From Nocardia sp. NBC_01329 (lineage in GTDB: Bacteria > Actinomycetota > Actinomycetes > Mycobacteriales > Mycobacteriaceae), in NCBI RefSeq assembly GCF_035956715.1, contig NZ_CP108381.1, positions 1,612,001 to 1,676,000 on the forward strand: a stretch of DNA of 64,000 bases. Reading direction: 5' to 3'. This document shows, in pieces, positions 1 through 64,000 of this stretch (within the stretch, counting starts at the first letter, position 1; each line of letters starts with the position of its first letter). The translations under genes and the position numbers were made by a program. The notes beneath the pieces are model-generated. The model was not told the origin of the DNA. It was given only the letters and a program-made list of their open reading frames with translations, and ran no database searches.

Positions 1-3000
1 CCGCGTGCTGGAAGTCGGTGGCGGCACCGGCGGGCTCACCGCGAGCCTGCTGCCCGTGCTGCCCGCCGACCGATGCGAATACGTCTTCACCGATATCTCC
101 CCGGCATTTCTCGCCTCGGCCCGGGAACGTTTCGCCGGGCACGATTTCGTGGACTATCGGGTGCTGGACATCGAACACGATCCGGCTGCTCAGGGAATCG
201 ACGCCGCGACATTCGATCTCGTGGTCGCCTCCGATGTGGTACACGCGACCGCCGACGCCAAGAAGACATTGCTCTTCCTGCAGGACATGCTCGCACCCGG
301 CGGCATGCTCATGCTGCTGGAGGCCACCCCGGGTAACCCCTGGCTGGACCTGACCTTCGGCCTCACCGAAGGCTGGTGGTCGTTCCGGGACCAGCGGTTG
401 CGCCCCCAGACCCCGCTGCTGGCGGCGGCGGGTTGGGAAGAACTGCTGCGGTCACTGGACTTCGATGACGTGGTCGCACTCGGAGATCCGGCGCACCGCG
501 GCGCCGGATCACAGTCGGTGATCGTGGCCCGCACGGCCGCCGAACAGCTACTGCCGGCCCGCTCGGTCCCGGCGCAGCCGCTGGGCACCTGGCTCGTGCT
601 CGCCGACGGCGATCCACTGGCCGAAGAACTGGCCGGCGAATCGGAGCGGCACGGCGGACGCGCGATCGTGGTGCGTGAACCGGGCGATATCGATATCGAC
701 GAGGTGGCGCCCGACGCGATCATCGACCTGCGTCGTGGGCTAGGCGGTCCCTTCGAGGAGGAGCTGATCGCGACGACCGGAGCCGTCCTCGATCTCCTGC
801 GCCGCGTCTGCCGCGACAATCGCGAAGAATGGCCGCGAATTGTCGAGGTGACCCGTGGAGCGCATGCGTTCCGGTGCGCGGAAACCGACCCCGCCGGCGC
901 CGCGGTGTGGGGTCTGGCCGCGGTGGTCGCCGTGGAACTGCCGCGGTTGCGTTTCACCGCGGTGGATCTGGACTCCGAGCCCGCACCCGGAGATCTCGAC
1001 GCGATCCTGGCGGAGATATCGGCCGACGGCCGCGAACGGGAAGTCCTGGTCCGTGGCGGTGAACGGTTCGTCCGCCGACTCGAATCCGGGACGACGCGCC
1101 CGGATCTCGTCTCCGGGACGACGGTGCCGACGGAACACGGCTTCGTACTGACCTCGGCAGCGCCCGGCGCGTTGGATTCGCTGTGTTACCACCAGCGCGA
1201 CCGTATCGCGCCCGCGGCCGGGGAGGTCGAGATCGAGGTAATCTCGGCGGGCTTGAATTTCCTGGATGTGATGACCGCGCTCGGCCAGATCCCACCGTTG
1301 GAATCGGCCACCGAGCTGCGTTTCGGTGCCGAATGCGCGGGAGTGATCACCCGGGTCGGCAGTGGAGTCGACGATTTGCGTGTGGGTGAGGCGGTCGTGG
1401 CGGTCAGCCCCGCCCAGGGCAGCCTCGGTACCCATCTCACTATCTCCGCGGCCCATGTGGTCCCGAAACCGGAAACACTCGGTTTCGACGCGGCCGGATC
1501 GGTTCCCATCGTTTTCCTCACCGCCTGGTACGCCCTACACGAACTCGCGCGGATCGGCGCGGGGGAGCGGGTCCTGATCCACGCCGGTACCGGCGGCACC
1601 GGCCTGGCCGCGGTGCAGATCGCCCGCGCGGCCGGAGCCGAGGTGTTCGCGACGGCCGGTAGCCCCGCCAAACGTGACCTGCTGCGCGCCCTCGGCGTCC
1701 GTGCGGTGTTCGATTCGCGGTCACTGGATTTCGCCGACCGGATCCGCGCGGCTACCGGTGGCACGGGCGTGGATGTGGTGCTGAACTCCATCGCCGGGGA
1801 AGGGGCCGCGCGTAGCCTGGCCTGCCTGGCCCCCTACGGGCGCTTTGTCGAATTGGGCAAACGTGATCTGCTGCAGGACCGCAGGATGGGGTTGCGTCCG
1901 TTCCTGCGCAATCTCACCTATTTCGCCTTCGATCTGCGACAGCTGCTGGTGGACCGCCCGCAGGCGACCAATACGGTGTTCCGGACATTGATGGCGCGCT
2001 TCGCTGCCGGGGAACTGCGGCCGCTGCCCTATCGGGTCTTTCATCCCGCGCAGACCGAGGCGGCCTTCCGGCATCTGGCCGCCGCCCGGCATGTGGGCAA
2101 GGTGGTCCTGGCGATGAACGAACGGGAGGTCGCGGTGGTGCGTCCGCCGCGGACGCCCTCGTTCGGCGGGACCTGGCTGATCACCGGCGGTCTCGGTGGT
2201 TTCGGGCTCGCGATGGCGGAGGCGCTGGCCGCGTCCGGCGTGCGCAGCCTCGTCCTGCTCGGCCGGTCCGGAATCGGTGGCGAGGAACAGGCGGCGCGGG
2301 TCGGCGCTCTGCGCGAACAGGGCGTCCAGGTGGCGGTCGAAGCAACGGATGTCTCTGTTCGCGCCGAGCTGGCCGCGGTACTCGATCGCATCGCGGATCG
2401 GCTGCCGCCGCTGCGCGGGGTGCTGCATTGCGCGATGGTGCTGGACGACGCGTTGCTGGCCGATCTGGATGCGGAACGGGTGCGTAAGGTGCTGGCGGCC
2501 AAGGCGTTCGGCGCGCGGCACCTGGACGAGCTGACCGCCGGCTTGCCGCTGGAGGCCTTCGTGCTGTTCTCGTCGGCGACATCGATGGTGGGCAACCGGG
2601 GGCAGGGCAACTACGCGGTGGCCAACGCTTTCCTCGACCAGTTGGCCCATACGCGGCGGGCCCGTGGCCAGGTGGCGCTCTCGGTCAACTGGGGCGCGAT
2701 CTCGGATGCCGGATACGTGGCCAGACACGACGATATCGGCCGCTTCGTCGCCGCGACCGGGATGCGTGGGTTCAGCGCCGCCGCGGCCTACCGGGCGCTG
2801 ACGACACTGTGGTCCGGTACCGCCGCGCAGGTCGGGGTTCTGCCGATGGATTGGCCGCAGTTCTTCGGCCACCACGGCATCACCCCGCAGACCCACCCGC
2901 GCTACGAACGGCTGGCCGCCCACGCCTCCGGGACGGTGGCGTCGGCCGTGGGCGGTTCGCTGCGCCAGCAGCTGGACGCGTGCGGTGCGGGTGAGCGCGC

Positions 3001-3235
3001 CGAACTGCTGAGCGGTGCGCTGAAGACCCGGCTCGCCGCGGTGCTGGGTATCCCACTCGACACGCTGGACGAGAACATGCCGCTGATGGACTATCTGGAT
3101 TCCTTGCTCGCGGTGGAGATCAGCGCCTGGTTGGAACGGGAGCTGGCGACCAAGGTCACGATCATGGAATTGATGAAGGGACCGAGCGTGCTGCAATTAT
3201 CGGATCTGGTGCTGGAACGGCTCGACCGCCGGTGA
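1..3235 (+). CDS. Type I polyketide synthase, C-terminal part (MT-psiKR-ER-KR-ACP), 5' truncated by window edge
   Basis: Only the C-terminal ~1,076 residues are in the window; the frame is open from the first base, so the KS, AT and DH domains should lie upstream. Visible domains in order: C-methyltransferase with SAM motif LEVGGGTGGLT (residues 2-12 of the visible part, domain to ~175); a non-catalytic KR-like subdomain (~195-360); enoylreductase (~385-705) with nucleotide loop HAGTGGTGLAAVQIA near 527; ketoreductase (~722-900) with TGGLGGFG and catalytic Ser857/Tyr870 (QGNYAVAN); acyl carrier protein (~1000-1070) with phosphopantetheine Ser1033 in LDSLL. No thioesterase follows. The order MT-psiKR-ER-KR-ACP is that of iterative highly reducing PKSs. 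The stop overlaps the next gene by 4 bp (GTGA). The product is unknown; a methyl-branched, fully reduced chain is inferred from the domains. Confidence 0.93.
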   Translation, partial: RVLEVGGGTGGLTASLLPVLPADRCEYVFTDISPAFLASARERFAGHDFVDYRVLDIEHDPAAQGIDAATFDLVVASDVVHATADAKKTLLFLQDMLAPGGMLMLLEATPGNPWLDLTFGLTEGWWSFRDQRLRPQTPLLAAAGWEELLRSLDFDDVVALGDPAHRGAGSQSVIVARTAAEQLLPARSVPAQPLGTWLVLADGDPLAEELAGESERHGGRAIVVREPGDIDIDEVAPDAIIDLRRGLGGPFEEELIATTGAVLDLLRRVCRDNREEWPRIVEVTRGAHAFRCAETDPAGAAVWGLAAVVAVELPRLRFTAVDLDSEPAPGDLDAILAEISADGREREVLVRGGERFVRRLESGTTRPDLVSGTTVPTEHGFVLTSAAPGALDSLCYHQRDRIAPAAGEVEIEVISAGLNFLDVMTALGQIPPLESATELRFGAECAGVITRVGSGVDDLRVGEAVVAVSPAQGSLGTHLTISAAHVVPKPETLGFDAAGSVPIVFLTAWYALHELARIGAGERVLIHAGTGGTGLAAVQIARAAGAEVFATAGSPAKRDLLRALGVRAVFDSRSLDFADRIRAATGGTGVDVVLNSIAGEGAARSLACLAPYGRFVELGKRDLLQDRRMGLRPFLRNLTYFAFDLRQLLVDRPQATNTVFRTLMARFAAGELRPLPYRVFHPAQTEAAFRHLAAARHVGKVVLAMNEREVAVVRPPRTPSFGGTWLITGGLGGFGLAMAEALAASGVRSLVLLGRSGIGGEEQAARVGALREQGVQVAVEATDVSVRAELAAVLDRIADRLPPLRGVLHCAMVLDDALLADLDAERVRKVLAAKAFGARHLDELTAGLPLEAFVLFSSATSMVGNRGQGNYAVANAFLDQLAHTRRARGQVALSVNWGAISDAGYVARHDDIGRFVAATGMRGFSAAAAYRALTTLWSGTAAQVGVLPMDWPQFFGHHGITPQTHPRYERLAAHASGTVASAVGGSLRQQLDACGAGERAELLSGALKTRLAAVLGIPLDTLDENMPLMDYLDSLLAVEISAWLERELATKVTIMELMKGPSVLQLSDLVLERLDRR

Positions 3236-4077
3236 CCGGGATGGACGAGGTCTCCTTCCCGCTACCGAAAGCCGGTATCACCATGCGTGGCCGGCGCAGC
3301 CGAGGCGGTAGCGGACTGCCTGTGCTGTGCCTGCACGGCATCCTGGACAACTGCGCCGGTTTCGATCCGCTGGCCGCACACCTCCCCGGTGCCGACCTGA
3401 TCGCGCTCGACCTACCCGGCCACGGTCTGTCCGATCCGGTGCCGTCGGTCACCTGCGGCTACCTCGATTACGCGGCTTGTGTACTCGAACTGGCGCATAC
3501 GCAGGGCTGGGACCGGTTCCGGCTGATCGGCCATTCGCTCGGCGGTGCGGTGTCCTCGCTCGTCGCCGGAATCCATCCGGACAAGGTCGATCGGCTGGTG
3601 CTCATCGACGCCATCGGACCGCTGTCCGCCGATCCGGAACACGCGGTGTCCGGTATCGCCCGATATCTCGACACCTATCTCCGTGGCGACCGGCACCCGG
3701 TGTACCGCAGCCGGATGCACGCGGTGAAAACGCGGGTCCAGCTCGCCGATATTCTCCTCGACACGGCGGAACTGCTGGTGGAGCGAGATCTGATCGAGGC
3801 AGCGGAGGGCTTCTCCTGGCGCCACGATGTGCGGCTCAATCGGGGGATCACCCCCACTCTCGCCGAGTCGCAGGTCCTCGCCTTCCTGGCCGAGATCACC
3901 GCACCGACACTGCTGGTGGCGGCCGAACGTACCGCGCTTGTCGAGCCCTACTACCCAGCTCGGATCGGTACCGTCCCGAAGCTGCGTCAGGTCACCCTCC
4001 CGGGCGGACACCATCTGCACATCGAGAACGTCGAGGCCGTGGCGCGGGAGATCGCCGCATTCCTGCTCTCTGGCTGA
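3232..4077 (+). CDS. Alpha/beta hydrolase, PKS-coupled
   Basis: A 281-residue alpha/beta hydrolase. The oxyanion segment is VLCLHGILDN (~31-40), the nucleophile elbow is GHSLGG with Ser102, and the catalytic His lies in GGHHLHIE (~258-263). The GTG start overlaps the PKS stop (GTGA), so translation is probably coupled and the protein is probably stoichiometric with the PKS. As the PKS ends in an ACP without a thioesterase, a natural inference is that this enzyme releases or edits the ACP-bound chain, as thioesterase or acyltransferase. Sequence alone cannot separate that from hydrolysis of a small ester. It has no signal peptide and should be cytosolic. Confidence 0.9.
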   Translation: MTGMDEVSFPLPKAGITMRGRRSRGGSGLPVLCLHGILDNCAGFDPLAAHLPGADLIALDLPGHGLSDPVPSVTCGYLDYAACVLELAHTQGWDRFRLIGHSLGGAVSSLVAGIHPDKVDRLVLIDAIGPLSADPEHAVSGIARYLDTYLRGDRHPVYRSRMHAVKTRVQLADILLDTAELLVERDLIEAAEGFSWRHDVRLNRGITPTLAESQVLAFLAEITAPTLLVAAERTALVEPYYPARIGTVPKLRQVTLPGGHHLHIENVEAVAREIAAFLLSG

Positions 4078-4087
4078 GGGGTCGTGC

Positions 4088-4942
4088 TCATCGGGCGCGC
4101 AAGACACCGATCAGCACCGATCTGTCCCCGCGTTCGGGAACTGTGGTGTGGTACTGGTGTTCGCTGTCGCCGGTCCAGATCCGCGTGCGCAGTGATTCAC
4201 CGGGGAACACGATGCCGGTGAACCGTCCGGAGTAGGCGCGCACCCGTGCGATATCCGCATCGAGCACGGTATCGACCAGCGCCGTGCAGACCATTCCGTA
4301 GGTGCACATCCCCTGCATGATCGGCCCGTCCAGACCGGCCGCGCGTGCGAAGGCGGCATCCGTGTGCACATTGTCGTGCATCGAGTTCTTCTTCCCGCAG
4401 CGCTGGTACCACACGGCCTGTCGATCGTCGGTACGCACGACGATCTCCGCGTCTGCCGGCCGGGCCGGGACGGGTACGTCCGCCGGGCGTGCGGCCGATC
4501 CGGTGGCGGTGCCCTCGCCGCGCGCGTGGATCCGGGAGACCCCGGATACCAGTAGTGCGCCGTCGGGTCCGACCAGCTCGGTACGCTGCACCAGAACGGC
4601 GGCGGTACCCTGGTTTTCGATCTCCAGCAACCGGCTGTGGCAGCGGGCGATCCCCGACTTCTCGATCGGGGCGTGCACCCATAGTTCCTGCTCCTGCTGC
4701 AGCAGGGTGGTCAGATGCAATCGGATGCCGGGAAAGCGGATCTCCGGGGGCTGCCGGTGATAGAAATCCGGGGAGGCGACACCGAAGGCTCCGGGCGCGG
4801 TCATGGCGAAGGTGGGCAGCACTCCTGATTGCCGATCCCGCTGCCCGACAGCGTGCCGATAGCGCTGGGTGTCGGCTGCGTACCAGCTGAACACCTGTTC
4901 CGGGAGCACCAGCCCGGTCGCGGTCGGCACATCTATGGGCAT
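4088..4942 (-). CDS. MaoC-like double hot-dog hydratase/dehydratase
   Basis: A 284-residue protein with two hot-dog halves, the length of hydratase-2 type enoyl-CoA hydratases. The C-terminal half has the MaoC-style stretch HTDAAFARAAGLDGPIMQG (~193-211). The usual catalytic D-x-N-P-x-H pattern is not matched exactly (here MHDNVH), so catalytic assignment is tentative. The ATG at 4942 was chosen because homology-like sequence begins at MPIDVPTATG; the frame stays open further upstream but reads as low-complexity Arg/Gly sequence typical of a shadow. It converges on the hydrolase gene, 10 bp apart. It may hydrate or dehydrate acyl-CoA or acyl-ACP intermediates linked to the neighbouring PKS (inference). 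Confidence 0.8.
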   Translation of the reverse strand: MPIDVPTATGLVLPEQVFSWYAADTQRYRHAVGQRDRQSGVLPTFAMTAPGAFGVASPDFYHRQPPEIRFPGIRLHLTTLLQQEQELWVHAPIEKSGIARCHSRLLEIENQGTAAVLVQRTELVGPDGALLVSGVSRIHARGEGTATGSAARPADVPVPARPADAEIVVRTDDRQAVWYQRCGKKNSMHDNVHTDAAFARAAGLDGPIMQGMCTYGMVCTALVDTVLDADIARVRAYSGRFTGIVFPGESLRTRIWTGDSEHQYHTTVPERGDRSVLIGVLRAR

Positions 4943-5296
4943 AGTCGGCGGCTCTGCTGCTCGATGCTGCAATTCCCGGCCACGAAGGCAACTTACCCGG
5001 CGGGTGCTCGCAGTACGTTCCCGCGACCGGGGAAGTCCGGGCTTGCCGATGAGTGCTCGCGGCGCCTCGGAACTGTTCGGCAGTGGGTGGCCGGCACCGC
5101 GGCGGCGCCCACCCGGGCATCCACCGGCAGCCCGGGGCGTCACATCATTGTGTCCGGCACGGGTCGTTTCGGCGGCCGGTACGAGATCCGACTGTTGCCG
5201 GCCGTTGCGTCCCGCGAAGTTTGTGCCGTGCGCCCCGGGGAAAGCCGCGAGTGTCCGCGGGTCGTCCGCGCCCCGCACCGACGCCGGGAGAATGAC

Positions 5297-6091
5297 ATGG
5301 ACTGTCGTGCCCTCGCTCTCACCACTCTCGTCGCATGTTGCGCTCTCACCCCGCCCCTCGCGAGCGCGGCCCCGGTGCCCGCACCGGTACCTCCCACCGC
5401 GGTGAGCGAATCCACCGCGTCTCGAACGGTCATCTCGGTGCGGACTCAGAGTGGCCTGCACTGGGGTTCCGCCGAGGAGCATCAGGTGCGCAGCGCCTTA
5501 TCGCTGGCCAAGCTCTATCTCACCGATTACGCGCTGCGCCGCGGCGACGGCTCGGCGGACGACCGCGCGCTGGGCGAGCGGATGATCCGCTTCTCCGACG
5601 ATGCCGCCGCTGACGCGGTGGAGGCGAAATATCCGCAGGCCATCGCGATCGTCGCCATGGAATACGGGTTGGCGGAAACCCGGCCGGGCGCGAATTGGGG
5701 CAGCTCCACCACCAGTACTGCCGATGTGGCCGACTTTCTCGATGCCAAACAACGCACCGACGCGGCCTCGCCGATTCTGACCTGGATGGCGACCGCGGCT
5801 CCCCGCGCCGCGGACGGTACCGAACAGAACTGGGGAACGGCTGTGTTACCCGGTGTCCAGGGCACCAAATGGGGGTGGTCGGATGCGGCACCGCCAGAGG
5901 TCGCGTCGGCGTCGTTCGGCCCCGGTTTCTCGGTGGCCGCGCATACTGCCGGCAGTCCCGAGGATCAGACCGCTGATGTGCTCGGTGCCCTCTCGACCGT
6001 CCTCACCGCGAGCGGTGGCCCGGTCGGGATCCCCGCACCTGCGCGAACCGAAGGCCCGACCCGGGCGCCGGTGGGGACGTGGTCGGGTTGA
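5297..6091 (+). CDS. Secreted serine-hydrolase-like protein (class A beta-lactamase fold)
   Basis: A 264-residue protein with a Sec signal peptide (hydrophobic run to the ASA-A site near residues 22-26). The mature part has features of the penicillin-recognising serine hydrolase fold: SLAK at 69-72 (SxxK), SDD at 100-102 where class A enzymes have SDN, and KWG at 191-193 where they have KTG. The ATG at 5297 follows a GGGAG ribosome site. The N-terminal Pro/Ala stretch looks like a linker. The changes at motifs 2 and 3 make true beta-lactamase activity doubtful; an exported peptidase or esterase or a binding protein is equally possible. Actinobacteria carry many such LppW-like proteins. Confidence 0.75.
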   Translation: MDCRALALTTLVACCALTPPLASAAPVPAPVPPTAVSESTASRTVISVRTQSGLHWGSAEEHQVRSALSLAKLYLTDYALRRGDGSADDRALGERMIRFSDDAAADAVEAKYPQAIAIVAMEYGLAETRPGANWGSSTTSTADVADFLDAKQRTDAASPILTWMATAAPRAADGTEQNWGTAVLPGVQGTKWGWSDAAPPEVASASFGPGFSVAAHTAGSPEDQTADVLGALSTVLTASGGPVGIPAPARTEGPTRAPVGTWSG

Positions 6092-6118
6092 GCATCCTCG
6101 ACCGCACGCCATCCCGGT

Positions 6119-7327
6119 TCACCGGCCGCGCGCCGGTCCGGGGTTCGAACAGAGCCGCAGCGCGAAAAGCAGATCGGTGTTGCGTACATGCTCCGGCTGG
6201 TCGACGCCACGGAGGAGTCCGGCCCGGCGGATCCAGCTGTGGTGCCAGTGGTGGGAGTGGGGAACGGTGATGCCGCATCGGGCGGCGGTCCGGCGCAGGC
6301 GGCCGCCCGCCCCGCCGATGGCCCCGGCGAACAGTTTCGCCGTGAGGCCCGCGTGTGCTTCCTGATAGATCCGGGCGGCGTGCAGTAGTTCCCACACCGG
6401 CGGCGGAACGACCCAGACATACACATCGGCAGCCTGCCCGTAACCGATCGGTCCGGTGAAGACGAGCGCGCCTCGGGTGATCGCCGTACACGGAACCGAC
6501 CTCAGCTCCACCATGGTGGCGCCGGTGCAGAGCACCATGGCGAGGGCCGCCGCGTCGACCGGGTTCGGGGTGTGCGCCCGGATCCGTTCGAGCAACTCGT
6601 CGTCGATACGTTCGGTGGTCAATCCCGGCCCCACCGAGTAGTTGAGATCCGCGGGCAGGTCCAACCGCATACCGTGCAGCAGGAACCCCGCCTGCGCGCC
6701 CCGGAGGCGGGCGATGGTGTGCCCCCGGCCCGGGCTGCCACAGACGAGTTCGCCCAGGAACCGGTACAGCCCCAGGATTTCGCGTTGCTCGCCGGTGTTC
6801 CCCGCCTCGGGCAACCCGGGCGGGGCTTGCAAGTACTGGTCCCACAGGTAGTCGGCCGCGTTGTGTCCTGCCGCGGAGTGGGTCGCGTGGCGGCACGGTC
6901 GCCCGGTTCGGGCTGTGAGCCAGCGGCAGGTCGCGTCGATACCCTCGGCATAAACGGCATCGAGCCGGGCGAACTCCTCCGATGTCAGGCTGCGGTACGC
7001 GTCGGCCCGGAAGGTGGGGACATCGCTGTCGGGTATGCAGGTCAGAAGATCGTCTCCGGTGGTCATCGTTACCTCGGGGATCCCCGCTGTCCCCCCGGCC
7101 TCCCGGTAGCCCATCTTGAGCGTCATGGGTTCGGGCACCGCCTTGCCCGCGGCCGGTGCGTGCTGAGCCTGCCGTCCGGTCAGCCATTGATGTACCTGTT
7201 GTTCCGGAACTCCGAGTTTCCGCGCCGCGGCCCGCACATCGTCGATGGACAGTTTGCCGCTCTCGTCGAGCCGAATCAGCCGGTCCAGCACGGACGGACG
7301 CAGCGCGGAGTCGCTGGTCTCGGTCAC
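6119..7327 (-). CDS. Tyrosine-recombinase-like protein lacking catalytic residues, with N-terminal HTH
   Basis: About 402 residues. The GTG at 7327 was chosen because AGGAGG sits 8 nt upstream; an ATG 66 bp earlier would also keep the frame. Residues 24-49 (SGKLSIDDVRAAARKLGV onward) look like a small helix-turn-helix. The C-terminal half resembles the tyrosine recombinase fold: LCTGATMVEL (267-275) sits where integrases have TGLRxSEL, and PHSHHWHHSWIRRAG (356-370) where they have HxLRHTxAT. The first catalytic Arg is replaced by Thr, the HxxR Arg by His, and no C-terminal Tyr is evident. So it is probably not an active integrase. It may be a DNA-binding derivative or a decayed element gene. 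The family call is moderate only. Confidence 0.55.
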   Translation of the reverse strand: MTETSDSALRPSVLDRLIRLDESGKLSIDDVRAAARKLGVPEQQVHQWLTGRQAQHAPAAGKAVPEPMTLKMGYREAGGTAGIPEVTMTTGDDLLTCIPDSDVPTFRADAYRSLTSEEFARLDAVYAEGIDATCRWLTARTGRPCRHATHSAAGHNAADYLWDQYLQAPPGLPEAGNTGEQREILGLYRFLGELVCGSPGRGHTIARLRGAQAGFLLHGMRLDLPADLNYSVGPGLTTERIDDELLERIRAHTPNPVDAAALAMVLCTGATMVELRSVPCTAITRGALVFTGPIGYGQAADVYVWVVPPPVWELLHAARIYQEAHAGLTAKLFAGAIGGAGGRLRRTAARCGITVPHSHHWHHSWIRRAGLLRGVDQPEHVRNTDLLFALRLCSNPGPARGR

Positions 7328-7620
7328 GGGGGACAACCTCCTGGGTCCGGGGCTCGGACGATATTTCATTTCTCCCTCGGAACATTCGATCACTTACTCG
7401 ACCGCGAGATGAAGCGATCAACGAGAACTTAACCGTTATTGACAAAGATTGGGTACTCAGAATAGTTGCGGAATGTTGGCAGGGATGTGCTCTGAATTGG
7501 TGAATAATTCCGGCTCGCATGATTTTGTGCAGGGACCGATATCGCCCGTACGCGGTACAAAAAGGTGGCCGTCGGATTGCTGACGACTTGGACTGCCGAG
7601 GCCTTCGATCGGTGCGCGGG
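7328..7620. other. Intergenic region, relatively AT-rich, no gene seen
   Basis: This 293-bp stretch is noticeably lower in GC than its surroundings between about 7365 and 7545. It should hold the promoter of the recombinase-like gene (minus strand). No convincing ORF, tRNA or repeat was seen. The drop in GC beside a recombinase-like gene could be a trace of horizontal transfer, but no flanking repeats or attachment site were found. Confidence 0.4.
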
Positions 7621-7968
7621 TCACCGCTCCCGAAGTGGCCCCCCTTCCAGCTCTCCGCCTGCGGCTCGCCAGTCGACCAGTCCGCCGGACATGTTCTTCG
7701 CGTCGAAGCCGTACTCGATGAGCAGATTGGCGGCACCGTAGGATCGCAGGCCGCCGGTGCAGAAGGTGATCAGCAGCCGGTCGTCCGGCAGTTCTTCGCA
7801 TTCTGCTGTCAGCTGTTCGAGCGGGAGATGGATGGCGCCGGGGATATGGGTGCGACTCCACTCGAACTGCCGGCGCACATCCACGATCAGTGCTCCGTTG
7901 CCGACGGCGCCGATCGCTTCCCGGGCGGAAAGTGAGGGTGCGCGGTACAGGTAGTGGCGGATGCCCAT
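7621..7968 (-). CDS. Single-domain rhodanese-like protein
   Basis: A 115-residue single rhodanese domain: LIVDVRRQFEWSRTHIPGAIHLP, then the active-site loop CTGGLRS with the sulfur-carrying Cys, and the C-terminal GGLVDW signature. It should catalyse or sense sulfane-sulfur transfer in the cytosol. The ATG at 7968 was preferred over an in-frame upstream GTG because a GAGG element lies 9 nt before it and because the rhodanese domain starts shortly after. It is the last gene of a minus-strand group downstream of ribH. The physiological sulfur donor cannot be told from sequence. Confidence 0.88.
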   Translation of the reverse strand: MGIRHYLYRAPSLSAREAIGAVGNGALIVDVRRQFEWSRTHIPGAIHLPLEQLTAECEELPDDRLLITFCTGGLRSYGAANLLIEYGFDAKNMSGGLVDWRAAGGELEGGPLRER

Positions 7969-8032
7969 GGGTGTTGTCCTCGCTGCGTCGGGCACGACTC
8001 GCGGTCCGGCCGTGCTTCATGGGCCGCCGGTA

Positions 8033-8167
8033 TCAGGCGGATGTGCCGGGCCGGACGATCATGAGCACCACCACGATCAGCCACAGCGTGTCGTAGCAAC
8101 CGGCGAGCATACTCAGGGTCCGTAGCCGTCGGCCGTCGTCGGGTGTATCGAGGGCTTGGCGCCGCAT
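8033..8167 (-). CDS. Possible 44-residue single-pass membrane peptide
   Basis: A short frame starting MRRQALDTPDDGRRLRTLSM with a hydrophobic segment (LAGCYDTLWLIVVVLMIV, ~21-38) after a positively charged, polar head: the plan of a small N-in single-pass membrane protein. It lies between the ribH terminator hairpin and the rhodanese gene on the same strand. No good ribosome site precedes the ATG; a GTG 33 bp upstream is possible. Coding status rests on topology alone, so it may be chance. Confidence 0.3.
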   Translation of the reverse strand: MRRQALDTPDDGRRLRTLSMLAGCYDTLWLIVVVLMIVRPGTSA

Positions 8168-8189
8168 GGGGTGGATGGTGGTGATGGAT

Positions 8190-8224
8190 GCCGACGGCAC
8201 ATCGGGTGACGATGTGCCGTCGGC
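8190..8224 (-). terminator. Hairpin downstream of lumazine synthase
   Basis: A perfect 15-bp inverted repeat (8190-8204 and 8210-8224, GCCGACGGCACATCG and its complement) with a 5-nt loop, 34 nt past the ribH stop. Intrinsic terminators in high-GC actinomycetes often lack a U-tract, so a terminator role for the riboswitch-controlled transcript is likely. Confidence 0.75.
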
Positions 8225-8257
8225 CGCGGCGGACTTCGCTGCGCGGTCGCCCGGCCG

Positions 8258-8725
<468 letters not shown>

Positions 8726-8781
8726 TCACCCAGGGCATAGCAACGCGAACGGGAGCGGCCCGCACACGGGCCCTCCGATGC

Positions 8782-8946
8782 CGCGTTCTCTTTCATCCGG
8801 ACTGTGACCGTCGGCTCCGGGATCGCACCGGGATCTGCTCGACCCACCCCATCCGAGGATGCGGTGGCGCTCGCGGGCTCGTGCACCCGGATCGATCCGG
8901 GTGCCATCACCGCCGGTGGGGAATTCCACCCCGCCCTGAGAACGTG
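8782..8946 (-). promoter_or_regulatory. FMN riboswitch (RFN element) in the ribH leader
   Basis: Read on the minus strand, the conserved blocks of the FMN aptamer appear in order: TTCTCAGGGCGGGGTGGAAT, CCCCACCGGCGGTGAT, the variable GCACCCGGATCGATCCGGGTGC arm, GCCCGCGAGCG, AGCAGATCCCGGTG, and CCGGAGCCGACGGTCACAGT followed by GATGAAAGAGAACG that closes P1. It ends 77 nt before the ribH ATG. A GC hairpin at 8757-8772 (GGCCCG/CGGGCC) between aptamer and ribosome site may form part of the expression platform. FMN binding should reduce ribH expression; whether it acts at transcription or translation is not visible. Confidence 0.95.
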
Positions 8947-9011
8947 TACAGAACGGACATTAACAATGCCGAGAAGTCACCGCAACAGCCGTCCGGGTGG
9001 GTGATAAGGCC

Positions 9012-10223
9012 TCACAGATAGCGGCGAATCGGCCGGACCGCGGCTTCCTTGACACGCTGCCAGGGCGAACGACGATGCCATCGCTTTTCCTCGATCGGTT
9101 CGCTGACTCTCTTGTCGGTGTCGAACTGCCCGTCGAGGGTCGCGGTGAACTGCCGGTCCAGGGCTACGAGCATGATCTCCTCGTCGTGGTCCAGCGAGCG
9201 GCGGTTGAAGTTCGTCGAACCGATCAGGGCCGCGATCCCGTCCACAGTGATGACCTTGGCGTGCATCATCGTCGGCTGATACTGCAGAATTCGCACGCCA
9301 CAGGCGAGCAGGGCGCTGTAGAAATGCTGACCGGCCAACTGGCAGACGCGTTTGTCGGTATACGGGCCGGGCAGCAGGATCTCGACTTCGACCCCGCGCC
9401 GGGCGGCGGCGCAGAGCAGTTCGACGAAGTACTCGTCCGGTGCGAAGTAGGCAGTGGCCAGCCGCAGCCGTTGCTCGGCCGATTCGATGACCACTCGTAG
9501 CAGTGTCTGCATATCCTGCCAGCCGACGCCGGCCGAACCGCGAACCACCTGCACGATCGCCGAACCGGCAGGCGCCTGTGCGGTGAAGCGGTCGCGGTCG
9601 TCGAAGAGTTCGTCATGGCATTCGGCCCAGTTCTGGGCGAAGGCGGCCGCGACTCCGTCCACCGCCGGGCCCTCGACCTGGACGTGGGTATCGCGCCATT
9701 CGTGCTCGTCGCGCGCGTCACCGCACCATTCTTCGGCGATGCCCACCCCACCGGTGAACGCGCAACGTTCGTCGACGACGAGAACTTTGCGGTGACAGCG
9801 ATGGTTCTGCTGGAGCGGTGACAGGTGCAGCGGTTTCCGGAACCACGCGATCTGCACACCCGCCCGCTCCATCATCGTCAGGAGTTCCTTCTCGATCGAC
9901 CGGCTGCCGAAACCGTCGAGTAACAGGCGCACGCGGACGCCGGCTTCGGCGCGCTCGGCGAGCGCGCGGGCGAACCGGCGCGCGATCTCGCCCTGCCAGT
10001 ACACGAAGGTCATCATGTCGATGGTGTGCTCGGCCGCGTCGACGGCGCTCAGCATCGCCGGGAAGATCTCGTCACCGTTGCGGAGCGCGACCAGCCTGTT
10101 GCCCTCGGTGGCGGCCACTCCGAGAAGCCGCTCCAGCCGCCTGCGCATACGCGCAGTCGCGGTGTCGGCGTCTGTGGGCAGCGGCGATTCGCCGGACTCC
10201 CGCAGATCTCGGGTAACGGTCAT
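9012..10223 (-). CDS. Phospholipase D superfamily, cardiolipin synthase-like
   Basis: About 403 residues with two HKD motifs: HRKVLVVDERCAFTGG in the N-terminal half and HAKVITVDGIAALIGSTNF in the C-terminal half, each followed by the expected Gly/Asn-rich segment. This is the layout of bacterial cardiolipin synthases, which join two phosphatidylglycerols or use a CDP-DAG-type donor. Unlike Cls proteins of Proteobacteria it lacks N-terminal membrane helices, so it may be a soluble or peripheral member. ATG 10223 was chosen because AGAGGAG lies about 6 nt upstream. Transcribed alone. Phosphatidyltransferase is more likely than secreted phospholipase since there is no signal peptide. Confidence 0.85.
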   Translation of the reverse strand: MTVTRDLRESGESPLPTDADTATARMRRRLERLLGVAATEGNRLVALRNGDEIFPAMLSAVDAAEHTIDMMTFVYWQGEIARRFARALAERAEAGVRVRLLLDGFGSRSIEKELLTMMERAGVQIAWFRKPLHLSPLQQNHRCHRKVLVVDERCAFTGGVGIAEEWCGDARDEHEWRDTHVQVEGPAVDGVAAAFAQNWAECHDELFDDRDRFTAQAPAGSAIVQVVRGSAGVGWQDMQTLLRVVIESAEQRLRLATAYFAPDEYFVELLCAAARRGVEVEILLPGPYTDKRVCQLAGQHFYSALLACGVRILQYQPTMMHAKVITVDGIAALIGSTNFNRRSLDHDEEIMLVALDRQFTATLDGQFDTDKRVSEPIEEKRWHRRSPWQRVKEAAVRPIRRYL

Positions 10224-10398
10224 GACAACTCCTCTGTGCTTCGCCATCTCGTGGAACTCTGCCGGTAGCGGCTCTCGGCATCTGCCACGATGCGAGATCC
10301 GGGCTGGGCAGTTCCGGATATACCCCCGGAGATCGGGGGATCACATCCCGGACCGGTCGGCTCGTGAGCCGCGCCTCTATGTCACCTTCGGGTGCCGG

Positions 10399-11109
10399 TC
10401 AGGTCGGATCGGTGATGAGGTGGTGGTACGCGGTGTCGAGCGGGATATCGACGGCGAACCAGGCCGCGGGTCGATCGTCATCGCGGGGGCACCAAGCGGT
10501 CGCGATACACAGCCGGGCGACTTCCGCGGTGGTCAGGCCGGGCAGGTGCCAGGCAATTCGGATCGGATCTGTGTACCGCACACCGTATTCGGTGGTCGTT
10601 TCATCCGCACCGATCGGCAGCAGATCCGCCCAATCGGCGGGCATCAGCCGACCATCCGCGGCATGCATGGCGAGCAGATCGTAATCCGGTCCGCCGATCG
10701 ACACCATGAAGTGTTCGTTCTCGACACTCACCGCCGCGAGACATTCACCGGAGTCCGGTCCACCGTATGCGTTGGCCGGCACATCGGTCAGTTCGGCCGA
10801 TACGACCAGTCCGGACAACCCGTCGCGGGCCTGAACCTGCCAGATTCCGGCCCATATCGGGACCGGTGAGCCGCCGTCCCAGGGCTGCACGTCGATGCTT
10901 CCGAGCAGCAGATCAACTGTTGCGGTTCGGTGCCGCCACCGGTATAGGCAAGAGCCGTTCGCCAAACGCCACACGGTATTCGGCTTGGCCGGCAGTGCCT
11001 CCGAACCGAGCGTGACGGAGAATTCGACAATGCCGAGGGGGGTGTCGATCACAGGTGGACGACGGTCTGCCTGTGCCAGATTGTCGGTGCGGAGCATGCG
11101 CCCCATCAT
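10399..11109 (-). CDS. Protein of unknown function, 236 residues
   Basis: No family recognised. The composition is that of a folded soluble protein with many Trp, Asp and beta-type segments (for example IWAGIWQVQARDGLSGLVVSAEL and DPIRIAWHLPGL), with no signal peptide or membrane helix. Two N-terminal starts are possible (11109, or the ATG at 11097, MLRTDNLAQ); neither has a clear ribosome site. It is flanked by gaps of about 175 and 270 bp and appears to be a stand-alone gene. Codon use matches its neighbours, which supports a real gene. Function cannot be inferred. Confidence 0.65.
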   Translation of the reverse strand: MMGRMLRTDNLAQADRRPPVIDTPLGIVEFSVTLGSEALPAKPNTVWRLANGSCLYRWRHRTATVDLLLGSIDVQPWDGGSPVPIWAGIWQVQARDGLSGLVVSAELTDVPANAYGGPDSGECLAAVSVENEHFMVSIGGPDYDLLAMHAADGRLMPADWADLLPIGADETTTEYGVRYTDPIRIAWHLPGLTTAEVARLCIATAWCPRDDDRPAAWFAVDIPLDTAYHHLITDPT

Positions 11110-11382
11110 GCAGGTCCGCGCTCACCAGGAACCGGCGGGTCGGGAACGCCCCGGCAAAGCGTGTCGCCACCACAGACGCCGAGCCGAGTCCGGTCCTGTC
11201 GGCCGCAGCGAAGGCATAGCCGAGAACATCCCCGTCCGGAGTAGAGGACACAACCTGGCCACTATCCCTGCGAATATTGCTCATGTAAGCCATCGAGCCG
11301 AATCTGGAGCAATCGTGTCACCTACCACCACCCACCGGGAACTCACCGTGGTCGGTCACCCAGCGGGCGGTGGTCCGCCCCG

Positions 11383-12480
11383 ATGACCGTACTGTCCACC
11401 CGCGCGCTCAATCGGGCGACGCTGGCCCGGCAGCTGCTGCTCGGCCGAGCCGAGCTGCCCGTTCTCGATGCCGTCGCCCATCTGTGCGGTGTGCAGGCGC
11501 AGGAACCGCAGGAGCCGTTCGTCGGCCTCTGGTCGCGGTTGCGCACCTTCGATCCGGCGGACCTCGACGATGTGCTGACGACACGGCGCGTGGTACGCAT
11601 CCATCTCATGCGTCGCACGATCCATCTCGTCACCGCTGGTGATGCGCTGGCGTGGCGGGCGCGTCACGACGCGATGCTGCGGCAACGAGTACTCGGGGTC
11701 TATCGTCGCGAGTTGGCCGGCGTGGACCTGGACGAACTCGCGACGGCGGCCAGGGCGATACTGGCAGACGGGCGGCCCCGCACGATGCCCGAACTCGGCC
11801 GGGAACTCGCAGCGCGCCGACCGGCCGTCGGACCGCGGCCCTTGGGCGAGATGGTGGTCGCGGCTCTCGTCCCGACGGTGCAACTGCCGCCGCGCGGGCT
11901 GTGGCGCCGCAAGTCCGGCGCCCGCACCGTGCCACTCTCCTCGTGGCTGGGTCACGATATCGACAGGCCTGTCGAGGACGGTTCCGATCCGGTCGGGCAA
12001 GCGCTGGTGCTGCGCTACCTCGCCGCGTTCGGGCCCGCCGCGGTGGCCGATCTACGCGCGTGGTGCGGCCTCTCCGGGTTTCCCGCCGCAGTGGCCGCGA
12101 TCCGCGACAAGCTGATCGCTTTCCGCGACGAGAGCGGCCGTGAGCTCCTCGACCTGCCGGATGCGCCACGCCCCGATCCTGATACACCTGTCCCCGTGCG
12201 GTTCCTGCCGGCGTTCGACAACGCGATCCTCGGCTATCACGACCGTAGCCGGATCATCGACGATGCCCATCGCGGACTGTCGGTCGCCGGTGAGCGCACC
12301 GTGCTGATCAGCGGCCGGGTCGCCGCGACCTGGTCTCTCCGGGCCGACGCGCTGACCGTCACTCCGTTGCGCCGACTCGACCGAGCCGAACGCACCGCGG
12401 CCACTGAGGAAGGTCGAGAACTGGCGACATTCCTCACCGACGACGACAACCACCCGGTACAGGTATCGGCCGCACCCTGA
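11383..12480 (+). CDS. Winged-helix DNA-binding domain protein (HTH_42 family)
   Basis: A 365-residue member of the winged-helix DNA-binding family (Pfam HTH_42). Seen: LSTRALNRATLARQLLL at the start, the family's VQAQEPQEPFVGLWSRL motif near residue 38, VVRIHLMRRTIHLVTAGDA near 70-88, and the C-terminal VRFLPAFDNAILGYHDR...GRVAATW region. The E. coli relative YcaQ is a DNA glycosylase for interstrand crosslinks and the Streptomyces relative AlkX is linked to alkylation or crosslink repair. This protein belongs to the shorter actinobacterial branch, whose activity is less clear. The N-terminus is ordinary and it is transcribed alone. Confidence 0.87.
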   Translation: MTVLSTRALNRATLARQLLLGRAELPVLDAVAHLCGVQAQEPQEPFVGLWSRLRTFDPADLDDVLTTRRVVRIHLMRRTIHLVTAGDALAWRARHDAMLRQRVLGVYRRELAGVDLDELATAARAILADGRPRTMPELGRELAARRPAVGPRPLGEMVVAALVPTVQLPPRGLWRRKSGARTVPLSSWLGHDIDRPVEDGSDPVGQALVLRYLAAFGPAAVADLRAWCGLSGFPAAVAAIRDKLIAFRDESGRELLDLPDAPRPDPDTPVPVRFLPAFDNAILGYHDRSRIIDDAHRGLSVAGERTVLISGRVAATWSLRADALTVTPLRRLDRAERTAATEEGRELATFLTDDDNHPVQVSAAP

Positions 12481-12534
12481 ACGGCGGCGGACCATCGGCG
12501 CAGCCGAACCACATCCGGCCCGACACGGACATGA

Positions 12535-13092
12535 TCATCCGTTGATCCCGGGCCGTCGGAGCCCCCGCCAGGATTTCGGCAGGACGATCCGCCCTTCGAG
12601 TACGAGGCAGATCAGCCCCTCGTAGCCCTGACGCATCTCTGCCAGGTGGTCCCAGGCGCGGTGACGCTCGGTCTCGTCCTCGCCGTGGTGCAGAGTCCAA
12701 TGCGCGCACGCCCATGCCTCCGCGACGCGCGCGACGACTCCGCCGACGGAATCGGTCCCAGGGGTTACGCCGGGCCGTGGACGCGGCAGGAGGCCCTGGA
12801 CCGAACCATCGATCGCGTTGATCCGATCACCGATCTGTTCATATAGTTCGGGGGCCTCGTGTGGTGCCTCGATCCATCTGAGGTACAGGCCGGACAGTTC
12901 CCGTGCCAGCACAGCCATCGGGGCGCCGGACCCGGTGTGTCCCTGGACCGCGGCTATCAGCGCCTCCGGTGTGAGAATCGGCCGGCACTCATCGGTGGCG
13001 TCGGTTCCACCGCGCCATCGGCGCTGGACGTCGCCGACGGGCGCGCGCCTCGCTGTGGTCTCGGTGTGGGCCCCTGGTGTTGCGATGGTCAT
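12535..13092 (-). CDS. DUF4254-like protein
   Basis: About 185 residues. After a polar N-terminal ~45 residues, the core (PILTPEALIAAVQGHTGSG, ARELSGLYLRWIEA, QIGDRINAIDGSVQG, GGVVARVAEAWACAHWTL, HLAEMRQGYEGLICLVLEGR) follows the pattern of actinobacterial DUF4254 proteins: all-helical, with a substrate loop ahead of conserved His-Trp positions. The ATG at 13092 has GGAG 8 nt before it. Function is unknown; the neighbours do not help, and a hairpin terminator separates it from the catabolic operon upstream. Family assignment is from remembered patterns, so moderate. Confidence 0.6.
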   Translation of the reverse strand: MTIATPGAHTETTARRAPVGDVQRRWRGGTDATDECRPILTPEALIAAVQGHTGSGAPMAVLARELSGLYLRWIEAPHEAPELYEQIGDRINAIDGSVQGLLPRPRPGVTPGTDSVGGVVARVAEAWACAHWTLHHGEDETERHRAWDHLAEMRQGYEGLICLVLEGRIVLPKSWRGLRRPGING

Positions 13093-13176
13093 CGCCGATG
13101 CTCCGATCGGTCGTCGTACGGTATCCGGTTGGCTCAACACAGGCGGGCCGCGTTGCCGGGACGCCGACTGTCCGAT

Positions 13177-13215
13177 GGTTGCCTGTGGGACGAGGTAGGC
13201 GTCCCGCAGGCAACC
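13177..13215 (-). terminator. Terminator hairpin after the flavin monooxygenase operon
   Basis: A 16-bp stem (13177-13192 with 13200-13215, GGTTGCCTGTGGGACG) with one non-Watson-Crick pair and a 7-nt loop. It lies about 125 nt after the flavin reductase stop and before the DUF4254-like gene, so it probably ends the seven-gene operon. Confidence 0.7.
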
Positions 13216-13338
13216 GCGAACCGCCCCTTCCCGGTGGGGCCGGCTCCCGTTTGTTCCGTCACTGTGCTCGGTCGCGGAGGACGGAACGAAATCTGCCCGG
13301 CGGGGAGCTGGGTGATCGCTCCGTTCGGGCTCGGGTGG

Positions 13339-13857
13339 TCAGAAGAACCAGTGCTCGGGTTCGCTTCCGTGTGGCACGATGCTGCTGAAGTTGCCGCGGA
13401 AGAATCCGAGTGCTCCGCCTTCGCGTGAGCAGAGATCTCGGACGGCGCCGAAGACGACTGTGTGGTCGCCGGCTTCGACAACCCGCTCGACGTCACAGTC
13501 CAGGTGAGCGAGAGCATGCGGAACGACCGGTACTCGATGACCGTCGTATTCGAGCCCGAGGCCGGCGAAGTGGTCCTCTCCGCGCTGAGCGAAGCGTAGA
13601 GCGATGGTCTGCTGGCGGCTCGACAAGATGTTGACCGCGAACCGCCCGGCCGCCACCACCGCGTCGGCACTGCGAGCTCCGCGGTTGAAACAGACCAGCA
13701 GCAGGGCCGGCTCCAGGGAGACGGAGGTGAGCGAGTTGATGGTCATGCCGTGCGGAACGCCGTCCGATTCGGTGGTGACCACGGCTACGCCGGTGGCGAA
13801 CCTGCCCATCGTTCTGCGCATCGCGGAGGCGTCGACGGCCAGCGGTGTCATTGTCAT
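13339..13857 (-). CDS. Flavin reductase, HpaC-type partner of the monooxygenase
   Basis: A 172-residue flavin reductase-like protein: RRTMGRFATGVAVVTTE, PHGMTINSLTSVSLEPALLLVCFN (flavin contact segment) and ERVVEAGDHTVVFGAV, all standard for HpaC/ActVB-type NAD(P)H:flavin oxidoreductases. It should supply reduced flavin to the HpaB-type oxygenase two genes upstream. The ATG at 13857 overlaps the cupin stop as ATGA and is preceded by GAGGAG, so the pair is translationally coupled. It is the last gene of the operon. Confidence 0.92.
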   Translation of the reverse strand: MTMTPLAVDASAMRRTMGRFATGVAVVTTESDGVPHGMTINSLTSVSLEPALLLVCFNRGARSADAVVAAGRFAVNILSSRQQTIALRFAQRGEDHFAGLGLEYDGHRVPVVPHALAHLDCDVERVVEAGDHTVVFGAVRDLCSREGGALGFFRGNFSSIVPHGSEPEHWFF

Positions 13858-14216
13858 CCTTCCTGCTCCTCGGGCGCCGGATAGCGGACTTCGAAGGTCA
13901 GCACGCCTTCGTCGGAGCGCCAAGGTCCGTGCGGCATACCCGGTGGCCGGCAGGCGTACTGACCCGCGCTGAACGTTCGATCGAGGCTCAGGTCCACGAA
14001 TGAGCCCTCGAGGATATAGACCTCCTCCCAGAAATCGTGGCGCTGAACGCCCATCGGGGTGGAGTCGGCGCCGGGTGCGTAGCGAAGGATCCGAGTGGCG
14101 ATGCCTGTCTGCGGGTCCTTACTCAGAATCCGCTCGGTGATCAGCGGGTCGCCACCCGGACAGATGGTGAATCCGATGTCACTGACCGGAAAGAATTCGA
14201 ACTCCGGTTTACTCAT
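13854..14216 (-). CDS. Small cupin, possibly a metal-dependent enzyme
   Basis: A 120-residue single cupin. The metal-binding positions look intact: QRHDFWEEVYILEGSF (His, Glu, Glu) and PPGMPHGPW (second His). The N-terminus (MSKPEFEFFPVSDIGF) and the C-terminal FEVRYPAP strand complete the barrel. Start and stop overlap both neighbours by 4 bp (ATGA), so it is made in step with the oxygenase and reductase. It may be a small dioxygenase or isomerase acting on the oxygenated product, or a binding protein; the sequence does not decide. Confidence 0.82.
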   Translation of the reverse strand: MSKPEFEFFPVSDIGFTICPGGDPLITERILSKDPQTGIATRILRYAPGADSTPMGVQRHDFWEEVYILEGSFVDLSLDRTFSAGQYACRPPGMPHGPWRSDEGVLTFEVRYPAPEEQEG

Positions 14217-15691
14217 GCCGACACCTCGCCCAGTTCGGCTACCGGCAGGTCCGAGACACCATAGGAGGCCAGGAACCGTTCGACCGTGCGTAACGAGCCG
14301 GCGTAGTCGAAGTTGCGGAACGCGTAGCCCTTCACGACGAATGGGGCACCGGCGTAGAAGAGTTCGTACTGCTGATGGCGGCCTGCGAATTCGCTTCCGA
14401 TGGCGTCCCAGGCGAGTTTGAACAGTTTCACTCGTTCGACGGCTGAAATGTCGGGGCTGCTCACGTATCGGTCCATATCGTCGCGAGTCGGCTCGCCGAT
14501 GAGCTCGTTGACACTCGACGGCACCTGCAGCACGCCACCGCCTGCGAGGTCGCGCACGATTTCGATCACCCGCGGGTGGATCTCGGATTGCAGGCCCATC
14601 GCGCCGTACAGGGATCCGGCGCCCGGCCTCCACAGCCCCTGTTCGTCCGGTGCTGCGGTATGTTCGGCGGCGAGTACCCCGGATTCCACGATGGAGACCA
14701 GTCCCGCGAGTTCACCGAGTTTCTCGACGACGCCGGGGAACTTGTCGACGCCGTTGACCGCGGCGATCTTACGGGCGATCCCCGCCAGGAACTTCAGCTT
14801 CGTCGCGAACCGGATCTGAGCCTGCCAGTTACCGAGTACGTGGGCGCCGGTGTCGAAGAACTGCTTCCGCAGCCCCGGCACATCCTTGTAGACGAAGACA
14901 TTCTCCCACGGGATGAACACGTCGTCGAACACCAGCAAGGCATCGGTCTCGTCGTAGCGAGAACTGAGCGGATAGTCGAATTCACTCGTCACATTCGGGG
15001 CATACGGCCGTCGGCAGTAGAGCTTCAGCCCGGTCGCACCGACGGGGACCGTGAAACTGATCGCGAAGTCGGAGTCCTCGTCCTGCAGGGGTTTGATACA
15101 GGAGACCAGGATCTCGTCGGCGACCGCACCTCCGGTGGCGAGCATCTGAGCACCGCGGACCACAATGCCGTCCGCCCGCTCCTGCTTCACTCCCACCTGG
15201 ATGAACTCGCCTTCCCAAGCATGCGCGGTGGTAGCGCGCGAGACTTGTGGCGGGATGATCGCGTAGGAGACATAGAGGTCGTTCTCGACGACTCGGCGGT
15301 GGAAGGCCAGAACATTGTCGCGGAGCCCGCGTTCTGCCGAGAACGCCTCGGGATGCAGCGAGAACGCGGAGACGAAGGCGCCGACATGATCGGGCGAGCG
15401 GCCCACCCAGCCGTGAGTGTGGTCGGCCCAGACCTGGGCCGCGGTGCGGTATGCCTCGAGGTCCGCCGCGCTGCGCGGTGGCAGGAACAGCCGGTTGACG
15501 GCGCGCCCGGTCGTCTCGTCGCTGACCTGCATCCCGTTGTACGGGTCGGCGGCGAGGTCGAACAGGTCGCCGATCGTTCGGGCGATCGGCGCGAACGCCG
15601 GGTGGTCGGCGACATTGCCCACCGGCACGCCGTCGACGATCACCTGACGGCCGTCGTCCAGTGCGGATAGATAATCGGTACCGGTGCGCAT
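14213..15691 (-). CDS. HpaB-type FADH2-dependent aromatic monooxygenase, large component
   Basis: A 492-residue group D flavin monooxygenase of the 4-hydroxyphenylacetate 3-monooxygenase/PvcC family. Seen: the N-terminal MRTGTDYLSALDDGRQVIVDG signature, the central PPQVSRATTAHAW region (~176-188), FAISFTVPVGATGLKLYCRR, FDDVFIPWENVFVYKD (~273-288), and the helical C-terminal domain with LGELAGLVSIVESG and GGGVLQVPSSVNEL. Such enzymes hydroxylate phenols, or attack N-heteroaromatics (pyridine, pyrrole carboxylates), using FADH2 from a partner reductase, here encoded two genes downstream. It overlaps the DUF2848 stop (TGATG) and has AGGAG before the ATG. The substrate is unknown. Confidence 0.93.
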   Translation of the reverse strand: MRTGTDYLSALDDGRQVIVDGVPVGNVADHPAFAPIARTIGDLFDLAADPYNGMQVSDETTGRAVNRLFLPPRSAADLEAYRTAAQVWADHTHGWVGRSPDHVGAFVSAFSLHPEAFSAERGLRDNVLAFHRRVVENDLYVSYAIIPPQVSRATTAHAWEGEFIQVGVKQERADGIVVRGAQMLATGGAVADEILVSCIKPLQDEDSDFAISFTVPVGATGLKLYCRRPYAPNVTSEFDYPLSSRYDETDALLVFDDVFIPWENVFVYKDVPGLRKQFFDTGAHVLGNWQAQIRFATKLKFLAGIARKIAAVNGVDKFPGVVEKLGELAGLVSIVESGVLAAEHTAAPDEQGLWRPGAGSLYGAMGLQSEIHPRVIEIVRDLAGGGVLQVPSSVNELIGEPTRDDMDRYVSSPDISAVERVKLFKLAWDAIGSEFAGRHQQYELFYAGAPFVVKGYAFRNFDYAGSLRTVERFLASYGVSDLPVAELGEVSA

Positions 15692-16368
15692 CAGCTGCTC
15701 CTGACAGTTACGTGGTAGTTGAATTCGATAGGCGCGTGACCGGGGACTTCGAGGCTCATACGCCAGTGTTCTCCGTATCGGAAAGCCCCGTCGAGCAACG
15801 GCATGGTTCCGCCGAAGAGGACCAGTTCGGATGTGTCCGCGGCCGGTCGGCCCCATGCGGTGAGGAGGTGGCCGATCGGCAGCACCGAAGCCAGGTTTCC
15901 CTCCTGGTAGAGGTCACCGTCGACCCAGCAGCGCGCCAGGATGTCATCCCATTCGACGATGCTCGGGTCGCTCCCCAAGTCGATGAGTGTGGATGCGATC
16001 GGCTTCGGGCATGCGGCTTTCGAGAGCTGGATGCTGCGGGTTTCGATCTCGCGATCGGTGTGGTCGGAGCCGACGGTGAGGTAGTAGCGGTGGCCGGCGT
16101 ACAGGAGGACCGGTTCTACCTCGCCGGACGTCGATGCCCCGTCGACCTCGATCGCGGCCTCGGTCGTCAGCCGGTCGACAGCGAGTTCGTAGAACGCGGG
16201 AATGCTCTCGGGCCGCGGTACCCCGATGGCAGCGAGCTCGTCGACATGGTGTTCGACCGCGGCGGAATCTCGTCCGGTGTAGCCTCCCACGATGAATCTG
16301 GTGGGGGTGAAGGCCAGTGGCTGCCCGGAGTCGGTCCGCAGGTGGAGCCGAGTGGTACTGGTGGTCAT
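15691..16368 (-). CDS. DUF2848 protein, fumarylacetoacetate hydrolase-like fold
   Basis: A 225-residue DUF2848 protein. Family features seen: FIVGGYTGRDSAAVEHHVDELAAIGVPRP near 30-58, a SGEVEPVLLYAG strand, VGSDHTDREIE (acidic residues suited to metal binding) and the terminal GEHWRMSLEVPGH segment. The fold resembles fumarylacetoacetate hydrolases, which cleave acylpyruvate-like C-C bonds or hydrate dienoates. The ATG at 16368 follows GGAGGG and overlaps the amidase stop (ATGA). Its place between a nitrilase-type amidase and an oxygenase suggests action on a ring-opened oxo-acid (inference). Confidence 0.85.
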   Translation of the reverse strand: MTTSTTRLHLRTDSGQPLAFTPTRFIVGGYTGRDSAAVEHHVDELAAIGVPRPESIPAFYELAVDRLTTEAAIEVDGASTSGEVEPVLLYAGHRYYLTVGSDHTDREIETRSIQLSKAACPKPIASTLIDLGSDPSIVEWDDILARCWVDGDLYQEGNLASVLPIGHLLTAWGRPAADTSELVLFGGTMPLLDGAFRYGEHWRMSLEVPGHAPIEFNYHVTVRSS

Positions 16369-17180
16369 GAGCCCTCCACTGATGGCGATCCGATGACGGG
16401 CCATCGGCGGTCCGCCAATGCCGGGAATTCGGCGCGCACCCGCTGCGGCAGCGTCGGGTCGAGGTCGGCGAAGGTGAAACCTTCGTCGGCGCCGGCTTCG
16501 ACCAGCACTTCCCCCCAGGGATCCACGATCCGGCTGTGGCCGCCGAGGGCCACTCCCTGTTGTTCGCCCACGGCGTTACAGGCCAGCATCCACGACTGCT
16601 GTTCCACGGCGCGGACGCTGGTGAACAGGCGCCAGTGGTCCAGGCGGGCAGCAGGCCAGGCCGCACATACGGCCAGCAGCTCCGCACCCGAATCGGTGAG
16701 ACTGCGGAACAACTCCGGGAACCGCAGGTCGTAGCAGGTGGTGATACCTGTGGGTAGCCCGGCGACAGGGTCGACGGTCACCGTCGTGCCCGGCGTGAGC
16801 AACTCTTGCTCACGGGAGCCGTAACCGAAGACGTGCACCTTGCGGTATGTGCTCCGGACAGAGCCGTCGGGGGCTACGACCACGGACGTGTTGTACAACC
16901 GGCCGAGCTCGTCGATCTCGACGATGCTGCCGAGATGCACGGATACGTGCAGAGCTGCCGCCCAATCCCGAGCGGCTGTCACAGTCGGTCCGGTGAGCGA
17001 CTCGGACATCGCGGGATAGTCGTCGAACGCGAAGTATCCGACGTTCCACAGCTCGGGCAGGACCAGCAGATCCACCGCCCGCAACCCGGACTCACGGCCG
17101 ATCGCGGCGTCGACGCGATGCAGCCGTGCGGTCACGGACTCGTCGTCCGGACTCGCGATTTGAAACAGTGCTACGCGCAT
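16365..17180 (-). CDS. Carbon-nitrogen hydrolase (nitrilase superfamily amidase)
   Basis: A 271-residue member of the nitrilase superfamily with the full triad: Glu in VLPELWNVGYF (~43), Lys in YRKVHVFGYGS (~113) and Cys in TTCYDLRFPELFR (~148). The segment around GHSRIVDPWGEVLVEAG matches omega-amidase/Nit2-like members more than true nitrilases. It would hydrolyse an amide, releasing ammonia, in the cytosol. ATG 17180 is the natural family start. It overlaps the DUF2848 start by 4 bp. In this operon an amide-cleaving step implies that the substrate, or an intermediate, contains nitrogen. Confidence 0.92.
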   Translation of the reverse strand: MRVALFQIASPDDESVTARLHRVDAAIGRESGLRAVDLLVLPELWNVGYFAFDDYPAMSESLTGPTVTAARDWAAALHVSVHLGSIVEIDELGRLYNTSVVVAPDGSVRSTYRKVHVFGYGSREQELLTPGTTVTVDPVAGLPTGITTCYDLRFPELFRSLTDSGAELLAVCAAWPAARLDHWRLFTSVRAVEQQSWMLACNAVGEQQGVALGGHSRIVDPWGEVLVEAGADEGFTFADLDPTLPQRVRAEFPALADRRWPVIGSPSVEGS

Positions 17181-17244
17181 AGCGCAACTCAGACCTTTCT
17201 GGATGGCAACCGAGGACGGCACGCGAGCCGGTGACAAGCGGTGG

Positions 17245-18012
17245 TCACCGGAACTCGCGTCCGGGCGGTGTGCCGGCATTGCGCAGGTGGGCAACGAGTT
17301 CGTCGTTGAATCGCTGCCCGATGCGCTGCACCGCGTGCGGGCTGCCCTCGAAGACGACACGCTTTGCCGACAGTGCCTCGGCCAGGGCATCGGCGACATC
17401 CTCGAAACCGGGGGTACCGCCACCGGTGACGACGAGCTTGGGAAACGTCGTCTTCGACAGTTTCTCCAGCGGAACACCTGTATCCCAGGGCCTTTCGGTG
17501 GTCAGGTTGCTCAGTGCCTCGGCGAGAGGAGCCGGCAGCGGCGACGGCAGTGCCATATCGACGCCGAGCACCCGGAGGAAACCTTGCCCGAAGGACTCCA
17601 GGTCGGTTGTATCGGCCGTATCCCAGTGCATACGTAGCGCGGCGGACAGGTGGTCCGCCGCGGGCCGGCCCGCGCCGTTGGGGAGGGCGGGTGGTTCGAT
17701 CACCGTGAGCGACCAGACCTTGTCCGGGGCGAGGGCGGCCGCCCGCAATGCCACGACACCACCCATCGAAGTTCCGACGAGGTGGGCACCGTCGCCGAGC
17801 AGCTCGGCGATTTCGGCCGCGTCCCGGTCCGGATCGATTTTCGGCGTACCGGGACTCGGACTGTAGCCACGCCGATACGGCGCGATGATCTGGAATCGGT
17901 CGGCCAGCACACGCTGCTCACCGAACGCGGCAGCGGCCGAGTTCAAGCTGCCGTGCACCATCACGATGCGGGGTCCGGAGCTACCCCACCGCTCTGCAGC
18001 AAGTTCGGACAT
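17245..18012 (-). CDS. Alpha/beta hydrolase of the catabolic operon
   Basis: A 255-residue alpha/beta hydrolase: oxyanion segment IVMVHGSLNS, nucleophile elbow GTSMGG (Ser ~82), catalytic His in GSPHAVQ near residue 227. GGGAG lies 7 nt before the ATG. No signal peptide. Enzymes of this type in heteroaromatic pathways include N-formylmaleamate deformylase (NicD) and ester/lactone hydrolases. Beside an amidase and an HpaB-type oxygenase, a role in cleaving a formamide, ester or C-C bond of an intermediate is inferred. It is separated from the downstream amidase by 64 bp and from the upstream gene by 14 bp. Confidence 0.9.
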   Translation of the reverse strand: MSELAAERWGSSGPRIVMVHGSLNSAAAAFGEQRVLADRFQIIAPYRRGYSPSPGTPKIDPDRDAAEIAELLGDGAHLVGTSMGGVVALRAAALAPDKVWSLTVIEPPALPNGAGRPAADHLSAALRMHWDTADTTDLESFGQGFLRVLGVDMALPSPLPAPLAEALSNLTTERPWDTGVPLEKLSKTTFPKLVVTGGGTPGFEDVADALAEALSAKRVVFEGSPHAVQRIGQRFNDELVAHLRNAGTPPGREFR

Positions 18013-18026
18013 CGTCGTCTCCCTTC

Positions 18027-18467
18027 TCACTGCTGCGAGGCCGCGGCGGCCTCGGCCTCTGCCCGCGCGAACACACCACGATCGATGTCCAGTCGGCGTG
18101 ACTTGAACTTCCACCCCTCGCTGGTACGTACGGCGATATCTGTGTAGATACCGGACGCGATGATGAACGGTGGCTTCTCGACCTGCAGTTTCGTGACCGC
18201 GCTGGTGACAGTCGCGGTATCGCCGTCTCCGTTGACGACGTAGTTCGTCATCAAATGCCGGGCGCCGTCTTCTTTGCCGGCGGTGATATGGCCGTTGATG
18301 AACTCCCGGATGGCCTCGTGTCCGACGAAAGTGCCATAGGTGGCGACGAACTCCCCTTCGGGGATCCATGCGCCCACCCAGGCATCGACATCGTGGTTGT
18401 CGAGCGCCCTCATCTGCGTGTTCGACAGCTTGATGATCGCCAATTCATCTGCAATGGGCAGGGACAT
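18027..18467 (-). CDS. SnoaL/NTF2-like protein, first gene of the catabolic operon
   Basis: A 146-residue NTF2-like cone-fold protein of the SnoaL-4 type: LSNTQMRALDNHDVDAWVGAW, WIPEGEFVATYGTFVGHEAI, then beta strands ending in GWKFKSRRLDIDRGVFA. Relatives include ring-hydroxylating dioxygenase beta-like subunits, ketosteroid-isomerase-like enzymes and polyketide cyclases. No dioxygenase alpha subunit is present here, so an isomerase or lyase role is more likely. AGGAG precedes the ATG by about 9 nt. As the first gene behind the regulated promoter, it probably belongs to the same pathway. Confidence 0.88.
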   Translation of the reverse strand: MSLPIADELAIIKLSNTQMRALDNHDVDAWVGAWIPEGEFVATYGTFVGHEAIREFINGHITAGKEDGARHLMTNYVVNGDGDTATVTSAVTKLQVEKPPFIIASGIYTDIAVRTSEGWKFKSRRLDIDRGVFARAEAEAAAASQQ

Positions 18468-18510
18468 CTGAGTGCTCCTATGTCGCGGGGATTGCTGTAT
18501 GACACCCACC

Positions 18511-18542
18511 ACACTACGACACTAGTATTCGGTATACAAGTG
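18511..18542 (-). promoter_or_regulatory. Promoter of the catabolic operon with overlapping GntR-type operator
   Basis: On the minus strand, TTGTAT (18539-18534) and TAGTGT (18516-18511) are separated by exactly 17 bp, a good sigma-A type promoter with a start expected near 18504, about 37 nt before the SnoaL-like ATG. An imperfect palindrome spans 18520-18542 (outer CACT/AGTG, inner GTAT/ATAC), covering the -35 box and spacer. It is the only palindrome in the divergent region and fits an operator for the adjacent FadR-family repressor. Binding is inferred. Confidence 0.65.
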
Positions 18543-18586
18543 TGTGGCGTGTGGAATCTGGAATACAGGGCTGGTAGCCTGTGAGC

Positions 18587-19240
18587 ATGGCGAGATTGGG
18601 CGGCATCACGGCGGTTGAACGGCCACCGACACTTGGTCGGCGCGCCTACCTGCAGATCCAGCAAGCGATCAGGGATGGCAGCCTCACCCACGGTGAGCAG
18701 TACTCCGAGAACGAGCTGGCCGAATCGCTCGGCATGTCGAGAACGCCCGTCCGGGAAGCACTCCTCACGCTCAATCGTGAAGGAATCATCACCGTCGAGT
18801 CCCAGCGCGGGTTCCGGCTCCGTGAATTGTCCGAGGCCGAGCGCCGCGAGATCTTCGACCTGCGATCACTACTCGAGAGTTTCGTGGCGAGCCGACTGGC
18901 ACTCAACGCCACAGCCGACGATATCTCGCGGCTGCGCGGGCTCGTCGACGCACAAGAAGGCCTCGGTGAGGGACAGCAATCGGAGTTCCTGGCGCTCGAC
19001 GAGCAATTCCACCTTCTCCAGTCCGCGACACTCGGCTTGGAACGCACCCACTCGACGATGGTCGGCCTACGTGGGGCTATGTGGCTCATCGGATTCGAGG
19101 CACTAAAGCTTCCACGCCGCTACGCGGCAGTCGTGGCAGAGCATCGCGCCATCGTCGATGCCATCGAAGCCGGCGATCCCGAACGTGCGGCCGAAGCGGC
19201 ACGCGAGCACCTCGCGAACACCGCTGCCGTTTCCCTCTGA
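18587..19240 (+). CDS. GntR-family (FadR/FCD subfamily) transcriptional regulator
   Basis: A 217-residue GntR regulator. The winged HTH is at ~15-80 (RRAYLQIQQAIRDGSL, then YSENELAESLGMSRTPVREAL) and the helical FCD effector domain follows (EIFDLRSLLESFVASRLAL; ALDEQFHLLQSATL; VVAEHRAIVDAIEAGD with likely metal-binding Asp/His residues). It is divergent from the seven-gene operon and probably represses it through the palindrome at 18520-18542 until an acid intermediate binds. No ribosome site is visible; TAGCCT at 18575-18580, 7 nt before ATG 18587, suggests a leaderless mRNA. A GTG at 18581 is the alternative start. Confidence 0.92.
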   Translation: MARLGGITAVERPPTLGRRAYLQIQQAIRDGSLTHGEQYSENELAESLGMSRTPVREALLTLNREGIITVESQRGFRLRELSEAERREIFDLRSLLESFVASRLALNATADDISRLRGLVDAQEGLGEGQQSEFLALDEQFHLLQSATLGLERTHSTMVGLRGAMWLIGFEALKLPRRYAAVVAEHRAIVDAIEAGDPERAAEAAREHLANTAAVSL

Positions 19241-19327
19241 CCGACCCGCGGAAGGCTGCGGCATCCTGCCTGCCGGCCATCGGGTCGAAGCGGTCTACGA
19301 ACACACCTACTGGCAAGATCCAGCAAC

Positions 19328-19687
19328 GTGAACGTGTCAGAGTTCGTCTACAACGTCGTGGTCGTCACTCACCTGCTCGGTATGGCGGCGGTGGTCGGTG
19401 GATATGCCGCCGGGCGGCCCACCGTGAACGAGGTGATGGTCTGGGGTGCTCGCGCGCAGCTCATCACCGGTGTCGCCCTGGTGGGTATGGCCGAATCGCT
19501 GTCCTCCCTGGACAAAGACCTGAACATGGTGAAGATCGGCGTGAAACTCGTCGTCTCGGTGCTGGTCGCCGCATTCGCCGAGATGGGCCGGGCCGACGCC
19601 AGGCGCGGTAAGGATCCCGCGTGGATGCCGGACGCCGCGGGCGGGCTGGCGGTCGTGAACGTGCTGATTGCCGTGCTCTGGACCTGA
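19328..19687 (+). CDS. Small integral membrane protein, four predicted helices
   Basis: A 119-residue hydrophobic protein. Membrane segments lie at about 8-27 (VVVVTHLLGMAAVVGGYAAG), 40-57, 70-87 (MVKIGVKLVVSVLVAAFAEM) and 103-118. The connecting loops are short and charged. It starts at GTG 19328 (a second GTG is two codons later). The pattern, with a His in the first helix and an Asp/Lys-rich middle loop, resembles small actinobacterial membrane proteins of unknown role. Same strand as the GntR gene but 87 bp apart. It ends before a bidirectional terminator. Confidence 0.75.
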   Translation: MNVSEFVYNVVVVTHLLGMAAVVGGYAAGRPTVNEVMVWGARAQLITGVALVGMAESLSSLDKDLNMVKIGVKLVVSVLVAAFAEMGRADARRGKDPAWMPDAAGGLAVVNVLIAVLWT

Positions 19688-19689
19688 TC

Positions 19690-19726
19690 GTGGCCGATGC
19701 CCGTGCCCGGCACCGGCATCGGCCAC
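19690..19726. terminator. Bidirectional terminator hairpin between convergent genes
   Basis: A perfect 12-bp inverted repeat (GTGGCCGATGCC at 19690-19701, complement at 19715-19726) with a further 4-bp stem inside the loop. It sits 3 bp after the membrane protein stop (+) and 4 bp before the DyP stop (-), so it can serve both. Confidence 0.8.
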
Positions 19727-19730
19727 GCGG

Positions 19731-20915
19731 TCAGGATTCGAACAAGGCCTGGCCGATGTACTCGCCGGGCCCCCCGGCTCCCGGCGGAATCACGAAAACC
19801 GCCGAGCCGACCGGCGTCGTCCATACGTTCAACGCGTCGAACTCGGCCAGCCGCCGCTGGACCGGAAGGAACTGGGTCGGCAGATCGCGCTGGTAGGCGG
19901 TGAAGAGCAGACCCGAGTTCGAGATTGCACCGGCCGCCGGGGCATCGTCGTAGTTGTAGCCGCGCCGGTGGAATCGTTCACCCTCGTGCCGGTGGTGGGC
20001 GCGAGCGATATGCGACGAGGGCGGGATGACCGCGATGCCGTTGGTATCCACCGCCGCGAAATCCGGTTCGTCGAACTCGCTGGCGCCGGTCAACGGCGCG
20101 CCGGTGGCCAGGGTGCGGCCGACGGTGAGTTCCCTTGCCGCCGGATCGATTTCGTCCCAGGTGTCCAGAGTCATCGCTATCCTGCGCAGCACCATCGAGG
20201 TGCCGCCGGCGAGCCAGGGGCGTGCGGCCCCGTCGTCCCAGACCAGCCGATCGAAATCCGAGGCGGCGATATCGGCGGTGCCGTCCAGTTGGCCCATCAG
20301 ATTCCGCGGTGTTCCCGGTGCCCCGTCCCGGAATCCGCGCTGGACCCAGCGCACCGACAGCAGCGAGCGCACGCTCCGGCACAACACCCGCACCGCGTGT
20401 GCGACCGTCGTCGATTCCCCGGCGCATACCTGCAACAGCAGATCCCCGCCACAGAAGGCGGGGTCGAGCCGGTCGATCGGAAACGGCGGCAACGGTGCCA
20501 GCCACGGCGGGCGTTCGGCTTCGAGCCCGCAACGTTCGAATACACCGGCCCCCAGGCCGACCGTGACGGTGAGCCGAGCGGGGCGCAAGGCCAGTTCCGG
20601 TTCGGTATCGGCGAGCGCGGGGCGGCCCTGGGTCAGGCGAGCGGCGTCGCCGGTCCAGATCCGAAGGGCTCCGACGAGGTCGTCGCGAGTCGTCCCGGGA
20701 CGCAGGTCCATGGCTAAGAAAACCGCCCGGGCCTGCGGAGCGGTTGCGATTCCGGCCTGGTGTGCGCCGTAGAACGGTTCGGCTACCGGTCCGCCCGCAT
20801 CGGTATCACGCAGCACGGCCGAGGTCGCCGCGCCGACCCCGAGGCCCACCGCGCCGGCGGCGCCACCGCCCAGGAAGCGACGCCGGTCGAAGCGGGGCCT
20901 GTCGTGTTCAGCCAC
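19731..20915 (-). CDS. Tat-exported DyP-type heme peroxidase (DtpA/EfeB-like)
   Basis: About 394 residues. A twin-arginine signal (DRRRFLGGGAAGAVGLGVGAA, ~10-30) marks export of the folded protein. DyP features: the GxxDG motif GQLDG with distal Asp211, probable proximal heme ligand His302 (SSHIARAH), and RRGYNYDD (~317-324) with the conserved Arg. It should use H2O2 to oxidise bulky donors, or act in heme/iron or copper handling, outside the membrane. GTG 20915 was chosen; it overlaps the PCu(A)C stop by 8 bp. The operon order (membrane protein, copper chaperone, DyP) resembles the ecuC-dtpA locus of Streptomyces lividans. Confidence 0.93.
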   Translation of the reverse strand: MAEHDRPRFDRRRFLGGGAAGAVGLGVGAATSAVLRDTDAGGPVAEPFYGAHQAGIATAPQARAVFLAMDLRPGTTRDDLVGALRIWTGDAARLTQGRPALADTEPELALRPARLTVTVGLGAGVFERCGLEAERPPWLAPLPPFPIDRLDPAFCGGDLLLQVCAGESTTVAHAVRVLCRSVRSLLSVRWVQRGFRDGAPGTPRNLMGQLDGTADIAASDFDRLVWDDGAARPWLAGGTSMVLRRIAMTLDTWDEIDPAARELTVGRTLATGAPLTGASEFDEPDFAAVDTNGIAVIPPSSHIARAHHRHEGERFHRRGYNYDDAPAAGAISNSGLLFTAYQRDLPTQFLPVQRRLAEFDALNVWTTPVGSAVFVIPPGAGGPGEYIGQALFES

Positions 20916-21459
20916 CGTGCGCGGGCGGTCGGGCCCCGCCGTCGGGCCGATAGTCCTCCTGGTTACCGGAGAAATCACGCACCTGCGCGGTGAAAGTGGT
21001 GGTGGAACCGTCCGAGAAGGTCAGGGTGACCGGAGCGTCCGTTCCCGTGCGCAGCGCATCACGCAGGTCGATGAACATGATGTGCTCCCCGCCGGGGGCC
21101 AGTTCCAGTTCGCCGTGGGCAGGGATGACGAAACCGCCTGTCTTCGGCCGCATGAACTTCGCGCCGCCACCGTCGGTGGCGACTTCGTGTAATTCGACGG
21201 TGGCGGATACGGGACTGCTCGCCGAGGCGACGGTGACCTCGTGCTCACCGGAGTTGCGAAGCCGGCCGAATGCAGCCGACATCCCGCCGTCGGCGGCCTT
21301 GGCCCACTGATCGGTGATCGTCACCGAATCGGCGGCGGTGGACGGTGCGCTGCTCCCGGAGGAACAGGCGATGGCGAAAAGTGGTGCCGCGGCCGCCGCG
21401 GCGACCACGCGCAGAATTCTGGTGGCGCCGGTACGGGGCGTTGGAAGACGAAGTGACAC
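20908..21459 (-). CDS. PCu(A)C-type copper chaperone lipoprotein
   Basis: A 183-residue exported protein. The signal peptide ends in LFAIACSS, a lipobox-like site with Cys ~32, so membrane anchoring is likely. The domain holds the PCu(A)C copper-ligand pattern: HEVATDGGGAKFM, then AHGELELAPGGEHIMFID, giving the His-Met-His-Met set. It would carry Cu(I) outside the membrane to cuproenzymes such as cytochrome oxidase or radical oxidases. It overlaps the DyP peroxidase gene (8 bp), implying joint function in metal or peroxide handling at the cell surface. GTG start at 21459. Confidence 0.92.
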   Translation of the reverse strand: MSLRLPTPRTGATRILRVVAAAAAAPLFAIACSSGSSAPSTAADSVTITDQWAKAADGGMSAAFGRLRNSGEHEVTVASASSPVSATVELHEVATDGGGAKFMRPKTGGFVIPAHGELELAPGGEHIMFIDLRDALRTGTDAPVTLTFSDGSTTTFTAQVRDFSGNQEDYRPDGGARPPAHGG

Positions 21460-21669
21460 GGGTCTGCTCCGATCGAAGAGTGGGGTGTGCCGCTGCGGTC
21501 GAAGTCCGGTGGCGGGCAGGGTTCACTGCTGCGCGCGACAACGGTGCCGGGCGCTTCCGGCGGTCTGATGCCGTGGGGCCAGGCAAGAAGCGACTTCTCG
21601 GCGAGGTCGGCTCCGGAGCGCGCACCGCCTCGGATACGGAGGTGGGGCACACGCTGCGGTCGGAAAGAA

Positions 21670-22197
21670 CTAGACGGCCAGTTGTGGTGGCCCGCGTGTG
21701 CCGGGACCCGAGGACAGGAGCAGGCGCCGGGCCGACTGGTGATTCGACTCCGGGACGGCGACGGTTCGTGGGAAGGCGACATCGCGGACGGCCGGTCCGC
21801 GCACCGCCCTCTTCAGTCGCGATACGGCATACCGGACCGCGCGTTCCGCGGTGTGGATCAGCAGCGCGCCCACCGGAATCGCGAGCAGGTGTGCCACCAA
21901 CATCGGCGCGGTCGCTGCCGAACCGTGCCGGTGCCCCGGTGCGGCGGCGAGCGCGCTGTGCCCGATCGTCTGGCCGAGGGCGAGAAGTGTCATCAGCGGT
22001 AAGGGCCCGCGTCCGGGGCGCAATGCGCTCGCCAGTACACCGGCCAGTGCGCAACCGGCGAGAAGTAGGGCTGTCGCCGAGTATCCGAGTGTTATCGTCC
22101 CACCGGCGAACGCGTGGGCGGCGATACTCACCGTTCCCGAGGCGGCCCCGACGAACGCGCCGCGTACTCGCGCGGGGGTCGAGGTGGGAGGAGGCAC
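21670..22197 (-). CDS. Membrane protein of the copper/DyP operon, unknown function
   Basis: A 175-residue protein with about four or five hydrophobic helices (SGTVSIAAHAFAGGTITL; ATALLLAGCALAGVLASAL; PLMTLLALGQTIGHSALAA; MLVAHLLAIPVGALLIHTAE) and a cytoplasmic Arg-rich tail. A His-rich loop (APGHRHGSAA) and in-membrane His residues could bind metal. It starts at GTG 22197. It is 210 bp upstream of the copper chaperone on the same strand. Homologous gene sets pair such proteins with PCu(A)C and DyP genes, so a role in metal transfer across the membrane is inferred, not shown. Confidence 0.78.
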   Translation of the reverse strand: MPPPTSTPARVRGAFVGAASGTVSIAAHAFAGGTITLGYSATALLLAGCALAGVLASALRPGRGPLPLMTLLALGQTIGHSALAAAPGHRHGSAATAPMLVAHLLAIPVGALLIHTAERAVRYAVSRLKRAVRGPAVRDVAFPRTVAVPESNHQSARRLLLSSGPGTRGPPQLAV

Positions 22198-22350
22198 TCC
22201 CTGATACTACGTCCGGTCGTAGCTGTTCGGCCAGATGTCGGCCGGGAGAACCGCAGTGGCGGTACGGAAGTCGATCGCCGGTCCATCGGAGACGGGAAGA
22301 CCCCGGATATCTCTGCGATACCCGGGGCCTGTATCGATGGCGTCACACGA

Positions 22351-24003
22351 TCAGCGCTGTAGCGCGGGCTCCCTTCGACCACGGTCGAATTCGCCGGCCG
22401 CCGCCGCGCCGGGCTGTTCCGGTCGGTCTCCGTCGTCGGAGCGCATCGGATCGAGCCCGGGATCGATATCGATCGTGCGACGCAGCGGGCGGTTGGGCAG
22501 CAGGGCGGTAGCCAAGAGTGCCACCACCGCGGCGGCCGCGGCGATCAGGAAGATCCGGCCGGTGGCGTCGCCGTAGGACGCGCGCACGATAGTGGCGATC
22601 GGTGCCGGCAGGCTGTCCAGGTCCAGGTTGCTGCCGCCGCTCCCGGAGGTCCGGATGCCCAGCCGGTGGAAACCCTGGGCGGACAGTTCGCTTACGCGGG
22701 TCGCCAGGACCGAACCCAGGACCGAGACGCCGATAGCGCCACCGAAGGTGCGGAAGAAGGCGACATTGCTGGACGCAGCGCCGATATTGTGCACGCTCAC
22801 GGTGTTCTGTACGGCCAGCACCAGGTTCTGCATCATCATGCCGACGCCCAGGCCGACGACTGCGATGAACGCGCCGACCAGCCAGAGATTCGTGGCGTGA
22901 TCGAGGGTGCTGAGCAGACCGAAGCCCACGACCAGCAGACCGGCGCCGCCGACGACGAACGGCTTCCACTTGCCGAAGCGAGTGATCAGCTGACCGGAAC
23001 CCACCGAGGCGACGAGCATGCCCGCGACCATCGGGATTGTCAGGATGCCGGCGACGGTCGGTGAGTATCCCCGCGCGGTCTGGAAGTACTGCCCGAGGAA
23101 GGTGGTCGCGCCGAACATACCGATACCCACCGCGATGGACGCGATGATCGCCAGCCCGGTGGTCCGTTCGGTGACGATCCGCAATGGCATGATCGGCGAT
23201 TTCGCGCGCGACTCGACCCATACGGTCGCCGCGAGCAGCGCGACACCCGCCAGTACATAGAGCAGTGATTCGCGGGAGAACCACTCGTAGTACCCGGCTT
23301 TACCGGCGAACGAGACCCAGATCAGCAGGATCGATACACCCGCGGTCATCAGGACGGCACCGAACCAGTCGATGGAGACGTCGTCCTTGCGATCGGTGGG
23401 CAGACGCAAGGTGCGTTGCAGCAGGAACAGAGCGATCAGCGCGAGCGGGACGCAGACGAAGAAGCACCAGCGCCAGCCGAGCGGGCTGTCGACGATCACA
23501 CCGCCGAGGATGGGTCCGCCCGACATCGACACGGCCATCACCGCGCCCATATACCCGGAGTAGCGACCGCGTTCACGCGGCGCGACGATACTGCCGATGA
23601 TGGCGACGACGAGCGCGGTCAGACCGCCCATCCCGATGCCCTGTACGACACGGGCGGCCAGCAGCAGGGTCACATTGTGTGCGAAACCCGCCATGACCGA
23701 GCCCGCCACGAAGATGACGATAGAGGTCTGGACCAGCAATTTCTTGTTGAACAGGTCGGCGAGCTTGCCCCAGATCGGAGTGGACGCCGCATTGGCCAGC
23801 AGTGCGGTCGTGATCACCCAGGCGTAGGCGGTCTGCGATGCCCGCAGGTCACCGATGATCGTGGGCAGCGCGGTGGCCACGATCGTGGTGCTGAGCAGCG
23901 CGGTGAACAACGCGGCCAGCAGCCCGGTGAGCGATTCGAGAATCTCACGGTGACTCATCGCGTAGGGATCTTGCCGCGTCACCGCCTCGACTGAACTAGA
24001 CAT
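22351..24003 (-). CDS. MFS drug exporter, DHA2 (14-helix, EmrB/QacA) family
   Basis: A 550-residue transporter. Typical DHA2 landmarks: LDxT-like segment replaced by FTALLSTTIVATALPTIIGDL, motif A GKLADLFNKKLL, motif B-like RVVQGIGMGG, and motif C SGGPILGGVIVDSPLGWRWCFF. Fourteen hydrophobic segments can be counted. The C-terminal ~45 residues are a charged cytoplasmic tail. It exports hydrophobic or cationic compounds by proton antiport. The start overlaps the MarR gene's stop by 8 bp, so the two genes are one regulated operon. Confidence 0.94.
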   Translation of the reverse strand: MSSSVEAVTRQDPYAMSHREILESLTGLLAALFTALLSTTIVATALPTIIGDLRASQTAYAWVITTALLANAASTPIWGKLADLFNKKLLVQTSIVIFVAGSVMAGFAHNVTLLLAARVVQGIGMGGLTALVVAIIGSIVAPRERGRYSGYMGAVMAVSMSGGPILGGVIVDSPLGWRWCFFVCVPLALIALFLLQRTLRLPTDRKDDVSIDWFGAVLMTAGVSILLIWVSFAGKAGYYEWFSRESLLYVLAGVALLAATVWVESRAKSPIMPLRIVTERTTGLAIIASIAVGIGMFGATTFLGQYFQTARGYSPTVAGILTIPMVAGMLVASVGSGQLITRFGKWKPFVVGGAGLLVVGFGLLSTLDHATNLWLVGAFIAVVGLGVGMMMQNLVLAVQNTVSVHNIGAASSNVAFFRTFGGAIGVSVLGSVLATRVSELSAQGFHRLGIRTSGSGGSNLDLDSLPAPIATIVRASYGDATGRIFLIAAAAAVVALLATALLPNRPLRRTIDIDPGLDPMRSDDGDRPEQPGAAAAGEFDRGRREPALQR

Positions 24004-24553
24004 CTATTTCCTGACTCTCTTTCGATTCCGGCTCGGGTCCTTCCGTGACGCTGCGCTGCGTGGGCGCGGATGGTGAGCTGTGCGGATGCTTGTGGTTTTC
24101 GGGCGCGGCACTGCGACTGTCCCGGTCGATGAGACGACTGCGGAGGGTGTTCAGGATCTGGTGGGCGTGCTCGGCGTCTTCCACCGTCCAGTCCGCCAGT
24201 ACCTCCTGCAGACCGCGGATCCGGGATTCCCGGATCCGGCCGAGCAGTTCCAGACCGGTGGGGGATACCTCGACGCGAATGGCGCGCCCGTCACTGGGGT
24301 CGGTATTGCGCAGGACGTAACCGTCGGCGACAAGTTCGGTGATGTGGCGGCTCATGGCCGACGCGCTGATACCTATCTGGCAGGCGAGGTCGACCTGCCG
24401 GCACGGACCGGCCGATTCGAGGTTGACCAGGACACTGATTCCGCCCGGCAGCAGCCGGCCCTCTTCGGGCTGAGCGAGGGAACGCCGGAGCGCCCGGCTG
24501 ATGAGGAAGAGTTCGTCGAGTATGCCCTGTGCTGTGCCGGGGGGAATTCCCAT
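23996..24553 (-). CDS. MarR-family transcriptional regulator
   Basis: A 185-residue MarR regulator. The winged HTH is visible in CRQVDLACQIGISASAMSRHITELVADGYVLRNTDPSDGRAIRV, with the wing Asp-Arg typical of the family. The C-terminal ~50 residues (rich in Ser, Pro, Glu and Lys) are disordered and unusual for MarR proteins. The gene overlaps the exporter downstream by 8 bp. Its upstream region carries near-identical repeats at 24580-24592 and 24608-24620 that may be operators. It probably represses its own operon and is relieved by an exporter substrate. Confidence 0.93.
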   Translation of the reverse strand: MGIPPGTAQGILDELFLISRALRRSLAQPEEGRLLPGGISVLVNLESAGPCRQVDLACQIGISASAMSRHITELVADGYVLRNTDPSDGRAIRVEVSPTGLELLGRIRESRIRGLQEVLADWTVEDAEHAHQILNTLRSRLIDRDSRSAAPENHKHPHSSPSAPTQRSVTEGPEPESKESQEIDV

Positions 24554-24576
24554 ACGTACTCCTGACCTCGTTCAGT

Positions 24577-24620
24577 TACTTGCGGTAATCAACTATAAAT
24601 TCGTTGCTTTCGCTAATCAA
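24577..24620 (-). promoter_or_regulatory. Candidate MarR operator/promoter region with direct repeats
   Basis: An AT-rich patch directly upstream of the MarR gene contains two similar elements, TTGCGGTAATCAA (24580-24592) and TTTCGCTAATCAA (24608-24620), with 28 bp between starts. Their position across the presumed promoter suggests regulator binding. The exact -10/-35 boxes could not be fixed. Confidence 0.45.
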
Positions 24621-25161
<541 letters not shown>

Positions 25162-26109
25162 TCATGCGCTTCCGGTTCTGCTCAATTCACCGAGCAATGC
25201 CCAAGTTCGCTCCTCGTCGCGCGCCGACCCTATCGCGGTCAGTGTGAAGATCAGTTCGTCGGCGCCGGCCTCGGCGTAGCGGGCTACCGCGTCGGCCATG
25301 GTCTGCTCGTCGCCGATCACCGCCAATTCCACCGGATCGGACACTTTCTCACGGTCCAGCAAACTCCGGTATGTCGGCATCTTGCCGTATCTGTCCATCT
25401 GCAGCGCCGCGCGATCGCGGGCGGCGGCGACGTCGGCGGTGACTACTCCGCCCACCACGGCTATCACGCGGGGCGTCGGCCGAGCTGCTGCCGCAGCGTG
25501 TCGAGCGAGTGTGGGGATCGTGAATTCGGCCAGGGTGTCGGGACCGGTGAGCAGCGGGAGGGCACCGTCGGCGAATTCGGCTGCGACCTGCAGGGTCAGC
25601 GGTCCCGAAGTGGCCAGCAGTATGGGGACCGGAGAGTTGACCGTCGGCATCATGCTGCGTGTCGGTGATTTGGCCACCAGTGTGTCGCCGATGTGGTCGA
25701 CCGCGCCGGTGTGGAGCAGATCGCGTAGGGCGGTGAGGTATTCGCGTAGGTAGCGGATCCGTGGGTGGGTGTTGCCGTAGCCGGCGGCGATCTCCGGCAG
25801 CGACGAACCGAGGCCGAGTTCGAAGCGGCCGGTGCTGGCCGCTTGCGCTGTTTGCGCTTGCATGGCCAGTGCGTTGGGGTGGCGTGGGTGGATCGGGACG
25901 ATCGCCGTTCCGACCGTGATGTCCGGTAGCTCGCGCCCGATCAGCGCGGCAACTGTCAGTGCGTCGTAGTCGAACCGCTGGGTGAGCCAGACTGCGGACA
26001 CGCCGAGCCCAGCCACTGTGCGGGCCTGGTCGAGCAGGTAGTCGACGGGATTCACACCCGGGGTGAGCTGGTTGTAGTAGTCGGTTGGCAGGGCAACGCC
26101 GATTCGCAT
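25162..26109 (-). CDS. LLM-class (luciferase-like) F420/flavin-dependent oxidoreductase
   Basis: A 315-residue TIM-barrel oxidoreductase: MRIGVALPTDYYNQ start, GVSAVWLTQRFDYDALT, DITVGTAIVPIHPRHP, TGRFELGLGSS (phosphate-binding region), ILLATSGPLTLQVAAEFADGALP and ADELIFTLTAIG. Actinobacterial members mostly use coenzyme F420, so a reductase or dehydrogenase on an unknown substrate is expected. It is divergent from a TetR gene with only 62 bp between the starts, so the regulator probably controls it. Confidence 0.92.
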   Translation of the reverse strand: MRIGVALPTDYYNQLTPGVNPVDYLLDQARTVAGLGVSAVWLTQRFDYDALTVAALIGRELPDITVGTAIVPIHPRHPNALAMQAQTAQAASTGRFELGLGSSLPEIAAGYGNTHPRIRYLREYLTALRDLLHTGAVDHIGDTLVAKSPTRSMMPTVNSPVPILLATSGPLTLQVAAEFADGALPLLTGPDTLAEFTIPTLARHAAAAARPTPRVIAVVGGVVTADVAAARDRAALQMDRYGKMPTYRSLLDREKVSDPVELAVIGDEQTMADAVARYAEAGADELIFTLTAIGSARDEERTWALLGELSRTGSA

Positions 26110-26137
26110 GCCAACAAAAGTACACCAAGTTTACTTA

Positions 26138-26165
26138 TTCACCCGGTTTACATTTTGGCTATACT
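26138..26165 (+). promoter_or_regulatory. Probable leaderless promoter of the TetR gene
   Basis: TTCACC (26138-26143) and TATACT (26160-26165) are 16 bp apart, and the -10 box ends 6 nt before the TetR ATG at 26172, so transcription should start at or next to the ATG. GTTTAC occurs twice nearby (26130-26135 and 26146-26151), a possible operator shared with the divergent gene. Confidence 0.55.
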
Positions 26166-26171
26166 GCCGAT

Positions 26172-26804
26172 ATGACCCCCGAACCGGGCCTGCGCGAGCG
26201 CAAGAGACAGCACACTCACGCAGCTATCTCCGACGCCGCCCTCCGGCTGTTTCTCGCTGACGGGTTCGACGCGGTGTCGGTTGTGGATATCGCAGCCGCC
26301 GCCGAGGTATCCAAGCGCACACTGTTCAAATACTTCCCCTCCAAAGAGGACCTCGTTGTGCACCGGTTCGCCGACCACGTGGATGAGGCTGCCCACGCGG
26401 TACGAAACCGGGCACACGGGCAGGCGCCCCTGACTGCCCTGCGCACCGCATTCCGCACCGGCCTGGACAACCGCGAACCCAGCACCGGCCTGTGCGAGGC
26501 GCCCGAGGTGCTGGCCTGCTACCGACTGGTACTGGATACCCCGGCGTTGACCGCACGGCTCGCCCGGTTTCTCACCAGCGGAGAATGTGCACTCGCCCAG
26601 GCACTCGGACCGCCAGGAGACCTGGACGCACGGCTCGCTGCCAGCGTGATCATCGCGGTGCAACGCAACCTCAGCGAGGCCAACTGGCACGCACTGGTCA
26701 GCGGCCGCACGGCAGCACAGCGGCATCCGGTGGCAGTCGCAGAGGCGGAACGTGCCTTCGACCTACTCGTCAGGGGTATCGGTGATCGGTTCCCAGTTGC
26801 CTGA
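26172..26804 (+). CDS. TetR-family transcriptional regulator
   Basis: A 210-residue TetR regulator. The N-terminal HTH is clear (THAAISDAALRLFLADGFDAVSVVDIAAAAEVSKRTLFKYFPSKEDLV). The ligand domain has the usual helices and no unusual insert. ATG 26172 was chosen because the in-frame upstream extension reaches past the promoter. Divergent from the LLM oxidoreductase and likely to repress it and itself. The effector is unknown. Confidence 0.93.
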   Translation: MTPEPGLRERKRQHTHAAISDAALRLFLADGFDAVSVVDIAAAAEVSKRTLFKYFPSKEDLVVHRFADHVDEAAHAVRNRAHGQAPLTALRTAFRTGLDNREPSTGLCEAPEVLACYRLVLDTPALTARLARFLTSGECALAQALGPPGDLDARLAASVIIAVQRNLSEANWHALVSGRTAAQRHPVAVAEAERAFDLLVRGIGDRFPVA

Positions 26805-26836
26805 TGCAGCTCTGTCCGCGCCGAGCCGGAGGCCGG

Positions 26837-28459
26837 TCAGCGGACGAATTCGCCGGCGCGATCGGCCAGGTCCAGGAGCGGTTGCGGGGCGATGCCGAGG
26901 ACCACGCTCGCGAGAGCGGCGACTCCCGCGACCGTGGTCGCGGCGGGCGGACCGACCACTTCGGGTGGGTCGGCCGGTGGGTCGGTGAAGAACATCAGCA
27001 CGATCACCCGGATATAGAAGAACGCGGCGATCGCGCTGGCCAGGACACCGACGATCACCAGCAGTCCGGCGTCGCTACCGGCGGCGGCCTGGAAGACCGC
27101 GAATTTGGCGACGAAACCGGCGGTGACGGGGATCCCGGCGAACGACAGCAGCAGCAACGCGAACATGCCGGCGAGCCAAGGGGCGCGCCGGCCCAGGCCG
27201 GCCCAGCGCGCCAGCGCGGTCGCCTCGGTCCCGTCGGGCTCGCGCACCATACTCACGATCGCGAAGGCGCCGAGCGTGCCGAGCCCGTAGACGAACAGAT
27301 AGAACAGCGTCGCGGCGACACCGCGATCATCGGCGGCGACCAGGGCGGTGAGCAGGAACCCGGTATGCGCGATGGACGAATACGCGAGCATCCGCTTCAT
27401 ATCGGTCTGCGTGATCGCGAGGATCGCGCCCACCAGCATGGTGGCGACCGCGATCGCCGCGAGCACCGGTCGCCAGTCGTCGGCGATCCCCGGCACACCC
27501 ACCGACAGCACCCGTAGCAGCGCGCCCAGTGCGGCGATCTTGGTCGCGGCCGCCATGAACGCGGTGATCGGGGTGGGGGCGCCCTGGTACACATCGGGGA
27601 CCCATGCCTGGAACGGCACCGCGCCGATCTTGAACAGCAGCCCCACGGACAGCATCGCGACTCCCAGCAGCGCCAGGGTGGGCGCGCCGGAGTCGGCGGC
27701 GAGTGCGTCGGCGATACCTGCGAGGCGGACTGTTCCGGCCTGGCCGTACAGCAGCGCAACCCCGTAGAGGAAGAAAGCCGAGGAGAACGCGCCGAGCAGG
27801 AAGTACTTCAGCGCCGCCTCTTGCGAGAGCAGCCGACGCCGGCGGGCCAGACCGCACAGCAGATACAGCGGCAGGGAGAGCACTTCCAAGGCGACGAACA
27901 TGGTGAGCAGATCGTTGGCGGCGGGGAAGAGCAGTAGGCCGCCCAGCGCCAGCAGCAGAAGCGGGAACACTTCGGTGGGGGTGATACCGGCGGTGGCCGC
28001 GGACCGTTCGGCGCCGCTGCCCGGGACCGCCGAGGCCTGCGGTGTGAAGGCGTCCATCCCGTAGTCCGCGGTCGCGGTGGCGCGGCTCCAGGTCCCCGGA
28101 CCGGATCGCGGCCGGGGCAGCGGGCCCCGCTCGGCGACGAACAGCACCGACAGAATGCCGACGAGCAGCAGTGTGCCCTGTAGGAACAGGGTGACCCCGT
28201 CCACGGCGACCGCCCCGACCGCGGCCGTGGTCGCGGTTCCCGCAAGTAGCAGCACGGACACCAGCGCGGCCACCAATGCGCCCAGGGCCAGGATCAATTG
28301 CGCGGGGTACCGCCACGGTCGTGGGAAGAACGCATCGACCAGAACCCCGACCACGGCCGCCCCCAAGACGATGAGAATGGGTGCCAGCACGTGGTACTCG
28401 ATACTCGGCGCGGGTACGGACGCGGCGATTACCGCGCTCGCGGGCAGCTCAGCGCTCAT
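26837..28459 (-). CDS. nuoN: NADH-quinone oxidoreductase subunit N
   Basis: About 540 residues, an antiporter-like membrane subunit of complex I. Proton-channel residues are visible: Glu in VALEVLSLPLYLL, Lys in ALKYFLLGAFSSAFFLYG, and Lys in LLFKIGAVPFQAWVPDVYQGAP, with TKIAALGALLR and DMKRMLAYSSIAHTGFLL later. A low-complexity hydrophilic loop (~112-150) follows the third helix. ATG 28459 overlaps the nuoM stop by 11 bp. It is the last gene of the nuo operon. Confidence 0.96.
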   Translation of the reverse strand: MSAELPASAVIAASVPAPSIEYHVLAPILIVLGAAVVGVLVDAFFPRPWRYPAQLILALGALVAALVSVLLLAGTATTAAVGAVAVDGVTLFLQGTLLLVGILSVLFVAERGPLPRPRSGPGTWSRATATADYGMDAFTPQASAVPGSGAERSAATAGITPTEVFPLLLLALGGLLLFPAANDLLTMFVALEVLSLPLYLLCGLARRRRLLSQEAALKYFLLGAFSSAFFLYGVALLYGQAGTVRLAGIADALAADSGAPTLALLGVAMLSVGLLFKIGAVPFQAWVPDVYQGAPTPITAFMAAATKIAALGALLRVLSVGVPGIADDWRPVLAAIAVATMLVGAILAITQTDMKRMLAYSSIAHTGFLLTALVAADDRGVAATLFYLFVYGLGTLGAFAIVSMVREPDGTEATALARWAGLGRRAPWLAGMFALLLLSFAGIPVTAGFVAKFAVFQAAAGSDAGLLVIVGVLASAIAAFFYIRVIVLMFFTDPPADPPEVVGPPAATTVAGVAALASVVLGIAPQPLLDLADRAGEFVR

Positions 28460-30071
28460 GGCGCACACCTCCGGAGTTCGCCGCCTCCGGCTTTGCCGGG
28501 ACCGGCGGTGATGGATCGATACTGCCGACGGTGGTGAGAGTCTGGGTCACCGCGGGGTCGATGAAGTCGAGCATCGGCTTCGGATAGACGCCGAAGAAGA
28601 TCAGCGCGCCGAGCAGCGGGACGACGACCACGAGTTCGCGAGGGACCAGATCCCGGATCCGTTCGCTGCCCTCCGCCACCGGGCCCGTCATCATCCGCTG
28701 GTACAGCCACAGCACGTAGACGGCGGCCAGGACCAGGGCGCCGGCCGCGATGACCGCGGCCACCTGATATCTGCTGAAAGTGCCGATCAGAACCAGGAAT
28801 TCACTGACGAACGGAGCCAGCCCGGGCAGCGACAGGGTGGCCAGGCCCGCGATGAAGAAGCTTCCGGCCAGTACCGGCGCCACCTTCTGCACACCGCCGT
28901 AGTCGGCGATGACCCGGCTACCACGCCGCGAGACCAGGAAACCGGCCACCAGGAACAGTGCCGCCGTGGACAGGCCGTGATTGACCATGTACAGGGTCGC
29001 GCCGGTCTGACCCTGACTGGTCATCGCGAAGATACCGAGCACGATGAAACCGAAATGCGAGATCGAGGTGTAGGCGATGAGCCGCATCACATCGGTCTGT
29101 CCGATGGCGAGTAGAGCGCCGTAGATGATGCCGATTACGGCCAGGGTGATCACCAGCGGCGCATAGGTATCGACCGCGGTGGGGAAGAGCAGCAGGCAGT
29201 ACCGCAACATGCCGAAGGTGCCCACCTTGTCCACCACCGCCATCATCAGCACCGCGCTCGCCGGAGTGGCGGAGACGGCCGCGTCCGGTAACCAGGTGTG
29301 CAACGGCCACAGGGGAGCCTTCACCGCGAACGCGAACAGGAAACCGAGGAACAGGGCATTGAGGACCGCCGGTCCGGCGCCGAGCTGCCCGGAGTTGGCG
29401 GCCGCCACCACTGCGCGCAGATCGAAGGTTCCGGCGCCGTCGGTGCCGAGGTCCTGCTGAACGGTGAGCACGTAGAGGCCGATCACCGCGGCGAGCATGA
29501 TCAGGCCGCCGAAGAGGTTGTACAGCAGGAATTTCACCGCCGCGCGGGAGCGCTGCTGCCGGACCTGCGCATCGTCGGTGCGCGGCCCGAAACCGCCGAT
29601 GAGGAAGTACATCGGGATGAGCATGGCCTCGAAGAACACATAGAACAGCAGGATGTCCAGGGACAGGAAGGACACCAGCACCATGGCCTCGACCAGCAGA
29701 GTCAGCGCGATATAGGTGTGTGCCACCCGTTTTCCGGTGCCCACCTCGCGATCGTCGTGCCAGCCGGCGACGATGAGCAGTGGCACCAGGCCGGCGGTGA
29801 GCAGCACCAGGACCAGCGCGATCCCGTCCACCCCGAGGGTGTATCCGGCTCCGAAAGCCGGTATCCAGGAATGGGATTCGACGAACTGGAACTGATCGCC
29901 GCCGGGCTGGAACGCGGCGGCCACCCACAGTGCCACCCCGAAGGTCGCGATCGCGACCACCAGGCCGACCCAGCGAGCCAGTAGTCGCTGCGCGGCCGGC
30001 AGCAGGAGTACGACCGCCGCGCCCACCACGGGCAACAGCCAGAGCACGGACAACCAGGGCACGGCGCTCAC
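28449..30071 (-). CDS. nuoM: NADH-quinone oxidoreductase subunit M
   Basis: A 540-residue antiporter-like proton-pumping subunit. Key charged positions are present: Glu in [20 protein letters not shown], Lys in [14 protein letters not shown], Lys in [17 protein letters not shown] and Lys in [12 protein letters not shown]; the [19 protein letters not shown] segment is also standard. About 14 helices. The C-terminus is a short polar tail. It overlaps nuoL by 4 bp and nuoN by 11 bp. Confidence 0.97.
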
Positions 30072-31954
30072 CAGATCCTCACGGCCAGCAGGGCTGCGGC
30101 CACCAGGGCCGCGCCGGCGAACATGGACAGGGCATACGAACGAACGAAACCGGTCTGGATCCGGCGGGCTCGCGCGGACAGTCCGCCGATGACCGCGGCG
30201 GTGCCGTTGACGAGGCCGTCGATGCCGCGGTTGTCGAGGAAGACCAGGGCACGGGTCAGGTGACGTCCGGGCCGCATGAAGGTGGCTTCGTTGACCGCGT
30301 CACCGTAGAGATCGTGCCGGGCGGCCACGGTCAGCGCGGTCACCTGTTCCGGTGCGCTGTCGGGTACCTCGCTGCGCCCGTACTGCCGGTAGGCGACCGC
30401 TACGCCCACCGCGACCACCGCCAGCGCGAGTCCGGTGATCACCGGGACCGGCAGAATCGGTTCCCCGTGGTGTTCGCCGACGACCGGAGCGAGCCAGTTC
30501 TGCAGCGAGGACCCCCAGACGAAAACCGCTCCGGCGCCGACCGAGCCGAGCGCCAGCAAGATCATCGGACCTGTCATCACAGCCGAGGATTCGTGTGGGT
30601 GGGTGTCGGGTTTCCAGCGCCGCGCACCGAAGAAGGTCAACAGCATCACCCGCGTCATGTAGAACGCGGTGAGCCCGGCACCGAGGAGGGTGACGGTCCC
30701 CAGGATCGGACCGGCGGCGCCTTCGGCGGCGAAAGCGGCCTCGATGATGCGGTCCTTGGAGAAGAACCCGGCGAACGGCGGGACACCGATGATCGCGAGA
30801 TACCCGAGACCGAAGGTGACGTAGGTGATCGGCAGCAGAGTGCGCAAGCCTCCGTAGCGCCGCATATCGGTTTCGTCGTCCATGGCGTGCATGACCGAAC
30901 CGGCGCCCAGGAACAGGCCCGCCTTGAAGAAACCGTGGGTCAGCAGATGCATGATGGCCACCGCGTAACCGGCGGGGCCGAGACCGACGGCCAGCACCAT
31001 ATAGCCGATCTGGCTCATGGTGGAGGCGGCGAGCGCCTTCTTGATGTCGTCCTTGGCGCAACCGATGATCGCGCCGAACAGCAGGGTCACCGCACCCACC
31101 ACCACCACCGCGACCCGGGCGGTGGGCGCGAGGTCGTAGATCGGGTTGGAGCGGGCGATCAGGTAAACACCGGCGGTGACCATGGTGGCGGCGTGGATGA
31201 GTGCCGATACCGGAGTGGGACCCTCCATGGCGTCCCCGAGCCACGATTGCAGCGGTACCTGAGCGGATTTACCGCACGCGGCCAGTAGCAGGAACAGGCC
31301 CACCGCCGTCAGCGTGGCATCGCTCGCCCCGGGCGAGGCTGCGAAAACCGCCGAGAAATCGAGGGATCCGAAGGTGGTGAACATGATCATCATGGCTATC
31401 GCCAAGCCCATATCACCGACCCGGTTGACTACGAATGCCTTCTTGGCGGCCGTGGCCGCCGAGGGCTTGTGGTACCAGAACCCGATCAGCAGATACGAGG
31501 CCAGGCCCACACCTTCCCAACCCAGGTACAGCACCAGGTAGTTGTTCGCCAGTACCAGCAGCAGCATGGCCGCGAGGAAGAGGTTCAGATAGGCGAAGAA
31601 CCGGCGTCGCCCGGGGTCGTGGCGCATGTAGCCGACAGAGTAGATGTGGATGAGCGATCCGACACCGGTGATCAACAGTGCGAAGCAGATCGACAACTGG
31701 TCCAGAGCCAGCCCGAAATCGACCTGGAGCCCGGCTACCGGAACCCAGCTGAACAGGTCCGATGCCACCGCGCGATCGGGGCCGGAACGCCCCAGCATCC
31801 CGAAGAACGCGATCACCGCCACGACGAACGAGGCCAGTGCGGTCACGGTGGCGAGCAGATGGCCCCATGCGTCGGAACGACGCCCGGTGAGCAGCAATAC
31901 GGCGGCGCCGGCCAGGGGCAGGGCGGGCAGCAGCCACAGCGTTGCGGTATCCAC
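30068..31954 (-). CDS. nuoL: NADH-quinone oxidoreductase subunit L
   Basis: A 628-residue distal antiporter-like subunit with the long lateral helix at the C-terminus. Seen: [24 protein letters not shown] (channel Glu), AATKKAF-like [46 protein letters not shown] and [18 protein letters not shown]. The C-terminal [23 protein letters not shown] is the usual last helix. The nuoK stop is 1 bp away. All expected features are intact. Confidence 0.97.
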
Positions 31955-31955
31955 G

Positions 31956-32255
31956 TCAGAACTTCAGCAGGTTGGCGTCGTCGACCGAAGTCGAGCGGCG
32001 GGCGCGGAAGATGGTGACGATGATGGCCAAACCGACCACGACCTCGGCCGCGGCGACCACCATCGTGAAGAACGCGAAAACCTGACCGTCGAGGTTCGCG
32101 TGCATCCGGGCGAAGGTGACGAACGCCAGGTTCACCGCGTTGAGCATGAGCTCGATGCACATGAACACGATGATCGCGTTACGACGTAGCAGTACACCCG
32201 CGGCACCGATGGTGAACAGTAACGCGGACAGGAACAGATAGTTCTCGGGATTCAC
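31956..32255 (-). CDS. nuoK: NADH-quinone oxidoreductase subunit K
   Basis: A 99-residue, three-helix subunit (the normal size). The two buried Glu residues of the proton path are present in [15 protein letters not shown] and [16 protein letters not shown] 32255 ([14 protein letters not shown]) matches the family N-terminus and overlaps the nuoJ stop by 4 bp. Confidence 0.97.
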
Positions 32256-33097
32256 CGGGTACCTTCCTCGTCGGCGGGGCGAGCGGTGCTGCCGGATCCG
32301 GTATCGGCCGGGGTGCCGACCGAGAGCACGGCCGCATCGGCGAGCGCCTGGGTCCGACGGTGGCGCAGAATGGTCGACACCGACAGTTCCTCGAAGGATC
32401 CGTCCGGGAGCCGGGCCGGGATATCCACGGCGTTGTGCCGGGCGTACACCCCGGGAGTGGGCAACGGAGTGGGCCGGTGCCCGGCGTCGCGGAACCGCCG
32501 GCGCGACAGTTCGCGCTGGCCGAGTTTCGGGCCGAAGTGCTCGCGGTGCGCCAGCAGCATGGCGCCGATGGTGGCGGCGATCAGCAACGCACCGGTGAGT
32601 TCGAAGGCCCAGACGTAGCGCACGAAGATCAGCTCGGCCAGTTCGCCGATCACATCGCGGCCCGGGAAACCCGAGGCGGGAAACTCGATTCCGGACTTGC
32701 GGACCCCGTGCGCGATACCCGTGCACAGCAGGACCCCGAAACCGATACCGACCACCGCCGCGGCGATCCGCTGTCCGCGCAGAGTCTCACGCAAGGACTC
32801 CGCCGAATCGACACCGACCAGCATGAGTACGAACAGGAAGAGCATCATGACCGCGCCGGTGTACACCACGACCTGCACCACCCCGAGGAACAGCGCGTCC
32901 TGGGCGATATAGAACACCGCCAGCGTGATCATGGTGGCGGCCAGGCAGATCGCCGAATGGACGGCCTTCGCGGCGAACACCATACCGAGCGCGCCGAGTA
33001 CCGCCAGCGGGGCCAGGATCCAGAACTGGACCGTTTCACCGGTTCCGGCCTCGGTCAGCGGTGGGGCCGCGAGCAGCGACGATTCGATGCCGATCAT
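32252..33097 (-). CDS. nuoJ: NADH-quinone oxidoreductase subunit J
   Basis: A 281-residue membrane subunit with five helices; the conserved [23 protein letters not shown] (pi-bulge helix 3) is clear. As in other mycolic-acid bacteria, it carries a ~100-residue hydrophilic C-terminal extension (from ~185) not found in the E. coli protein, including [15 protein letters not shown]. Both ends overlap neighbouring nuo genes by 4 bp. Confidence 0.96.
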
Positions 33098-34929
33098 CGG
33101 GTGCCTCCCTGCGCGGTCCCGGCGGTGGGCCGTTCCGGCGCGGCGTCCACCCGCCCGAGGTAGTAGTCGGCCTCGGTGGTGCCCGGCTGCATCTCGTGCG
33201 GCGGGGCCTGCATCTCCGGGGCGAGCGGCGCGAGCAACCGGTCCTTCTCGTAGATGAGGTCGGCGCGGTTGTCATCGGTGAGTTCGTACTCGTTGGTCAT
33301 CGTCAGTGCCCGGGTCGGGCAGGCTTCGATGCACAGTCCGCAGCCGATACAGCGCAGATAGTTGATCTGATACACCCGCCCGTAGCGTTCACCGGGCGAG
33401 AAGCGCTCCTCGTCCGTGTTGTCGGCGCCCTCGACATAGATGGCGTCGGCGGGGCAGGCCCAGGCACAGAGTTCGCAGCCGATGCATTTCTCCAGGCCGT
33501 CGGGATGACGATTGAGCTGATGGCGGCCGTGGTATCGGGGTGCGGTGGGAACCTTCTCCTCGGGATAGAACTCGGTATTGGGTTTCTTGAACATGGTGAG
33601 CGCGGTGACCGCGAAACCCGCCAGTGGTTCGAGCAGGCCGGGGGAGGAGGTGATGGTCGAGGTTTGTTCAGGTAGTGGGGGAGTCGGGAATCCCAGGAAG
33701 ACCTGGGATCCCCCGGGCACCCCGGGCACCCCGGGCACCCCGGGTGGGGCGTTCCCGGCCGGTAGGTCGTCTTCGGGACCGAACTCCGGCGCGAGGGCCG
33801 GAGCGTTACCGGCCCGCAGGAACAGACCGATCAGGAGCCCGGTGAGCAGTAAACCGCCGATCACCAGGATCGGGGTACGCACGGGATAGCCCTCCAGATC
33901 GAGGACGCGGGCGGTCGCCACCACCATCACCCAGGCGAGCGAGGTCGGGATGAGCAGTTTCCAGCCCAGATTCATGAACTGGTCGTAGCGCAGTCGAGGC
34001 AGGGTGCCCCGCAGCCAGATGAAAACGAACAGGAACATCCACACCTTGGCGGTGAACCACAACAGCGGCCACCATCCCGAATTCGCGCCCTCCCAGAGGT
34101 TGATCGGGAACGGGGCCCGCCAGCCGCCCAGGAACATGGTGGTGGCCAGCGCCGAGACGGTCGCCATGTTCACGTATTCGGCGAGCATGAACATCGCGAA
34201 CTTGAGCGAGGAGTATTCGGTGTGGAAGCCGCCGACGAGTTCGCCTTCGGCCTCGGGGAGGTCGAACGGCGCCCGGTTGGTCTCACCGACCATGGAGATG
34301 CAGTAGATGAGGAACGAGGGCAGCAGCAGGAAGACGTACCAGGTGGGCTGCTGGGCGGCGATGATGCCGGAGGTGGCCATGGTGCCGCCGAGCAGGAACA
34401 CCGCGGCGAAACAGAGGGCCATGGAGATCTCGTAGGAGATCACCTGGGCAGTGGAGCGCAGACCGCCGAGCAGCGGATAGGTGGAGCCCGATGCCCAGCC
34501 GGCCAGGACGATCCCGTAGACGCCGACGGAGGTGACCGCCAGGATGTACAGCACACCGACGTGGAGATCGGTGAGCTGCAAGGCGGTTCGCTGCCCGAGT
34601 ATGGAGACCTCCGGCCCGAAGGGGATCACGGCGAACGCCAGTACGGCCGAGACCACGGAGATGATCGGTGCGAGCACGAAGATGGGTTTGTCCACGATCG
34701 CGGGGACGATATCTTCCTTGAACGCCATCTTCACACCGTCGGCGGCGCTCTGCAGCAGGCCCTTGGGTCCGACCCGGTCGGGCCCCACCCGCATCTGCAT
34801 CCAGGCCACGACCTTGCGTTCGATCAGCACACCGAACAGCACGGTGAGCAGCAGGAACACGAAAACGGCGACGGCTTTGGCGGCGACCAGCCACAGTGGG
34901 TCGTAACCGAAGAGGGACAGATCAGTCAT
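33094..34929 (-). CDS. nuoHI: NuoH-NuoI fusion: complex I subunits H and I in one frame
   Basis: A single open frame of 611 residues. Residues 1-~385 are NuoH, with the quinone-site segments [21 protein letters not shown] and [21 protein letters not shown] and about eight helices. Residues ~430-611 are NuoI, with the amphipathic [19 protein letters not shown], and two 4Fe-4S sets [12 protein letters not shown] (482-493) and [12 protein letters not shown] (527-538). Between them is a ~40-residue Pro/Gly-rich linker ([12 protein letters not shown] at 396-407) encoded by 9-bp repeats and a palindrome. No ATG, GTG or TTG in frame separates the two parts before Met446; codon 426 is ATC where an ATG would restore a normal NuoI start. 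In related bacteria these are two proteins. It could be a real fusion, or NuoI could start at a non-standard codon. Confidence 0.9.
33690..33746. repeat. Palindrome plus 9-bp tandem repeats inside the nuoH-nuoI junction
   Basis: ATCCCAGG (33690-33697) and its complement (33702-33709) form an 8-bp hairpin with a 4-nt loop. Directly beside it lie three exact copies of CCCCGGGCA (33711-33737) and one partial copy (33738-33746). The unit is 9 bp, so frame is kept and the tract codes for Val-Pro-Gly repeats. It looks like an inserted repeat element between two former genes (inference). Confidence 0.85.
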
Positions 34930-37378
34930 TGTCGGATGCCTCCGTCCGCTGGTCGGCGCGCCGTAGGGTTACGACATCGCCCGGTCGGGCGCCGAGATCG
35001 GTGTGGATCGAGCATCCGGGTGAGTTCATCGGCAGCCACACCACCCGGTCCGGCATCTCGGTGACGGCGAGGGGCAGGGTCACCGCGCCGCGCGGGGTGG
35101 CGACGATGATCGGATCACCCTCGGCGGCGCCCACTTCCACGGCGGTGGCCGCCGACACCCTGACCGCGGGCGGTCGCGCGATGCCGGCGAGGTTCGCTTC
35201 GCCGTCCTGCATCCGGCCCCGGTCCAGCAGCATCCGCCAGCTCGCCAGTACCGCGGTACCGGGTTCGGGATGGACGGGTGGCGCGGCCGGATATGACGGC
35301 GGGGTGACAGTGGAGCCGGTCCAGGGACCAAGCCGGTCGAGTTCGGCGCGGGCCGCGGCGGTATCGGGGAGCGCGAGTGGTACGCCCAGTTCTGCTGCCA
35401 GGCTGTGCAGTACCCGTAGATCGGACAGCGGCGCGGCGGTGCGGCGCACCGTGCTGTCGGTGAGCGCTGCGGCGAACGGCCGCGGGCGGCCCTCCCAGGT
35501 GCGGAAGGTGCCGGACTTCTCCATCGCCGTGGCCACCGGGAACACGACATCGGCGTAGGCGGTGACCTCGCTGTGCCGCTGTTCCAGGGAGATCACGAAA
35601 TCGGCCGCGCGCAGCGTGTCCCGAGCCGCGGCCGGGTCGGGGAGGTCGGCGAGTTCGATACCGCCGATCACCAGGGTGCCCACAGTCGCGGTCCCGTCGA
35701 GAATCGCGCCGGTATCGCGACCGGGCATATCGGGGAGATCGGTGACGCCCCAGATCTCGCCCACCTGCCGCCGGGCCTCGGGGTCGGTGACCGGACGGCC
35801 GCCCGGCAGCAGCCCCGGCAGTGCGCCGGCCTCCACCGCGCCGCGTTCACCGGCCCGCCGGGGTACCCAGGCCAGTGCGGCGCCGGTATCGGCCGCGAGC
35901 CGGATCGCCGCGGAGAGCGCGCCCGGTGCGGTCGCCAGCCGTTCGCCGACCAGGATCACCGCGCCGGGTTCACGCAACAGCCGCGCCGGGCCGGTCTCCG
36001 CTCCGGGCTCGGTCAACTCGGTGAGGATCCGGGCTTCGCTGCCGGGGACCGCCGGGAGGAGGGTGCCCGACATCCGTTCCACGCCGCGCGAGGCGTAGGC
36101 GGCGAGCGAGAAGATCGGGACGCCCCGGGTCCGCGCCGCCTTGCGCAGTCGGAGATAGACGATCGGCGATTCCTCTTCCGGTTCGAATCCCGCCAGTAGT
36201 ACAACCGGTGCCGCGGCCAGGCTGTCGTAGGTGACGGTCCCGATATGACCGGCGACCCAGGCTCCCAGGAATTCCGCCTCCTCCGCGGAATGGGCCCGGG
36301 ACCGGAAGTCGATATCGTTGGTGCCCAGTACCGTTCGCGCGAATTTGGTGTACGCGTACGCCTCTTCCTCGGTGACCCGGCCACCGGTGAGTACCGCCGC
36401 GTTCCCCACACCGGCGCGGAGTCCACGGGCAGCGGCCGCGAGCGCTTCGGACCAGGAACACGGGGCCAGGGCCCCGTCGGCGCCGCGTAGCAGCGGACCG
36501 GTGATCCGGTCCCGTTCGCCGGCATAGGCGAATGCCCAGCGGCCCTTGTCGCAGTTCCATTCCTCGTTGACCGCGGGATCGTCACCGGCGAGACGTCGCA
36601 GGACCTTGCCACGACGGTGATCGGTGCGTTGGGCGCATCCCGACGCACAGTGTTCGCAGACATTCGGGCTGGAGACCAGATCGAAGGGGCGGGCCCGGAA
36701 ACGATAGCTGGTGCCGGTGAGAGCGCCGACCGGGCAGATCTGCACGGTATTGCCGGAGAAGTAGGAATCGAGTGGCTCGTTCTCGGCGATCCCGACCTGC
36801 TGCAACGCGCCCCGGTCGAGCAGCTCGATGAACGGATCACCGGCGATCTCCTGGGAGAAACGGGTGCACCGCGCGCACAGCACACACCGTTCGCGATCCA
36901 GCAGGACCGCGGTCGACAGCGGGATCGGTTTCGGGTAAGTGCGTTTCACCCCGTCGAAGCGGGTCTCCGCGCGACCGGTGGACATGGCCTGGTTCTGCAG
37001 CGGACACTCCCCGCCCTTGTCGCAGACCGGGCAGTCCAGCGGATGGTTGATCAGCAGCAGCTCCATCACGCCCTGCTGCGCCTTCTCGGCGGCCGCGGAA
37101 TCGAGCTGGGTATGCGCGACCATGCCCTCGGTGACCGTCATGGTGCAGGAGGCGACGGGTTTACGCTGGCCCTCCACTTCCACCAGGCATTGCCGGCAGG
37201 CGCCGACCGGGGCGAGGAGCGGGTGATCGCAGAACCGCGGAATCTGGATACCGATCAGTTCGGCGGCGCGGATGAGCAGTGTTCCGGTGGGAACGCTGAC
37301 CGTGGTGCCGTCGATCGTCACAGTGACCAGGTCGGCCGGTTGCAGATCGGCGGAATCGGAACGGACGGTCGCTGTCAT
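34922..37378 (-). CDS. nuoG: NADH-quinone oxidoreductase subunit G
   Basis: An 818-residue iron-sulfur subunit. N-terminal 2Fe-2S ligands ([22 protein letters not shown]), the His-ligated 4Fe-4S ([19 protein letters not shown]), a further 4Fe-4S (CVLCARC with CPVGAL), and CEHCASGC (the extra N7-type cluster motif) are all visible. The rest is the molybdopterin-oxidoreductase-like domain that no longer binds cofactor. The ATG overlaps the nuoF stop by 4 bp and the gene's end overlaps nuoHI by 8 bp. Confidence 0.97.
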
Positions 37379-38703
37379 CGGTTCCCCTCTCCGGCCGCGG
37401 ATCCGGCCCAGGCGGTCGCGCGGGCCGGATCGAAGGGGCAGCCGCCCTGTGTCATATGCGCGAGGTACTCGTCGCGGAAGTACTTCAGCGAGGACACGAT
37501 GGGGCTGGCCGCGCCGTCGCCGAGCGCGCAGAAGGACTTGCCGTTGATGTTGTCGGCGATATCCAGGAGTTTGTCGAGGTCGGTAGGCGTGCCCTGACCC
37601 GATTCGAGGCGGGTGAGCAGTTGCACCAGCCAGTAGGTGCCTTCCCGGCACGGTGTGCACTTACCGCAGGATTCGTGGGCGTAGAACTCGGTCCAGCGCA
37701 GGACGGCACGGACCACGCAGGTGGTGTCGTCGAAGATCTGCAGGGCTTTGGTGCCCAGCATCGACCCCTGCGCCATCACGTTCTCGTAGTCCAGCGGGAC
37801 ATCGAGGTGTTCGGCGGTGAGCAGCGGGGTGGAGGAACCTCCCGGGGTCCAGAACTTCAGCGATCGTCCTGCGCGCACGCCACCGGCACAGCCCAGCAGT
37901 TCCCGCAGGGTGACACCGAGCGGCGCCTCGTACTGGCCGGGCCGGGCGATATGCCCGGACAGCGAATACAGCGTGAAGCCGGGCGATTTCTCACTGCCCA
38001 TGGAACGGAACCAGGCCGGGCCGTTGCGGATGATCGGCGGCACGCTGGCGATGGATTCGACATTGTTCACCACGGTGGGGCTCGCGTAGAGGCCCGCGAC
38101 TGCGGGGAACGGCGGGCGCAACCGCGGTTGCCCGCGCCGCCCTTCCAGTGAATCCAGCAGTGCGGTCTCCTCACCGCAGATATAGGCACCGGCACCGGCG
38201 TGCACGGTGAGTTCCAGGTCGTACCCGGAGCCGAGGATGTCGCGACCCAGTAGTCCGGCCGCGTAGGCGTCGGCGACCGAGGCCTGTAATCGGCGCAACA
38301 CCGGAACGACCTCGCCGCGCAGATAGATGAAAGCGTGCTCGGCCCGGATGGCGTAGGCGGCGATGATCACGCCCTCGATCAGCGAGTGCGGGTCCGCGAG
38401 CATCAGCGGGATGTCCTTGCATGTACCCGGTTCGGACTCGTCGGCGTTGACCACCAGGTAGTGCGGCTTCATCGTGCCGTCGGGTTCCGGCGTCTGCGGG
38501 ATGAAACCCCATTTCATCCCGGTCGGGAATCCGGCGCCGCCGCGGCCGCGGAGTCCGGCGTCCTTCACGGTGGTGATCACCTGGTCGGGGGTCATGGCGA
38601 GCGCGATCGGCAGCGCTTCGTAGCCCTGGTGGGCCCGGTAGGTGTCCAGCGTCCAGGAATTCGGGAGGTCCCAGTACTTGCTGAGGACCGGTGTGAGGGT
38701 CAT
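37375..38703 (-). CDS. nuoF: NADH-quinone oxidoreductase subunit F
   Basis: A 442-residue subunit that binds NADH and FMN. Motifs: [16 protein letters not shown] (NADH), [16 protein letters not shown] (FMN) and the 4Fe-4S ligands [12 protein letters not shown] with the last Cys in [10 protein letters not shown]. It passes electrons from FMN to the NuoG cluster chain. Overlaps nuoE and nuoG by 4 bp each. Confidence 0.97.
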
Positions 38704-39419
38704 CGCGCACCGTCCTCGATACCGTCCGGCACTTCAGGGGCGCGCATACCCTGCTCACGTGCGGTGTTCAGACCCGTCAGCGTCGGGGCGCCCGGGTCGC
38801 CGTCGAGCACGCCCGGCCGGGTGTCCGGAAAACCGGCCAGCACGCGCGCGGTTTCCCGGAAGGTGCACAGGGGTGCCCCGCGGGTCGGGGTGACCGTCCG
38901 CCCGTCGCGGAGCGCGTCCACGAGTGCGCGGGCCGATTCCGGGGTCTGGTTGTCGAAGAATTCCCAGTTCACCATGATCACCGGTGCGTAGTCGCAGGCC
39001 GCGTTGCATTCGATGTGCTCGAGGGTGACGGCTCCGTCGTCGGTGGTCTCGCCGTGCGCGATCCCCAGATGTTCGCGCAGTTCCGCGAGGATGGCATCGC
39101 CGCCGAGAACCGCGCACAGGGTATTCGTGCACACTCCCACGTGGTAGTTGCCGGTGGGGGTGCGCCGGTACATGGAGTAGAAGGTCGCGACCGCGGTCAC
39201 CTCGGCGCCGGTGAGTCCGAGCAGTTCCGCGCAGAACTCGATCCCGGTACTGCTGACGTAGCCCTCTTCCGATTGCATCAAGTGCAAGAGCGGCAGCAGC
39301 GCCGACCGGGGCTGCGGATACCGCGCGATGATCTCCTTCGCGTCCGGTTCGAGCCGAGCGCGGACATCATCGGGAAAGGGCTGCGGCCGACTGCCGAGCC
39401 GCAACAAAATCTCGGTCAC
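38700..39419 (-). CDS. nuoE: NADH-quinone oxidoreductase subunit E
   Basis: A 239-residue subunit with a thioredoxin-like 2Fe-2S domain. Ligands are in VCTNTLCAVLGG and IECNAACDYAPVIM. GTG 39419 was chosen because AAGGAG lies just before it and the resulting N-terminus (VTEILLRLGSRPQPF) fits; the frame continues upstream for 26 codons without homology. The C-terminal ~60 residues are the extension common to mycobacterial homologues. Confidence 0.96.
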   Translation of the reverse strand: MTEILLRLGSRPQPFPDDVRARLEPDAKEIIARYPQPRSALLPLLHLMQSEEGYVSSTGIEFCAELLGLTGAEVTAVATFYSMYRRTPTGNYHVGVCTNTLCAVLGGDAILAELREHLGIAHGETTDDGAVTLEHIECNAACDYAPVIMVNWEFFDNQTPESARALVDALRDGRTVTPTRGAPLCTFRETARVLAGFPDTRPGVLDGDPGAPTLTGLNTAREQGMRAPEVPDGIEDGAR

Positions 39420-39483
39420 GAGTACTCCTTCGAAGCGGTTACATGCGATTCGCGGAGGCCGCAGCGAAGGCGGAGGTATCGCA

Positions 39484-40869
39484 TCATCGGTCCACACCGC
39501 CCATGACCGGATCGATACTGGCGACGGCCGCGATCACGTCGGCGACCATGCCGCCCTCGCACATCGCTGCCACGGCTTGCAGATTGGTGAAGGAGGGATC
39601 GCGATAGTGCACGCGATAGGGCCGGGTGCCACCGTCGCTGACCATATGGACGCCGAGCTCCCCGCGCGGGGACTCCACCGCCGTGTACACCTGTCCCGGC
39701 GGGACTCGGATGCCCTCGGTGACGAGCTTGAAGTGGTGGATGAGCCCCTCCATCGAAGTGCCCATGATCTTGCCGATATGCCGCGGGGAGTTACCCAGGC
39801 CGTCGGGGCCCAGTTCCAGATCGGCGGGCCAGGCGATTTTCTTGTCCGCCACCATGACCGGTCCCGGGCGCAATCGGTCCAGGCACTGTTCCGCGATCGC
39901 CAGGGACTGCTTCATCTCCTCGATCCGGATGAGGTAACGGCCGTAGCAATCGCAGGTATCGGTGGTGGGAACGGTGAATTCGTAGGTGTCGTAACCGCAG
40001 TAGGGCATGGCCTTGCGCAGATCGTGAGGCAGCCCGGTGGACCGCAGGACCGGTCCGGTGATGCCGAGTGCGATGCAGCCGGTCAGATCGAGGTAGCCGA
40101 TGTTCTGGGTGCGGGCCTTGAAGATCGGGTTGTGGGTGAGCAGGTGCTCCATATCGCGCAGGCGTTTCGGCATCAGCGCCAGCAGGTCGCGCACCTTGGC
40201 CACCGCGTCGCCGGGCAGATCCTGGGCGATACCGCCGGGCCGGATGTACGCGTGGTTCATCCGCAGGCCGGTGATGTTCTCGAAAACGTCGAGGATCAGT
40301 TCGCGTTCCCGGAAGCCGAACAGCATCGGAGTGAGGGCGCCGAGCTCCATACCGCCGGTCGCCAGGGCCACCAGATGTGAGGAGATGCGGTTGAGTTCCA
40401 TGAGCAGCACGCGGATCACGGTGGCGCGCTCGGGGATATCGTCGGTGATACCCAGCAGTCGCTCGACACCGAGGCAGAACGCGGTCTCGTTGAAGAACGG
40501 GGACAGATAGTCCATCCGGGTGACGAAGGTGGGGCCCTGGGCCCAGGCCCGGAATTCGAGGTTCTTCTCGATACCGGTGTGGAGGTAGCCGATACCGCAG
40601 CGGGCCTCGATCACGGTTTCGCCCTCGATCTCGAGGATGAGCCGCAGTACACCGTGGGTGGACGGGTGCTGCGGGCCCATATTGACGACGATGCGTTCCT
40701 CACCCGCACCGCGCAGGGCGTCGGCGACCTCGTCCCAGTCCTGTCCGGCGACCGTCAGCACTTGCGCGGTGCCTTCCGGGCCGGTCGGGTCGGTCGGCGA
40801 GTGCTCGGTTCGGGAGTTGTCGTTGTCCGGCCCGCCGGATACTCCGGGCCGGTAGTCGGTCTCGCTCAT
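39484..40869 (-). CDS. nuoD: NADH-quinone oxidoreductase subunit D
   Basis: A 461-residue 49-kDa-type subunit that forms the quinone site with NuoB. Seen: [22 protein letters not shown] (conserved His pair), [34 protein letters not shown] and [22 protein letters not shown] 37-residue polar N-terminal extension precedes the domain. Its start abuts nuoC (1-bp overlap, TGATG). A 64-bp gap to nuoE is the largest in the operon apart from nuoA-nuoB. Confidence 0.97.
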
Positions 40870-41594
40870 CAGCTGTACGCCCTCCGCTCATCGGGCGGCG
40901 GTATCCGCGCGCCCTTGTACTCGACCGGTATCCCGCCGAGCGGGTAGTCCTTGCGTTGCGGATGGCCGCGCCAGTCGTCGGGCATGGTGATGCGGGTCAG
41001 TGAGGGATGCCCGTCGAAGCGGATACCGAAGAAGTCGTAGGTTTCCCGCTCGTGCCAGTCGCAGGTGGGGTACACGCGGTACAGCGATGGGATGTGCGGG
41101 TCGGCGTCCGGCGCGGATACCTCGAGGCGCAGGCGGCGGCCGTGTGTGATCGAGATCAGGTGGTACACCGCGTGCAGTTCGCGGCCGGATTCGTCCGGGT
41201 AGTGCACACCGCTGACGCCGAGGCACAGCTCGAAACGTAGCTCGGGATCGTCGCGCAGTGCCCGCGCCACCGCCACCAGATGGTCGCGGTCGATATGCAG
41301 GGTGAGTTCGTCCCGGTCCACCACGATCTTCTCGACGGCGGCGTCGAACCCGGCGCCGCCGGCCAGCGCCCCGCGCAGCAGCTCGACCACCGTATCGAAA
41401 TAGGCGCCGTAGGGAGGGGCGCTGCCGCCGGGCAACGCTACTTTGTGCACCAGGCGGCCGTAGCCGGAGGTGTCGCCGCTGCCGGAGATCCCGAACATGC
41501 CCCGGCGCTCTCCGATGACCTCGTCGGTGGAACCGATCGGCTGCTCGGGTTCTACAGCGCGGCTGTCGGTGGACTCGGGGTGGTCGGTGCTCAT
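40869..41594 (-). CDS. nuoC: NADH-quinone oxidoreductase subunit C
   Basis: A 241-residue 30-kDa-type subunit. The signature [28 protein letters not shown] and the [17 protein letters not shown] segment are intact. The first ~35 residues are acidic and Ser/Pro-rich, as in actinobacterial homologues. ATG 41594 overlaps the nuoB stop (ATGA). Confidence 0.97.
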
Positions 41595-42145
41595 CGCAGC
41601 AGACCTTCCATTCGGATGGTCGGGGTGGCCGCCAGGGCCGCCTGCTCCGCGGCCCGGATCGCCTCGGTCCGGTTCACGCCCATCGGTGTCGCCTGGATCT
41701 TCTCGTGCAGCGCGAGGATCGCGTTGAGCAGCATCTCCGGCCGCGGCGGGCAACCCGGTAGGTAGATGTCGACGGGTACCACATGATCCACGCCCTGGAC
41801 GATGGCGTAGTTGTTGAACATCCCGCCGGAGGATGCGCACACCCCCATTGCCAGTACCCATTTCGGCTCGGTCATCTGGTCGTAGACCTGGCGGAGGACC
41901 GGCGCCATCTTCTGGCTGACCCGTCCGGCGACGATCATCAGATCGGCCTGCCGCGGCGAGGCACGGAAGACCTCCATCCCGAAACGCGCCGAATCGAATC
42001 TGCCACCGCCGGTGGCCATCATCTCGATGGCGCAGCAGGCCAAGCCGAAGGTGGCCGGCCATACCGACCCCTTGCGCATATATCCCGCCATGGCTTCGAC
42101 TGTGCTGAGCACGAAACCACTGGGCAGTTTCTCTTCCAAACCCAT
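41591..42145 (-). CDS. nuoB: NADH-quinone oxidoreductase subunit B
   Basis: A 184-residue PSST-type subunit that holds cluster N2 next to quinone. Ligands: tandem Cys in [15 protein letters not shown], Cys in [14 protein letters not shown], and Cys in [13 protein letters not shown]. The N-terminus [11 protein letters not shown] is that of the family. Confidence 0.98.
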
Positions 42146-42210
42146 GTCCGACTACTCCCTGGGTATCTGCCCGCGCCGGGGCGCGGTGCGGCTGATCGGA
42201 GGTTCGCGGC

Positions 42211-42591
42211 TCAGTCCCAGCTGAGGCCGCCGCGCCGCCATTCGTAGGCGTAGGCGACCGAGACATTGACGATGAACAACGCCATCGCGGCCAGGCCGAA
42301 CACCCCGAGCGCATCGATATGGACCGCCCACGGGTAGAGGAACACGATCTCGATATCGAAGATGATGAACAGCATCGCGGTGAGGTAGTACTTCACCGGA
42401 AAGCGTTGTCCGGTAATACTTCCCGCGCCACCGGCGGTGGCGTGCGGTGTCGGTTCGATACCGCATTCGTAGGCCTGTAGTTTGGCGCGGTTGTAGCGTT
42501 TGGGGCCGATCAGTCCGGCGATCAGGATCGAGATCACCGCGAACGCGGCGGCTACCGCGCCGAGGACCAGTATCGGCAGTTCGGTGTTCAC
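42211..42591 (-). CDS. nuoA: NADH-quinone oxidoreductase subunit A
   Basis: A 126-residue, three-helix subunit and first gene of the operon. The loop [15 protein letters not shown] carries the Cys that becomes exposed in the deactive enzyme of other organisms. GTG 42591 is chosen from the family N-terminus ([15 protein letters not shown]); AAGGAGGGG lies rather far (about 14 nt) upstream. The frame stays open to 42750 but without homology. The operon promoter should lie in 42600-42800. Confidence 0.95.
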
Positions 42592-42872
42592 GACTGCGCT
42601 TCCCCTCCTTGCGAACTGGAACCCCGCGGTGGTGCCACCGGGTTCCGCGAACGGGGTCGGGCGGTCGATGGATTGGCCCGCGCCGCCGAATCGTCCCCGA
42701 ATTCGCGAGTGGGCTGGGGGAAGGATTAGGCGGCGCGGGTCATATGTCATCTCCCGCGCTCATGTGAGCTACAGCACAGCCTACAACCGTTGTGGCAGGG
42801 CGAACACGGATTCATCGACCGCTTTGATCGAATTCGCGACTGAGATTTATGAGCGAAAGAACCTAATCGCCG
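42592..42872. other. Intergenic region upstream of the nuo operon
   Basis: No gene was recognised. It should contain the nuo promoter, but no -10/-35 pair with good spacing stood out. It lies between nuoA and a response regulator gene transcribed in the same direction, so the promoter may also take read-through from the regulator gene. Confidence 0.4.
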
Positions 42873-43283
42873 TCAGGCTGCAGGGCTCCGGCGGAGTAGA
42901 TCGACCACGATCTCGGTGAGTCGCAGCGGGTCGATCGGATGTGCGGCCACGGCTTCGGCTCGGGACCAGTTCGCCAGCCAGGCATCGTCGGCGCGCCCGG
43001 TGAGCACGATGAGCGGCGGGCAGTCGTGGATCTCGTCTTTGAGCTGTTTGGCCAGGCCCATCCCGCCCACGGGGGCGGATTCTCCGTCCAGCACGGCCAG
43101 ATCGGCGGCGCCGGCGTCCATTCGCTGCAATACCACCGGGGCCGTGGCCACCTCGAGGTACTCGAGGGGCGGTAGGTCCGGATGCGGGCGGCGCCCGAGC
43201 GCCAGCATCACCTGGCTCCGGGTGTCGGCGTCGTTGCTGTAGACCAGGACCCGCAGCGCGGCGGGAGGATTCGCATCGGCCAC
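42873..43283 (-). CDS. Atypical single-domain response regulator next to nuo (Rv3143-like)
   Basis: A 136-residue receiver domain with no output domain. The phosphoacceptor region is DLAVLDGESAPVGGMGLAKQL. The acidic pair at the first strand is reduced (YSNDAD), and the conserved Lys of the KP motif is replaced by His (VAAHPIDPLRL), so switching may be altered. M. tuberculosis has a comparable orphan regulator (Rv3143) near nuoA, so the linkage to complex I is conserved. A direct interaction with complex I, or a role in adjusting its activity, is plausible; GTG start at 43283. Confidence 0.85.
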   Translation of the reverse strand: MADANPPAALRVLVYSNDADTRSQVMLALGRRPHPDLPPLEYLEVATAPVVLQRMDAGAADLAVLDGESAPVGGMGLAKQLKDEIHDCPPLIVLTGRADDAWLANWSRAEAVAAHPIDPLRLTEIVVDLLRRSPAA

Positions 43284-43461
43284 GTCCGCATGGTACGTCC
43301 GCGACCACGCGTTCCGTGGCAGCTTGGCCGAGATCGGCCTGCGAGCGGCTCAGGAAGGCGGTTCGGCGACGGCACCCGGCCGCCGGCATGCGGCCGCGGC
43401 CGGTCGGAACGAAGGCGGTGGTCTGCTGGGACGAACGCGGTAGTCCGCCTAAGCTGACCGC

Positions 43462-43869
43462 GTGACAGACGAGCTGGTCGGGAAACTCATCGATACGGTC
43501 GCCTGGGTCCTCATCGAGGACGGGCGGATCCTGTGTGCGCGTCCGCGTGGCAAGGATGTGTTCTACATTCCGGGCGGGAAACGCGAAGCCGGGGAATCCG
43601 ACGAGCAGACGTTACTGCGCGAGATCACCGAAGAGTTGACGGTCGCCCTGGTTGCGGAAACTGTCGCGCCGGTGGGGGTCTACGAAGCGGTCGACGGCGC
43701 GTTGCGGGTGCGGATGAGCTGCTACCGCGCGGATTATCGTGGCACGCTCGCCGCGAGCAGCGAGATAGCCGAACTCGACTGGTTCGGCTACCGTGACCGG
43801 CCCCGGGTACCACCGGTGGATCAGCTGCTCTTCGACGAACTCCATGCGGCGGGGCACCTGTCACACTGA
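43462..43869 (+). CDS. Nudix hydrolase
   Basis: A 135-residue Nudix protein with the full Nudix box (GGKREAGESDEQTLLREITEEL). The preceding segment WVLIEDGRILCARPRGKDVFYIPGG is typical of the branch related to MutT-like/NTP pyrophosphohydrolases. It hydrolyses an unknown nucleoside diphosphate derivative. GTG start at 43462. Transcribed alone, convergent with the conservon. Confidence 0.92.
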   Translation: MTDELVGKLIDTVAWVLIEDGRILCARPRGKDVFYIPGGKREAGESDEQTLLREITEELTVALVAETVAPVGVYEAVDGALRVRMSCYRADYRGTLAASSEIAELDWFGYRDRPRVPPVDQLLFDELHAAGHLSH

Positions 43870-43878
43870 CCCCCGGTG

Positions 43879-43900
43879 GGCGGAGCCGGGTGGCTCCGCC
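43879..43900. terminator. Bidirectional hairpin between Nudix gene and conservon
   Basis: A perfect 9-bp stem (GGCGGAGCC/GGCTCCGCC) with loop GGGT, 9 bp after the Nudix stop and 8 bp before the conservon GTPase stop on the other strand. Confidence 0.75.
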
Positions 43901-43908
43901 GTACCGGT

Positions 43909-44523
43909 CTACTTGGTCGTGAGGTTCGGGCGGGTGGCCCGTTCGATGAGATGCTCGATGAGGCTGAGCAGCACATTCTTCGCCGAGACTCGGTCGCGCG
44001 CATCGCACAGCATCACCGGGATGGACGGATCGAGATCGAGCGCGTCGCGGACCTCGTCGATCGTGTATCGCGGCGCGCCGTCGAAACAGTTCACCGCGAT
44101 CAGGAAGGGCAGGCCGCGCCGTTCGAAATAGTCGATGGCGGCGAAGGAATTACCCAGCCGCCGGGTATCGGCCAGGACCACCGCGCCCAGCGCTCCCCGG
44201 GCCAGTTCGTCCCACAGGAACCAGAAGCGGTCCTGACCGGGAGTGCCGAACAGGTACAGCACCAGGTCTTTGTCGATGGTGATCCGGCCGAAGTCCAGCG
44301 CCACCGTGGTGGTGGTCTTGGACTCGACACCGGACAGATCATCGATGCCGGTACTGAGTTCGGTGATCATCTCCTCGGTACGCAGCGGTGGGATCTCGCT
44401 GATCGAGGCCACCATAGTGGTCTTGCCCACGCCGAAACCACCGGCGATGAGGACCTTCACCGACGCAGCAAGTGCCGGTGCCCCGGGGTCCATCCGGGCA
44501 GGGTCAAATTTTTCGGATTCCAT
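43909..44523 (-). CDS. Conservon GTPase (CvnD-like)
   Basis: A 204-residue Ras-like GTPase. Walker A GGFGVGKTTMV (~28-38), switch II LFGTPGQDRFWFL, and VNCFDG in place of NKxD. Such proteins form one four-gene set with a sensor kinase, Roadblock and DUF742 proteins in actinobacteria (cvn in Streptomyces; Rv3365c-Rv3362c type in mycobacteria). It overlaps the DUF742 gene by 20 bp. It probably acts as the switch of a membrane-associated complex. Confidence 0.93.
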   Translation of the reverse strand: MESEKFDPARMDPGAPALAASVKVLIAGGFGVGKTTMVASISEIPPLRTEEMITELSTGIDDLSGVESKTTTTVALDFGRITIDKDLVLYLFGTPGQDRFWFLWDELARGALGAVVLADTRRLGNSFAAIDYFERRGLPFLIAVNCFDGAPRYTIDEVRDALDLDPSIPVMLCDARDRVSAKNVLLSLIEHLIERATRPNLTTK

Positions 44524-44878
44524 CCAGTACCGCTCGCAATATGTTGAAGTCGCCGGGACCGGACTCCATCTGCACGGGAGCCCGGAAGATCAGATGGCCG
44601 TCACCGATCAGATCTCCGACGAGAATCTTGGTCACCGCCAGCGGCAGTTTCAAGGCGGCTGCCACCTCCGCCACGGTTTGTGCTCGCGTGCACAGGTGCA
44701 CGATATCGATGTACTCGGGTTCGGTCCGGCGCAACGGCGGGGCACCACGAGCTTCGACCACGACAGTGAGCATATCCAGGTCGTGTCCCGCGCCCACAGT
44801 ACGACCCTTGGTGATGGCGTACGGCCGCACCAGAGGTCCCGCGTCGTCGTCGAACCAGGGTTCCCGCTGCCCGGTCAT
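44504..44878 (-). CDS. DUF742 protein (CvnC-like)
   Basis: A 124-residue DUF742 protein: LVRPYAITKGRTVGAGHDLDMLTVVVEA, then a winged-helix-like segment (HLCTRAQTVAEVAAALKLPLAVTKILVGDLIGDGHL). It is the third gene of the conservon, and its end overlaps the GTPase start. Thought to be a partner of the GTPase/Roadblock complex; DNA binding is not established. Confidence 0.93.
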   Translation of the reverse strand: MTGQREPWFDDDAGPLVRPYAITKGRTVGAGHDLDMLTVVVEARGAPPLRRTEPEYIDIVHLCTRAQTVAEVAAALKLPLAVTKILVGDLIGDGHLIFRAPVQMESGPGDFNILRAVLDGIRKI

Positions 44879-44917
44879 GCCCGTATACCCGTCATCGCGT
44901 CTTTGCTGTTCCCGCGG

Positions 44918-45331
44918 TTACTTGGGTTCGGCCCCGGCCCCACCGCGGGAGCCGGTCGACAGATGGCTGCCGACCCGCTGGACGGTGAGGTTCATCTCGT
45001 AGGCCACCATGCCGAGATTGGCGTCCGCAGCGGCCTGTACGGCGATGCAGGCGTTGTCACCGGCCGAGGTGACGAACAGGACGGCGCGATCGAGTTCGAT
45101 CACGGCCTGCCGCACGGCACCACCTTCGAACCGCGCGCCGGCGCTGCGCGCCAGACCGTGCAGGGTGGACGACATCGCGGCGAAATGCTCCGCCTCGGTG
45201 CGGTCCATTTTCGAGGAGTGGCCCAGCAGCATTCCGTCGGTGGACAGTACGACTGCGAGGCGGACCCCCGCGAGTCGCTCGACGAGGTCGTCGAGCAGCC
45301 AGTTCAGGTCACCTTGTGTGGAAGTGGACAC
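44918..45331 (-). CDS. Roadblock/LC7 protein (CvnB-like)
   Basis: A 137-residue Roadblock/LC7 domain protein: LNWLLDDLVERLAGVRLAVVLSTDGMLLGHSS start, FAAMSSTLHGLARSAGARFEGG, and the last strands GDNACIAVQAAADANLGMVAYEMN. It is likely a GAP-like regulator or scaffold for the conservon GTPase. GTG start at 45331, directly after the kinase stop. Confidence 0.94.
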   Translation of the reverse strand: MSTSTQGDLNWLLDDLVERLAGVRLAVVLSTDGMLLGHSSKMDRTEAEHFAAMSSTLHGLARSAGARFEGGAVRQAVIELDRAVLFVTSAGDNACIAVQAAADANLGMVAYEMNLTVQRVGSHLSTGSRGGAGAEPK

Positions 45332-47731
45332 TTAGCCTTCCTGTTCATCCGGGGATGCGCCGTCCGACACCGGGTTCCCGGCACCGGATTCTGCGGCGGG
45401 CAACGGCCTGCGACCCTGCCGGGTGCCGTTTTCGATCGCCGCCATCAGATCCCGGGCCTGTTCGGCCGAACGGGCCCGCGCCGTTGCGGTCTGGGGGGCG
45501 TCCGAAACTTCTGGTCGCGGTGCGACTTTAGCCTGCCTGCTGCGGCGGGGTAAAGCCGGACGACCGTCGGGCAGCACGGCCGTTTCGGCGGTCGTCTCCG
45601 CGGCTTCCGGCCGGGTATCCGGCGCCGCGGTCACCGCACCGGCCGGCTCGTCGACGGGGTCCGATTCCCCGGGCCGGTCGGCGAGCAGTGTCGCGATCGC
45701 GGAGGTTTCGGGAAGGGGCTCGGTTCGGTTCTCCGGCCCGCCGTCCGGACCGGTCGACGCGGGTCGCAAACCGGTCAGCGGGGTCGTTTCCTGGGCTGGA
45801 TCGGTCAGCAGCGTACCGGGCACGATGACCACTGCCCGGACACCGCCGTATTCCGATTCCCACAGCCGCACCGAGACGCCGTGGCGGGCCCCCAGTTGTG
45901 CGACGACGAAGATACCCAGCCGCGAGTCCTTCTGCAGGGACGCGACCTCGAAATTCGGCGGGTTCTCCAAGAGTTCGTTGAGCCGGTCGCGGTTGTCCTC
46001 GGGGATCCCCATGCCCTGATCGGTGATCTCGACGGCCACACCCTTGCCGATGACCGAACCGGTGACCTGGACCCGGGACTGCGGCGGGGAGAACGAGGTG
46101 GCGTTGTCGACGAGTTCGGCGAGCAGGTGGATGAGGTCGCCGACAGCGTTGCCGGCGATCCGGAGCTCGGGGAGTCGGGCCAGTCGCACCCGTGTGTAGT
46201 CCTGCGTTTCTCCGACCGCGCTGCGTACCAGGTCGACCAGGGGTACCGGAGCACGCCACTGCCGACCGGGCTTCCCGCCGCCGAGGATGGTGAGGTTCTC
46301 GGCGTTGCGGCGTTCGCGGGTGGCCAGATGGTCGAGTTTGAACAGGATGTCCAGCATTGCCGGGTCCTCTTCGCGCCGTTCGGCGTCGTCGAGTATCTCG
46401 AGCTGTTTGTGGACCACGATCTGGCTGCGATGGGCGATGTTCAGGAAGATCGCCCGGACACCCTCCTGAGTGCGGGCCTCGGTGATCGCGGCGTTGACAG
46501 CCACGGCGTGGGCGTGCTCGAAGGCGGTGGCCACGGCGCCGAGTTCATCGCGGCCGAAGTCGAGCTTCGCGGCGGCCTCGGTTTCGTCGATGTCCTCTCC
46601 CGCGCGCAGGCGTTCGAGCATATCGGGTAGCCGCTCGTCGGCCAGTGCCAGCGTATGGTCGCGCAATCGGACCAGGCGGTGGATGAACCGGTTGGCCAGC
46701 ACCAGCGAGACCCCGAAGACCGCTGCGGAGACCACCAGCACCGCGAGGCCGATCAGCAGCGACTGATTGGTGGTCCGGGCCGCCGCGTCCAGCGAGATCT
46801 CTTGCATGAGCCGGTTCTGGTCGTCCCAGAGGTTCAGCATTTCCTGGTTGACGTGGTCGGCCGCCGCCTGCCAGGCCGTCAGCTGGCCCGGGGTGAGCCC
46901 GGTGGTGGTGGCCGCGGAATCGGCGCCAGGGACGCTGCGTGCGATGAGGGTGTTCTCCGTGCGGTCCAGGAGCCGCCACTCCGGGCTTTCGACCAGGGCA
47001 CGCAACCGTTCGCCGATCTCCGGTTCCAGTTGGGTGGCCAGTAGCGTGGTCTCGACGTGGTAGAAGCCCGTTTGCTGGATGTATTCCTCGGGCAGTGCCA
47101 CGGGATTACCGGTGCGCAGTGCCGCGCCGGCCAGGGCGTGGCTGCGTGAGGCCGCCTCCAGTGCGTGCATGATGCGGGAGACGAGGCTCAGCTGGCCGAC
47201 CGCCTCCGGATTCTGTTCGAAGGTGTTCGAGAGCTGGGCGCCGATACTGAAGGCGTCGAGGACCCGGACATAGAAGGTATAGGCGTCGCCGGTCGGCACC
47301 GCGCGGGCGTCGACAGCGCTGCGGATATTGCCGAGCTGCTGAGTGAGGGTAGTGAAGGAACCGACGTCGTCGGTGATCTCCTCGGGCTGTAGCTCCTGGA
47401 TCCGCTGTGCTCCCGTGGCCAGTTCACGCAGTGCCTGTTCGGTGTCGGGCCGGACGGCAGCGAGTGCGGCGGCCGCACTGGGGTCACCGGCCAGCTGCGC
47501 CAAAGTGAGGCGGCGCTCGTTCTGGACCACCTCGTAGACATCGCGAGTGGGGCCCGAAACCTCGCGTAACGCCTCGGTCACCTGCCGGTTGTGCTGTCCC
47601 TGGTCGATCAGATAGCCCGTCGCACCCACACCGGCCACCAACAGGGTCAGACTCGGGATGAGTGCGATGGCCAGGATCCGGGCGCGGACACCGAGCCTCG
47701 CTCTGAACATCGCCACAAAGTAGCCGTTCAC
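45332..47731 (-). CDS. Conservon sensor kinase-like protein with nitrate/nitrite-sensing-type domain (CvnA-like)
   Basis: A 799-residue membrane protein. TM1 at ~15-40, an extracellular ~280-residue NIT-type helical sensor (ERRLTLAQLAGD...), TM2 at ~325-350, HAMP-like linker, a dimerisation region lacking a typical H-box but with IAHRSQIVVHKQLEILDDAE, and an HATPase domain (N box ELVDNATSFSPP, then DQGMGIPEDN, LGIFVVAQLGARHGV). The last ~200 residues are a disordered Pro/Ala/Glu tail. It heads the four-gene conservon and probably signals to the Roadblock/GTPase module rather than a response regulator. GTG 47731 or ATG 47710 are both possible starts. Confidence 0.9.
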   Translation of the reverse strand: MNGYFVAMFRARLGVRARILAIALIPSLTLLVAGVGATGYLIDQGQHNRQVTEALREVSGPTRDVYEVVQNERRLTLAQLAGDPSAAAALAAVRPDTEQALRELATGAQRIQELQPEEITDDVGSFTTLTQQLGNIRSAVDARAVPTGDAYTFYVRVLDAFSIGAQLSNTFEQNPEAVGQLSLVSRIMHALEAASRSHALAGAALRTGNPVALPEEYIQQTGFYHVETTLLATQLEPEIGERLRALVESPEWRLLDRTENTLIARSVPGADSAATTTGLTPGQLTAWQAAADHVNQEMLNLWDDQNRLMQEISLDAAARTTNQSLLIGLAVLVVSAAVFGVSLVLANRFIHRLVRLRDHTLALADERLPDMLERLRAGEDIDETEAAAKLDFGRDELGAVATAFEHAHAVAVNAAITEARTQEGVRAIFLNIAHRSQIVVHKQLEILDDAERREEDPAMLDILFKLDHLATRERRNAENLTILGGGKPGRQWRAPVPLVDLVRSAVGETQDYTRVRLARLPELRIAGNAVGDLIHLLAELVDNATSFSPPQSRVQVTGSVIGKGVAVEITDQGMGIPEDNRDRLNELLENPPNFEVASLQKDSRLGIFVVAQLGARHGVSVRLWESEYGGVRAVVIVPGTLLTDPAQETTPLTGLRPASTGPDGGPENRTEPLPETSAIATLLADRPGESDPVDEPAGAVTAAPDTRPEAAETTAETAVLPDGRPALPRRSRQAKVAPRPEVSDAPQTATARARSAEQARDLMAAIENGTRQGRRPLPAAESGAGNPVSDGASPDEQEG

Positions 47732-47859
47732 CAGGTTTCTTGCACATCGAATCCCATTGAACAGGACTCACTTTGACACCGATCCGGCATATATGGAGTG
47801 GCGTCGCGGTAGTCGGCCGGTTCACCCTGCGAAGATCAGTCCTCACCTCGCGGCCACCC

Positions 47860-48087
47860 AGTGTGATCGAGGAGGTTTTCACCGGGCGCCCGCTGGGTTC
47901 GGTACCGGTCGGTACGGCCGAGGACGTCGTCGCGGCCGGTTCCCGGGCTCGCGCCGCGCAGATCCATTGGGCGGAGCGTCCGGTATCCGAACGCGCCCGG
48001 GTACTGCACCGGTACCGGTCGCTGATCGTGGCGCAGCGCGCGGCGTTGATGGATGTGATCCAGGCCGAAACGGGTAAGGCCCGCTGG
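47860..48087 (+). pseudogene. Aldehyde dehydrogenase N-terminal fragment (GabD2-like)
   Basis: A stretch of ~76 codons matches the N-terminus of NAD(P)-dependent succinate-semialdehyde dehydrogenases (IEEVFTGRPLGSVPVG; AAQIHWAERPVSERARVLHR; MDVIQAETGKARW). After GKARW the similarity stops abruptly and the remaining ~380 residues of the enzyme, with the catalytic Cys and Glu, are absent. The remaining frame runs on as non-homologous sequence antisense to the next gene. It looks like a deletion remnant. Confidence 0.75.
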
Positions 48088-48101
48088 GCGCGCCTGCCGG
48101 T

Positions 48102-48518
48102 TCAGCCGGTGGTGCCGCGGCCGCCTCTTCTGCGGCCGTCGAGGGCGGCGGTTTCCGCGGCACTGAGCCGGCGGGCGCGGAGCAGGAAGATCGCGGATCC
48201 TTCCGAATCCGGCCCGCCGGTGGATTCGCTGCCCGGCGCCGGACCGGCGTCGGCGGGGACATCCACGGTGAGGTGTTCGCGTTCGAAGCGGGTATACGCG
48301 GCCGCGCTCATCCACAGCTCGGTATGCCACGCCAGGCGGCCGAAGAGCGTATCGCCCTCGGCGGCACGGAAATCGCGGATCGGCAGCCAGGCCGGCTGTG
48401 GTTCGGTGAGGTCGCGGTGCGGAAGGTACAGCAGGATCGGTCCGTGCTGTTCGATCAACTCGCGTAGCGCGTTGCGGGCGCGATCGGTCACCGCGACCCG
48501 GTCGCTGCGATATGCCAT
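48102..48518 (-). CDS. DUF779-like protein lacking the cysteine signature
   Basis: A 138-residue relative of DUF779 proteins: VAVTDRARNALRELIEQHGPILLY, GDTLFGRLAWHTELWMSAAAY, FEREHLTVDV and SAIFLLRARRLS match in order. The SGGCCDGSxPMC motif that normally follows HGP is missing (here LPHRDLTEPQPAW). A Gly/Ser-rich insert lies at ~95-112. DUF779 genes commonly accompany aldehyde dehydrogenase genes, and here the neighbour is an aldehyde dehydrogenase fragment. So both may be remnants of one locus, or this protein may have taken another role. Confidence 0.65.
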   Translation of the reverse strand: MAYRSDRVAVTDRARNALRELIEQHGPILLYLPHRDLTEPQPAWLPIRDFRAAEGDTLFGRLAWHTELWMSAAAYTRFEREHLTVDVPADAGPAPGSESTGGPDSEGSAIFLLRARRLSAAETAALDGRRRGGRGTTG

Positions 48519-48836
48519 CAACAGCCCCGTGTGCTGCGGCACCGCGGTGGCGCTACCGAATAGATTCGATGAAACATATCGCTCCCTTGCACATCGCGTC
48601 CGGCCCCGAGTCGAACAGGGCCCGGTAATCCGGTCCGCCGCTGTCCGATACGCCGGCTCACGGCGGCCGGCACTTTTGCGAACACATTCTTGCGTATTGC
48701 GCGCGCCGGAGCGAGAGGGTGTCCATGGTTCGCCGAAAACGACTGTGGTATGGCGCTGTTCCGGTCGGTGCCGTCCGGCGCCGCGGTGGTTTGCCCGCAG
48801 CGCCGGTGACCGATTTCGAATCTACTGTGCTGCAGT
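48519..48836. other. 318-bp gene-free region
   Basis: No credible reading frame, RNA gene or repeat was recognised. It probably carries the promoter for the DUF779-like gene and possibly decayed sequence of the aldehyde dehydrogenase locus. Confidence 0.4.
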
Positions 48837-49145
48837 CTATTTCCGAATGAAGATACCGGCGACGTCGGCCCGCTCGATCGGAGTGTCGGCATTGGCCTGG
48901 ACGCTGCACAACGCATTGACCGCCGCGATGGACAGATCCACGTTCGTACCGGTCGGTTCCCCGCCCCGCTGCTCCTCCAGGAACTTGGTGATGGTGACGC
49001 GCTGAGTCTTCTGGTCCTGCTGGACGTACTCGCGGCACGGCGTATCACCGCCTTTGTTCATCACCCGCTCGATCTCGGTACAGCCGGCCAGTGCGAGCAC
49101 GGCGGCCGCGATCATCAGGCCTGCGCGGGCTTTCGTGGCGTTCAT
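48837..49145 (-). CDS. Small lipoprotein, HdeA-like size and pattern
   Basis: A 102-residue protein with a lipoprotein signal ending LALAGC (lipobox Cys ~22). The mature part has two Cys (in DTPCREYVQQDQ and NALCSVQAN) that could form a disulfide, and a CREYxxxDQxxQ helix like the HdeA/HdeB family of acid-stress chaperones; that match is weak. ATG 49145 has AGGAGG about 10 nt upstream. Transcribed alone. Confidence 0.8.
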   Translation of the reverse strand: MNATKARAGLMIAAAVLALAGCTEIERVMNKGGDTPCREYVQQDQKTQRVTITKFLEEQRGGEPTGTNVDLSIAAVNALCSVQANADTPIERADVAGIFIRK

Positions 49146-49304
49146 CGAAAACAATCCTCCTGGTCGGCTCGGGTCGGCAGCAGGCAGACCCGGGTCCGGT
49201 CCACTCTATTCCGGGCATACCCCGTCATCCGGGCCGGTATCAGAGGTGGCGTATCGGGCCGAAGAGCTGTGGCTGATCCGGGAAGGCCGCGCTGACGGAT
49301 CGGG

Positions 49305-49943
49305 TCACCGCGGCGGCCGGGTCGGCGGTGGCCCTTCGGTGCCGAGGAAACCGGTGATGCCGTCGAGAACCGAATCGACCAGGGCCGTTGCCGTGGTGTC
49401 GAAGAGGCTGCCGCGCTTGTCGAGTTGACCGTCGAGCCACAGTGATGCGAGGCCGTGTCCGAGTGCCCAGAGCGTGACGGTGGTCGGCGCGGCGCGCTCC
49501 GGCGCGAGTTCACCGGTGGCTACGCAGGCAGCGACGGCGTCGGCCAGCACGCCGAACGCGGCTTCGCCGGCGTCGCGGGTATCGGGATGCTTCTCCGGCT
49601 GCGACAGCTCCGGGCGGAACATGAGCCGGAAATAGCCCGGTTGGTCTCTGGCGAAGCGGATATAGCCCTGTTCCAGCGCGACGAGTGCCGAGCTGGGGGA
49701 CTCGGCTGTGGCGCGGGCGGCGGTGAGCTGGTCGGTGAGCAGCCGGAATCCCTGGGTGGCGAGGTCTGCCAGGAGTGCGGCGCGATCGGCGAAATGGTGA
49801 TAGGGGGCGCCGGAACTCACCCCGGCTTCCCGGGCGACCCTCCGCAGGCTCACCGCCGCGATGCCCTCCGTTTCGATGAGCCGCAGACAAGCGGCCAGCA
49901 GGGCCTCGCGAAGGGCGCCGTGGTGGTAGGAGGTCCGGGTCAC
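49305..49943 (-). CDS. TetR-family regulator with WHG-type C-terminal domain
   Basis: A 212-residue TetR regulator: HHGALREALLAACLRLIETEG, then VSLRRVAREAGVSSGAPYHHFADRAALLADLA. The C-terminal domain has the WLDGQLD-like end of the WHG family. GTG 49943 was chosen as the N-terminus TRTSYHHGALR is typical. TACCCT sits ~7 nt before it and there is no ribosome site, so the transcript may be leaderless. Divergent from the SDR gene, which it probably controls. Confidence 0.92.
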   Translation of the reverse strand: MTRTSYHHGALREALLAACLRLIETEGIAAVSLRRVAREAGVSSGAPYHHFADRAALLADLATQGFRLLTDQLTAARATAESPSSALVALEQGYIRFARDQPGYFRLMFRPELSQPEKHPDTRDAGEAAFGVLADAVAACVATGELAPERAAPTTVTLWALGHGLASLWLDGQLDKRGSLFDTTATALVDSVLDGITGFLGTEGPPPTRPPR

Positions 49944-50009
49944 CTTCTGAGGGTAAGCGAGTTGCGTTCGTTGCCCGGATCGGGGCTGGACAGCAGATCT
50001 ATGCAATGC

Positions 50010-50038
50010 TTAGATTAACTGAGCACCGTTTAGATAAT
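50010..50038 (+). promoter_or_regulatory. Candidate promoter of the SDR gene with repeat elements
   Basis: TTAGAT (50010-50015) and GATAAT (50033-50038) are spaced by 17 bp, about 28 nt before ATG 50067. TTAGAT recurs at 50030-50035, and TTAAC/GTTTA form an inverted repeat across the spacer, a possible site for the divergent TetR regulator. Confidence 0.4.
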
Positions 50039-50066
50039 TTGCCCTCCGACACCGGGACAGGTGGAA

Positions 50067-51158
50067 ATGAACACACGGGTACTCGTTACCGGCGCGACGG
50101 GATTCGTCGCCGGTCATGTCATCGTCGAACTTCTGGATCACGGGTACGCGGTCCGTGGCACCGTGCGCGACCTCGCCGATACCGGCAAACGCGCGCACCT
50201 TGCGGAGTACGCCACCCGGGTGGGCGGCGACCTCGAATTCGTCGCGGCCGATCTGAACGCCGACGACGGCTGGTCCGAAGCCGTTTCCGACTGTACGCAG
50301 GTGTTGCATGTGGCATCACCTTTCCCGTCGGCCCCGCCCGACAATGAGGGCGAGTTGATCCGCACCGCAGTGGACGGAACGCTGCGGGTGTTACGGGCGG
50401 CGGCTGACGCTCCCGCGGTGCGGCGGGTGGTCTTGACGTCCTCCATCGCCGCAATCGCCCACGGTCACCTGGACGATGGGATCCGGACCGAGGCCGATTG
50501 GACCGTCGTCGAACGTAGTCCCGCTTATCAGCGCAGTAAGACGCTGGCCGAGCGGGCCGCTTGGGAATTCGCCGAGTCGCTGCCCACGGTGCGGGGTCTC
50601 GAACTGGTGGTGGTGAATCCGGGAATGGTTCTCGGGCCGCTGCTGGCACCGGAGACGAGTACATCGCACGAGCCGGTGCGCCGACTGTTGGCCGGCGCCG
50701 TCCCGGGGTCGCCGCGGGTCGGATGGTCGGTGGTGGATGTCCGGGATCTCGCGGTCGCGCACCGTCTGGCGCTGGAGACAGCGGGCGCGGCCGGCAATCG
50801 ATACATCTGCGCCGGTGAGCATGTGTGGATGCAGGATATGGCGCGAGTGCTGGCCGCGGAGTACGGACCGCGTGGGTTCCGGATCGCCACCCGTGCTCTG
50901 CCCAGCCCGCTGGTGCGCCTGGTGGCGGTGTTCGACCGCGGGCTGCGGCTCACGGTCCCGGCGCTGGGGAAGATCGAACGGGTGAGTGCCGCTCGGGCCC
51001 ACCGGGAACTGGGGTGGACGATGCGGCCGGTGGGGGTGACGGTCCGGGATACGGCGGAGAGTTTGCTGCGAGAGCGGATCGTGCCCCTGCCGGGGAAGGT
51101 CGCTTCCGCTCCGGATGGGCGTCGCGTTCCCCGCGACCGGGGCATGAGGAGCGCGTAA
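50067..51158 (+). CDS. NAD(P)-dependent epimerase/reductase (dihydroflavonol reductase-like SDR)
   Basis: A 363-residue extended SDR. Nucleotide motif VTGATGFVAGHV at ~6-17, TSS in VVLTSSIAAIAHG, and catalytic YQRSK (Tyr ~153, Lys ~157). The fold matches dihydroflavonol-4-reductase/cinnamoyl-CoA reductase-like enzymes, which in bacteria reduce aldehydes or ketones of unknown origin. ATG 50067 was preferred over GTG 50061. The stop overlaps the next small gene (TAATG). Confidence 0.92.
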   Translation: MNTRVLVTGATGFVAGHVIVELLDHGYAVRGTVRDLADTGKRAHLAEYATRVGGDLEFVAADLNADDGWSEAVSDCTQVLHVASPFPSAPPDNEGELIRTAVDGTLRVLRAAADAPAVRRVVLTSSIAAIAHGHLDDGIRTEADWTVVERSPAYQRSKTLAERAAWEFAESLPTVRGLELVVVNPGMVLGPLLAPETSTSHEPVRRLLAGAVPGSPRVGWSVVDVRDLAVAHRLALETAGAAGNRYICAGEHVWMQDMARVLAAEYGPRGFRIATRALPSPLVRLVAVFDRGLRLTVPALGKIERVSAARAHRELGWTMRPVGVTVRDTAESLLRERIVPLPGKVASAPDGRRVPRDRGMRSA

Positions 51159-51358
51159 TGCTGATCGCGACAGTGTTGATCACCCTCGGCGCGCTCGGGC
51201 GCCGGGCCCGGAACGGTCGGCGGCCCCGGGGTGGTGAGTCGATCCGGTCGCGTGACCGGGCGGCGGGTTTCGCCGGGTGGCGAGGTGTATCGGTGGCGGC
51301 ATCGGCTGCGGTCGTCTCGTTCGCCGGTGTGGCGACTGCGGCGGTCGTCTGCAGTTGA
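51158..51358 (+). CDS. Small membrane protein coupled to the SDR gene
   Basis: A 66-residue protein with a short hydrophobic N-terminus (MLIATVLITLGALG), a basic Arg/Gly-rich middle and a hydrophobic C-terminus (VSVAASAAVVSFAGVATAAVV). Its ATG overlaps the SDR stop by one base (TAATG) and GGAG lies 7 nt upstream, good evidence for translation. No family recognised. Confidence 0.6.
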   Translation: MLIATVLITLGALGRRARNGRRPRGGESIRSRDRAAGFAGWRGVSVAASAAVVSFAGVATAAVVCS

Positions 51359-51568
51359 GTCCCCGTGATGTCGTGCGACCGGTTGTCCGGGTACGCCGCA
51401 CGCTGGTCGTTCAGCGGCCCGCGCGGTGCTCGCGGTTCATTTCGATCAGTTGGCGGGCCGATGCGGCGAGCAGTGATTCCAGCAGCGGAAGGCTGTGTTT
51501 TAGATCATAGGAAGGTGGTATAGCGGGGTTCCGTCGGGACTCGGGGTCGACAAAGTGTCATGTACTCT

Positions 51569-51597
51569 CGGTTACGCCTAATGGCGGTTACACCTAA
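51569..51597 (+). promoter_or_regulatory. Direct repeats upstream of the Baeyer-Villiger monooxygenase
   Basis: CGGTTACGCCTAA (51569-51581) and CGGTTACACCTAA (51585-51597) differ at one base and start 16 bp apart, one and a half helical turns. They lie 56 bp before the gene start, where a regulator would bind. No matching regulator gene is adjacent. Confidence 0.65.
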
Positions 51598-51652
51598 AAG
51601 GTGTGTTTGCCGCGGTTGGCGACGACCCCGGGACGAGCAGACGAGGAACGCA

Positions 51653-53194
51653 ATGACGCGGCATGTCGACGTATTGATCATCGGAGCCGGTCTGTCCGGT
51701 ATCGATGTGGCCTGCCACCTGGAGAAAGAGAAAACCCGCCGCAGTTACGCGGTGCTGGAGCGCCGCACCGCCGTCGGCGGGACCTGGGACCTGTTCCGCT
51801 ACCCGGGCATCCGCTCCGACTCCGATATGTACTCCTTCGGCTACGGTTTCCGGCCGTGGCGCGGTACCCGCATGCTCGCCGACGGCGCCGGTATCCGCCG
51901 CTACATCGGCGAAACCGCCGACGAATACGGAGTGACACCGAATATCCATTTCGGTCGCAAGGTCGTCTCGGCACACTGGTCCACCCCGGACAACCGATGG
52001 ACCGTGCGGGTACTCGACGAAGCGACCGGCGCCGAGGAAACCTGGACCGGCACCTTCCTGGTCGGCGCCACCGGCTACTACGACTACGACAACGGTCATC
52101 GTCCCTCGTTCCCCGGCGAGGACGCGTTCACCGGCCGGATCGTGCATCCACAGCACTGGCCCGAGGATCTGGACTACCGCGACAAGAAGGTGGTCGTGAT
52201 CGGCAGCGGTGCCACCGCCATCACCCTGGTGCCGTCGATGGTCGGCGAGGCCGCGCACGTGACCATGTTGCAGCGTTCGCCCACCTATATCGCCTCCATC
52301 CCCGGCGAGGACCCCGTCGCGCTCGGGATGACGAAGGTCGGCTCGCCCGCCGGGCTCACCTACCGGGTCGGCCGGGCCCGCAATATCGCGGTCCAGCAGG
52401 CCAGCTACCAGCTGTCGCGCCGGCAACCGAAGCTGGCCCGGCAGATGTTCCTGAAATGGGTGCGGATGGCGGTGGGTGCAGGCGTGGACATGCGCCACTT
52501 CACCCCTGAATACGCACCGTGGGACCAGCGCCTGTGCGTGGTACCGGACGGCGATCTGTTCAAGGCGTTGCGGCGGGGTGACGCTTCGGTGGTCACCGAT
52601 ACCATCGAGACCTTCACCGAGACCGGAATCCGGGTTTCCTCAGGTGAGGAGATCGAGGCCGATATCGTCGTGACCGCCACCGGACTGACCATCCAGATCC
52701 TCGGCGGTGTCACCCTCGAAGTCGACGGTGAACCGGTCGTGACCCGGGACCGGGTCATGTACAAGGGTTCGCTGCTCGACGGGGTTCCCAACGCGCTGAT
52801 GGTTCTCGGATACACCAATGCCTCCTGGACCCTCAAAGCCGATCTGGCTGCCGAGTACTTCAGCCGAGTGCTCAACCGGATGCGCGACAAGGGATACACG
52901 CGGTTCGTGGTCCGAGCCGAGGCTTCCGATCGTTCCGAAGTCTCGGTGATGGGCGGCGCGCTGAGTTCCGGCTATATCCAGCGCGGCGACGCGGTAATGC
53001 CGCGTCAGGGTACCGGGGGCCCGTGGAAGGTGGTCAACAGCTATTTCCGGGACCGCGCCTACCTGCGCAAGAGCCCGATCGAAGACGGCGTCATGACCTT
53101 CACCGACAACGACGGCGCCGAAACCGCCATCTCCGGGCACCGATCCGGTGGCGCCTTGGGCCGGTTACCGCTGATCGGCACCCGGTCCGCCTGA
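51653..53194 (+). CDS. Flavin-containing Baeyer-Villiger-type monooxygenase (EthA/MymA-like)
   Basis: A 513-residue FAD/NADPH monooxygenase. FAD motif IIGAGLSGIDVACHL, the GGTWDLFRYPGIRSDSDMYSFGYGF stretch of EthA-type enzymes, BVMO-type FPGEDAFTGRIVHPQHWP (~155-172), and NADPH motif VIGSGATAITL. It probably oxidises ketones, aldehydes or thio-compounds; mycobacterial relatives activate ethionamide. GAGGA lies before ATG 51653. No alcohol dehydrogenase or esterase partners are adjacent apart from the SDR gene upstream. Confidence 0.93.
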   Translation: MTRHVDVLIIGAGLSGIDVACHLEKEKTRRSYAVLERRTAVGGTWDLFRYPGIRSDSDMYSFGYGFRPWRGTRMLADGAGIRRYIGETADEYGVTPNIHFGRKVVSAHWSTPDNRWTVRVLDEATGAEETWTGTFLVGATGYYDYDNGHRPSFPGEDAFTGRIVHPQHWPEDLDYRDKKVVVIGSGATAITLVPSMVGEAAHVTMLQRSPTYIASIPGEDPVALGMTKVGSPAGLTYRVGRARNIAVQQASYQLSRRQPKLARQMFLKWVRMAVGAGVDMRHFTPEYAPWDQRLCVVPDGDLFKALRRGDASVVTDTIETFTETGIRVSSGEEIEADIVVTATGLTIQILGGVTLEVDGEPVVTRDRVMYKGSLLDGVPNALMVLGYTNASWTLKADLAAEYFSRVLNRMRDKGYTRFVVRAEASDRSEVSVMGGALSSGYIQRGDAVMPRQGTGGPWKVVNSYFRDRAYLRKSPIEDGVMTFTDNDGAETAISGHRSGGALGRLPLIGTRSA

Positions 53195-53247
53195 CACGCG
53201 TAACTCGGTTCGCTCGACGATGTCGGAGAGCTCCCGGGTGGGGCATC

Positions 53248-53271
53248 GGTGGCTCCGGCGCCGGTGCCACC
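53248..53271 (+). terminator. Possible terminator hairpin after the monooxygenase
   Basis: A near-palindrome (GGTGGCTCCGG with its complement, one T-T mismatch) located 54 nt after the stop codon. The loop is very short, so the structure is less certain than the others in the window. Confidence 0.4.
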
Positions 53272-53327
53272 ACGGGGTGGGAGCCGGTCCGGGTATCACC
53301 CGCCCCTCGGCTGGGTAGTTTGATCTC

Positions 53328-54701
53328 ATGACCGAGCGGTTGGTGATCGTCGGCGGTGATGCGACGGGAATGTCGGCTGCCGCCCAGGCGCGGCGTTTCC
53401 GGGAGACCTCGGATCTGGAGATCGTAGTGTTCGAACGTGGGCACTTCACCTCCTACTCGGCTTGCGGTATCCCGTACTGGGTGGGCGGCCATGTGCGCGC
53501 GCGTGACGACCTCATCGCCCGCACGCCCGAGGAGCACCGGGCCCGCGGTATCGATGTCCGGCTGCGCAATGAGGTCGTGGAACTCGATGTGGCCGGCGGG
53601 CGGTTGCGGAGCCGCGACTCGGCCACCGGCATCGAGACCTGGACCGATTACGACCACCTCGTCCTGGGGACAGGCGCGCGGCCGATCCGCCCCCCGCTGC
53701 CCGGGATCGACGCACCCGGAGTCCACGGGGTGCAGACGCTCGACGACGGCGAGACGCTGATCGCGGCGCTATCGGCCGGTACCGGCCGCCGGGCCGTCGT
53801 GGTGGGGGCCGGTTATATCGGCGTCGAGATGGCCGAGGCGCTGATCCGGCGCGGATACCAGGTCACCATCGTGCACAGCGGCCGTGAGCCGATGTCGACG
53901 CTGGACCCGGATATGGGCGCGCTGGTGCGCGAGGCGCTGCGCGGTCTGGACGTGACGGTGATCGGCGACAGTGCGGTCACCGAGATCCGTACCGGGGATG
54001 ACGGCCACGCCCGGGCGGTGGTCGCTGCCGGACGCGAATATCCGGCGGATGTGGTTGTTCTCGGGATCGGCGTGGTTCCCGAGACGACGCTCGCCGAGGC
54101 GGCCGGATTGCCGCTCGGTGACCACGGCGGCTTGCTGACGGATACGGCCCTGCGAGTGATCGGGTACGAGAACATCTGGGCGGGCGGGGACTGCGTGGAA
54201 GTGCTGGATCTGGTGTCCGGGATGCGCAGGCATATCGCACTCGGGACCCACGCGAACAAGCACGGTCAGATCATCGGCGCCAATATCGGTGGCGGTTATG
54301 CGACCTTCCCCGGCGTGGTCGGCACCGCGGTCAGCAAGGTATGCGATCTCGAGGTGGCGCGAACGGGCCTGCGGGAGAAGGACGCGCATGCTGCGGGCCT
54401 GCAATACGTTACGGCCACGATCGAATCCACCAGCCGTGCCGGATATCTCCCTGATGCCCCGCTGATGACGGTCAAGATGTTGGCCGAACGGTTCACCGGC
54501 AGACTGCTCGGGGTGCAGATAGTGGGTCGCGAAGGCGCGGGTAAGCGGGTCGACATCGCCGCGGTGGCATTGACCGCGAGAATGACGGTGGCGCAGATGA
54601 CCACACTGGATCTGGGGTACGCGCCACCTTTCTCGCCGGTATGGGATCCGGTGCTGGTAGCGGCGCGCAAAGCGGTGCGTGCGGTGGGGGAACGCGGGTG
54701 A
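53328..54701 (+). CDS. CoA-disulfide reductase-like FAD/NAD(P)-dependent oxidoreductase
   Basis: A 457-residue flavoprotein with FAD motif IVGGDATGMSAAAQARR, the redox Cys in SYSACGIPYWVGG (Cys ~46), NAD(P) motif VVVGAGYIGVEMAEAL and a C-terminal dimerisation domain. A single active Cys (not CxxxxC) is typical of CoA-disulfide reductases, NADH oxidases and persulfide reductases. It may keep low-molecular-weight thiols reduced. Transcribed alone. Confidence 0.92.
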   Translation: MTERLVIVGGDATGMSAAAQARRFRETSDLEIVVFERGHFTSYSACGIPYWVGGHVRARDDLIARTPEEHRARGIDVRLRNEVVELDVAGGRLRSRDSATGIETWTDYDHLVLGTGARPIRPPLPGIDAPGVHGVQTLDDGETLIAALSAGTGRRAVVVGAGYIGVEMAEALIRRGYQVTIVHSGREPMSTLDPDMGALVREALRGLDVTVIGDSAVTEIRTGDDGHARAVVAAGREYPADVVVLGIGVVPETTLAEAAGLPLGDHGGLLTDTALRVIGYENIWAGGDCVEVLDLVSGMRRHIALGTHANKHGQIIGANIGGGYATFPGVVGTAVSKVCDLEVARTGLREKDAHAAGLQYVTATIESTSRAGYLPDAPLMTVKMLAERFTGRLLGVQIVGREGAGKRVDIAAVALTARMTVAQMTTLDLGYAPPFSPVWDPVLVAARKAVRAVGERG

Positions 54702-54834
54702 ACTCGCTCGCCGACATGCCGCGTACTATCTTCGATCGTCAGTACGGAACGGGTCGAACGAAGGGGGACGGTGTGCGGACCCGGGATATCCGGAATCGCG
54801 AGCACCGGAAACTACTCATGAATGTGGCGGCCGG

Positions 54835-55944
54835 ATGAACCCTGACGCGAACGCCGGAGGCGCCGACCCGGCGGAATTTCTCGATGCGGTGACCGAACCG
54901 GTCCCGCGGGTACGGGAAACGATGGATACCCGCCGCCGCGCCGCGGCCGCCGAGGCCACGGTGCCGCGGCAATCGCTGGTCTCCGGTATTCATCGGGTCG
55001 CACTGCCCGACGACGAATTCGCCGAGGTGGTCTGTGTGAACTGCGGGACGCAGAGCCGGGGTCCACGCTGTCCCGCCTGCGAGCATCCGCATCGTGTCCA
55101 GGATCGGTTCGAGGCCGATCTGGGTGTGGTGGGCCTGGTCACCGATCGTGGAATCCTGCACGCGCGCAACGAGGACGCCGTGGCAGCCGCGGTCGTACCC
55201 GATGACAAGGGGCAGCCGGAGATCATCGTGCTGGTGGTCTGCGACGGAGTCTCGTCGTCGCCGGATCCGCAGGCCGCCTCGGGCACCGCCGCGCGGACCG
55301 GGGCGGATGCCTGTCTGGCGGCGCTCGCGGGCGATCGGACCGCCGAGGAGGCCAGTGCCGCGGGGATGGCGGCGGCGTCGGAGGCGGTCCGTAATCTCGT
55401 CGGCCCGGACGGGGACGCGCCGTCGTGCACCTATGTCTCGGCGATCGTGCGCACCGAACCCGGAGGCCGGATCTCGGTGACTGTGTCGAACATCGGCGAC
55501 AGTCGCGCCTACTGGCTGGCGGCCGGTGAGCCGGCCGCCGAGCAACCGGCCCGGCCCGGCCATCCGGCGCCGCTCGTGGGTTCGCAGAAACTCACCGTCG
55601 ACGACTCCTGGGCGCAGACGCTGGTCGAGGCCGGCGCCATGGACGAGCGGGCCGCCATGGCCGATCCTCGGGCACATACGTTGATGCGCTGGCTGGGGGC
55701 CGATGCCGGTCAGCAGCCCTGGTCCGCGGACAGTATCCGCACCTATTTCGCGGATGGTTCCGGTGTGCTGCTGCTGTGCACCGACGGGCTGTGGAACTAT
55801 CTCCCCGGCCCGGCCGAGCTGGCCGAGCGTGCGCTCGGTGTGTCGATCGCGGAGGGCGCGCGGGTACTCGTCGACTACGCCGTCGTCTGTGGTGGTAGCG
55901 ATAACATCACGGTCGCGCTGATGCCGATCCCCTTCGCCGGGTGA
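54835..55944 (+). CDS. PP2C-family Ser/Thr phosphatase with N-terminal zinc ribbon
   Basis: A 369-residue protein. Residues ~67-83 form a zinc ribbon (CVNCGTQSRGPRCPAC) after a disordered ~60-residue N-terminus. The PP2C domain follows: TDRGILHARNEDAV, CDGVSSSPDPQ, NIGDSRAYWL, CTDGLWNY and GGSDNITVAL, with the metal-binding Asp residues intact. In Mycobacteriales this kind of phosphatase acts together with FHA/VWA proteins and PknG-like kinases, but none lie in this window. ATG 54835 precedes the best coding start. Confidence 0.9.
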   Translation: MNPDANAGGADPAEFLDAVTEPVPRVRETMDTRRRAAAAEATVPRQSLVSGIHRVALPDDEFAEVVCVNCGTQSRGPRCPACEHPHRVQDRFEADLGVVGLVTDRGILHARNEDAVAAAVVPDDKGQPEIIVLVVCDGVSSSPDPQAASGTAARTGADACLAALAGDRTAEEASAAGMAAASEAVRNLVGPDGDAPSCTYVSAIVRTEPGGRISVTVSNIGDSRAYWLAAGEPAAEQPARPGHPAPLVGSQKLTVDDSWAQTLVEAGAMDERAAMADPRAHTLMRWLGADAGQQPWSADSIRTYFADGSGVLLLCTDGLWNYLPGPAELAERALGVSIAEGARVLVDYAVVCGGSDNITVALMPIPFAG

Positions 55945-56147
55945 TCCGGTAACCGGCCTGGGCAAACTCTGGGCAATGTGCGGGATCGGACATTCCGCCG
56001 TCGGCCGGTGCGGCGTCTCCAGCGGACATCTCGGTGTCCGCTGTGTTTGCAAGAGTGCGAAGTCGGGTACAACACGGGAAAGCCGGTGCGAATACCGAAG
56101 GTCGCACCGGAGAGAGCACGTACGCACCTACCGCAAGGAGGTTCGTC

Positions 56148-56453
56148 ATGAAGGGTGGCCTGTCCGCGGCTCCCGGAACAACCATGGTCACCACGAATCA
56201 TGAGGTCATCCGCCAGTGGGCTCAGCGGCGCGGTGCGAATCCGGCGACTACGCCCGGCAGTCAGTACGACGGCGAGGTGGGGGTTCTGCGTCTGGACTTC
56301 CCGCACTACGGTGGTGCCGTCCTGCAGCCGGTCGGCTGGGCCGACTGGTTCGCCACGTTCGACGCGCGGAAACTGACCTTCCGATACCAGGAATTACGTG
56401 CCGATGGGACACCCAGCAATTTCTTCCGCCTGGAACGCGCGGGTGACATCTGA
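56148..56453 (+). CDS. Small conserved-type protein, 101 residues, unknown function
   Basis: A soluble protein with an excellent ribosome site (AAGGAGG) before ATG 56148. Its layout (HEVIRQWAQRRGANPATTPG; GVLRLDFPHYGG; VGWADWFATFDARKLTFRYQE; SNFFRLER) recalls a widespread small family often mislabelled as 1,4-alpha-glucan branching enzyme. It is far too short for that enzyme. Its role is unknown. Confidence 0.82.
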   Translation: MKGGLSAAPGTTMVTTNHEVIRQWAQRRGANPATTPGSQYDGEVGVLRLDFPHYGGAVLQPVGWADWFATFDARKLTFRYQELRADGTPSNFFRLERAGDI

Positions 56454-56612
56454 ACGTGAGGCATTTCACTCCGGGGGTTTATCCGGCAGGCCTTCTGGCT
56501 ATTCGTATAACCGAAAGGTTGCTCGAGTAAGCTGAGTAGCGGGCTGTCGCGTCGGTACGGGGATGCGAAACCCGCGCCGCGGCACGCCACGTGCGTCTGC
56601 AAGGGATGAATA

Positions 56613-57323
56613 TTGAGCGCGAACCTGATGATCGTGGAAGACGACGACCGGGTCAGAGGCGCCCTGCGTCTGGCCATGGAGGACGAGGGCTACGACGTCG
56701 CGGAGGCTGAGGAAGCCGAGGCCGCGCTCATTCACCTGCGCACTTTCGGTGTGCCCGATGTGATGATCGTCGATCTGATGCTCGGCGGGATGGACGGGTT
56801 CACCTGCATTCGCGAGATCCGCCGTGACCACGACGTCCCGATCATCGTGGTGAGCGCCCGCGACGACACCCACGATGTGGTGGCCGCCCTGGAGGCCGGC
56901 GCGGACGATTTCGTCACCAAGCCCTTCGAGATCAAGGAGATCACTGCTCGGATGCGGGCGCTGCGCCGACGAGCGCGGCTGTCGGTAGAGCGGGATATGC
57001 CGATCGAAGTGGTCCTCGACGCCGACCCCGTCCTTCCGTTGATCCTGTCCCCGGACGGGGGCTCGGTGCGCCGCGGCGGCGAGGCGATCAACCTGACCAT
57101 CACCGAGTTCCGGTTGCTGTGCGAACTCGCCGAGGCGCCGGGCCGCGTCCTGAGCCGTGATGCCCTGCTCGAGCGCGTCTGGGATCGTGGATTCTTCGGC
57201 GACGAGCGAATCGTCGACGTCCATATGCGCCGGTTGCGCACCAAAATCGAGCGGGATCCGTCCGACCCGCAGATCGTGGTCACCGTTCGTGGCCTCGGTT
57301 ACCGGCTGGACGTGCAGCGCTAA
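56613..57323 (+). CDS. OmpR-family response regulator
   Basis: A 236-residue regulator. Receiver domain with acidic pair EDDD, phosphoacceptor Asp in MIVDLMLGGMDG and Lys in VTKPFEI; the C-terminal winged helix (LTITEFRLLCELAEAPGRVLSRDALLERVW; VVTVRGLGYRL) is complete. TTG start at 56613 with AAGGGA upstream. It forms an operon with the kinase 3 bp downstream. Confidence 0.94.
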   Translation: MSANLMIVEDDDRVRGALRLAMEDEGYDVAEAEEAEAALIHLRTFGVPDVMIVDLMLGGMDGFTCIREIRRDHDVPIIVVSARDDTHDVVAALEAGADDFVTKPFEIKEITARMRALRRRARLSVERDMPIEVVLDADPVLPLILSPDGGSVRRGGEAINLTITEFRLLCELAEAPGRVLSRDALLERVWDRGFFGDERIVDVHMRRLRTKIERDPSDPQIVVTVRGLGYRLDVQR

Positions 57324-57326
57324 GTC

Positions 57327-58388
57327 ATGGGCAGCGCGACGAGCGCGACTCGTATCGGCCTCGATGCGGGTGGCTGGGGCCTGCGCAGCCGGGTGACGAC
57401 CGCATTCGCGGCGTCCTCCGGTCTGATGGCGCTGGCTCTGGTCCTGGGGGTGTTCGCCGTCATCAGTGACGAGAGCCGGACCTTCAGCGATCGGATCCAG
57501 CACCGCCCTGTACTGCTGCTGGGATGCGCCATGGTCGCCGCGCTGGTCGGTGCCGCAGTCGGCGTCTGGGTGAGCCGTCGGATGCTCAAACCGCTGCACG
57601 ACGTCGCCGCTGCTGCTGCGCTGATCGCCTCCGGTGAGCTGGACACCCGCTTGCCGCACAGCAACGACCAGGATCTCGCGAGCACGGTCGATTCGTTCAA
57701 CCGGATGGTCGAATCGTTGCAGCGGCGGATCGACCGGGAGCACCGGCTCTTCGGTGATGTCAGTCACGAACTGCGTACCCCGCTGACGACGCTGACCACC
57801 GCGGTGGATGTACTGAACCGGTACCGCGAGGAAATGCCGCCACGTTCGCGGCGGGCGCTGGAGTTGGTGAGCGCCGAGGTCGACCACCTCCGTCGGCTGC
57901 TCGACGATCTGCTGGCGCTGGCCCGGGTCGAAGCCGGGATGCACCACGGGCCCGCGGACCCGGTGTCGGTGGGCGAACTGGTCGCGCACACGCTGCACGA
58001 CAGCCACCGTCCGGCGCGATTACTCGACGTCCGGGACGATGTCACCGTCCGCGGTCGTAAGCTCGAACTCGAGCGTGCGGTGGTGAACCTGCTGAAGAAT
58101 GCCGACCGCCACGGCGGGGGCGCGGTCGCGGTCACAGTGCGCCGCGACGGCGGTGACGCCGTCGTGGAGGTGGACGATGCGGGGCCCGGAGTCGCGCCGG
58201 TGGACCGCGAGCGCATTTTCGAGCGTTTCGCGACCTCGCGTACCGGCCGCCGTTCCGCTACCGGTGGAACGGGTATCGGCCTGGCATTGGTCGCCGAGAC
58301 CGTAGCCATCCACCACGGCCGGGTGGAATGTGACGAGCGTCCCGGTGGGGGAGCACGTTTCATCATCCGACTTCCGGTTATTCAATAG
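57327..58388 (+). CDS. Sensor histidine kinase partner
   Basis: A 353-residue kinase. TM1 ~24-47 and TM2 ~62-84 flank a very short external loop (~15 residues, DESRTFSDRIQHR), followed by HAMP (~84-137), H-box FGDVSHELRTPLTTL, N-box NLLKNADRHG, and G boxes DAGPGVAP and GGTGIGLALV. The short loop suggests sensing within or at the membrane. It lies 109 bp before ectA on the same strand, so a link with osmotic stress is possible. Confidence 0.94.
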   Translation: MGSATSATRIGLDAGGWGLRSRVTTAFAASSGLMALALVLGVFAVISDESRTFSDRIQHRPVLLLGCAMVAALVGAAVGVWVSRRMLKPLHDVAAAAALIASGELDTRLPHSNDQDLASTVDSFNRMVESLQRRIDREHRLFGDVSHELRTPLTTLTTAVDVLNRYREEMPPRSRRALELVSAEVDHLRRLLDDLLALARVEAGMHHGPADPVSVGELVAHTLHDSHRPARLLDVRDDVTVRGRKLELERAVVNLLKNADRHGGGAVAVTVRRDGGDAVVEVDDAGPGVAPVDRERIFERFATSRTGRRSATGGTGIGLALVAETVAIHHGRVECDERPGGGARFIIRLPVIQ

Positions 58389-58497
58389 GAGGGTGTCACT
58401 TAACAAGCCTGTAACACGATCGTAAAGAACTCGACCAGGTCACCTCAACGTCAATTCGTAAGCCTGGAAAAGTACTGCACGCAGACATCGGAGTTGT

Positions 58498-59109
58498 ATG
58501 TCTTTACAAACTGAGTCCACGCAGACCGCCGGCGCCGCCGGCACCGGCTCGACCGCTTCTGCCGCGACCGATGCGGAGCCCGCCAGTACCAGCGTGGTCC
58601 TGCGCGCACCGCGGATCACCGATGCCTCGCGACTGTGGCAGATCGCCGACGAGTCGCAGGTTCTGGACGTCAATTCGAGCTATGCCTACCTGCTGTGGTG
58701 TCGCGATTTCGCCGCCACGTCGGTGGTCGTCGAGAGCGAAGGCCGAGTCGTCGGCTTCGTGACCGGCTATTCGAGACCCGAAGCACCCGACACCCTGTTC
58801 GTCTGGCAGGTTGCCGTGGACGCCGACCAGCGTGGTCGCGGCCTGGGGGTCGCCATGCTGGACTGGCTGGTTTCCACCGTCACCGCGCCCGGTCATCCGA
58901 CCGGCGGCGCCGTCGAGGCGCTGGAGACCACCGTTTCCCCCGATAATCCTGCCTCGATCGCCATGTTCGCCTCGCTGGCTCGCCGCCGCGGTGCCGAGAT
59001 GGTGCGCAGCGAACTGTTCGAACCGGATGTTTTCCCGGACAGTCACGCAGCCGAGGATCTATACCACATTTCCCCGATCGCCCGTAAATCCGAAAGGGAT
59101 CACTCATGA
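58498..59109 (+). CDS. ectA: L-2,4-diaminobutyrate N-gamma-acetyltransferase
   Basis: A 203-residue GNAT protein: VVLRAPRITDASRLWQIA, VWQVAVDADQRGRGLGVAMLDWL (acetyl-CoA loop QRGRGLG), and TTVSPDNPASIAMFASLARRRG. It makes N-gamma-acetyl-diaminobutyrate, the second step of ectoine synthesis. The first ~30 residues are Ala/Thr/Ser-rich and not part of the fold. GGAG precedes ATG 58498. The stop overlaps ectB by 4 bp. Confidence 0.96.
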   Translation: MSLQTESTQTAGAAGTGSTASAATDAEPASTSVVLRAPRITDASRLWQIADESQVLDVNSSYAYLLWCRDFAATSVVVESEGRVVGFVTGYSRPEAPDTLFVWQVAVDADQRGRGLGVAMLDWLVSTVTAPGHPTGGAVEALETTVSPDNPASIAMFASLARRRGAEMVRSELFEPDVFPDSHAAEDLYHISPIARKSERDHS

Positions 59110-60365
59110 TTGCCGCTGAAACTACGATCTTCGACGAAATCGAATCGAATGTCCGCGGCTACTGCCGTTCCTGGCCGACAATCTTCACCACCGCGCAGGG
59201 CGCCTGGTTACGCGACGAGGCCGGTAAGGATTTTCTCGATTTCTTCGCCGGGGCGGGTGCGCTGAACTACGGCCACAACAACCCGATCCTGAAATCCGCG
59301 CTGATCGACTACATCGCGGGCGACGGCATCACGCACGGCCTGGATATGTCCACGGTCGCCAAGCGCAAATTACTGGAAACCGTCCGCGACACCCTGCTGG
59401 CTCCGCGCGGCTTGAACTACAAGGTCCAGTTCCCCGGCCCGACCGGCGCGAACGCAGTCGAGGCGGCTCTCAAACTGGCTCGCAAGGTGACCGGTCGCCA
59501 GACCATCCTGAGCTTCACCAATGCATTCCACGGGATGACCCTGGGCGCGCTATCGGTCACCGGTAACGCCATGAAGCGCGCGGGCGCCGGTGTACCGCTC
59601 AACCACGCCACCCCGATGCCCTACGACGGGTACTTCGACGGCACCACCACCGACTTCCTGTGGATGGAGCGGGTGCTCGACGATTCGTCATCCGGCCTGG
59701 ACCGTCCGGCCGCCGTCATCGTGGAAACCGTGCAGGGTGAGGGCGGGGTGAACCTGGCCCGCGACGAGTGGCTGCGGCATCTGGCCTCGCTGTGCTCGGC
59801 CCGCGGCATTCTGCTCATCGTCGACGATGTCCAGATGGGCTGCGGCCGGACCGGCCCGTTCTTCTCCTTCGAATCGGCCGGTATCACGCCCGATATCGTG
59901 ACTCTGTCCAAGTCGATCGGGGGCTACGGCCTGCCGATGGCGCTGGTGCTGCTCAAGCCCGAGCACGACGTGTGGTCACCCGGTGAGCACAACGGAACCT
60001 TCCGCGGTAACAATCCGTCTTTTGTGACCGCGCAGGTGGCGCTCGAGCACTATTGGTCCGATGATGTATTGGAGAAGTCCACCCTCGCCAAGGGCAAGCG
60101 GGTGGCCGCGGCGCTCGAGGAGATCGCCGCGGCCGTGCCGGGGGTGTCCACTCGGGGCCGCGGCCTCGTGCACGGGCTGGTCTTCGAGGACGCCTCGCAG
60201 GCCGGGAAGGTGTGCCAGGTCGCGTTCGACCGCGGACTGTTGACCGAGACCTCGGGCGCGTCCGACGAAGTCGTCAAACTGCTGCCGCCGCTGACCATCG
60301 CCGATGACGAACTCGATCAGGGTCTGCTCATTCTGAGCGACGCCGTCGAAACCGTCAGCAGCTGA
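59106..60365 (+). CDS. ectB: Diaminobutyrate-2-oxoglutarate transaminase
   Basis: A 419-residue class III aminotransferase that makes L-2,4-diaminobutyrate from aspartate semialdehyde and glutamate. The PLP lysine lies in TLSKSIGGYGLP, the cofactor Asp in IVDDVQMGCGRTG; the N-terminal IFDEIESNVRGYCRSWPTIF is typical of EctB. It overlaps ectA and is 14 bp before ectC. Confidence 0.97.
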   Translation: MIAAETTIFDEIESNVRGYCRSWPTIFTTAQGAWLRDEAGKDFLDFFAGAGALNYGHNNPILKSALIDYIAGDGITHGLDMSTVAKRKLLETVRDTLLAPRGLNYKVQFPGPTGANAVEAALKLARKVTGRQTILSFTNAFHGMTLGALSVTGNAMKRAGAGVPLNHATPMPYDGYFDGTTTDFLWMERVLDDSSSGLDRPAAVIVETVQGEGGVNLARDEWLRHLASLCSARGILLIVDDVQMGCGRTGPFFSFESAGITPDIVTLSKSIGGYGLPMALVLLKPEHDVWSPGEHNGTFRGNNPSFVTAQVALEHYWSDDVLEKSTLAKGKRVAAALEEIAAAVPGVSTRGRGLVHGLVFEDASQAGKVCQVAFDRGLLTETSGASDEVVKLLPPLTIADDELDQGLLILSDAVETVSS

Positions 60366-60379
60366 AAGGGATTATCCAG

Positions 60380-60775
60380 ATGATCGTGCGCACCACCGAA
60401 GAAATCACCGGCACCGACCGCGATGTGGGTGCCGAGAGCTGGCGCAGCAAGAGGATCGTGCTGGGCGGCGACGGGGTCGGGTTCTCGTTCCACGAGACCA
60501 CCATCCAGCCCGATACCACCCACGTCTTCCACTATCAGAACCATGTGGAAGCGGTCTGGCTGGTCGAGGGCGAAGGCACTCTCACCGACCTGACCAACAA
60601 CCGCACCTACGAGCTCGCCCCGGGCACCATGTATTTGCTGAACGGGCACGAGAAGCACGAGGTGCGGACGCGGACACGGATGCGGATGCTGTGCGTGTTC
60701 AATCCTCCTGTCACCGGGCAGGAGGTGCACGACGAGAACGGCGTTTATCCGTTGATCGCCGTTCCGGCCGACTGA
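60380..60775 (+). CDS. ectC: L-ectoine synthase
   Basis: A 131-residue cupin that cyclises N-gamma-acetyl-diaminobutyrate to ectoine. Seen: MIVRTTEEITGTDRDV, FSFHETTIQPDTTHVFHYQNHVEAVWLVEGEG (iron-binding Glu/His), LNGHEKHEVR and RMRMLCVFNPPVTGQEVHDENG. Complete. Confidence 0.97.
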   Translation: MIVRTTEEITGTDRDVGAESWRSKRIVLGGDGVGFSFHETTIQPDTTHVFHYQNHVEAVWLVEGEGTLTDLTNNRTYELAPGTMYLLNGHEKHEVRTRTRMRMLCVFNPPVTGQEVHDENGVYPLIAVPAD

Positions 60776-60793
60776 GAGGAAGGACGAACGACG

Positions 60794-61663
60794 TTGGTAG
60801 ACAATCGGATCGATCGCTATCCGACCAGAACCGCCGTGCGTCTGCCGCTGCAGGAACGGCACGACGCGACGGTGTGGGGCCGGATCGGCAACGCGGAGCT
60901 GGCTGCGTTCGATACCGACGGTTTCGCAATAATGGATCGCTTGCTGGCGTCGGAGGAAGTGGCCGAGTACGTCACCGAGATCGACCGGCTGGCAAGCGAT
61001 CCGGATTTGCGTGGTGACGACCGGCTCATCGTGGAGAAATCGTCGCAGCAGGTGCGCTCGGTTTTCGAGGTGCACAAACTGAGTCCGGCGGTGGCGGAGC
61101 TGGTGCGGGAATCCCGGGTGGTGGACCTGGCCCGGCAGGTATTGGGTTCGGATGTGTACATCCATCAGAGCCGGGTCAACTATCTGCCCGGATTCGGCAC
61201 CGGTTTCTACTGGCATTCCGATTTCGAGACCTGGCACGCCGAAGACGGTATGCCATCGCCTCGGGCGGTGAGCCTGTCCATCGCATTGACCGACAACTAC
61301 CCGTACAACGGCAGTCTCATGGTGATGCCGGGGTCGCACTGGACATACGTGCCCTGCCAGGGCGCGACGCCGGCGGAGAACTACCGGGAGTCGCTGCGTG
61401 AGCAGGAGACCGGAGTGCCGAGCCAGGCCGATATCACCGACCTGGCCCATAAGTACGGGATAACCCAGTTCACCGGTGCGGCCGGTTCGGCGCTGCTGTT
61501 CGACTCGAACATCATGCACGCGTCGGGCAACAACATCACGCCGTTCCCACGGTCGAATATCTTCCTGGTGTTCAACAGTGTGGAGAACGCCTTGGAGGAG
61601 CCTTTCGCCGCGCCGGCCCGGCGGCCGGCCTATATCGCCGATCGCGAATTCAGGCCGGTGTAG
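60794..61663 (+). CDS. ectD: Ectoine 5-hydroxylase
   Basis: A 289-residue Fe(II)/2-oxoglutarate dioxygenase converting ectoine to 5-hydroxyectoine. The EctD signature FYWHSDFETWHAEDGMP gives His and Asp of the iron triad, and IMHASGNNIT the second His; the oxoglutarate Arg lies near PFPRSNIFLVF. TTG start at 60794 has GGAAGGA about 9 nt upstream. Last gene of the ect operon. Confidence 0.97.
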   Translation: MVDNRIDRYPTRTAVRLPLQERHDATVWGRIGNAELAAFDTDGFAIMDRLLASEEVAEYVTEIDRLASDPDLRGDDRLIVEKSSQQVRSVFEVHKLSPAVAELVRESRVVDLARQVLGSDVYIHQSRVNYLPGFGTGFYWHSDFETWHAEDGMPSPRAVSLSIALTDNYPYNGSLMVMPGSHWTYVPCQGATPAENYRESLREQETGVPSQADITDLAHKYGITQFTGAAGSALLFDSNIMHASGNNITPFPRSNIFLVFNSVENALEEPFAAPARRPAYIADREFRPV

Positions 61664-61685
61664 GCGGGACAACCACCGAGGGCGA

Positions 61686-61716
61686 CGGGGACGAATCCCG
61701 TACGGGTTCGTCCCCG
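61686..61716. terminator. Bidirectional terminator between ectD and erm
   Basis: A stem of 14 bp with a 1-nt bulge (left arm 61686-61700, right arm 61703-61716, around CGGGGACGAA) and a TA loop, lying between two convergent genes (ectD stop 61663, erm stop 61724). Confidence 0.75.
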
Positions 61717-61723
61717 CAACCAC

Positions 61724-62536
61724 CTACTCCGCCGGTTGCGCCTCGTGCAGTCGCCGATAGAGCGCCAACCACGCGTCGGGCGGGACCAGCCCCACGGGAA
61801 CATCCTTCGCTATCCCAGCGGTGGCGCAGGCCGAGTCCACATCGCGGGCGGAGTGAACACGGCGCAGCGAGGCGGCGAGAGATCCGCCGACTCCGGAGAA
61901 CCCCAGTTCGACCATTCGCCGGTACCGGGCGCGGGCGGCGACGGGGACCAGGGGAGTGGGGCGACGCGCGATATGCAGCACCGCGCCGTCCACTCGCGGC
62001 ACCGGAAAGAACTCCCGCCGGTCGATCCGCGCACCCAGTGTGAGTACCGATTCCGGCCAGTGGGTGACCGTCAGTTTGGTCCACCGCGTGTAGTCGCCGC
62101 TGTGTTTGCGCGCGAATTCGTACTGGGTGAGCAGGGTAGCCGAGGTCAGCCGCGGTGCGGCCAAGCACCAGCGCAGGATATCGGTACTGACCGCGAACGG
62201 GATATTGGCGACGACGGCGAACGGTTCGTGCGGAGCGGCGACGGTGCGGAAATCCCGGTTGCGTACCTGGATCCGATGGTCGCCGGAGTATCGGACGGCG
62301 AGCCTTCGGGCATAGTACGGATCTTTCTCGTAGGCGACGACCCGAGCGGCGATGGGCAGCAGGTGGCGAGTGAGCATACCGTCGCCGGGACCGACCTCGA
62401 GCACGAGGTCGTCGGGGCCGATACCGGCTGCGCGCACGATCCGGTGGGCGATCCGGGGATCGGTGAGGAAGTTCTGGGACAACCGCTTGCGGGTCGCGGA
62501 TACGCGGGTCCGCGGACCCGGGGCAGTGCGGGACAT
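61724..62536 (-). CDS. erm: Erm-type 23S rRNA adenine N6-methyltransferase
   Basis: A 270-residue methyltransferase. The N-terminal RKRLSQNFLTDPRIAHRIV is the Erm/KsgA hallmark, motif I is LEVGPGDGMLTRHLL, motif IV is VVANIPFAVSTDIL (NIPF/Y catalytic region), and FFPVPRVDGAVLHI follows. Erm enzymes methylate A2058 of 23S rRNA and give resistance to macrolides, lincosamides and streptogramin B. KsgA is an alternative, but NIPF and the Arg-rich start favour Erm. GGAGG lies 6 nt before ATG 62536. The leader holds a short upstream frame and hairpins that suggest drug-responsive control. Confidence 0.9.
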   Translation of the reverse strand: MSRTAPGPRTRVSATRKRLSQNFLTDPRIAHRIVRAAGIGPDDLVLEVGPGDGMLTRHLLPIAARVVAYEKDPYYARRLAVRYSGDHRIQVRNRDFRTVAAPHEPFAVVANIPFAVSTDILRWCLAAPRLTSATLLTQYEFARKHSGDYTRWTKLTVTHWPESVLTLGARIDRREFFPVPRVDGAVLHIARRPTPLVPVAARARYRRMVELGFSGVGGSLAASLRRVHSARDVDSACATAGIAKDVPVGLVPPDAWLALYRRLHEAQPAE

Positions 62537-62545
62537 GGGGATCCT

Positions 62546-62590
62546 CCGAGGAGTGGGCCGAATCGAAAGACGCTGATTCGCCCGGACCCA
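62546..62590 (-). promoter_or_regulatory. Second hairpin close to the erm ribosome site
   Basis: On the minus strand GGGCGAATC pairs with GATTCGGCCC (one bulge), ending a few bases before the GGAGG ribosome site. Its position suits control of translation initiation. Confidence 0.45.
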
Positions 62591-62634
62591 TGCCGGGGCA
62601 GGAGGCGGCGCATATGAGGCGCCGAGTGATCGCG

Positions 62635-62664
62635 TCGATGCCGGTTCCATCGAACCGGCATCGA
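62635..62664 (-). promoter_or_regulatory. Attenuator-like hairpin in the erm leader
   Basis: A perfect 13-bp stem (TCGATGCCGGTTC at 62635-62647, complement at 62652-62664) with a 4-nt loop between the upstream frame and the erm start. In Erm systems such structures act as attenuators or hide the start site. Mode not visible from sequence. Confidence 0.65.
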
Positions 62665-62706
62665 TTCAGAGCCGAACGGTCCCGCTGCGGGGACGGCGCG
62701 GCCGGA

Positions 62707-62805
62707 TCAGTGGAGTGCGGGGTGCGCCGGCAGAGTCCGAGCTGCCGTGCGCGGCCGGATGTAGTACGCGCCGATCGCGCACACCCCGTTGCACAAAGTT
62801 CCCAT
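62707..62805 (-). CDS. 32-residue upstream peptide in the erm leader
   Basis: Reads MGTLCNGVCAIGAYYIRPR and continues to residue 32. The ATG (62805) is only 2-3 nt after the predicted transcription start, so it would be translated without a leader. It ends about 170 nt before erm, upstream of two hairpins, the position expected of a drug-sensing leader peptide. Translation is inferred. Confidence 0.5.
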   Translation of the reverse strand: MGTLCNGVCAIGAYYIRPRTAARTLPAHPALH

Positions 62806-62813
62806 AGCGGCCC

Positions 62814-62852
62814 ACTGTAGGACGGGTGCTACGGCCGGTCCACTTATTTTTT
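62814..62852 (-). promoter_or_regulatory. WhiB7-like promoter for erm
   Basis: On the minus strand: an A/T tract AAAAAATAA (62852-62844), then -35 TGGACC (62842-62837), 17-bp spacer, and -10 TACAGT (62819-62814). An A/T-rich element immediately upstream of a sigma-A -35 box is the mark of WhiB7 promoters, which drive erm(37), eis and tap in M. tuberculosis. It lies just after the exporter gene's stop. Confidence 0.6.
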
Positions 62853-62892
62853 CGGTTCGTCTTCGGGCGGCCGAAACGCTGCCGGCGCCGGC

Positions 62893-64000
62893 TCAGGCCG
62901 ATCCCGCTGCCTGCGGGCATCGCACCACACGCGGCTGACCGGTCGCGGCGAGCGGCTCCGCGAGATATGAATCCGGTTCGAGAGCAACGGTTTCGGAGAT
63001 ATGAGCGATATCGGGCACCGGATCGGCCACCGCGCCCCCGTCGCGGTAACTCCGGCTCAAGCGGCGGTAGTAGCTGCTTCCCAGCGCGAAGCCGGTGAAC
63101 ACGAGACCCAGGATGCCGAGCAGTACGAAAACCAATGCCATACCTCGGGCTTCGCCGGTGCCGAACCAGCCGCCGATCCAGCGCGCACCCGCGCCGTCGC
63201 TCATGAACGGAATGAAGAAGAACTGGGTCAGCGGACTGAGCAGGAACGCGGTCAGCGGTGACGCGGCCTGTTCGACGCTCTGGGCGAATCCGAAGACGCG
63301 ACCCTGCCGCTGATAGGGCACCACCTTCTGCAGCACCGTCTGCTCGGCTGCTTCCGCGAACGGCATGAGCGCCATGAAGACGGCCATCCCGCCGATCAGC
63401 AGAAGCACGGAATCCTGGATCGGGAATATCAGCATCACCGCCCACAGCGCGAGATTGATCAGCAGGATCAACCGCACCGGGTTCGACGAGGTGCCGGTGC
63501 GCGCCACCAGGAGACCGCCGAGGATCATCACGCCACTGAGCGCGCCCCAGACGACACCCCAGGCCTGTACCGACATCATCGACAACGCGTACGGGTCCAT
63601 CAGTGCCATCAGCCCGCCGAACAGCAGATTGTTGAGCGCGGAGAAGACGATGAGCGGGATCATTCCGGGAATCGCGCGGATGACGCGGACGGTGCCGCGC
63701 AGGTCGACGCGCCGGGGTTCGTCCGCCGCGGCCGCCCGGGCCAGCGAATCCGGCAGGGTCAGCCCACGCAGATGTGTCAGTGCGACTGTGAGCACGGCGA
63801 CGGCCAGGATCAGTATGCCCAGCATGCCGTTCCATCCCACCAGCAGCGCGCTGGCCACCGAGGTGATCAGATGGGAGACGCCGGTCGTCGTTCCGACCAG
63901 CCCGTTGGCGCGATCCCGGACCCGTTCGTCGAACATGGCGGTCACTACGGTGGGCAGCGCGATCGTGCGCAGACTCCCGGCGATCACCCCGGTCATCGCG
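62893..64000 (-). CDS. MFS exporter, 5' end outside the window
   Basis: About 370 residues of a MFS protein are visible; its first helices lie beyond the window edge. Seen: the second MFS-half features MDPYALSMMSVQAWGVVWGALSGVMILGG and YQRQGRVFGFAQSVEQAASPL (position of the GRVF motif in macrolide exporters of the MefA type). Roughly nine hydrophobic segments remain. Adjacent to and in the same direction as erm, so a drug-efflux role is plausible; the substrate is unproven. Confidence 0.85.
   Translation of the reverse strand, partial: AMTGVIAGSLRTIALPTVVTAMFDERVRDRANGLVGTTTGVSHLITSVASALLVGWNGMLGILILAVAVLTVALTHLRGLTLPDSLARAAAADEPRRVDLRGTVRVIRAIPGMIPLIVFSALNNLLFGGLMALMDPYALSMMSVQAWGVVWGALSGVMILGGLLVARTGTSSNPVRLILLINLALWAVMLIFPIQDSVLLLIGGMAVFMALMPFAEAAEQTVLQKVVPYQRQGRVFGFAQSVEQAASPLTAFLLSPLTQFFFIPFMSDGAGARWIGGWFGTGEARGMALVFVLLGILGLVFTGFALGSSYYRRLSRSYRDGGAVADPVPDIAHISETVALEPDSYLAEPLAATGQPRVVRCPQAAGSA

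Follow-up and report, generated by a model that had tools for sequence, protein, structure and literature searches.

In Nocardia sp. NBC_01329, the gene of a stand-alone, highly reducing type I polyketide synthase (PKS) lies directly after that of a squalene-hopene-cyclase-like protein (SHCL), and this linkage, not the domain order of the PKS, is the more interesting part of the locus. We give about an even chance to the following explanation: the PKS is an iterative highly reducing enzyme that makes a methyl-branched chain, SHCL cyclises or isomerises this chain, and a ligase, a P450 and a hydrolase prepare or finish it. The window analysed here is a stretch of 64,000 nucleotides that begins inside the PKS open reading frame (ORF); window positions equal positions on contig C1 of the genome minus 1612000, and negative positions lie on the same contig upstream of the window. 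The cassette is laid out as P450-ligase / SHCL-PKS-hydrolase / MaoC, and the window holds its 3' part:

-8393 to -7002, minus strand: P450
-7119 to -5305, minus strand: FadD-like acyl-CoA ligase
-5130 to -4144, plus strand: SHCL, a single-domain protein of 328 aa, its gene overlapping the PKS gene by ATGA
-4147 to 3235 (genome C1:1607853-1615235), plus strand: whole PKS gene, 2,460 aa, KS-AT-DH-MT-psiKR-ER-KR-ACP
1 to 3235 (ORF with open end, 2 to 3235), plus strand: 3' part of the PKS gene, MT-psiKR-ER-KR-ACP (ORF list and Pfam)
3232 to 4077, plus strand: alpha/beta hydrolase, 281 aa, probable release enzyme
4088 to 4942, minus strand: MaoC-like protein, 284 aa, by Pfam, with a degenerate hydratase-2 active-site motif

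The KS-AT-DH part that the initial annotation expected upstream is present, and it belongs to the same single-module ORF as MT-psiKR-ER-KR-ACP. Pfam placed the domains of the PKS as follows:

aa 7-383: KS
aa 535-841: AT
aa 898-1164: DH
aa 1386-1486: MT
aa 1789-2086: ER (ADH_N/ADH_zinc_N)
aa 2106-2284: KR
aa 2389-2453: ACP

The stretch from MT to ER gave no Pfam match, and the psiKR label was taken from position and length. A Pfam scan of the whole 2,460-aa ORF found no thioesterase domain, and the described succession of MT, KR-like half, ER, KR and terminal ACP without a thioesterase is therefore real, the KR-like half by position and length. Sixteen PKS sequences, three of them truncated, were compared, and the catalytic residues of all domains are present in every sequence that covers the site: (i) the KS Cys/His/His, the AT Ser, the DH His/Asp and the MT SAM motif with its His and Glu, and (ii) the ER and KR nucleotide motifs, the KR Tyr and the ACP Ser. 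The Pseudonocardia PKS has ~210 additional residues between psiKR and ER, which gave no Pfam match. The next KS match in a PKS-size frame of the same genome is ~378 kb distant; in frames of 394-403 aa, KS matches occur at distances of ~262 and ~349 kb. A modular assembly line is thus ruled out, no other PKS-size KS frame being nearer than ~378 kb, and the upstream sequence revealed neither such a line nor another domain order. From this lone module, iterative use can fairly be inferred, and the product would be methyl-branched.

In fungal highly reducing PKSs, MT stands ahead of psiKR-ER-KR and ACP, and the MT-psiKR-ER-KR-ACP order had been taken for a fungal-type rarity in a bacterium. This was not borne out by a class sample of 296 actinomycete genomes (own genome included), as a related MT-psiKR stretch is found in 36 of them, again counting its own. 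Ten regions from 8 of these 36 genomes each contain a frame that measures 2,482-2,706 aa from stop to stop and has a single full KS match; the domain order was rejected as the novelty since comparable single-ORF synthases of similar size occur in at least 8/296 sampled genomes. Against PDB sequences, the KS scored 370 bits with the lovastatin nonaketide synthase LovB, compared with 462 for PikA1, 461 for CurL and 419 for mycocerosic acid synthase (MAS); the MT scored 110 with LovB and 125 with the best fungal entry, PsoF, compared with 215 for CurJ. By bit score, both domains therefore stand nearer to bacterial relatives than to fungal enzymes, and a fungal origin by transfer was rejected on these scores, the tree containing no fungal sequence. 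The Nocardia PKS resembles LovB and PsoA in its MT-psiKR-ER-KR-ACP order, its lack of a thioesterase and its stand-alone nature; however, it differs in these bacterial affinities and in having an SHC-fold protein as partner.

The best PDB match of the whole PKS sequence is MAS (1097.9 bits), and in NCBIfam the sulfolipid synthase Pks2 (NF041183) came first, with 1305.7 of 2400 bits, below the curated cut-off. MAS and Pks2 are single-module, fully reducing PKSs without thioesterase, as is the Nocardia enzyme. To our knowledge, neither has a C-methyltransferase, whereas the Nocardia PKS has one, along with SHCL and P450 partners. The iterative PKSs of jawsamycin and fuelimycin (POP-iPKS) are likewise actinomycete enzymes with separate partners, for fuelimycin also a separate thioesterase, but their domain set differs, with KS-AT-DH-ACP, a cyclopropanase and a stand-alone KR; the consulted part of that account mentions no SHC-fold partner (PMC13389473).

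The alpha/beta hydrolase gene overlaps the PKS gene by GTGA at 3232-3235, exactly as first described. Its Ser102 and His260 are invariant in 10/10 sequences, and chain release by this enzyme is plausible from its sequence, while 2 of the 13 testable loci showed no hydrolase next to the PKS. The initial annotation had also coupled a MaoC hydratase to the PKS, and this part did not stand: the MaoC gene is convergent, on the minus strand, and is therefore uncoupled from the PKS transcript. The protein matches the MaoC family at 66 bits (cut-off 27). The hydratase-2 active-site motif is Asp-x4-His; in 11/11 sequences no Asp is found five residues ahead of the invariant His193, and three of them (L053, L063 and L066) have a Glu there. 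Both this degenerate motif and the DH of the PKS itself, which is intact, weaken a role for MaoC as a trans-acting dehydratase of the PKS.

The stretch read for the initial annotation ended short of the SHCL gene upstream. SHCL passes the Pfam SQHop_cyclase_C cut-off, and Pfam and a predicted model (pLDDT 90) both point to the alpha/alpha barrel of the SHC C-terminal domain. The best structural matches of this model are the single-domain squalene-hopene-cyclase entries 8paj and 8pak (Z 31-32), followed by drimenyl diphosphate synthase (Z 30), SHC (Z 29) and MstE (Z 28). Sugar epimerases, AprG and protein prenyltransferases have the same fold with lower scores; the fold is thus no proof of cyclase activity. 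With 8paj, 8pak and MstE, SHCL shares a single alpha/alpha-barrel domain, but identity is 17-20%, its gene is PKS-linked, and it lacks DXDD, the protonation motif by which class II cyclases are defined, having a conserved T-E-T-S-S-E instead. MAFFT and hhalign both pair Glu105 with the second Asp of the DXDD motif, in alignments of ~24% identity with gaps within the motif, and alignment by hand moves it two residues, to the first Asp. The SHC histidine of V-T-A-H aligns with Phe160, which is invariant in 13 sequences, as are Glu105, Glu109, His144 and His146. Polar and aromatic stretches are also invariant or nearly so in this set: EWD, ETSSEY, H-x-HIP and HFGINWYYY. The invariant EWDS was dropped as a DXDD equivalent, because hhalign pairs it with the W-D-T stretch of SHC.

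We found the PKS directly after SHCL in 16/16 distinct loci, a linkage counted from SHCL; in a PKS-based search the next best match in the class sample is 35% identical. The hosts are scattered and include Nocardia, Mycobacterium, Actinoallomurus, Allokutzneria, Pseudonocardia and others. Most loci carry P450, acyl-CoA ligase, hydrolase and MaoC genes alongside: ligase and P450 were found in 14 of the 15 testable loci, even where gene order has changed (L053), and none of ligase, P450 and MaoC in the flanks examined at the Actinoallomurus locus. Sequence identities of SHCL and of the PKS vary together across loci (r = 0.93; 55 non-independent pairs drawn from 11 loci), and SHCL is under purifying selection, with a dN/dS of 0.12-0.14 in three comparisons, similar to the PKS and the hydrolase. 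In an Rfam scan of locus L008, nothing reached the gathering scores. Among the literature matches listed, from a source that covers few subscription journals, no title or abstract opening describes a pairing of an SHC-like protein with a highly reducing PKS.

The explanation given at the outset builds on what was observed of the gene content, the intact motifs of the PKS, the conserved linkage and the purifying selection, together with the predicted fold of SHCL. The single PKS module, with all reductive domains and a C-methyltransferase, would be used iteratively, giving a partly unsaturated chain with methyl branches. On this chain, ACP-bound or released, SHCL would act as an acid catalyst of cyclisation or isomerisation, with the invariant Glu105 in place of the catalytic Asp of squalene-hopene cyclase; the hydrolase would free the chain, the acyl-CoA ligase would activate a starter or the freed acid, and oxidation of the product would fall to the P450. 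More narrowly, and only tentatively, SHCL may be a cyclase of polyketide polyenes, with a class II terpene cyclase fold and Glu for the catalytic Asp, that forms terpene-like rings from a C-methylated polyketide.

It is somewhat doubtful that the PKS instead makes an acyclic methyl-branched fatty acid, loaded and released by ligase and hydrolase, with SHCL a non-catalytic helper (a chaperone or acyl-binding partner) kept for its fold. The MAS and sub-threshold Pks2 matches, the conserved ligase and the loss of DXDD agree with such a lipid synthase; however, the invariant stretches of SHCL exceed the needs of a mere scaffold, and the C-methyltransferase sets the PKS apart from MAS and Pks2. The invariance of Glu105, Glu109, His144 and His146, with both DXDD and its His partner changed, would also suit an isomerase, hydratase or pericyclase, in which the barrel positions a polyene and these residues shuffle protons without DXDD-type protonation or cation formation. 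We consider this unlikely, as two alignments show Glu, and not a neutral residue, at the position of the catalytic Asp. About as unlikely is a meroterpenoid route in which SHCL, like MstE, one of its structural matches, cyclises a prenyl chain on a polyketide, with prenyl donor and prenyltransferase genes elsewhere: apart from the SHC-type match given by SHCL, a Pfam scan of the eight own-locus proteins found no prenyltransferase, and a fully reducing PKS yields an aliphatic chain, not the phenol that prenyltransferases of MstE-type routes use.

The cassette is also present in the clinically relevant Nocardia cyriacigeorgica, N. wallacei, N. paucivorans and Mycobacterium attenuatum, and therefore points to an uncharacterised metabolite in actinomycetes of medical relevance. 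If SHCL does act on the polyketide as proposed, a terpene-cyclase fold closing polyketide rings would bring two large biosynthetic logics together, genome mining and biocatalysis would gain a new class of cyclase, and Nocardia, mycobacteria and other actinomycetes would make 'terpenoid' skeletons without isoprene units.

The genome is one contig of 6,420,957 bp, which contains the window at C1:1612001-1676000. Window positions 2..3235 form the 3' end of a single open frame that starts upstream, at window −4147, and encodes a polyketide synthase (PKS) of 2,460 aa with the following Pfam domains:

PKS residues 7-383: ketosynthase (KS)
PKS residues 535-841: AT
PKS residues 898-1164: DH
PKS residues 1386-1486: methyltransferase (MT)
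PKS residues 1789-2086: ER
PKS residues 2106-2284: KR
PKS residues 2389-2453: ACP

The initial annotation had read the start of the window as a PKS end bearing MT, psiKR, ER, KR and ACP without a thioesterase. The Pfam scan agrees with this reading and detected no thioesterase domain in the PKS; the MT-ER interval has no Pfam match, and the psiKR is labelled by position. KS, AT and DH, expected upstream unless the synthase were modular or differently ordered, were found in the same chain, without an assembly line. Across the whole genome, the KS N-terminal family matches 23 times, one match being the PKS itself; outside it, the closest match in a PKS-size frame lies at 1,229,086, ∼378 kb from the PKS, and matches in frames of 394 and 403 aa lie ∼349 and 262 kb away, respectively. 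The PKS catalytic motifs are intact wherever the site is covered (16 sequences, three of them truncated). AT extenders are usually predicted by the HAFH/YASH rule; as the AT motif is CACHS in all 15 sequences covering it, the extender cannot be assigned in this way. The Pseudonocardia spinosispora PKS carries ∼210 extra residues without a Pfam match between psiKR and ER (L065:13709-14349).

The view that this domain order is less common in bacteria was not supported. Among solved structures, the MT scores highest with CurJ (215 bits), ahead of the top fungal entry, PsoF (125), and of LovB (110); the KS is closest to PikA1 (462 bits) and CurL (461), with LovB at 370, and entry 7zma scores 657 but with two KS stretches. 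An MT-psiKR match at 1e-25 was found in 36 of the 296 class-sample genomes, our own among them. From the eleven best places after our own, ten regions, in eight genomes, were compared; the remaining place (genome G621), whose frame is 1,683 aa, was left out. All ten contain a frame that spans 2,482-2,706 aa from stop to stop and has one full KS match, and nine of these frames align to the PKS over most of its length; one region (L103) also includes, at its edge, a portion of another PKS. Large one-KS frames related to the PKS thus occur in several actinomycete genomes, for which the architecture appears not unusual.

The genes around this PKS are as follows (L007 denotes the own locus):

window −11895..−10759 (L007:8105-9241): DDE_3 transposase gene, ∼2.4 kb from the P450 gene
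window −10159..−9137 (L007:9841-10863): sigma-70 family gene, near the P450 gene, farther out
window −8393..−7002 (L007:11607-12998), divergent: P450, upstream of SHCL
window −7119..−5305, divergent: FadD-like ligase, upstream of SHCL
window −5130..−4144: squalene-hopene-cyclase-like protein (SHCL), 328 aa, conservation starting at the ATG at L007:14870 (longest ORF L007:14522-15856)
window 3232-4077: hydrolase, with a GTGA overlap with the PKS
window 4088-4942, strand opposite the PKS: MaoC

SHCL lies directly upstream of the PKS, joined to it by an ATGA overlap. The GTGA overlap described in the initial annotation is present in the sequence; the coupling of MaoC to the PKS is not borne out, since the gene lies on the other strand and is therefore convergent and not co-transcribed. 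The cassettes of N. jinanensis (L055) and N. grenadensis (L056) likewise have a sigma-70 family gene on the side where the P450 lies.

The longest SHCL ORF matches Pfam SQHop_cyclase_C at 50.9 bits (cut-off 26.1), and SHCL scores 39.5 bits with the NCBIfam hopene cyclase model, far under its cut-off of 431.1. For the N. jinanensis protein, AlphaFold2 with 13 aligned sequences gave a model with a mean pLDDT of 90.0 and a pTM of 0.92. Ranked by Foldseek and VIA-align, the top structural matches of this model are 8paj (Z 31.8) and 8pak (Z 31.2), single-domain squalene-hopene-cyclase (SHC) entries from Archangium and Cystobacter, followed by Streptomyces drimenyl diphosphate synthase (Z 30.0), SHC (Z 29.2) and MstE (Z 27.9). 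Motifs were compared with actinomycete SHCs having a script-detected D-x-D-D, the rest being dropped (10 sequences in one comparison, 11 in the other); hhalign gave a probability of 97.4, an E of 9.8e-12 and 24% identity. By hhalign and MAFFT, Glu105 (C-T-E-T-S-S-E-Y), helix residue two in the model, falls on the second Asp of the SHC D-x-D-D-T-A-E, the first Asp standing opposite a gap in hhalign and on the residue past a three-residue gap in MAFFT; aligning by hand, starting at the downstream helix, places Glu105 on the first Asp instead. The third Asp is gone under either register, and the His of the SHC V-T-A-H aligns with Phe160. These two losses mark SHCL, by its sequence, as not a canonical class II cyclase. 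EWD, ETSSEY, H-x-HIP and HFGINWYYY are invariant or nearly so across 13 sequences, and the conserved protein is plausibly an enzyme.

SHCL matches at E≤0.001 were found in 27 of 150 genus genomes; eight, own included, hold true relatives (≥67% identity, E≤2e-153), and in the remaining 19 the match is weaker (E 7.7e-11 or worse). The order sample yielded matches at 1e-15 or better in 5/397 genomes, including our own and one of the eight, and the phylum sample one at 1e-20 among 296, our own. Scanning a named genome collection with two SHCL peptide patterns gave 36 stretches, 13 of them confirmed: N. jinanensis, N. grenadensis, N. donostiensis, N. cyriacigeorgica, N. paucivorans, N. wallacei, a Nocardia MAG, Actinoallomurus purpureus, Mycobacterium attenuatum, a Mycobacterium MAG, Allokutzneria sp., P. 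spinosispora and a Mycobacteriales MAG. Of the 13, eight duplicate loci from the other samples, leaving 16 distinct loci, own included. The PKS directly follows SHCL in 16/16, a count that, all loci having been gathered via SHCL, reads from SHCL to PKS and says little on close PKS relatives lacking SHCL. No SHCL homologue was detected in the ten regions at E≤1e-3, where ligase matches (three regions), a hydrolase match (one) and a MaoC match (one) are weak. A tree built on 30 KS sequences splits the 14 SHCL-linked PKSs from the ten region PKSs and six other own-genome KSs with support 1.0; on these sequences the SHCL-linked PKSs are a distinct clade.

Ligase and P450 accompany the pair in 14 of the 15 loci with enough sequence; they were not found at the Actinoallomurus locus, and N. 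donostiensis, whose contig begins too close, was left out. The hydrolase follows the PKS in 11/13 loci (at L066/L051 only as a partial gene where the contig stops) and was not found beside it in M. attenuatum (L062) and genome G354 (L052); in three further loci, outside this count, the contig stops within the PKS. MaoC occurs in 11/16 and was not found in the other five, where at least one flank is short. Because ligase, P450, SHCL, PKS and hydrolase share one strand in L053, and MaoC lies beyond the P450 in L063 and L066, the gene set is kept and the gene order is not. SHCL and PKS pairwise identities co-vary (r 0.93; 55 non-independent pairs of 11 loci). Against Nocardia relatives, dN/dS is 0.12-0.14 for SHCL and 0.10-0.12 for the hydrolase (three comparisons each), 0.13-0.16 for the PKS and 0.12-0.15 for the P450 (two each) and 0.27 for MaoC (one). 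The DDE_3 transposase and the patchy distribution suggest cassette mobility.

Among the accessory proteins, Ser102 and His260 of the hydrolase are conserved in 10/10 sequences. In the ligase, the ATP loop is retained in 11/11, as is the C-terminal lysine motif, and the best scores are to general acyl-CoA ligase models, under their cut-offs. The P450 retains the heme Cys and ExxR; its helix I reads GGFVTT in all 11 sequences, Val replacing the acidic residue normally carried there. The hydratase-2 Asp of MaoC, five residues before the invariant His193, is absent in 11/11 sequences of the MaoC alignment (A3), three having Glu at this position and the other eight a four-residue insertion; its assignment as a canonical hydratase is doubtful.

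Every cassette component is of a known kind. A fixed pairing of a highly reducing PKS with a DXDD-less SHC-fold protein is absent from the literature matches listed, in a search with subscription journals mostly outside it, and from the consulted passages of two Nocardia genome surveys (PMC7413640, PMC12153302). The gene set, its linkage, the intact PKS motifs, the predicted fold and the selection are observed, and on this base we propose a pathway. The lone PKS module would iterate, its MT methylating a partly reduced chain; SHCL would cyclise or isomerise the methylated chain, the hydrolase would release it, and the ligase and P450 may act before or after. We know of no compound matching a polyketide with rings formed in imitation of terpenes. 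The scanned genes of the own locus include no prenyltransferase, and an SHC-fold protein is the neighbour of a C-methylating PKS; together these suggest that such terpene-imitating ring formation may take place on a polyketide.

Follow-up and report, generated by a model that had tools for sequence, protein, structure and literature searches.

A seven-gene HpaB-type monooxygenase and amidase operon in Nocardia with a widespread five-gene core: a candidate route for breaking down an N-heteroaromatic or lactam-forming acid

In the 64,000-nucleotide stretch of the Nocardia sp. NBC_01329 genome analysed here (the window), a two-component flavin monooxygenase, an amidase and a DUF2848 protein are encoded in one compact operon, raising the question of what these enzymes act on together and whether they belong to a pathway that already has a name. 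The reading we favour, with a probability of roughly 0.58, is that this catabolic operon breaks down a small carboxylic acid, either N-heteroaromatic or lactam-forming, through hydroxylation, ring opening and release of ammonia from an amide.

The operon and its conserved core

Open reading frames and Pfam matches place seven genes on the minus strand at 13339–18467 with a divergent GntR gene beside them, which confirms the gene content and domain names of an earlier, sequence-only reading. Four of the six gene junctions overlap by 1–4 bp; at the other two, the genes are separated by 14 and 64 bp. The features are as follows.

18027–18467, minus strand: SnoaL-like (NTF2 fold) protein, 146 aa, accessory (SnoaL_4, 5e-23)
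17245–18012, minus strand: alpha/beta hydrolase (P0002), 255 aa, accessory (Abhydrolase_6, 1e-13)
16365–17180, minus strand: CN-hydrolase of the nitrilase superfamily (P0003), omega-amidase-like, 271 aa, core (CN_hydrolase, 2e-43)
15691–16368, minus strand: DUF2848 protein, predicted FAH fold, 225 aa, core (DUF2848, 3e-54)
14213–15691, minus strand: HpaB-family FADH2-dependent monooxygenase (P0005), 492 aa, 53.5 kDa, core (HpaB_N, 1e-86; HpaB, 3e-59)
13854–14216, minus strand: small single-domain cupin, 120 aa, core (Cupin_7, 4e-9)
13339–13857, minus strand: HpaC/HsaB-type flavin reductase (P0007), 172 aa, 18.4 kDa, core (Flavin_Reduct, 6e-41)
18581–19240, plus strand: divergent GntR/FCD regulator, presumed dedicated (FCD, 2e-25; GntR, 3e-17)
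18522–18540, minus strand: conserved operator-like motif CTTGTATAC-N4-TACTAG (eight aligned intergenic regions)

The earlier reading had treated the seven genes as a unit. All seven are present in the window, but comparison across loci showed that the conserved unit consists of five: CN-hydrolase (Nit), DUF2848, HpaB, cupin and flavin reductase (HpaC). The order Nit-DUF2848-HpaB-cupin-HpaC on a single strand recurs in 53 loci, and in the family sample DUF2848 adjoins HpaB in all 13 genomes (the window's own included) whose HpaB is at least 63% identical, indicating that the arrangement is not due to chance. The SnoaL and alpha/beta hydrolase genes occur together in only 8 of 81 loci, namely the window and seven related ones, with the hydrolase copies being 70–81% identical. 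The same loci share an orthologous GntR gene (64–83% identical and at the same position in the seven related loci) and the intergenic motif, which is kept in the seven other genomes with this arrangement. Judged by this distribution, the SnoaL and hydrolase pair is a variant-specific addition outside the evolutionarily conserved unit. The description of the hydrolase as NicD-like is not supported, as the protein gave only weak generic matches; its best PDB match is an uncharacterised hydrolase (1.4e-9), and none of its PDB matches is named NicD.

The core was found in Actinomycetota, Bacillota, Planctomycetota, Verrucomicrobiota, Pseudomonadota, one Acidobacteriota metagenome-assembled genome and archaea, that is, in at least six bacterial phyla and archaea, with the gene order rearranged between phyla. 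A phylum-wide sample at E ≤ 1e-130 yielded no further genome, indicating that the cluster is rare and patchily distributed. In the Pseudomonadota loci, the CN-hydrolase is replaced by an unrelated amidase-signature amidase while the cupin and DUF2848 are kept. The haloarchaeon Natrinema has the trio of Nit, cupin and DUF2848 with no HpaB within 49 kb; XdhC, CoxG and molybdenum-hydroxylase genes lie on the same stretch, the molybdenum hydroxylase about 6 kb from the trio, to which it may be unrelated. DUF2848 is not exclusive to the HpaB operon, since a second module, in which no HpaB was found, combines DUF2848 with a CN-hydrolase, an MFS transporter and a GntR regulator in the five loci examined. 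An Embleya locus with a CN-hydrolase (63%) and a GntR gene was set aside, having no other core gene within 9 kb.

Active-site signatures and predicted folds of the core proteins

The window HpaB has full-length HpaB_N and HpaB domains and a flavin reductase partner, which places it in the broad HpaB-type two-component family. Within this family, the HpaB proteins of the cluster form a single clade (support 0.999) apart from the phenol hydroxylases, in a phylogeny that compared them with characterised phenol hydroxylases. The sequence-only reading had named a phylogenetic placement as a possible refutation; within that set its idea stands, as the enzyme groups outside the phenol hydroxylases compared. 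The clade carries the signature R98/H102/Y143 where three PDB references for phenol hydroxylases have R/Y/H: the Tyr is replaced by His in 80 of 80 clade sequences and the His by Tyr in 79 of 80. The window HpaB also scores below the equivalog cut-offs (299 versus 480 bits for HpaB-1 and 277 versus 885 bits for HpaB-2), so that it shows neither the equivalog score nor the Arg/Tyr/His site of 4-hydroxyphenylacetate and chlorophenol hydroxylases. The generic label "4-hydroxyphenylacetate 3-hydroxylase" is probably wrong for this subfamily.

The CN-hydrolase retains a Glu43/Lys114/Cys149 triad and has mouse NIT2 as its best PDB match (3e-31). It is 36.5% identical to the CN-hydrolase encoded beside dhpH on pAO1, which has been called an omega-amidase (PMC10494377). 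It has the CN_hydrolase fold with the Glu-Lys-Cys triad and lies, by sequence, nearest to characterised omega-amidases; it scores well under the curated equivalog cut-offs, and this nearness does not fix the substrate.

For the DUF2848 protein, a structure model (pLDDT 94.8) gave FAH-family proteins as the top Foldseek matches (TM up to 0.68, probability 1.0), and the protein is thus predicted to take the FAH fold, which is used on 2-oxo acids. Glu83, Glu85, Asp102 and Lys117 are invariant in 56 sequences and are candidates for the metal-binding acidic residues and Lys of the FAH superfamily. A literature search found no paper naming DUF2848. The cupin model (pLDDT 94.0) is closest in fold to TM1459 and KdgF, and other small cupins with a similar fold include the acetylacetone and dihydroxyacetophenone dioxygenases. 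Its invariant His60, Glu64 and His96 form a candidate metal site. The absence of a ring-cleavage dioxygenase noted earlier is uncertain: the window core has no canonical one, but the small cupin, with its His-Glu-His site, could be such an enzyme.

A proposed pathway and its alternatives

From the gene set, its conservation, the conserved catalytic residues and the predicted folds, all read from sequence, we infer the following steps. The flavin reductase would supply FADH2, with which the HpaB-family oxygenase would hydroxylate the ring next to the nitrogen, and the hydroxy-heterocycle would tautomerise to a lactam. Acting on the lactam, the cupin and DUF2848, with its FAH fold, would then open or rearrange it to an open-chain 2-oxo acid with a terminal amide, which the CN-hydrolase (or the amidase-signature amidase in Pseudomonadota) would split into ammonia and a dicarboxylic 2-oxo acid. 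The SnoaL and alpha/beta hydrolase proteins may broaden the range in the window variant, and GntR would repress the operon until the substrate is present. The literature search found no pathway that has a name and contains these genes together, and the earlier proposal of an undescribed catabolic operon that includes hydrolysis of an amide is supported. The more specific idea of a widespread unnamed route, in which an Arg/His/Tyr HpaB oxidises an N-heteroaromatic acid and the cupin and DUF2848 open the ring with no canonical ring-cleavage dioxygenase involved, is tentative, and we would put it somewhat short of even odds.

The substrate has to be deduced because no member of the cluster is known to us to be biochemically characterised. 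Caprolactamase/hydantoinase-like HyuAB genes adjoin the cluster in three loci, isochorismatase-like hydrolase genes are adjacent in some, an HmfF-type UbiD is adjacent in one (Neobacillus, 494 bits, next family 216), and organic-acid MFS or benzoate-type (BenE) transporters lie near some loci. With a hydantoinase in three loci, an HmfF-type UbiD in one and other UbiD types that differ, these neighbours disagree on one substrate. UbiD was set aside as a general clue, since only the Neobacillus copy is clearly HmfF-like and the Pseudonocardia copy is not. Indirect evidence favours an N-heterocyclic or cyclic amide substrate, namely the swapped amidase fold, the molybdenum hydroxylase where HpaB is absent, and the hydantoinase-like, isochorismatase-like and HmfF-type UbiD neighbours.

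Because phenols are the usual substrates of HpaB/HpaC pairs, the operon could instead be an ordinary phenol-type hydroxylase operon in which a side chain, either nitrogen-free or an amide, is handled by the amidase and the FAH-like protein; the BenE and organic-acid transporters would suit this. We consider this very improbable given the separate HpaB clade, the window core free of a canonical ring-cleavage dioxygenase, and the control HpaB loci, which lack the DUF2848/amidase core and in three cases carry catechol-type ring-cleavage dioxygenases. The same preference for phenols would also suit a pathway in which HpaB/HpaC makes a dihydroxy compound from an amino- or amide-bearing aromatic and an iron cupin cleaves it with O2, after which DUF2848 would process the product as in the gentisate and homoprotocatechuate pathways and the amidase would remove the amide. 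The invariant His-Glu-His residues, the resemblance to dioxygenase cupins and the position of FAH proteins after ring cleavage in known pathways argue for it; the closest cupin matches, however, are not dioxygenases that cleave rings, the clade has an altered Tyr/His pair at the phenol site, and the cupin is kept in the HpaB-free Natrinema locus, and we regard this pathway as unlikely.

Two-component pyridine and alkylpyrazine oxygenases are reported to cleave the N-heteroaromatic ring directly. HpaB/HpaC might do likewise here; the product would be an enamine with an N-acyl or N-formyl group for the CN-hydrolase to remove, and the cupin and DUF2848 would process the resulting oxo-acid. The distinct active-site signature, and the pairing of a flavin oxygenase with an amidase as in those pathways, are consistent with this, but the CN-hydrolase is closest to omega-amidases and the core has no aldehyde dehydrogenase, which makes direct cleavage improbable.

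For the favoured sequence of hydroxylation, ring opening and amide hydrolysis, pyrrole-2-carboxylate is our best single guess, leading but unproven and on its own unlikely to be right. The Rhodococcus pathway for this compound reportedly ends in 2-oxoglutarate and ammonia. Here it would run through 5-hydroxypyrrole-2-carboxylate and 2-hydroxy-5-oxoproline/2-oxoglutaramate to the same products. We hypothesise this link from a cited title (Becker 1997, cited in PMC6165268), which describes a two-component flavin pyrrole-2-carboxylate monooxygenase from Rhodococcus, a description that the operon pair resembles.

Relation to known systems and significance

The operon shares the HpaB_N/HpaB domains, a separate HpaC-type reductase and the R98 equivalent with the group D two-component enzymes HpaB/HpaC (4-hydroxyphenylacetate 3-monooxygenase) and TftD (chlorophenol monooxygenase), from which it differs in its separate clade, its His/Tyr exchange and its sub-cut-off scores; unlike HpaB/HpaC systems, its core has no catechol dioxygenase. 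The uracil Rut pathway is analogous, with a flavin monooxygenase, a RutF-like reductase, an amidohydrolase and an alpha/beta hydrolase, but RutA lies outside the HpaB family and the operon reductase scores 76 against a RutF cut-off of 255 bits. The nicotinate Nic pathway likewise proceeds by ring opening and then amide hydrolysis to ammonia (NicD, NicF), whereas the operon has no NicX and its alpha/beta hydrolase is absent from most loci. In the lower nicotine pathway of pAO1, the flavin hydroxylase dhpH adjoins, as in the operon, a nitrilase-superfamily omega-amidase, there acting on 2-oxoglutaramate (PMC10494377; Cobzaru 2011). That locus also has hydrolase and cyclase-like partners that can be likened to the operon's, but the Nit proteins are 36% identical and no DUF2848 or cupin is present in the pAO1 stretch examined. 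The dhpH product is a different, single-component hydroxylase. In lumichrome catabolism, the substrate of a small cupin (LumY) is an oxo-acid formed by ring opening, and there is an FAH gene (LumV) with no assigned role; this pathway, which uses P450, xanthine-oxidase and Rieske chemistry with no HpaB/HpaC mentioned, was rejected as a match for want of HpaB (PMC12746152). Skatole monooxygenase was rejected as a group E rather than HpaB enzyme, and the indole-3-acetic acid iac clusters were set aside because the iac paper gave no cupin, FAH or DUF match.

Compact and present in archaea as well as in several bacterial phyla, the module combines a domain of unknown function with a distinct HpaB subfamily. 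If the unnamed route is real, it would provide the first function for DUF2848, and if the substrate is pyrrole-2-carboxylate, the operon would supply the missing genes of a monooxygenase activity reportedly purified in the 1990s.

Gene content and conservation of the cluster

Reading the window showed an operon of seven genes on the minus strand, with a GntR gene divergent from it, and Pfam confirmed each of the family names given in the sequence-only reading.

Features of the operon region in window coordinates
13339-18467, minus strand: operon of SnoaL-like, alpha/beta hydrolase, CN-hydrolase, DUF2848, HpaB, cupin and flavin reductase genes
18522-18540, intergenic: CTTGTATAC-N3/4-TACTAG
18581-19240, divergent from the operon: GntR regulator gene
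19731-21459, minus strand, past the GntR gene: DyP-type peroxidase gene adjoining a PCuAC copper chaperone gene

From SnoaL to the reductase, the junctions measure +14, +64, -4, -1, -4 and -4 bp. The operon is unrelated to the flanking PLD-like, AlkZ-like, DyP peroxidase and PCuAC genes. In this genome (6.42 Mb, single contig), the operon HpaB gene is the single strong HpaB_N match, the second match being weak (20.7 bits, under the family cut-off), and there is one DUF2848 gene.

HpaB at 63–68% identity was found in 12 of 300 same-family genomes, with one further genome at 44%; the closest HpaB relative found, in a scan of genome contigs, is from Nocardia panacis (87%). The neighborhoods of the 44% homologue (L033), which lacks the cluster, and of 11 of the 12 were read. 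In all 11, CN-hydrolase, DUF2848, HpaB, cupin and reductase (the core) follow in unchanged order, with the CN-hydrolase cut by a contig end in one. This contig scan gave 80 named loci, in which the cupin (76), DUF2848 (73), CN-hydrolase at >38% identity (69) and the reductase (67) recur and 58 hold all five genes; identities and counts rest on sampled collections, and the counts take in loci cut by contig ends. The cluster's phyla include Actinomycetota, Bacillota, Planctomycetota and Verrucomicrobiota, together with a Terriglobia MAG and archaeal MAGs, and it is found on Pseudomonadota plasmids of Paracoccus, Burkholderia, Caballeronia, Roseateles and Thioclava. Because gene order varies by phylum (GntR-HpaB-Nit-DUF2848-cupin in Bacillota, for example), the association is functional, not just a matter of inherited synteny.

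The Actinomycetota loci show two architectures. Across the 80 loci, a GntR gene is present in 64 and an MFS organic-acid symporter in 42. The window and seven other loci (L044, L046, L049, L051, L052, L057, L071) carry SnoaL, alpha/beta hydrolase and a divergent GntR instead. These regulators are orthologous (64–83% identical), and the intergenic motif, slightly varied, is common to all eight. Since eight MFS relatives (31–45% identity) are encoded elsewhere in the window's genome, transport could be supplied in trans.

The HpaB-family oxygenase

The window HpaB scores under the cut-off of each of the two HpaB equivalog models. A tree was built from the HpaB sequences of the window, the cluster loci and control loci, together with three PDB references taken from printed alignments and not quite full length. 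In it, the cluster HpaBs form a single clade (support 0.999) that also takes in L033 and a Rhizobium locus lacking the core, and leaves out TftD, two HpaB structures and seven control sequences. Clade members have His at position 102 (80/80) and Tyr at position 143 (79/80), where the three PDB references have Tyr and His, respectively; in HpaB structures, the phenol is presumably held by the residues at these two positions. The DUF2848/amidase core is missing from the control HpaB loci outside the clade, three of which contain catechol-type ring-cleavage dioxygenases.

In the Rhizobium locus (L130, a plasmid of Rhizobium sp. ACO-34A), the His/Tyr-signature HpaB lies beside L-asparaginase and polysaccharide-deacetylase genes, with neither cupin nor DUF2848 annotated nearby, and may work with another amide-hydrolysis partner.

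Partner enzymes and neighboring genes

The best PDB match of the CN-hydrolase is mouse NIT2, an omega-amidase. In the plasmid list, the top bit scores outside the cluster belong to nicotine-plasmid CN-hydrolase homologues (36–37% identity), and the nit gene of the nicotine-plasmid cluster has been named omega-amidase (PMC10494377). No PDB relative of DUF2848 was found by sequence, but its model (pLDDT 94.8, pTM 0.92) has structural matches in the FAH family. For the cupin, the model (pLDDT 94.0) matches small cupins of the TM1459, KdgF and Dke1 type, and His60, Glu64, Glu65 and His96 are invariant across 55 sequences.

A second conserved island, DUF2848 + MFS + GntR + CN-hydrolase, was read in five same-family genomes (L119, 3820-7412; L120, L121, L122, L123). 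Its CN-hydrolase is 31–33% identical to the window's, HpaB and cupin were not detected in it, and it possibly represents a minimal DUF2848-amidase pathway.

Genes adjoining the core offer clues, not proof, and fail to converge on one compound. HyuA/HyuB (hydantoinase/oxoprolinase A and B) adjoin it in two Peribacillus loci and one Prauserella locus.

Loci bearing HyuA/HyuB, from two phyla
L104 (1631-6851)
L105
L035

The Peribacillus HyuA is nearest caprolactamase, yet under the cut-off (564 versus 1000 bits). Other neighbors are isochorismatase-like hydrolases (five loci), UbiD genes (six loci) and, in Bacillota, FAD synthetase (five loci). The Neobacillus UbiD matches 6h6v/6h6x, which we take to be HmfF, a furan-2,5-dicarboxylate decarboxylase, far ahead of other structures. 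6H6V is listed among UbiD structures with the HmfF work cited (PMC8379154). In Neobacillus niacini (L102, 735-7537), TRAP-type transporter genes, a TPP enzyme, the HmfF-type UbiD and a flavoprotein (UbiX-like) form a block immediately upstream of the core and on its strand.

A candidate route through an amide

Hydroxylation beside a ring nitrogen would give a lactam tautomer, and opening of the ring on the nitrogen's other side would leave an oxo-acid keeping a terminal amide, which is what an omega-amidase handles. With pyrrole-2-carboxylate, the product would be 2-oxoglutaramate, and then 2-oxoglutarate and NH3. A two-component pyrrole-2-carboxylate monooxygenase of Rhodococcus reportedly yields 2-oxoglutarate and ammonia. 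The sizes of HpaB (53.5 kDa) and flavin reductase (18.4 kDa) are compatible with such a two-component pair and prove nothing. The cyclic form of 2-oxoglutaramate is 2-hydroxy-5-oxoproline (PMC6302742). A named pathway for this gene set was not found in the literature searched, which left out most subscription journals.

On a Natrinema gelatinilyticum plasmid (L115/L117), CN-hydrolase (50%), cupin and DUF2848 are all present and share the stretch with XdhC, CoxG and molybdenum-hydroxylase genes. HpaB was not detected within 49 kb, and a swap of molybdenum hydroxylase for HpaB is suggestive only. In the Paracoccus, Caballeronia, Roseateles and Thioclava loci, an amidase-signature amidase stands in place of the CN-hydrolase, and this exchange of one amidase fold for another is the strongest sign that the pathway cuts an amide.
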